From a virus: a stretch of DNA of 22,323 nucleotides. The notes beneath the pieces were generated by a model. The model searched no databases and was not told where the DNA came from. It saw only the letters and a program-made list of their open reading frames with translations. Positions 1 through 22,323 of this stretch are shown piece by piece. How positions within the stretch are numbered: position 1 is the first letter of the stretch; the number at the start of each line of letters is the position of its first letter. The stretch covers positions 1 to 22,323 of IMG/VR virus record IMGVR_UViG_3300006736_000101, one strand, 5' to 3'. A program made the translations under genes and the position numbers.

Positions 1-309
1 ATGAGTAAACAATATCCATCAAGATATGATTATGGGTCGAAGACTATAAGGCATAAGAATAAAAACATAAGAACTTCTATAAATACTTCATTTATGGATA
101 ATTTTGGAGATAGAGTCCAGGAAGGTAATTACAATGTTGGTGAGGTAAAATCATTTATTGAGCATAGGCCAGATACTATATCTAATATATTTTATAGCAC
201 TACCTCTTTTTGGTGGTATGTTATGATGTATAATAATATAAATGATCCTTTCGAGAGACTTAACCCATCAGATAATATTCTAATACCTACCATAAATGAC
301 ATTTTCTAA
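1..309 (+). CDS. 53: Baseplate wedge protein, gp53-like (LysM-like fold)
   Basis: This 102-residue protein resembles the T4 gp53 baseplate wedge family, whose core has a LysM-like fold and which clamps neighbouring wedges together. The recognisable part is the C-terminal two thirds: a His-Arg-Pro-Asp-Thr-Ile-Ser stretch (about 56-62), then an aromatic Ser-Phe-Trp-Trp-Tyr-Val-Met-Met-Tyr-Asn segment, then Asn-Pro-Ser-Asp-Asn-Ile-Leu-Ile-Pro near the end. This order is typical of LysM-like tail proteins. It is shorter than T4 gp53 (about 196 aa). The window begins exactly at its ATG, so the upstream ribosome binding site cannot be seen and a longer start cannot be excluded. Its last 14 bases overlap the next gene, which suggests coupled translation. 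Family assignment is by pattern recognition only. Confidence 0.72.
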   Translation: MSKQYPSRYDYGSKTIRHKNKNIRTSINTSFMDNFGDRVQEGNYNVGEVKSFIEHRPDTISNIFYSTTSFWWYVMMYNNINDPFERLNPSDNILIPTINDIF

Positions 310-2572
310 CAGAGCAGTTCAGGCAGCTAGTGTATTGATTTCTAGCAATTTAGACTCCATAGAAACTTTTCTTTCAGGTGGTGAGGTGGATGAGGATGTT
401 GTATTCGTAGGAACAGAAAATTCTAATTTAATAAATTTAGAGCATTCTGTAGATAGTAAATCTTTCCTATTTAAATTACAATTTGTTGATTCTGGTGGGG
501 ATGCTATACAAAAATTATTTCCTTTAAGTCTTCCTACAATACTAAGGAAAAGAGAGGAGGATACTCCTGAAGGTTTGTTTTACATAACATACGGAATGGG
601 GGCAGATAGAACGCATTGGTGTGGTCCTATTACTTTATTCATAACGGGGGCCACTTATGATGTTAAGCCTACTGGGCTTGATATTACCACATTAGAGTTT
701 TCACCTTCCCAATTTTTAGCTTCTAGAAAGGATTATAAAAGAAAAAAAAAGAAGTTATTCGGGGACTCCAAAAGTCCATTACCGCAGGAGATTGATGATG
801 CATCAGAAAGTATTACTATGGCAAAATTTGTTGAAGTTAATATAGGAACTCACGACGGTAAACATTTTACTGACAAAATACTTACTCCTGAAAATTTAGT
901 TGGTGCAATATCCGAATTAGTAAGAGGTACATCACAGGCGTTCACTAATTTACAAACTATAGTTTCATTACCTAAAAAGGAAATGACGGAGTACCTTGAT
1001 TCTTGGATACCTGATCGTATTAAGAAATCTGATGATGATAAGTTTATGTATCTTACTAATTCACCCATTCTGGGGGATGGAATATCACCAGACGGAGCAA
1101 CAACTTATATGTATCAATCAGATGATGGTACAGTTCTTGTAGATTACAAAGAGGGTTTTAGTACTATGAATATTAGAGAGCATCTAAAAGAATTAGGAAT
1201 AGAATATCTATACAAAAAGCAAGAAAAAAGAAAATCTAAGATTAATCAAGAGAAACGAAAACAAGAAAAGCTAGATGAGGATTATAGTCTCTTACCCATA
1301 TCCGCTCGTCCTTCCAGTAACGAATCCCTCTCGGAACGGGGTGGTCCCGTTTTGGGACCAGGAGGAGATCTTCCAGACGACTGGGGAGCCCCTGTAGAAG
1401 AATATATTGCCCCCCCAGATAGATTATTAAATGATCTTTATATTGAAGATATTTTTATAACTTTTGATGAGCTTTATAAAACAGGAAAAAGAAACTTTGT
1501 ATTAGGGGGAATAGGTAGATTATTTTCTGCTATCAGACGGAGGGGTGGGGCACAAATAGAATTAATTAGAGATATTGAGACTAATACTGATATATTAAGA
1601 GTATGGAAAGAGGAGGGGCTTATAAAATTTGTAGCCCCAACTATGCTTATCGGAGATAAAGTTACTATAAACGAAGATTTTTATGGAGATATACCAAAAA
1701 GCGACAATGCGGGTAGGGCTTCTGGGTCTGCCAAAAAACTATCCCCTTCAGCAAAAAAGAAAGTACAGGCTATAGTAAATAAGAATAGCACGGTAGAAGA
1801 TGATTATGCTTTAGAGGAGGAGGGTAAGGAGCTTGAAATAAGCCATATTTTTGAATCAGGAAAAGACATATTATCCTTTAAAGGGCAAGCTAATATTCCA
1901 GCCCTAGCGTTTTTGGCACCCGATATTCAGTTTTTAAATAATACAAAATTAACTCGACAAGAAATTGTAGACTATTTAGAAAACAAACTTTCTGATATTT
2001 TAGAGAGAGATCCTTTTGAGTCTAATACGGCTGATAGATTAGAGTATCATAATATGGCTAAATTAGCAGAGACAATATATGATGATTATTTTACAAAAGA
2101 GGATAGCCTTTCAGAACTTAATATTAGGGCGGCTTCTGATTTAGGTGGATTATTAAGCTTTGCTCATATGTATACTCAATTACTGATTAAGGGTGGCATA
2201 TTTGCTAAAATACAATCTACTCCTAAATTTGAATACTCTACTGGGTATGATCTAACTAGAACTGTTGGGGTTAAACTAAGAAAAAACCCTTCCTTGTATG
2301 ATAAATTATCAATATCTAATTACAATAGCTATTGGTCTGGTTATTATAGGATACTAGGATTTTCTCATAAGATATCCAATGATTTTGCTCAGAGTACCTT
2401 TGAGATACAAAGAATTTATTTTGGGGACGATGTAACTAAATCCTCTCTAGAGGACGATGTAACTTTTGATGCTAAACCAAAAGATGTAACTTCCCCTCCA
2501 GCCAGAATGAAAGATCTTCCTACGATGCCAAAAGTTCAAGAGGCTTGGTATGGTAAAGGATGGAATGATTAA
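296..2572 (+). CDS. Probable baseplate hub protein (gp27/gpD-like), enlarged
   Basis: The 758-residue product sits directly upstream of the central spike gene, the usual place for the hub on which the spike trimer sits. Its C-terminal part (about 650-720) contains Tyr-Arg-Ile-Leu-Gly-Phe-Ser-His-Lys-Ile-Ser followed by a strand ending in Phe-Glu-Ile-Gln-Arg. This resembles the closing strands of gp27/gp44/gpD hubs. The protein is nearly twice the length of T4 gp27 (391 aa). The middle holds a Lys/Glu-rich helical segment (about 305-335) and a Pro/Gly/Ser linker (about 340-375), so two structural halves are likely. No Shine-Dalgarno sequence precedes the ATG, which lies 14 bases inside gene 53, so expression probably depends on coupling. 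A run of nine A at 742-750 forms a possible frameshift site (separate entry). Hub identity is inferred from context and the C-terminal pattern; another hub-associated structural protein is the alternative. Confidence 0.55.
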   Translation: MTFSNRAVQAASVLISSNLDSIETFLSGGEVDEDVVFVGTENSNLINLEHSVDSKSFLFKLQFVDSGGDAIQKLFPLSLPTILRKREEDTPEGLFYITYGMGADRTHWCGPITLFITGATYDVKPTGLDITTLEFSPSQFLASRKDYKRKKKKLFGDSKSPLPQEIDDASESITMAKFVEVNIGTHDGKHFTDKILTPENLVGAISELVRGTSQAFTNLQTIVSLPKKEMTEYLDSWIPDRIKKSDDDKFMYLTNSPILGDGISPDGATTYMYQSDDGTVLVDYKEGFSTMNIREHLKELGIEYLYKKQEKRKSKINQEKRKQEKLDEDYSLLPISARPSSNESLSERGGPVLGPGGDLPDDWGAPVEEYIAPPDRLLNDLYIEDIFITFDELYKTGKRNFVLGGIGRLFSAIRRRGGAQIELIRDIETNTDILRVWKEEGLIKFVAPTMLIGDKVTINEDFYGDIPKSDNAGRASGSAKKLSPSAKKKVQAIVNKNSTVEDDYALEEEGKELEISHIFESGKDILSFKGQANIPALAFLAPDIQFLNNTKLTRQEIVDYLENKLSDILERDPFESNTADRLEYHNMAKLAETIYDDYFTKEDSLSELNIRAASDLGGLLSFAHMYTQLLIKGGIFAKIQSTPKFEYSTGYDLTRTVGVKLRKNPSLYDKLSISNYNSYWSGYYRILGFSHKISNDFAQSTFEIQRIYFGDDVTKSSLEDDVTFDAKPKDVTSPPARMKDLPTMPKVQEAWYGKGWND
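727..795 (+). promoter_or_regulatory. Candidate programmed -1 frameshift site in the hub gene
   Basis: Three elements resembling the E. coli dnaX frameshift signal occur in order. An SD-like AAAGGA lies at 727-732. The heptamer A AAA AAG lies at 745-751, in the correct reading phase for tandem -1 slippage. A small hairpin follows, with GGACT at 763-767 pairing AGTCC at 773-777 around a five-base loop. A -1 shift would add 14 codons and stop at the TGA at 793-795, giving a product of about 165 residues, i.e. the N-terminal portion of the hub-like protein alone. The stem is short and poly-lysine codons in an AT-rich gene could give the heptamer by chance, so this is a candidate only. Confidence 0.3.
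1342..1360 (+). other. Intragenic hairpin in the hub-gene linker
   Basis: A perfect 7-bp inverted repeat, TGGTCCC at 1342-1348 and GGGACCA at 1354-1360, flanks a five-base GTTTT loop. It lies in a locally GC-rich stretch (1321-1400, 49 of 80 bases G or C by hand count) that encodes the Pro/Gly/Ser linker between the two halves of the hub-like protein. An AGGAGGAG sequence follows at once (1360-1367), but no suitably spaced in-frame start codon comes after it. No T-run follows the stem, so it is not a classical terminator. It may simply reflect Pro/Gly codons. Confidence 0.4.
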
Positions 2573-3655
2573 ATGACTCAAACCAAATTTGCAACAGTAA
2601 CAAAAACAGTTGATCTCTCTAAAAAAGGTATTTTCCAAGCTCAGTTGGATTATAACAAAGAGAGTATTCAAGTTATTTATGTTACTCCCTTTGCGTCCCA
2701 CCCTATAAATTCTAATTACTATAGGTATACTGGATTTACAGCCATACCAACTCTTGGAACTAGAATACTAGTTAATAAGTTTGAGGAAGGAAATTACTGG
2801 TACTATGCAGGTTCCCCGACATATAAGGAAGGGGAGAGTTTTTTAAATGTCCCTGGGGGAACTGCTGGTGGTAGTGTCATAGCAAATCTTTTTGAGAGGG
2901 TTTTATTAAGTAGTAGGTTAGACAAACTTATTAGCTCCCCAGAGAACTTTGGTGTGTATTCACATAATATGTTTCCAGAGAAGTATGGCTTACAAAGTCC
3001 AGAGGGTGGGCAAGTAGTCATAAGTGATTCCCATAATAGAAAAGAACGAGACTTATTTACTGCATTAATCAGCAAGACCCAAAAGAAGATAGGTGGGTAC
3101 GATTCTGAAGGAACCATGCTAATGAAGAATGAGCATGGAGACGGTATCCAAATAACCTCAGAGTATTACAAGGGAGTTCATGGGGTTAGAAGTACCAGAA
3201 TGGAATGCGATGGTAATCTAGTTAACAAAAGCCATAATGGGGAGATGTTACATAAAGTATGCTCTGGGGGAAGGAGACTCCAAATAGTTAATGAGGCTGA
3301 AAAAGATTATAATAAAGGTAATGTGTCCACAGATAATGATGTTGGATCAGTTAATATCCTTAGTAAGCATAATGATGTTACCATAAAAGTTACTGAGAAA
3401 AGGGTAGATGAGGGAAGGAGGATATTTATAGACGCTAGTGAATCTACTGGCCTAATATCCATAAAAGCTGGTGGTAATGGAGTAGAAATTTTCAGTGCGG
3501 GACCCATAGATATTAATACCACTGGAGATTTCAACGTAAATGCTGGTGGGAACATAAATATGAAGGGTAATAATATTCATTTAAACCCCAATTTCGATTT
3601 CGGTAAGACACAACCTACCAAAGATAATCAAGAGGAAGCAAAGGATTCTATATAA
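2573..3655 (+). CDS. 5: Baseplate central spike protein, gp5/VgrG-like
   Basis: This 360-residue protein has the two ends expected of a membrane-piercing spike. The N-terminal part (about 1-100) looks like the gp5/VgrG OB-fold: strands around Ile-Gln-Val-Ile-Tyr-Val-Thr-Pro, then Thr-Leu-Gly-Thr-Arg-Ile-Leu-Val and Tyr-Trp-Tyr-Tyr-Ala-Gly. The C-terminal part (about 245-340) has short alternating strands ending in Asn-Val-Asn-Ala-Gly-Gly-Asn-Ile-Asn-Met-Lys-Gly-Asn, the signature of the intertwined trimeric beta-helix needle. There is no lysozyme domain between them, unlike T4 gp5 (575 aa). The start is supported by AAAGGA at 2555-2560, and the ATG follows the previous stop codon directly (TAA ATG). 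The last A of the stop is the first base of the next ATG. A separate tip protein (PAAR-type) is not seen in the window. Confidence 0.83.
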   Translation: MTQTKFATVTKTVDLSKKGIFQAQLDYNKESIQVIYVTPFASHPINSNYYRYTGFTAIPTLGTRILVNKFEEGNYWYYAGSPTYKEGESFLNVPGGTAGGSVIANLFERVLLSSRLDKLISSPENFGVYSHNMFPEKYGLQSPEGGQVVISDSHNRKERDLFTALISKTQKKIGGYDSEGTMLMKNEHGDGIQITSEYYKGVHGVRSTRMECDGNLVNKSHNGEMLHKVCSGGRRLQIVNEAEKDYNKGNVSTDNDVGSVNILSKHNDVTIKVTEKRVDEGRRIFIDASESTGLISIKAGGNGVEIFSAGPIDINTTGDFNVNAGGNINMKGNNIHLNPNFDFGKTQPTKDNQEEAKDSI

Positions 3656-6600
3656 TGGGAATAAATTATAATCCAAACATGTTGAACGATCCCCTAGGGG
3701 GAATCGCTATGGAGTATGGAGTCCCTAGTTGTATGGTAGATCTAGCTAAAAATGTTCTATCTCTACTTCCTGGGGATGTTTTAGGTGGTGTATCAAGAGG
3801 GATAGCGGAGGGCGAGAATGCTGCTAGAAATGCTATGGCTTCTATATTTGAGGATATTCATGATGCTATAGGCATATTAGAGTACGACTCACAGACGGGC
3901 AAGCTTAGTTTATTTGGCGACTCATCTAGACATGGTGCAGACAGTACATTGGGGGATTCTTTAGGGGAGCTTGGAGAACTTATTGGGTTTGTAGCGGGTG
4001 CTGCTGGTGCCATTTATCAGGCTGGTCAGGATATAATGGATCAGATAGAAGCTATAGAAAACTGTTTGCAGGATTTTCATGACTGGATGGATCGTAGTGA
4101 AAATAAAGGAAAATTTCAAGATGCCAATACCGCTCAACAGCAAATTGCTGGTAGTATAGGCCAGTTTAACATTTATAAATCTCAAGCATCCGCAGCTAAA
4201 GACTTCCTAGATAGAGCAGCAATTACACAGGGAGCAATCGCTGAAATTTTTGCGGAAAGAGTACAGAATCCTGACCTCATTCCTGTATTTACAGAAGGAG
4301 ATCCTCCTGTTGCACCTGAACAGCCTATATTCAGGTTAGATTTCGGTCCACCTAAGGCCAAGAGGGGACAATACCTTTTATCTGTTGATGGTCTTTACTA
4401 TGATTCACAGGAAAGAGACTACGCTGGGGGATCTGAAGTACCAACAACAGATGATTTAGAGTTTGTACCCGCACAAGATAGATGGATGTTAGATCATACC
4501 CCTAATTTAGGTGGAAGGGGAACTTCTTATTCAATTAAACAACTGAATTCTTATGTGGATACCCTTTTTGACCTAGATGTTATTGATGATTCAACATCTT
4601 TACAGAATTACTATGACGCTGATCACTTTTTACAAGTTCTTAAGACTCACAGGAACCAAGCGGTTGATTTTGTTAATAAGAATATAGTAACAATACTAAA
4701 TTCTGGCTACAAGAAAGATTCTGCTATCTATGTAAACTATGTTCAGCAATTAAAATCAGAGAACAGTTTATTTCTTAATAAAATTAATAAAAGAAAGAAG
4801 CAGATTGAAGTAGCAGTTAAAGCTCCCGATCTATTTGGTTCCTCTGATGTATTTTCCGTAGGAAATGTACCTATTAATGATTTTTCATATCTAAGTTCTA
4901 TTAACTTGGATGTGGGGATGGACAAGCAAAGAAATTTGGTGTTTGATCATGGTGAAGTTAGTGGTGTTGTCCTTCCTATTAAGCCATTATTCGCTAGATC
5001 AGATGGATCTATGCAGAAAGTCGTACTTACTCCATTGGAGGTGGCAGAGCAGGGAGTTGCAAGTCTATTAGACGGAGAAGAGGTGTCTGAGACTCCATAT
5101 GTACTTTCTTTAGTAAGTAATATTACTACAGATAATTTAATAGCTGTGTATAACTTTGCAGATGTTAATATACAAGTTCCAGCCTCAACTACTTACAATA
5201 CTTTAAATTGTACTGCGAAAGGAACAGAGAATAGAGCGCAAACTGTATCTACTAACCCAAATTACTTATTCCAGAAGGGATTAGCTATTCCATACCTAAC
5301 GGGAGTATCTAGATTAACTAAAGAAAACGCTTATTACGAATTTGATGGGGAAGATTATGATACTTATCCTTATTTAGTGGGGGATGCGGGTAATTATGTG
5401 AAATTACCTGATACTCAAGACTATCAAAACCTTTTCTATAATAACTTAGGATGTTCCATAGATGTGTGGACCTATATCCCAGGATTATTCCAGGAAGAGG
5501 GTGGTTGGTGGGAACATCCTTTTTCTACAAGTGCATGGGACTTTAATTTTAGCTCTACCGAAGGTAAGTGGTGTGATGCACATTATTACAGAGTTCTTTT
5601 AGGATGTGAGAATACTGGAGGTACGATGACCCCAGTAAACCAGTCTCAAGTCTTTGTTGATAGATCTTCTGAAACTGTGCGAGGGATGCTTATGGGCTTT
5701 AGTAGAGAGCCTAGAATGTATTATGATGGAAGTGCTGTACTTCCTGGTTCAACTGATCTTAATCCAAGAGAGTTCTTTGGATGGTCTTTAAGTGGTGTAG
5801 TTGGACCTAATACTTTTAGCTTCGATAAGGATAGTGCGGGGGTGTGGGTTGTTTCTGGTGATAGTATTAATGCTATTCCTGCTGCTGTTCGTCAAGCTAG
5901 TGGAACATTTCAGATTAGCAATGACGCCGATAAAACTATTGAGTACACTATTACGGACGCTGGAGATGGTTATCCACCTAGTTCTCATGATGCTTGCTGC
6001 ATATTGTGGACATCTGGTGAGCGTACAGGCACTGACGGAATAGCCTTTCCTCCTGTTGTCCATAGCGGAACATTAGGAATATCTTACTTTGATACTGTAC
6101 TGAAGAATAGAAAATTAGAGATAGGAGCAGGTTCCAGCGTGTTCTTTATAGCCCCAACTCAGTCTTATATAAGTCCGAGGGGTAGTAACGATACTTCAAG
6201 TACTGTTGGGTTTGTTAGAGACTCATTATGTCCTGTAGATGATGAGCCCATAATGAGATTTATGGTATCAACTAAGGAGATAGTGGAGGGGGTAGCTTTA
6301 AGTTCTATATCAACTAATTTTGTTAATTTACAGATTACATTTGATGTAGAAAACGATTTAATTACTTTATATGTGAATGGAGTTAAGTTTAAGACTCAAA
6401 GTATATCTTCTACCTTCGGAACCAATCCTAAGGAAGCTCCTCAAGTACCTTCCTTTATGATACCAAAAACTTATAGTACAAGTAGTTTCTACTACTCTAA
6501 AGGTACTATAAACCAGACATCTTCCACATCCCTGTTTGATAATGGACCTGATAATTATGGATTCTTTACTCCTTGGATTGTTGGGGGTGGGTGGACAGAT

Positions 6601-6780
6601 GGGAGACCTGTGAATTTAGCAACTTCCTCAGGGGGATTCTTAGACCCTGGTGCAGGTATGATTAGTTCTTATAATGGGTATGTAGGAAGTTTAAAATTCT
6701 ATAGTAAACCTCTAAATAAAACTGAGGTGATTACTAATTACAATGCTCAAAGAGTATTTTTTGAGAATATAGATGTTTAA
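3655..6780 (+). CDS. Large virion structural protein with C-terminal LamG/ConA-like domain
   Basis: I do not recognise a named family for this 1041-residue protein. The N-terminal region (about 1-200) is mostly helical and includes a Gly/Ala-rich hydrophobic stretch near 107-122. Residues about 225-250 have a strand motif Tyr-Leu-Leu-Ser-Val-Asp-Gly-Leu-Tyr-Tyr. Residues about 300-390 look like a long charged helical or coiled-coil segment. From about 545 to the C-terminus the pattern suggests a concanavalin-like jelly roll: Asn-Tyr-Val-Lys-Leu-Pro near its start, Ile-Asp-Val-Trp-Thr-Tyr-Ile-Pro, later Ile-Thr-Leu-Tyr-Val-Asn-Gly-Val-Lys-Phe (about 903-912) and a closing Tyr-Val-Gly-Ser-Leu-Lys-Phe-Tyr-Ser-Lys. 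The jelly roll is interrupted by long insertions. A good ribosome binding site (AAGGA, 3641-3645) precedes the ATG. Its place between the spike and gp25 genes argues for a baseplate component. Glycan binding is inference from fold type only. Confidence 0.62.
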   Translation: MGINYNPNMLNDPLGGIAMEYGVPSCMVDLAKNVLSLLPGDVLGGVSRGIAEGENAARNAMASIFEDIHDAIGILEYDSQTGKLSLFGDSSRHGADSTLGDSLGELGELIGFVAGAAGAIYQAGQDIMDQIEAIENCLQDFHDWMDRSENKGKFQDANTAQQQIAGSIGQFNIYKSQASAAKDFLDRAAITQGAIAEIFAERVQNPDLIPVFTEGDPPVAPEQPIFRLDFGPPKAKRGQYLLSVDGLYYDSQERDYAGGSEVPTTDDLEFVPAQDRWMLDHTPNLGGRGTSYSIKQLNSYVDTLFDLDVIDDSTSLQNYYDADHFLQVLKTHRNQAVDFVNKNIVTILNSGYKKDSAIYVNYVQQLKSENSLFLNKINKRKKQIEVAVKAPDLFGSSDVFSVGNVPINDFSYLSSINLDVGMDKQRNLVFDHGEVSGVVLPIKPLFARSDGSMQKVVLTPLEVAEQGVASLLDGEEVSETPYVLSLVSNITTDNLIAVYNFADVNIQVPASTTYNTLNCTAKGTENRAQTVSTNPNYLFQKGLAIPYLTGVSRLTKENAYYEFDGEDYDTYPYLVGDAGNYVKLPDTQDYQNLFYNNLGCSIDVWTYIPGLFQEEGGWWEHPFSTSAWDFNFSSTEGKWCDAHYYRVLLGCENTGGTMTPVNQSQVFVDRSSETVRGMLMGFSREPRMYYDGSAVLPGSTDLNPREFFGWSLSGVVGPNTFSFDKDSAGVWVVSGDSINAIPAAVRQASGTFQISNDADKTIEYTITDAGDGYPPSSHDACCILWTSGERTGTDGIAFPPVVHSGTLGISYFDTVLKNRKLEIGAGSSVFFIAPTQSYISPRGSNDTSSTVGFVRDSLCPVDDEPIMRFMVSTKEIVEGVALSSISTNFVNLQITFDVENDLITLYVNGVKFKTQSISSTFGTNPKEAPQVPSFMIPKTYSTSSFYYSKGTINQTSSTSLFDNGPDNYGFFTPWIVGGGWTDGRPVNLATSSGGFLDPGAGMISSYNGYVGSLKFYSKPLNKTEVITNYNAQRVFFENIDV

Positions 6781-6782
6781 TT

Positions 6783-7226
6783 ATGGTTCTTTACGGAAAA
6801 ATAGCAAGTAACTTAGCAAGAAAAGAGGTTATAGAAGCCCCTAAGGAGAAGTTAGTTGGGCTTACTTGGCCCACAGGACTTAATCCTAAAGCACCTTACT
6901 TTACTAAAAACTCTAGTTTAGCGTTAATTCGTAGCCAAGTTATCCAGTTCCTTAGGACTTCTAAAGGGGAACGAGTAATGCTTCCAAATTTTGGAGCATC
7001 TTTAAAAGATTTTATATTTGAACCTCTTTCCAGAGACATGGCTAGTGTTATGGCTACTAGTATCATTGATGGGATAGCTTTATATGCCCCAAATATAGTT
7101 ATTAGACGAATAAGATTCTTTCAAAGTGATAATTTAACAGGATTTGGTCTTCCTGGGATTAAAGTTGAGATGGATATATCTCCACGTAACAATACAGAAA
7201 TTATAAATATAAAGGTTAACATATGA
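6783..7226 (+). CDS. 25: Baseplate wedge protein, gp25/GPW family
   Basis: The 147-residue product matches the gp25/GPW/IraD-type family in length (T4 gp25 is 132 aa) and motifs. There is a helix with Leu-Ile-Arg-Ser-Gln-Val-Ile-Gln-Phe-Leu, then Gly-Glu-Arg-Val-Met-Leu-Pro-Asn-Phe-Gly-Ala-Ser-Leu followed by Phe-Ile-Phe-Glu-Pro-Leu (about 60-82), and a C-terminal pair of strands. In T4 this protein sits at the inner baseplate, joins the gp6/gp7 wedge bundle and offers the handshake strands that start sheath polymerisation. The ATG follows the previous stop after two bases with only a weak upstream purine patch. Its stop overlaps the gp6-like start (ATGA), and the conserved wedge-gene order supports the call. 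Confidence 0.88.
   Translation: MVLYGKIASNLARKEVIEAPKEKLVGLTWPTGLNPKAPYFTKNSSLALIRSQVIQFLRTSKGERVMLPNFGASLKDFIFEPLSRDMASVMATSIIDGIALYAPNIVIRRIRFFQSDNLTGFGLPGIKVEMDISPRNNTEIINIKVNI
7202..7209 (+). promoter_or_regulatory. TATAAATA octamer, candidate T4-type late promoter ahead of gp6-like gene
   Basis: This is a perfect match to the T4 late promoter core TATAAATA, ending 13 bases before the gp6-like ATG. A second copy has exactly the same spacing before the next gene. By T4 geometry transcription would start about 7215, which would leave the SD-like AAAGG (7211-7215) mostly outside the transcript; that counts against its use as a leader for this gene. The sequence also encodes the gp25 C-terminal strand, and AT-only octamers are common in this DNA. 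Confidence 0.25.
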
Positions 7227-8839
7227 GCGACCCATTTTCAAGCCAGCCTGTACCGTTTACTGATGTAGGTTCAGATTTTTTAAAGCTGGTTAATATACCA
7301 GACTCTATCAAAGATAATTATATAGATTATGAAGCTACTGATTTTGCTAGTATGCGTCAAGGTATTATAAATTATATTCAAGCTGTATATCCATTAGATT
7401 ACAATAACTTCGCAGAATCGGATCTAGGCATGATGCTTATAGAGGTAGTTGCTTATATGGGAGCAGTATTATCCCTAAAAGCTGATATGTTAGCTAATGA
7501 AAATTTTATTTCTACTGCGAAAGATCGAGATAGTGTGAGGAAGTTATTTGAATTAGTGGGTGTTTCCATGAAAGGGCCTACTTCTGCTCAGGCTACTGCG
7601 GATATATCTGTAAATGGTGTTGATGAGTTGGTAGCAGATTTAACACTATCCCCATCAGAAAGAGTATTTACGGTGGTTTCTCCCGAGGATGGGGAGTCTT
7701 CTACATATACTTTGTACAAAATATCAAATGGTCAGATAGGAGACCCAGAAAGTAATGCTTCTGTTACTTATACTTCTTCTTTATTAACCTCTTCTACGGG
7801 GGTTTATTCAGAAGTGGTATTATTGGAGGGGGCATTTGCTGTAGAGAGTGGACAATTCTCTGATGTTGATGTGTTTAAATCTATTTCATTAACGGAAGCT
7901 CCTGTTATCCAGAACAGCGCACAAGTTTATATAAGTTCTCCTTCTTTACCTAAAGCAGATGGTGTGTATAAAGCAGTTGATAATTTATATCAAGCCTCTT
8001 CTATAGATGATAAAGTATTCCAAGTTATTTACTCTGATGATTACAAGGCTCGTATTATTTTTGGGGATGGAAATAATGGAGTATCCCCTCCTCCTGGGTC
8101 TGTATACACCATAACTTATAGAGTTGGTGGTGGTAGTAGAGGTAATACTCCTGACAGTTATATAAATGCTGTGGGGACTGGAACTTATAATGAGGTAGCA
8201 GACCAAGGAATACGAGTCGTTCAAATGTCTATGGCTACTGGTGGGACAGACGCAGAGACGGTGGAAAAGGCTAAAAGGTATGCTCCACTAACCTTTAGAA
8301 GGCAGGATAGGCTAGTTTCCTTGGAGGACTACACAGCGTTTGCTAATAGATTTATATCTTCTGCTGGGGCAGCAGGGAAAGGTACAGCCTCTTTGAGGAA
8401 GGCATTTAGCTCTGCTAATGTTATAGACTTATTTATTTTAGAGAGTGCAACGGATATACAACTTCAAAAGGCTTCTATATCATTTAAAAATGATTTATTG
8501 GCTGCCATAGATCTTAAAAAGATGATTACTGATGATGTAGTAGTTAACGATGGTTTAATAAGAACAGTAGACTTAATTATTACAGCTAATGTAGATAAAA
8601 GATTTGAAGGTATTGAAGGAACTATAACGCCACAAATAGCTAGAAAAGTTCAAAATTATTTCTTATCTACTAATAGAGATTTTGGCGAGCCTTTAATATT
8701 GGCTGATTTGAATAGAGAAATTTTTGAGTTGTCGGATGTAAGGTATTCAAGTATTGATAATTTGAATGATGATATACATATTGAGTTTAATGAAATAATC
8801 CAGTTAAATAACTTAGTTATAAATATTAATTTAGTGTAA
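7223..8839 (+). CDS. 6: Baseplate wedge protein, gp6/baseplate J-like
   Basis: This 538-residue protein is a clear member of the gp6/baseplate J-like family, which forms the dimeric ring that holds the wedges around the hub. N-terminal residues about 50-115 show the family pattern Asn-Asn-Phe-Ala-Glu-Ser-Asp-Leu-Gly-Met-Met-Leu-Ile-Glu followed by Asp-Ser-Val-Arg-Lys-Leu-Phe-Glu-Leu-Val-Gly. Around 277-305 is the hallmark Ile-Ile-Phe-Gly-Asp-Gly-Asn-Asn-Gly followed by Tyr-Arg-Val-Gly-Gly-Gly-Ser-Arg-Gly-Asn. Around 340-378 are Ala-Thr-Gly-Gly-Thr-Asp-Ala-Glu-Thr and Leu-Val-Ser-Leu-Glu-Asp-Tyr. It is somewhat shorter than T4 gp6 (660 aa) and complete. The start overlaps gp25's stop (ATGA), with AAAGG at 7211-7215 as a good ribosome binding site. 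The stop shares a base with the next ATG. Confidence 0.92.
   Translation: MSDPFSSQPVPFTDVGSDFLKLVNIPDSIKDNYIDYEATDFASMRQGIINYIQAVYPLDYNNFAESDLGMMLIEVVAYMGAVLSLKADMLANENFISTAKDRDSVRKLFELVGVSMKGPTSAQATADISVNGVDELVADLTLSPSERVFTVVSPEDGESSTYTLYKISNGQIGDPESNASVTYTSSLLTSSTGVYSEVVLLEGAFAVESGQFSDVDVFKSISLTEAPVIQNSAQVYISSPSLPKADGVYKAVDNLYQASSIDDKVFQVIYSDDYKARIIFGDGNNGVSPPPGSVYTITYRVGGGSRGNTPDSYINAVGTGTYNEVADQGIRVVQMSMATGGTDAETVEKAKRYAPLTFRRQDRLVSLEDYTAFANRFISSAGAAGKGTASLRKAFSSANVIDLFILESATDIQLQKASISFKNDLLAAIDLKKMITDDVVVNDGLIRTVDLIITANVDKRFEGIEGTITPQIARKVQNYFLSTNRDFGEPLILADLNREIFELSDVRYSSIDNLNDDIHIEFNEIIQLNNLVININLV
8818..8825 (+). promoter_or_regulatory. TATAAATA octamer, candidate T4-type late promoter ahead of gp7-like gene
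   Basis: This is a second perfect TATAAATA, again ending exactly 13 bases before a start codon (8839). The gp7-like gene has no visible Shine-Dalgarno sequence, so a near-leaderless transcript or coupling through TAATG are the two explanations for its expression. The octamer also encodes the last strand of gp6, and further copies lie inside genes at 8961, 10552 and 16570, so chance is a real alternative. Confidence 0.25.
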
Positions 8840-11800
8840 TGACAACAAATAGATTTTACAAAAGAAATTATAAGGATGCTTTAGATTATATTATACCTGA
8901 AGTATATTTTACTCAAGATCTTACTTTAAGTGGCACCCAACCTGACGCTATCGACAGTATTATAAATAGCCATATAAACTTTTGTATAAACCAACCTACT
9001 ATACTTTCCATTTCTGCGGCAGGAACATTTTCTAGTATAAATGAAGTATCCTCTTTGTCTAGATGGTTTATCCCACAAAATAAGATTAATAATCTGACCG
9101 CTAAAGAGTTTGAGATACAGATACTACATCCTTTAGGGATATGCATGGGAGACTTAAATGGTATGCAATGTACCTACTACTCTTGTCCTGGTAATGAATG
9201 TAATACTAATTTCTCAGGAGTACCTTATACTAATATTGTTAATGTGTTTAAGGATACTTTATTCCCTAAAATTATTCTTAACTCTGGTTCATTAGAGTCT
9301 ACCACAAACAGCGCATTCAGCAATAGTGCGTCAGGAACACATGAATATCTAATTAATAGATTAGGGTGGATATATTTCTTAAATACTGCTTCAGCAGGGG
9401 ACGCTTCCAGCTACATAGCAAGCTCTCTAGCGGATATGTATGTATCTGGTACTAACTTTTCAGTGAAGGATGGTATTAAGGGTCTATCTTATTATGTATA
9501 TAATAATTGGCCTTCTCTATCTAGTACTTATCCTGGACTTCTTCCTAGTGATTATACTTCAGGTACAGCTACTTATGTAAGTGGAACCCAACCTCTAGAC
9601 AGGCTTCACACTCTTATAGATGTTATCTACTCTGATCAGTATTCTAATAAAGATGATACTTATGTTCGTGATGCTTTTGATGATTATGTAGCTAATTCCA
9701 CATTACTGACTGGAAGGGAAAGGGCAGGACCATTCAGCAAATTTATAAAGGGAGTATCTTATTCTTTTTTTGATACTAGAGATGAGGTAGAGAGGCTAGA
9801 GTCTTTATATGATATAGAAAATTGTCCACCTAGACTTCTGAAGTATGTTGCTGATCTAATTGGGTGGGATCTTAAAGGAAGTAATCCAGAGGGTTGGAGA
9901 AGACAGTTACTATTTGCGACTACACTTTACAAACAAAGAGGCACCAAGAAAGGTTTATATAATGCTATAACTACGGTACTTCCTGGGGTAGAGCTTGAGG
10001 AGTCTAGTATATCAGAGTTTTATGAATCTTATATTCCTTATTTGGCTTATTATTTATTAAATACAGATAGTGCATTATTTGAATCTTTAAGTACTTGGAC
10101 CCAGGAAGAAGCCTTTAAGTATACAGGGGGGGAATACGATCCTGCTAGTTTGGATAATAATGTAAGAATTGTTATTGATCATATGATGCTTAAAGCAGTG
10201 ACTAGATTCCCTGAGCTATTCTATGTAAAGAACTTTAAGTTTGATTTAACTAATCCAGATTTTGTATTCTTTTATAGGGGAAGATCTTTTAGTATACCAC
10301 CCTGGGAAGAAGAAAAGTTTTATATGGATTGTGAATCTACTCCTTCATTTTTACAATTCATAAAGAATGAACTTATTTGTTTAGGGGTATCCTATGAGCA
10401 TGCTACTAATTTTTATAATTATGCAGCAGATAATATATCACATAAAAACTTAGATACTAGATTTTACAATAACGGGTTACTGTTTTTTACGAGTTCTATA
10501 AACTTACCTCCAAATGAGTCTACGATATTAGATAATTATAAGGTAGAGAAGTATAAATATCTTCCTTTATGGAATGCTAAATCCTCACACTTCAATGTAA
10601 GTGTATCATCAGGATCTTTTACAGACAGCTTCTTTAACTCTACAATTTACACTAAGCAAGATTTTTTCCAATCCTTATCTATAGTTGATGAATTCTCGCC
10701 AGCTAAGTCCATACCTAGAACCCATGTAGATTTACAGCAAGTAGAGACTTTAAGTGCTATTACATTTAACTGTCCTAGTGTTAGATATTTACTATATGAT
10801 ATATCTTTATCTGGATTCCCAGGGTCTGTGCAATCTTCTGGGGTTGATATACGAAACATTCCTTACGCTGTGGGTGGAGATTTTCCAACCCCAGATAATT
10901 CTAGTAGAGCTAGAAATGATCATACTAATCTACCCGTATACAAAAGAGATTTTGTAGATAGTCCTGGAGATTTCTCTCAGTTAGCGGGTTCTTCAGTTAG
11001 TGCTGTTCCTTTAACACAAGTAGATAGAACTAATGTTAGAAGGAGAGATTTTTCTAAAACTCTTCAGAAAGGTGGATGGTACACTAGGACTGGGCAAAAC
11101 ATGCCTTCCTATTTCAACACTAGTTCTCAAGGTGTAGACACAGAGTTCGCTCCCTTAGGATTTGTAAATATACTTTACAAATATAATCCTGTTATCAATC
11201 CGTATGATTTAGATGAAGTAAGTGGTTATCCGCATGATCTTAATGTTTGGAGTCCTTGCTGGACTTTAAATTCTGACAAGGAAATGAGTGGTATTTATGC
11301 TTCCTCTACTTTTGATATAAGGGGGTCTTCTGCTTTAGTATCTTCAACCTGTGATAGTTATGTTAGAAGAGAGCGCACACCTGAGTTCCAGCGTGTACTT
11401 CATAAACTTTTAGATAAAAAATATGAAGGGGAGGCTAGAGCTATCTACGCAGAGAACAAATCTTTACTAGATACCTCTGCTTATTTAGATCCTATAGCTT
11501 CGTTAAAGAATATCCTTTGGAGTAATGGTAGTGATGATACTTCTGAAATTTATAGTTTTATTTTGGGTAATAGAAGATTTAGTAGAGACTCTATAGATGG
11601 TATGCATAAAATGTTTAAGGATTATATAGATTACTTTACTAATACTGGTATAGGTAATGGGTTATTAGACACTTATACTGATGGTGGTGCCAATATACTA
11701 TCTCATGTATACGGCCCATTATTCCTCAATGGTCGGTTTACTCTTGACGGATCCGCTCTGGATGCAACCGTAAGTTCTACATTAGAGGCAACTACCATGG

Positions 11801-13257
11801 CTACAGAGAATCCCTTTTCTATATCTGATGTATCTTCTTTAAATAATATAACAGCTTCAAGTGTACAAGATATGCCAGTAGAGAAGACAGAGTTTAGAAA
11901 TCCTTACATACTATCAGGAATGGAGTTTACGGATTTCCCTGATAGCACTTCTAAGTTTTCTTTTATTAATCTGGACGATACTAATGCTTCGGTAGATAGA
12001 GATAACTATGTTATTAACAATCCTTTAGTGGTCGTAGATACTAAGAACTCATTTCCCAGACTAAGATTTAATCTTAAGGATTATGGGGCTAACGAAAATT
12101 TCCTAATCCCAGAAAGAGATTTTAAGTTGTCAGTGAACGCGGCCATAGGAACTAAAAACTCTGATATTTTAGGTGGGGATAATATAGGAGCTTGGATACA
12201 CACAGATGTAGAAGATGATTATCATGGTAATAAAGTATTTTGGAACTTTATGCCCGATGGGTCCTGGCGAAAGTTAGATGCAGCTATATTACAAACTAAA
12301 GGAGCAGTTAATTATGTTAAGCAATATTTAACTCATTCTTTGGATTATTCAGATCAGTATACTATAGCTACAGACCCATGCCCAGCGTTTACTTCGGATA
12401 AAGATGTTATTGTAAGTATGCAAGAAGAGGATTTTATTACTCGTTCTGTAGACTTTAATACTAGAAATATAAAAATTAAAGTTCCGTACTCTTACTTTAA
12501 AGCTAAGAATCAAGTACATAGAACATCTCAAAATTACATAGTTGAAGTATTTAGTTATGACAACACAGCACTGGATAAGTTTATTATCTTTGATTATGTC
12601 TCTGTAGTAGATATTCGTCAGTCTTCAAGAGATATTGTTAAGCATCCAATTACATACAATACCTATTCATTACCTAATACAGTATTAGACGATTTAACTT
12701 TCTTGGATAGTAAAGGTAATGTGTTACCAGAAGGGACAAATCTAGATTCTGATTCTAATGGAAATATATCTACCTCTTCTGGGGATAAAGTTACTACTAT
12801 AGTTGCCCAATCCCCAGGGCAAATACAATCTTTGGGTATTTTATATGATCAGATGACAATACAAAATCCTTATTCCTGGGTAATTGATGATTCTTCTAAT
12901 GTAGTTAGGTTTGAAGAATATCTATATGATGGGGTATTTTCGGTAGGAGCTTCAGGTACAGTGATTCCTTCATCTATAATACTAGAGGGTAAGGCTAAAG
13001 GTTCTAATGTAACTATTAGTGAAGTAGCTAGTATATCATTAGATGGAGAAGAGATACTAGCTATATTAAGAGAGTTCAATAGATTACAAACTAACTTAGG
13101 AGCTAGAGATAAAACTATAAATGCTCCTTTATATGGACCAGAAGGTGGAAGTAGAATAAATTATAGAGTTGCTCCTATTTGGGCACAAAATGGTGGGGTA
13201 ACACAGTTTGAATCAGGTAACTCCAGACAATACTCTGATATAACGGTAGAAAACTAA
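8839..13257 (+). CDS. Very large baseplate wedge protein, gp7/P2 gpI-like
   Basis: The 1472-residue protein follows gp6 directly, the position of T4 gp7 (1032 aa). Residues about 315-400 carry the P2 tail protein I pattern: Cys-Pro-Pro-Arg-Leu-Leu-Lys-Tyr-Val-Ala-Asp-Leu-Ile-Gly-Trp-Asp, then Trp-Arg-Arg-Gln-Leu-Leu and Tyr-Lys-Gln-Arg-Gly-Thr-Lys-Lys-Gly-Leu. These helices bundle with gp6 and gp25 in contractile baseplates. The N-terminal 300 residues include a cysteine cluster at 102, 111, 116 and 121. The remaining 1070 residues are strand-rich, without a family I can name, and probably form the peripheral arm that carries rim proteins. Near the C-terminus (about 1390-1440) is a helix with Ile-Leu-Arg-Glu-Phe-Asn-Arg-Leu-Gln-Thr. 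There is no visible SD; it starts on the TAATG overlap with gp6 and ends on another TAATG overlap. Confidence 0.75.
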   Translation: MTTNRFYKRNYKDALDYIIPEVYFTQDLTLSGTQPDAIDSIINSHINFCINQPTILSISAAGTFSSINEVSSLSRWFIPQNKINNLTAKEFEIQILHPLGICMGDLNGMQCTYYSCPGNECNTNFSGVPYTNIVNVFKDTLFPKIILNSGSLESTTNSAFSNSASGTHEYLINRLGWIYFLNTASAGDASSYIASSLADMYVSGTNFSVKDGIKGLSYYVYNNWPSLSSTYPGLLPSDYTSGTATYVSGTQPLDRLHTLIDVIYSDQYSNKDDTYVRDAFDDYVANSTLLTGRERAGPFSKFIKGVSYSFFDTRDEVERLESLYDIENCPPRLLKYVADLIGWDLKGSNPEGWRRQLLFATTLYKQRGTKKGLYNAITTVLPGVELEESSISEFYESYIPYLAYYLLNTDSALFESLSTWTQEEAFKYTGGEYDPASLDNNVRIVIDHMMLKAVTRFPELFYVKNFKFDLTNPDFVFFYRGRSFSIPPWEEEKFYMDCESTPSFLQFIKNELICLGVSYEHATNFYNYAADNISHKNLDTRFYNNGLLFFTSSINLPPNESTILDNYKVEKYKYLPLWNAKSSHFNVSVSSGSFTDSFFNSTIYTKQDFFQSLSIVDEFSPAKSIPRTHVDLQQVETLSAITFNCPSVRYLLYDISLSGFPGSVQSSGVDIRNIPYAVGGDFPTPDNSSRARNDHTNLPVYKRDFVDSPGDFSQLAGSSVSAVPLTQVDRTNVRRRDFSKTLQKGGWYTRTGQNMPSYFNTSSQGVDTEFAPLGFVNILYKYNPVINPYDLDEVSGYPHDLNVWSPCWTLNSDKEMSGIYASSTFDIRGSSALVSSTCDSYVRRERTPEFQRVLHKLLDKKYEGEARAIYAENKSLLDTSAYLDPIASLKNILWSNGSDDTSEIYSFILGNRRFSRDSIDGMHKMFKDYIDYFTNTGIGNGLLDTYTDGGANILSHVYGPLFLNGRFTLDGSALDATVSSTLEATTMATENPFSISDVSSLNNITASSVQDMPVEKTEFRNPYILSGMEFTDFPDSTSKFSFINLDDTNASVDRDNYVINNPLVVVDTKNSFPRLRFNLKDYGANENFLIPERDFKLSVNAAIGTKNSDILGGDNIGAWIHTDVEDDYHGNKVFWNFMPDGSWRKLDAAILQTKGAVNYVKQYLTHSLDYSDQYTIATDPCPAFTSDKDVIVSMQEEDFITRSVDFNTRNIKIKVPYSYFKAKNQVHRTSQNYIVEVFSYDNTALDKFIIFDYVSVVDIRQSSRDIVKHPITYNTYSLPNTVLDDLTFLDSKGNVLPEGTNLDSDSNGNISTSSGDKVTTIVAQSPGQIQSLGILYDQMTIQNPYSWVIDDSSNVVRFEEYLYDGVFSVGASGTVIPSSIILEGKAKGSNVTISEVASISLDGEEILAILREFNRLQTNLGARDKTINAPLYGPEGGSRINYRVAPIWAQNGGVTQFESGNSRQYSDITVEN

Positions 13258-15221
13258 TGAAAGGCATAGTAGAAATTTACGGAACTACAGAAGAGGGAAG
13301 AAAGGATCTTCTTTATTCTGATGATAATATGACAACAGTTGGGTTCTCTGAGAATATAGTTGATATGTTAACTACTCCGTCTTCTATACAGTACCCTACC
13401 GCACTCAACAGCGCAGCTTTAGATTCTTCTAATTATACTATACAAGCATTTTCTATGTCTAAAGGGAAGGATCAGTTTAAAACTAATCAACACGCTTACT
13501 CCACTGACAACCTGCTACATAATTCAGACTTAGACGATACCTCTGGGTGGACCTTAACCAATGTTACACTGACTAAAAATTCTGTAGAGGGAGACACTTT
13601 TAATAGTAGTGGGCATTTATTAAACGCTGATACTAGTTCTGGTTCTTTGTCCCAGGCGATACTGTATGATGGTACAGATGGAGCCTTTGGGGCACCTTAT
13701 TTTAGTGGAACAGATTTTGTATTTGGTGTAGATGTAAAATTAAATAGAGGTGATCCTCCTGTTCAGGTTTCTGGCACTACTAATGAGTACATAGGGTATT
13801 CTCAAATAGCTCTTAGTTCTTGTAATAATTTATTCCAAACTAGTATTAAATGGGATAATAGGGGTGTAGCTGTATTAGATGATACTGTTGGGTGGACTTC
13901 CTCCTTAGCAGGTATTAAGGATATTGGAGGAGGATGGTATAGAGTATTTGTTCATGGTTTATATGCTAGTGGGGGATCTACACATCCAACTACAGCATAT
14001 ATCTATCCATCTGTGGGGGAATCCGCAGATGCTTTAGTAGATACTACTACTTATCCTGTAACAGGAGGTGCGGGATCTATTTACATAAATAGACCACAAT
14101 TAGAATTAGGTACTCACCCTACTAATTATGTGAAAACATCTTCTTTCCTCACCAGAGATAATACTTTAGCGTACTCTAGATTAAATTCCACCGCTCCTTA
14201 TGGAACTTTTACCGATGCTGAGGGTGATAAGGTAGCTTTCAAGTACTATGTGGTTAGCGGTTCGGGTGGGCAGACCCTAAGTGGCCTGTACGGCTCCTCT
14301 GTGTCCGACCTGGGCGTTTCTGCGTATATACCCAATCCCACCACCTTAATCCCAGCAGCGCACCCAGAGGACACTGAGCTAACTCTAGGGGCAATTACCC
14401 CAGTTGAGGAGGCTTTTGGAGTTCAAATAACTAAAGGTCAGAATAGTGCAGTTCAAAACTTAGGAGACTCCTTGTATGTAAGTTCTTTTGATTCTTCTTG
14501 GTCTTACAGCAGTAAGTACACACCTGTATTTGGTAGACATTTAAGTTATGTTGGAACTTTTGGTGTGAGTAGTGATGTATTATCTTCTGGAGTATCGGCA
14601 ACTGCTCCTGCTGCATCTTTAGTTTACTTCGTATCTGCTTATGACGAAAATGGATTAGCTAACCCGTTATCAAGTACTCCTTTATATCAGGGAATATGTC
14701 AGGGGAGTAATATTCGTTGCAGCATGGATGCGTATGGGTATTGGATCATGCATAGAAATGGAGAAAGTTATCTACCTACCGATTATTCTTTTGGTGGTCC
14801 ACAGAACAAATGCGTAGTGGAAGCGGAATTGGATTTTTCTTCTACTGGAGAAATACAGTATCATATGAGAATGGTAAATATGTCGGGTCATGACGCAATT
14901 GGTTGGGTGGTATATGGAGGGCATAATTCTGATTCTGTCTTACTAAATATTTTCGGTGGAGTAAATGTTATAGGTTTGTGGGGACTAGATTTAAAGAAAA
15001 TTAAAGAAGATAACATAGGAGCATTTCCTCCCTACCGAGCTAAGTTCCAGCATCAGAGGTTGCTCCAAGGTGGAACAGCTTACCCAACTAGAAGATATAA
15101 ACTATACAGTAAAAAGGTATTAACAGATAATATAATGAAGAATGAAGGCTTGGGTACATCGGCTGGTATATTCGGTGATTATTTGAACCTAGACTTGTAC
15201 TGGAAGGTTAAATTCATATGA
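13257..15221 (+). CDS. Baseplate-rim or tail-fibre protein with carbohydrate-binding-like domain
   Basis: This 654-residue protein looks modular. Residues 1-70 form a module shared with the next two genes (Gly, hydrophobic, x, Ile ... Gly ... Leu-Tyr ... Asn ... Thr ... Gly). Residues about 85-295 resemble the carbohydrate-binding-like jelly rolls of phage fibres: an Asn-Leu-Leu-His-Asn-Ser opening, Trp-Thr-Leu-Thr-Asn-Val-Thr-Leu-Thr, Trp-Tyr-Arg-Val-Phe and the closing Pro-Gln-Leu-Glu-Leu-Gly-Thr-His-Pro-Thr-Asn-Tyr-Val. Residues about 332-385 are encoded by a GC-rich island. The C-terminal 90 residues contain Val-Ile-Gly-Leu-Trp (571-575) and end in Tyr-Trp-Lys-Val-Lys-Phe, matching the second shared module. 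It starts on a TAATG overlap without a strong SD and its stop overlaps the next ATG. Adhesin or rim decoration is the likely role; no enzymatic motif is seen. Confidence 0.6.
   Translation: MKGIVEIYGTTEEGRKDLLYSDDNMTTVGFSENIVDMLTTPSSIQYPTALNSAALDSSNYTIQAFSMSKGKDQFKTNQHAYSTDNLLHNSDLDDTSGWTLTNVTLTKNSVEGDTFNSSGHLLNADTSSGSLSQAILYDGTDGAFGAPYFSGTDFVFGVDVKLNRGDPPVQVSGTTNEYIGYSQIALSSCNNLFQTSIKWDNRGVAVLDDTVGWTSSLAGIKDIGGGWYRVFVHGLYASGGSTHPTTAYIYPSVGESADALVDTTTYPVTGGAGSIYINRPQLELGTHPTNYVKTSSFLTRDNTLAYSRLNSTAPYGTFTDAEGDKVAFKYYVVSGSGGQTLSGLYGSSVSDLGVSAYIPNPTTLIPAAHPEDTELTLGAITPVEEAFGVQITKGQNSAVQNLGDSLYVSSFDSSWSYSSKYTPVFGRHLSYVGTFGVSSDVLSSGVSATAPAASLVYFVSAYDENGLANPLSSTPLYQGICQGSNIRCSMDAYGYWIMHRNGESYLPTDYSFGGPQNKCVVEAELDFSSTGEIQYHMRMVNMSGHDAIGWVVYGGHNSDSVLLNIFGGVNVIGLWGLDLKKIKEDNIGAFPPYRAKFQHQRLLQGGTAYPTRRYKLYSKKVLTDNIMKNEGLGTSAGIFGDYLNLDLYWKVKFI
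14251..14410 (+). other. GC-rich island within the 654-aa fibre-like gene
   Basis: By hand count 92 of 160 bases (57%) are G or C, whereas the following 40 bases are 33% and neighbouring sequence looks clearly AT-rich. Codon choice changes with it: CTG, CCC, GGC, TCC and GCG codons replace the TTA, CCT, GGT and TCT seen elsewhere. The reading frame continues without interruption through about 53 codons just after the carbohydrate-binding-like domain. This suggests a recently acquired segment or a recombination patch. Confidence 0.6.
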
Positions 15222-18200
15222 GAGGTAAATTAAATATACAGAGGGTGGATAGGACTACTGGTGAAAGAGAAGTGGTTTATGAAGCTTACAACCAGATAAC
15301 TCAAGGCATCAAACACGCTTTTGTTAATGTGCTTACAGGTACAGGATCTGATAAAGTAGAGGACTATAAGTTCAGATACTTCCAGTTAGGAGATCAGAAG
15401 TACGATTTAAGTAATTATAATGTTTCAGCAGATATAACTGATGCGTCCTTAAAATCTAAATTCTGGACCATTAAAAGTCCTTTGACGAAAGCAGCTTACG
15501 GTATTAACAGTAAAATGGGAGTTACTAATTTAAATCTTTTTGCTGTGGGTTCCGTGCTTCCTGTTGACGACACCACTGTTATTGATAATTTTGTAGATCC
15601 CCCAGACGCAACTAATATGGTACATGATTACTCTAATAATTTTGGGTGGCCGTCTGATGGGGTTGATCTTAATAGAGGGAATCAATTATCTAGAATGCCT
15701 ACTGTTTGGGATTCTGGTTGTGCAGATGCATGGGAGCCTTTACCAGAAAATAAAAATATATCACCCTTGTCTGCACATGCGGATTACGATATGTCTGGGC
15801 CTGGATTTACTGCCCCAACTTATAGAGTATCCTATACCTCAAGTAGAGATCTTATACAAGATGATGGTGTCTCTCCCGAGTTTACGGAGTCCTGTATTAA
15901 ACCTGGATTTGGATATGTATTCAAAGGTGGGGTTAACGCTGGTAAAAGTATGGGTGAGATACCTTATCTATGGAATCCTATCAAGAAAGATCAAACCATG
16001 TCTTATTATACGGCTGGTGTTCATTATCTTTCTAGTACTACCCAGGTATCTGGGACTCCTACTGCTGGAGCTTGTCAGTTGTTTAATAGGATGGCTATGG
16101 CTCAAATTCATACTACAGCAGGACAAAATAGAATGGAGTTTGCATATAGGTATGATTATGATAATGTAAGTGCTACATATACCCCCTCTGCTTATTTTGT
16201 TTCTAGTGGTTGGCAAAGGAACGAAGATAAAAATGGAGATTCTGCTGAGAAATTCTTAGCAGCGTTCGGTTTATCTTCCGAAGAAGAGTATGGGGTTGTA
16301 TCAGGTAATATTTATAATAGATATGGGCCTATCTACACTTATCAAAATCATTTAGAGGGGTATGTTTCCGCTGGTGGCGCAGGGGCTGCTTACATGGATA
16401 CATCTAATGTAGGATTTGGTCCTAGTGGTAATTTTTATAGGGTTTCAACATCTTGGAACAATGTTCCTGATGGTATTATTGATTTTTATAAAATGACCTC
16501 TACTGGTGCTGAGTTGAATGGTGGTTTAGCTGTTCCTTTCGTTATCCCTATATGCTCTAGTCTTGCTGCTATAAATACAAGTTTACCTTTTAATGTATCA
16601 GCACATCAATTCCCTGGTACAGTTCCTAGGTCACAAGTATACTTATCCCATTTCCAATGGGAGTTTAATCCAGAAGTTTCTCCTAATCAAGTTCACATAG
16701 GGGAAAGACCATTCTTTGTTACCAAACCTCAGGATGTAGTGACTATACCTGAAGGACACTCTACCAGATTACATCCTAATACAACTAATGTAAGGTTAGT
16801 AGTGGACGAAAATTTAGCAAATAATCAAACAATTAATGAGGTTGGTGTATTACTTAAAAATCCAGGAGGCAATGCGGGTAAGGATGTGCCTTATTTAGCC
16901 GCATATAAAGCCTTAGAATATCCTTTAAATAAAAGCGATCAATTCTCTTATCTAATAGATTGGGAGTTTAGTTTTATAGATGAGGAGTATGAGTATGTTG
17001 GTATAAGGACTGCCTACTTTAGAAATTCGCAGCCTACTAGGTTTGAGGGATGGCTTTTCCCTACGGCTGGTGACCCAAAAGTTAATCAGCTTACAGTCTA
17101 CCCAGACTTTAGAGACGCTGATTCCAGCGGTTATGTATACTATGATGTAAATATAGATTTAGATTACCCAGCTTCTGCTGGAACTGAAATAGCATATACT
17201 GTTTCGGGAACAGGAACTACTAATAACTATCTTGTAAAACAACCATGGTCAATAGTAGAGGGTTATGAATCTCCTTTATCTCTAGGGACTTACGACACTA
17301 GTACTTTTATTAGAGTAAGATTGGATGCGTCAGCAGGACTTTCCACCTGGAATGAATATAGTCTTATATTTAAATTAGTTCCAGCGGGATCTAGTAAGGT
17401 AGAATTTCCATCCTCTTATTCAATGGCTCCTTCTGATGAGTTTAGATTGTATTCTAAGACTGCTGTAGTGTCCTCAGTTATGGACGGAGCAACCTTTAAA
17501 GGATGCACTATGCCTCCTGTGTTGTGGTTTAGCGGTACTGCACCTGAGGGGCCGAAGGAGTCCACCATAGCTGTTCCTGTGATGACACATGGAGACTCAG
17601 GATTTGGATTACCCAGCCTGAATGAGCCCTGTTATTGGTATTGGACTTCGGCTGGAGGGAATCTTGTTTCTGGCGATGATTGGCTTATGACTGACTCTGG
17701 TGGGAACGAGGTTTCACAAGGGGAGTATGTTATCTCTGGGGATAATCCAAAAATATATATCAAATCTCTGAATGCTAATACAGGAACAATAAGTATATCA
17801 GGAAATTATGAAAGAGTGGATTTAAGTGCCCAAGGAGTTAGTAGCTTCTCGTTAGTTAGTGCTATGGACGAAAACTTATGGAACGGGACCGATAAATGGA
17901 GTTCCATGTGGCCTAACGACCCAAATAATCCACCGGAACAGTTATCAAAAAATGTAAATAGGGATCTTACTTGGCCTGATACTCCTAGTAGTGGCACTTA
18001 TGTATCAAACTCACATGTTTTTCATGGTCCTATACTGAATTTACCAGATACAAGTGCAACAGACTCTAGGGGTCGTCCCCTTAGGGTACATTACATAACT
18101 TCTAGTTATGCCTCTGATATAAATGTAGAACCACACCCCGCCCATGAGAGCCCAGAAACTAAAATTCCTTATATGAGAAAGGATTTGGAGGGAGAGTATT

Positions 18201-18910
18201 TCGCAGACGGGGCTTTAGATTATTACCCTATCAAGAGATACACTTTATACGCTGTAAAGGTACAAGATCCCTCTCCCTCTAGTGGTGGTATGGTCTTATC
18301 TGGTGGTCCTGGTAGTGATTATGGCCCTTCTCAATACTTTAGAATCTCTTTAAGGGATAAAAGCGCAAATGTACAAGTTTCTTCCTACCCGTTGGCCTAT
18401 CACCCAGATGGTCAATCTAATGCTACCGTAAACTTCGATCAGTCTGCTGGTAATGGCTGGGTGGTTTGTACAACACAAGATGATGACTACCCTAAAGGTT
18501 CAGGAGATAATCCCCCTGATGTTAGTGGTGGTGTGGTTTCGGGTACTGATCATGCAGGAAATGCTGAGTTTACTTTGTGGGTACTTAGAGATGATGAGCC
18601 AAGTTTAGCTAGGAGGACCTATGCTGGAGTTAACATGTTAGCAAGACCTATATATTGTCCTTCTGGTTCTTTAAAAGAAAGTGCGCTTGGAAGTGATTGG
18701 GCTATGTTAAGTGGTGCCCTTTGTATGTATGACCCATTCCTACAAAGTTACGCTTCTTCTGCTCATCCAGATATAATAAATCTAGCTTCTAATATATTAC
18801 CTGAATTTTGGCCTCTAGAAGCTAACCAATGGGAACCTAGAGGGGGATTCGTTACCCCTAAGGCTGGGTCTACATTCTCTAATACATTTACTTTATCGGT
18901 GACAGGATGA
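15218..18910 (+). CDS. Large multidomain baseplate-rim or fibre protein
   Basis: This 1230-residue protein shares an N-terminal module (about 1-65, Arg-Gly-Lys-Leu-Asn-Ile ... Gly-Glu-Arg-Glu-Val-Val-Tyr ... Asn-Gln-Ile-Thr-Gln-Gly) with its neighbours. A second module lies at about 500-592, containing Ile-Asn-Glu-Val-Gly-Val-Leu-Leu-Lys-Asn-Pro (539-549), Tyr-Leu-Ala-Ala-Tyr and Trp-Glu-Phe-Ser-Phe. In the 194-aa neighbour these modules are almost adjacent; here about 430 residues are inserted between them and about 640 are added after. The segment about 635-720 weakly resembles a Calx-beta-like sandwich. The rest is strand-rich, Ser/Gly/Pro-rich and unrecognised. The start overlaps the previous stop (ATGA) and has a good SD, GGAAGG at 15202-15207. 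A structural host-contact or rim role is inferred from position and composition; no catalytic motif is seen. Confidence 0.55.
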   Translation: MRGKLNIQRVDRTTGEREVVYEAYNQITQGIKHAFVNVLTGTGSDKVEDYKFRYFQLGDQKYDLSNYNVSADITDASLKSKFWTIKSPLTKAAYGINSKMGVTNLNLFAVGSVLPVDDTTVIDNFVDPPDATNMVHDYSNNFGWPSDGVDLNRGNQLSRMPTVWDSGCADAWEPLPENKNISPLSAHADYDMSGPGFTAPTYRVSYTSSRDLIQDDGVSPEFTESCIKPGFGYVFKGGVNAGKSMGEIPYLWNPIKKDQTMSYYTAGVHYLSSTTQVSGTPTAGACQLFNRMAMAQIHTTAGQNRMEFAYRYDYDNVSATYTPSAYFVSSGWQRNEDKNGDSAEKFLAAFGLSSEEEYGVVSGNIYNRYGPIYTYQNHLEGYVSAGGAGAAYMDTSNVGFGPSGNFYRVSTSWNNVPDGIIDFYKMTSTGAELNGGLAVPFVIPICSSLAAINTSLPFNVSAHQFPGTVPRSQVYLSHFQWEFNPEVSPNQVHIGERPFFVTKPQDVVTIPEGHSTRLHPNTTNVRLVVDENLANNQTINEVGVLLKNPGGNAGKDVPYLAAYKALEYPLNKSDQFSYLIDWEFSFIDEEYEYVGIRTAYFRNSQPTRFEGWLFPTAGDPKVNQLTVYPDFRDADSSGYVYYDVNIDLDYPASAGTEIAYTVSGTGTTNNYLVKQPWSIVEGYESPLSLGTYDTSTFIRVRLDASAGLSTWNEYSLIFKLVPAGSSKVEFPSSYSMAPSDEFRLYSKTAVVSSVMDGATFKGCTMPPVLWFSGTAPEGPKESTIAVPVMTHGDSGFGLPSLNEPCYWYWTSAGGNLVSGDDWLMTDSGGNEVSQGEYVISGDNPKIYIKSLNANTGTISISGNYERVDLSAQGVSSFSLVSAMDENLWNGTDKWSSMWPNDPNNPPEQLSKNVNRDLTWPDTPSSGTYVSNSHVFHGPILNLPDTSATDSRGRPLRVHYITSSYASDINVEPHPAHESPETKIPYMRKDLEGEYFADGALDYYPIKRYTLYAVKVQDPSPSSGGMVLSGGPGSDYGPSQYFRISLRDKSANVQVSSYPLAYHPDGQSNATVNFDQSAGNGWVVCTTQDDDYPKGSGDNPPDVSGGVVSGTDHAGNAEFTLWVLRDDEPSLARRTYAGVNMLARPIYCPSGSLKESALGSDWAMLSGALCMYDPFLQSYASSAHPDIINLASNILPEFWPLEANQWEPRGGFVTPKAGSTFSNTFTLSVTG

Positions 18911-18951
18911 AAAGAATAGTACTGATTGATGAGAGGTCTAAATACTTATAA
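18907..18951 (+). CDS. 14-codon minicistron bridging two fibre genes
   Basis: A 14-residue reading frame (MKRIVLIDERSKYL) starts on the ATGA overlap with the 1230-aa gene and ends on a TAATG overlap with the 194-aa gene. It exactly fills the only gap in the cluster. Its first codons resemble the start of the 654-aa gene (17 of 24 bases identical; MKRIVLI against MKGIVEI), so it may be the decayed head of a lost paralogue. It may alternatively serve only to carry ribosomes across for coupling. AGG directly abuts the ATG, too close to act as an SD. Translation is unproven. Confidence 0.3.
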   Translation: MKRIVLIDERSKYL

Positions 18952-19535
18952 TGAATAATAAACAAGCAATGAACCCTACTGGGCATCTGACAATCTTCAA
19001 AAAATATGAAGATGGGTCAGAAGAATTATACTTTGACGAAAATAATGTCGTTACTTCTGGGATGGCAGTAGGATTCTCTCATCTATTTGCTGCCTCTGGT
19101 GGAACTAGTATAGTGGATTATCAGATTGTTAACTTTTTAGTCGGTTCTGGGGTTACTGATCCTACTGATTATGGAACATCAACCTTCCAGCTTAGAGCCC
19201 CTATTTTAGGTGAGGCTGATTGGGGATCTGACACAGGACTCGTATTAGAAGATTATTATCCTATAGAGGATGGAAGTATCTTAGGATCTACTAGAGCTTT
19301 TGCACGAATTCGTTTTAGTAATATACATAAAGTAACAAGCACATCTGTAAGGTATACTTTAGTGTTAGATAGGGATACTTTAAATGGGAAGACTTTAAAC
19401 GAGGTTGGACTATTTATGAGAAATCCTAGAGGGAGTGTAACCCCTAACCCAATTCTAGCAGCCTATAGACCCTTTACAGAAATAACAAAGACTAGTGATT
19501 TTAGTCTCATCTTCCGCTGGACCCTACAGTTCTAA
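18951..19535 (+). CDS. Small baseplate-rim or fibre protein, minimal version of the shared module
   Basis: This 194-residue protein appears to be the compact form of the fold shared with the two preceding genes. Residues about 7-65 show Thr-Gly-His-Leu-Thr-Ile ... Asp-Gly-Ser-Glu-Glu-Leu-Tyr ... Asn-Val-Val-Thr-Ser-Gly. Residues about 130-194 show Tyr-Thr-Leu-Val-Leu-Asp-Arg-Asp, Thr-Leu-Asn-Glu-Val-Gly-Leu-Phe-Met-Arg-Asn-Pro (148-159), Leu-Ala-Ala-Tyr and a terminal Phe-Arg-Trp-Thr-Leu-Gln-Phe. The first ATG has a distant SD-like GAGAGG (18931-18936, 14 bases away). A second in-frame ATG at 18969 gives a start (Met-Asn-Pro-Thr-Gly-His) closer to the paralogues' N-termini and could be the true one. 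The stop shares a base with the next ATG. A structural role is inferred from context. Confidence 0.58.
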   Translation: MNNKQAMNPTGHLTIFKKYEDGSEELYFDENNVVTSGMAVGFSHLFAASGGTSIVDYQIVNFLVGSGVTDPTDYGTSTFQLRAPILGEADWGSDTGLVLEDYYPIEDGSILGSTRAFARIRFSNIHKVTSTSVRYTLVLDRDTLNGKTLNEVGLFMRNPRGSVTPNPILAAYRPFTEITKTSDFSLIFRWTLQF

Positions 19536-22323
19536 TGGCCTTCAACTCAAACGACTTATATACCGTTTCTGGTGGTATTGATATATTCAACTACTGGAAC
19601 CCTTTTGTTACCAAGCATGATTCTTCTTCTTTCTATAATTGGGAACAAGATAATCTCCCCTCTTATGATTTAGAGGAGAGAACTTTTTACTTGTGGGAAA
19701 GGTTTGGGTATCATTTATCCGCAGTACCTTCTATGGCACTTGTGGTGTCCTCTTCTGTACCTACTCATTTAGGACTTAGTGCAAATGTGTTTACCTCGGT
19801 CTCTGCTGCTGTGGAAGCTCTCCCAGAGATAATTAGAATGCCTACTCTTATAGAGGTGGCTGTTAGTGGAGATATGGGCGAGCTAAATCTTAATAATATT
19901 AAGTGTGAGGAAGATGGGGCTTTAGAGATTATTAACAGAGGGTTTGCCCCTATGTTGGAGTGGGTTAACGTGCATTCTGATTTCAAAACTAATACTACAG
20001 TACTGGTAGAGGATAGTTGGGACCCTAATCATGGTATACCAAATCAGCTTTCGGGAGCGGGGCCAGTAAACTTTTTAACAAATGCTAGTGCATTATCTGT
20101 GTCTGCTAATACGGCAGATCTATTCCCCGCTAATGGAACGGCTGGATTCTATAGAAATTTATCCTATGCGGCGTTATCAACCTCAGGTGGCGTAGTCCCT
20201 TATAAGACTGGATATGGTGTTGTTGGTGGGTCTAAGGCTGGGGGACAAACATTTAGAAGCTCTAACATTGTATATGTTTCTCCATTGGTCCCTACTTCCT
20301 ATGCCCCTACTCATCAATATGATGATGAAACTATACTTTCGGATGTTTCAAGTACAGCAGGGGATAGGTCTAGACCTGGACAAGGGCAATTGGTTAATGG
20401 TATTATAACTGCTAATAAATTCTCTAAGATTAAGCTTCAAAATTGTGATGGTCCGATATACATTAGAGGCTTTATAGCTGATGGGTATAATGATACTTCG
20501 GACACATTTGATACCGATATAGGAATTGGTGTGTATAATAGTGCGGGTGTAGTCTTGGAGGATTGTGGTGCTATGAGATGCACATCCGCAGGATATGAAT
20601 TGGTTAACTCTAAAGTTGAGTTAGCCAGAAGAAATCTATCCATGAGAAATTACGATACTACTAATAGATTTGATTGGGGCCTTGATGGTAAACAAAATAT
20701 TACTTATGGAATTAAAGCCTCCAATAGTGAGCTTACTTACTCCCCCAGTAAAGGGGATTCTTCATTATCTGCTGCTAAGGGTATTTGTGGTGGTCTTGCA
20801 TCTTATTTTAATACCTATGGAATACACCTAACAAACTCTACCCTTAAGGGTGGAGATAAAATGTCAGGGGCTATGGCTTTAGGTAAACTTAAATATAAAA
20901 CAAGTGTAGAATTAGGTTATAATGATGTTGGTTTGTATGCTACTAACTCTAAGTATTCATTAAATGGTATAACAGATGTATACAATAACGAAACCAATAT
21001 AAAAGCTATAGGAAGTGATATAAGAACTGAAGTATTTAATAATGAGTACGGAGCCAAAGAAGGTATAGTTCTTGAGAATTCAAAGTTCATACTTAATAAA
21101 AATTTAAGTCAGCAGGTTGGTGCTTTAGGGGTTTCACTTTATAATGTAGCTAATACTGTATATGGGTCATATCCCTTTGTACATAATACTAATTTTAGAC
21201 ATTTAGTATTAACTGAAGGGTCTTATTATGGGTTTGATTTCCCAGCAGACTTTTCTAGCCTTTCTTTAGATAACCCTGGTGGAGATAGAATATTTAGTAA
21301 AAATATATTTAATACGTCTTTTGGTACTGATTACGCTGGTACATATGTGCCCAGTATACAAATTAATAATTCTTATGCTGTACTTTCATCGCCATTTATT
21401 ATAAGTGATGACTCTATGACAGCTAGTAGAGCTATAAAGGGAAGTGCTATACAGGTTAATGATGGTGGTGTATGTAAATTAATTGGCAATGGGAGTGATG
21501 GTTGTATGACTAGTATATTTGGACCAACAAGTTTTTCTACACAACAAAAATTAGCAGGGGTAGCAGCACTAAATGGGTCTAAAATTTATATTCATGGTCC
21601 TACTGAAATAATTCAATATGGTGTAGATTTATTAGCTGAAAATAATTCTATTATAAAAGTATGCCCAATTCTGGATAATACTAATTCACACTACGATATA
21701 TCTGGGTATGGACAATTAGGTACTCAAACTACTTTAGAGCTTCACTCTACTAGGGCATGTGCAGTTGCAAATAATAATTCTAAATTAGTGTTTGAAGACT
21801 TAGGCATGTTTGAATATTCCTGGCCCTCATCAGAAAGTGATACAGCGGATTATACCGTTCCTCAGTCTGTGTCTGGTATTATTGCTAGTGGTAGCTTGCA
21901 ATTTTATCCTAACCCACAGTTAAATAGTATGGCTCACAGTGATTTAGTTAGCAGACCTGATGTTGATCTTCCTACATTAAATGCCCCATTTAGTGGTAAT
22001 GCTTTTAAAAGTAAAAAAGATAATTCCATGGGGGTTTATAGATTGATGTGTGAAGATGATTATGGTCTTGCAGGTACAGCGCAATATATACGCGATAATC
22101 TTTCTAGGGGTGGGGTATGTGTTAAGGCTACTGGAAATAGTGAAGTTGTTGTTAGGAATGTTCATTTCCCAGCAGCATATTTAAATTCGGATCAATCATA
22201 CTTTGATCCGTCTGCTAGTGTGGCGGGATGTAATGATTTGTTTATATGGAATATACAAGATTCCTCTAAGCTAAATGCTAGTTACTCAACAGTAAGTGGT
22301 GTCTACCCATCGTTGAATGGTTA
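19535..22323 (+). CDS. Parallel beta-helix-like tail or baseplate protein (3' partial)
   Basis: An open frame of 929 codons begins on a TAATG overlap with the previous gene and runs off the window without a stop. The first 90 or so residues (Met-Ala-Phe-Asn-Ser-Asn-Asp ... Asn-Tyr-Trp-Asn-Pro-Phe) probably form the attachment domain. From about residue 105 the pattern is of short strands broken by Asn/Asp/Gly turns, typical of a right-handed parallel beta-helix. A recurring turn of the form Gly-hydrophobic-x-hydrophobic-x-Asn-Ser-x-hydrophobic appears near residues 333, 357, 398, 434, 472, 515, 611, 680, 703 and 748. Such proteins occur as phage fibres, spikes and depolymerases. I see no clear pectate-lyase or hydrolase active site and make no catalytic claim. 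No SD precedes the ATG. Length and C-terminal domain are unknown. Confidence 0.68.
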   Translation, partial: MAFNSNDLYTVSGGIDIFNYWNPFVTKHDSSSFYNWEQDNLPSYDLEERTFYLWERFGYHLSAVPSMALVVSSSVPTHLGLSANVFTSVSAAVEALPEIIRMPTLIEVAVSGDMGELNLNNIKCEEDGALEIINRGFAPMLEWVNVHSDFKTNTTVLVEDSWDPNHGIPNQLSGAGPVNFLTNASALSVSANTADLFPANGTAGFYRNLSYAALSTSGGVVPYKTGYGVVGGSKAGGQTFRSSNIVYVSPLVPTSYAPTHQYDDETILSDVSSTAGDRSRPGQGQLVNGIITANKFSKIKLQNCDGPIYIRGFIADGYNDTSDTFDTDIGIGVYNSAGVVLEDCGAMRCTSAGYELVNSKVELARRNLSMRNYDTTNRFDWGLDGKQNITYGIKASNSELTYSPSKGDSSLSAAKGICGGLASYFNTYGIHLTNSTLKGGDKMSGAMALGKLKYKTSVELGYNDVGLYATNSKYSLNGITDVYNNETNIKAIGSDIRTEVFNNEYGAKEGIVLENSKFILNKNLSQQVGALGVSLYNVANTVYGSYPFVHNTNFRHLVLTEGSYYGFDFPADFSSLSLDNPGGDRIFSKNIFNTSFGTDYAGTYVPSIQINNSYAVLSSPFIISDDSMTASRAIKGSAIQVNDGGVCKLIGNGSDGCMTSIFGPTSFSTQQKLAGVAALNGSKIYIHGPTEIIQYGVDLLAENNSIIKVCPILDNTNSHYDISGYGQLGTQTTLELHSTRACAVANNNSKLVFEDLGMFEYSWPSSESDTADYTVPQSVSGIIASGSLQFYPNPQLNSMAHSDLVSRPDVDLPTLNAPFSGNAFKSKKDNSMGVYRLMCEDDYGLAGTAQYIRDNLSRGGVCVKATGNSEVVVRNVHFPAAYLNSDQSYFDPSASVAGCNDLFIWNIQDSSKLNASYSTVSGVYPSLNG

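Follow-up and report, generated by a model that had tools for sequence, protein, structure and literature searches.

Three consecutive genes of a marine contractile-tailed phage, here designated A, B, and C, probably encode paralogous connectors of the baseplate periphery that link the wedge protein BW3 to the fibres and have two sites at which further domains can be plugged in. We put the probability of this reading at roughly two in three. The genes lie in a stretch of 22,323 nucleotides (positions 1 to 22,323 of the IMG/VR record IMGVR_UViG_3300006736_000101), which we call the window. Each paralogue would include two modules, the N-terminal one with the order beta-beta-helix-beta and the C-terminal one with four strands (signature NEVGLF ... 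AYRxF ... WTLxF), packed together into one small domain. C appears to be this small domain alone, with residues 1-89 as its N-module and residues 113-194 as its C-module.

The features of the region are listed in Table 1. The order BW1-BW2-BW3-connector-large protein in bacteriophage A511 (gp102-gp106) is the same as in the window. The tblastn matches of BW2 are gp6 of P-HM2 and other myophages. The BW3-like protein matches Pfam Tail_P2_I with E 6.7e-4 and 20.0 bits, slightly below the cut-off of 20.6. According to PMC10811340, the BW3 family includes P2 gpI, T4 gp7, and A511 gp104. We presume that the 1472-aa product is the string that carries A, B, and C. The full length of D is 1198 aa in the relative L004, and its place and size resemble those of A511 gp106 (1151 aa from its coordinates). 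The first 140 residues of D are its best-conserved part in many relatives.

Table 1. Baseplate genes of the window and the modules of proteins A, B, and C (positions of the window)
Feature	Positions	Strand	Evidence
BW1, gp25-like baseplate wedge protein, 147 aa	6783..7226	+	Pfam GPW_gp25 2.9e-9, PHROG 43 2.3e-10
BW2, T4 gp6/J-like baseplate wedge protein, 538 aa	7223..8839	+	PHROG 219 3.9e-33
BW3-like protein, 1472 aa	8839..13257	+	Pfam Tail_P2_I; synteny in relatives
Gene A, 654 aa	13257..15221	+	
A N-module, residues 1-91	13257..13529	+	HHalign to B and C N-modules; AF2 E-E-H-E
A variable insert, residues 92-555, first half beta-rich	13530..14921	+	gap size in 99 relatives
A C-module, residues 556-654, GGVNVIGLW ... 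WKVKF	14922..15218	+	HHalign; AF2 strands 532-652
Gene B, 1230 aa	15218..18910	+	
B N-module, residues 1-100	15218..15517	+	HHalign 99.8% to C N-module; BLASTP 2e-4
B loop insert, residues 101-499	15518..16714	+	missing from bare B of L057 and others
B C-module, residues 500-589, INEVGV ... WEFSF	16715..16984	+	BLASTP 4e-10, HHalign 99.95% to C
B C-terminal extension, residues 590-1230	16985..18907	+	641 aa in window; 1-57 aa in bare/insert-only forms
Gene C	18951..19535	+	
C, putative bare two-module connector, 194 aa	18951..19532	+	AF2 pLDDT 84; Foldseek; PHROG 5417
D, large protein behind C, 929 aa up to window end	19535..22323	+	synteny

When the AlphaFold model of the bare unit C (pLDDT 84) was compared with the PDB using Foldseek, the first three matches listed were two chains of A511 gp105 and the phi812 arm segment, with probability 0.92 and E 4e-3 to 1.6e-2; all remaining listed matches had probabilities of at most 0.11. 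The TM-scores against gp105 are 0.34-0.40 with a large rmsd. Among viral models, baseplate proteins of Eldridge and LP65 are also present. The matches closer than gp105 include tail fibres of some podophages as well as proteins without characterisation. The whole model of A (pLDDT 62) had no baseplate connector among its 50 listed PDB matches. HHalign of C with A511 gp105 or T4 gp8 gave at most 3.6%, within the range of shuffles; gp105 and gp8 themselves align with a probability of 31% only. Searching PDB sequences with the C profile gave no hit, and tblastn with the window C gave no match in phages. Because the E-values and TM-scores are modest and no profile links C to gp105 or gp8, we do not claim membership in the connector family as proven.

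C also matches PHROG 5417, an insert-free, unannotated profile of 156 positions. Residues 19-194 of C align to positions 20-156 of this profile (E 3.8e-7), and it is matched by 68 of the 69 C homologues. The same profile matches single-copy proteins at the connector position of Campylobacter phage CP8 (5e-57), Vibrio phage D69, and P. putida phage Aura, for which HHalign with C gave 82%, 98.7%, and 97.6%, respectively. In all three phages the C homologue sits two genes past the gp6-like wedge gene, and this position gives independent support for the connector reading. In T4, gp8 stands right behind gp7 (gene order 6-7-8). PMC10811340 reports the same connector fold for gp8 and gp105; gp8 differs from C in being a single-copy protein of 334 aa without profile similarity to it. 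Most likely the scaffold joins wedge and fibre in the manner of T4 gp8 and A511 gp105 and is not a fibre in its own right.

The strongest competing explanation is that the scaffold is a general anchoring domain of tail fibres and that A, B, and C are short fibres or spikes rather than BW3 connectors. Some viral-model matches do carry the annotation tail fibre (Xanthomonas phi31, Stenotrophomonas Ponderosa) or tail collar fibre, and A and B do bear large domains. However, C, a bare unit of 194 aa, has no part that could reach the host, its gene occupies the place of gp8 and gp105, and its top listed PDB matches are gp105-type structures. Pfam assigns no family to C up to E 1, and among the 69 C homologues it detected no tail-collar or fibre family, only unrelated chance families. 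We consider the fibre explanation unlikely but give it some weight because of the tail-fibre-annotated proteins among the viral-model matches. Far less probable is a correspondence to gp10-gp11-gp12 of T4, which reportedly have been viewed as a triplication at the periphery: as in T4, the trio does consist of three consecutive periphery genes that share an architecture and follow the wedge genes, but neither C nor A has gp10, gp11, or gp12 among its 50 listed PDB matches, and the scaffold stands directly behind BW3, in the place of gp8.

An earlier note, made from the sequence of the window, had proposed that A, B, and C share an N-terminal stretch of about 60 residues and a second module with a hydrophobic-N-x-[VI]-G-[LV] motif, closed by W-x-hydrophobic-x-F. 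The motif begins at residue 569 of A (VNVIGL), 539 of B (INEVGV), and 149 of C (LNEVGL), within one residue of the proposed positions, and the closing element was located at residues 649, 582, and 190. The motif is rare, with only four occurrences in the 7817 residues of the window ORFs. The likeness of the modules exceeds what chance would give. BLASTP aligned C with B at the C-terminal end (130-194 to 522-586, 37% identity, E 4e-10) and at the N-terminal end (22-77 to 15-70, E 2e-4). Taken alone, A showed no significant BLASTP similarity to B or C (against C, E 0.033, confined to the N-end). Therefore profiles were needed, and we built them from 91 A, 41 B-position, and 69 C sequences of relatives taken from IMG/VR.

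HHalign connected the modules of B and C with probabilities of 99.5-99.95% overall (99.8%, E 3e-30, for the N-modules; 99.95%, E 2e-38, for the C-modules). The N-module of A aligned to those of B (98.1%, E 8e-14) and C (96.6%, E 7e-10), so the proposed similarity of the N-terminal ends holds for all three pairs. The C-module of A is the weakest link: 79% to B and 46-63% to C, the comparison at 46% scoring 26.1 versus at most 15.1 across 40 column shuffles. The alignment of A with C pairs GGVNVIGLW with LNEVGLF, as the note had suggested, YKLYSKK with ILAAYRPF, and LDLYWKVKF with FSLIFRWTLQF. Control pairs of wrong modules reached 0.2% at most. Thus B and C are paralogues, both end modules aligning in the same order. 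They form a close pair; A, also a paralogue, either diverged earlier or has evolved faster.

The predicted structures of A and C agree with this result. In A the ends are of moderate confidence and the insert of low to moderate confidence. Its N-end consists of E2-11, E16-22, H30-39, and E62-68, and its C-end of E532-540, E571-577, E614-621, and E642-652; the corresponding elements of C are E10-19, E24-31, H38-47, and E59-65, then E132-139, E148-156, E168-179, and E184-193. The order of strands and helix is identical at both ends. It is accordingly very doubtful that A is unrelated to B and C and only short motifs converged: the low probability for the C-modules of A and C and the BLASTP value limited to the N-end would fit convergence, but the N-modules of A align at 97-98% to those of B and C, the C-ends align in order and above all 40 shuffles, and the two models agree in element order. 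The middle of A had been described as carbohydrate-binding-like; this label was not confirmed. The region is beta-rich in the model, the Foldseek matches of the whole A model are weak, and no Pfam family, carbohydrate-binding modules included, matches it.

To describe variation of the cluster we annotated 195 sequences with HMMs and obtained 99 distinct complete loci (distinct by the first 60 residues, unclustered); clustering at 75% identity left 91 A, 38 B, and 71 C-type sequences. All 99 loci share the gene order BW3-A-(B)-C-D, with A directly behind BW3. Genes A and C without B occur in 54 loci, all three in 40, and other sets in five (an additional C-like copy in four, a mixed copy in one). 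A bare C copy stands immediately before D, and C has a length of 190-231 aa in every case except one, an extra copy of 723 aa in L083. The inter-module loop of A varies from 164 to 818 residues. B occurs in four forms: a bare scaffold (217-272 aa), a form with the loop insert only (567-631 aa), a form with the C-terminal extension only (742-1009 aa), and a form with both, represented by the window (1230 aa). No correlation was found between BW3 length and the number of paralogues.

Trees of the scaffold were built without inserts. The window B falls inside a clade of 10 rows with loop inserts of 372-417 aa (starred support of 100). The C copies form one group of 71 rows (starred support of 99), which also includes three extra copies from the position preceding C. 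Among the tail-bearing B proteins, the starred branches require no fewer than three changes of label. A second bare C-like copy stands where B would be in L074, L077, and L180; the copies of L074 and L180 fall among the C proteins in the tree, so further duplications are likely. The extra C-like copy of L083 (6787-8958) has an unrelated C-terminal extension of 521 residues without Pfam or PDB match, and we regard it as an independent re-invention of the B form.

The cleanest case of insertion is protein A of L048, which is the window A with an RCC1 propeller of about 290 residues inserted at window residue 98; the two proteins are 66% identical over residues 1-98 and 49% over residues 98-654. 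RCC1 repeats were detected in six of the 91 A proteins and Kelch repeats in one. Loci in which RCC1 propeller repeats lie within a phage structural protein include L140, L142, L136, L144, and L159, some with several matched stretches. The B tails of L010, L063, and L170 are mutually related (L010 and L170 are 24% identical, E 1e-15) and have a nucleophile-elbow-like motif GFS[NQ]GG. The tail of L170 matches alpha/beta-hydrolases (AXE1 4.7e-4, 4q82 1.3e-3); these matches are weak, so the assignment of the three tails as a hydrolase-like domain is likely, not firm. The window B tail has no detectable relationship to the L012-type or hydrolase tails. The A insert gave 84% against B tails in HHalign, resting on a single 31-column motif. 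That the inserts of A and B are the same domain was not supported (HHalign 0.7%).

These comparisons show that B has two insertion sites, the inter-module loop and the C-terminus. The earlier view of a duplicated scaffold with fixed ends and varied inserts is borne out by the relatives, among whose B proteins the loop insert and the tail can each be present or absent, and by the RCC1 insertion in A. The sizes given for B need a correction in part: the tail, put at about 640 residues, has 641, but the insert has about 399 rather than about 430. The suggested role as a platform for diversification fits the domain gain in A and B; it does not extend to every copy, since C is a nearly invariant bare unit. 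From the type of the domains and the location in the baseplate, the inserts probably alter what the virus touches on its host.

Several published systems resemble parts of this arrangement. In the BW3-tail fibre network (BW3TFN) of A511, a single BW3 chain runs through three gp105 dimers like a string through beads, and the dimers connect it to the receptor-binding proteins (PMC10811340). In addition to the fold matches of C, the likeness includes size (173 aa for gp105 and 194 aa for C) and a gene position with BW3 on one side and a protein of some 1150 aa on the other. The same source describes one gene for the three dimers, whereas the present phages have two or three paralogues that have diverged, two of which bear inserts. 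Agrobacterium phage Milano has two connector-fold paralogues, gp125 and gp127, which are about 30% identical; their place is a garland around the distal ends of spikes and fibres, with no inserts reported in the available part of PMC10811340. Bacillus phage Vp4 gp119 is a published instance of a decorated unit of this kind, a gp105-like connector with two carbohydrate-binding modules missing from its relatives (PMC11406892). It is one gene with one cargo type, in contrast to two or three paralogues with two sites and several cargo types. Thus single-copy connectors, one paralogue pair, and one sugar-binding-decorated connector have already been published. Their combination, an expanded connector set with swappable inserts, was not found in the literature searched, which included few subscription papers.

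If A, B, and C are connectors, they would form dimers seated on the extended BW3, by analogy with A511 gp105 and T4 gp8. They would occupy successive BW3 positions and join the wedge to host-contacting proteins, D included. Since two or three different paralogues replace one repeated connector, each position could have its own cargo. As the relatives show, the inter-module loop and, in B, the C-terminus tolerate insertions and have gained RCC1 and Kelch propellers, a hydrolase-like domain, and a 400-residue block, whereas both ends of the scaffold and the final unit C have changed little. Domains that bind or process the host surface could thereby be added without disturbing baseplate assembly. 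A more speculative extension is that each arm might be a BW3-threaded hetero-chain in which every bead is an independent two-site socket for enzymatic or host-contact domains and C the constant terminal bead, and that archaeal filamentous viruses might use the same connector fold, possibly at the ends that contact their hosts.

The distal fibres are where one usually looks for host-range variation of tailed phages. In the present family it is apparently the connectors close to the wedge that were duplicated and became sockets accepting whole domains such as beta-propellers and hydrolase-like enzymes. On this reading, a group of large structural genes of marine phages that lack annotation would receive both a name and a mechanism. 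The natural series of bare, insert, tail, and combined forms is a ready comparison for assigning function part by part.

The best viral-model match of C is protein B2CRN3 of Betalipothrixvirus uzonense (E 2.8e-9, TM 0.60/0.70). Archaeal-virus proteins match the C fold better than A511 gp105 does, which suggests, at the level of models, that the fold is a module common to different virus realms. Further fold matches were SIFV Q914H2, AFV1 ORF274, and haloarchaeal tailed viruses. Two relatives provide hints on hosts, not proof: one lies in a genome bin of Altibacter (L259), and the other, a contig of 130,604 bases (L258; L010/L011), is also filed under the single-cell genome Prochlorococcus sp. 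AG-409-P03, pointing to a cyanobacterial or co-sorted host.
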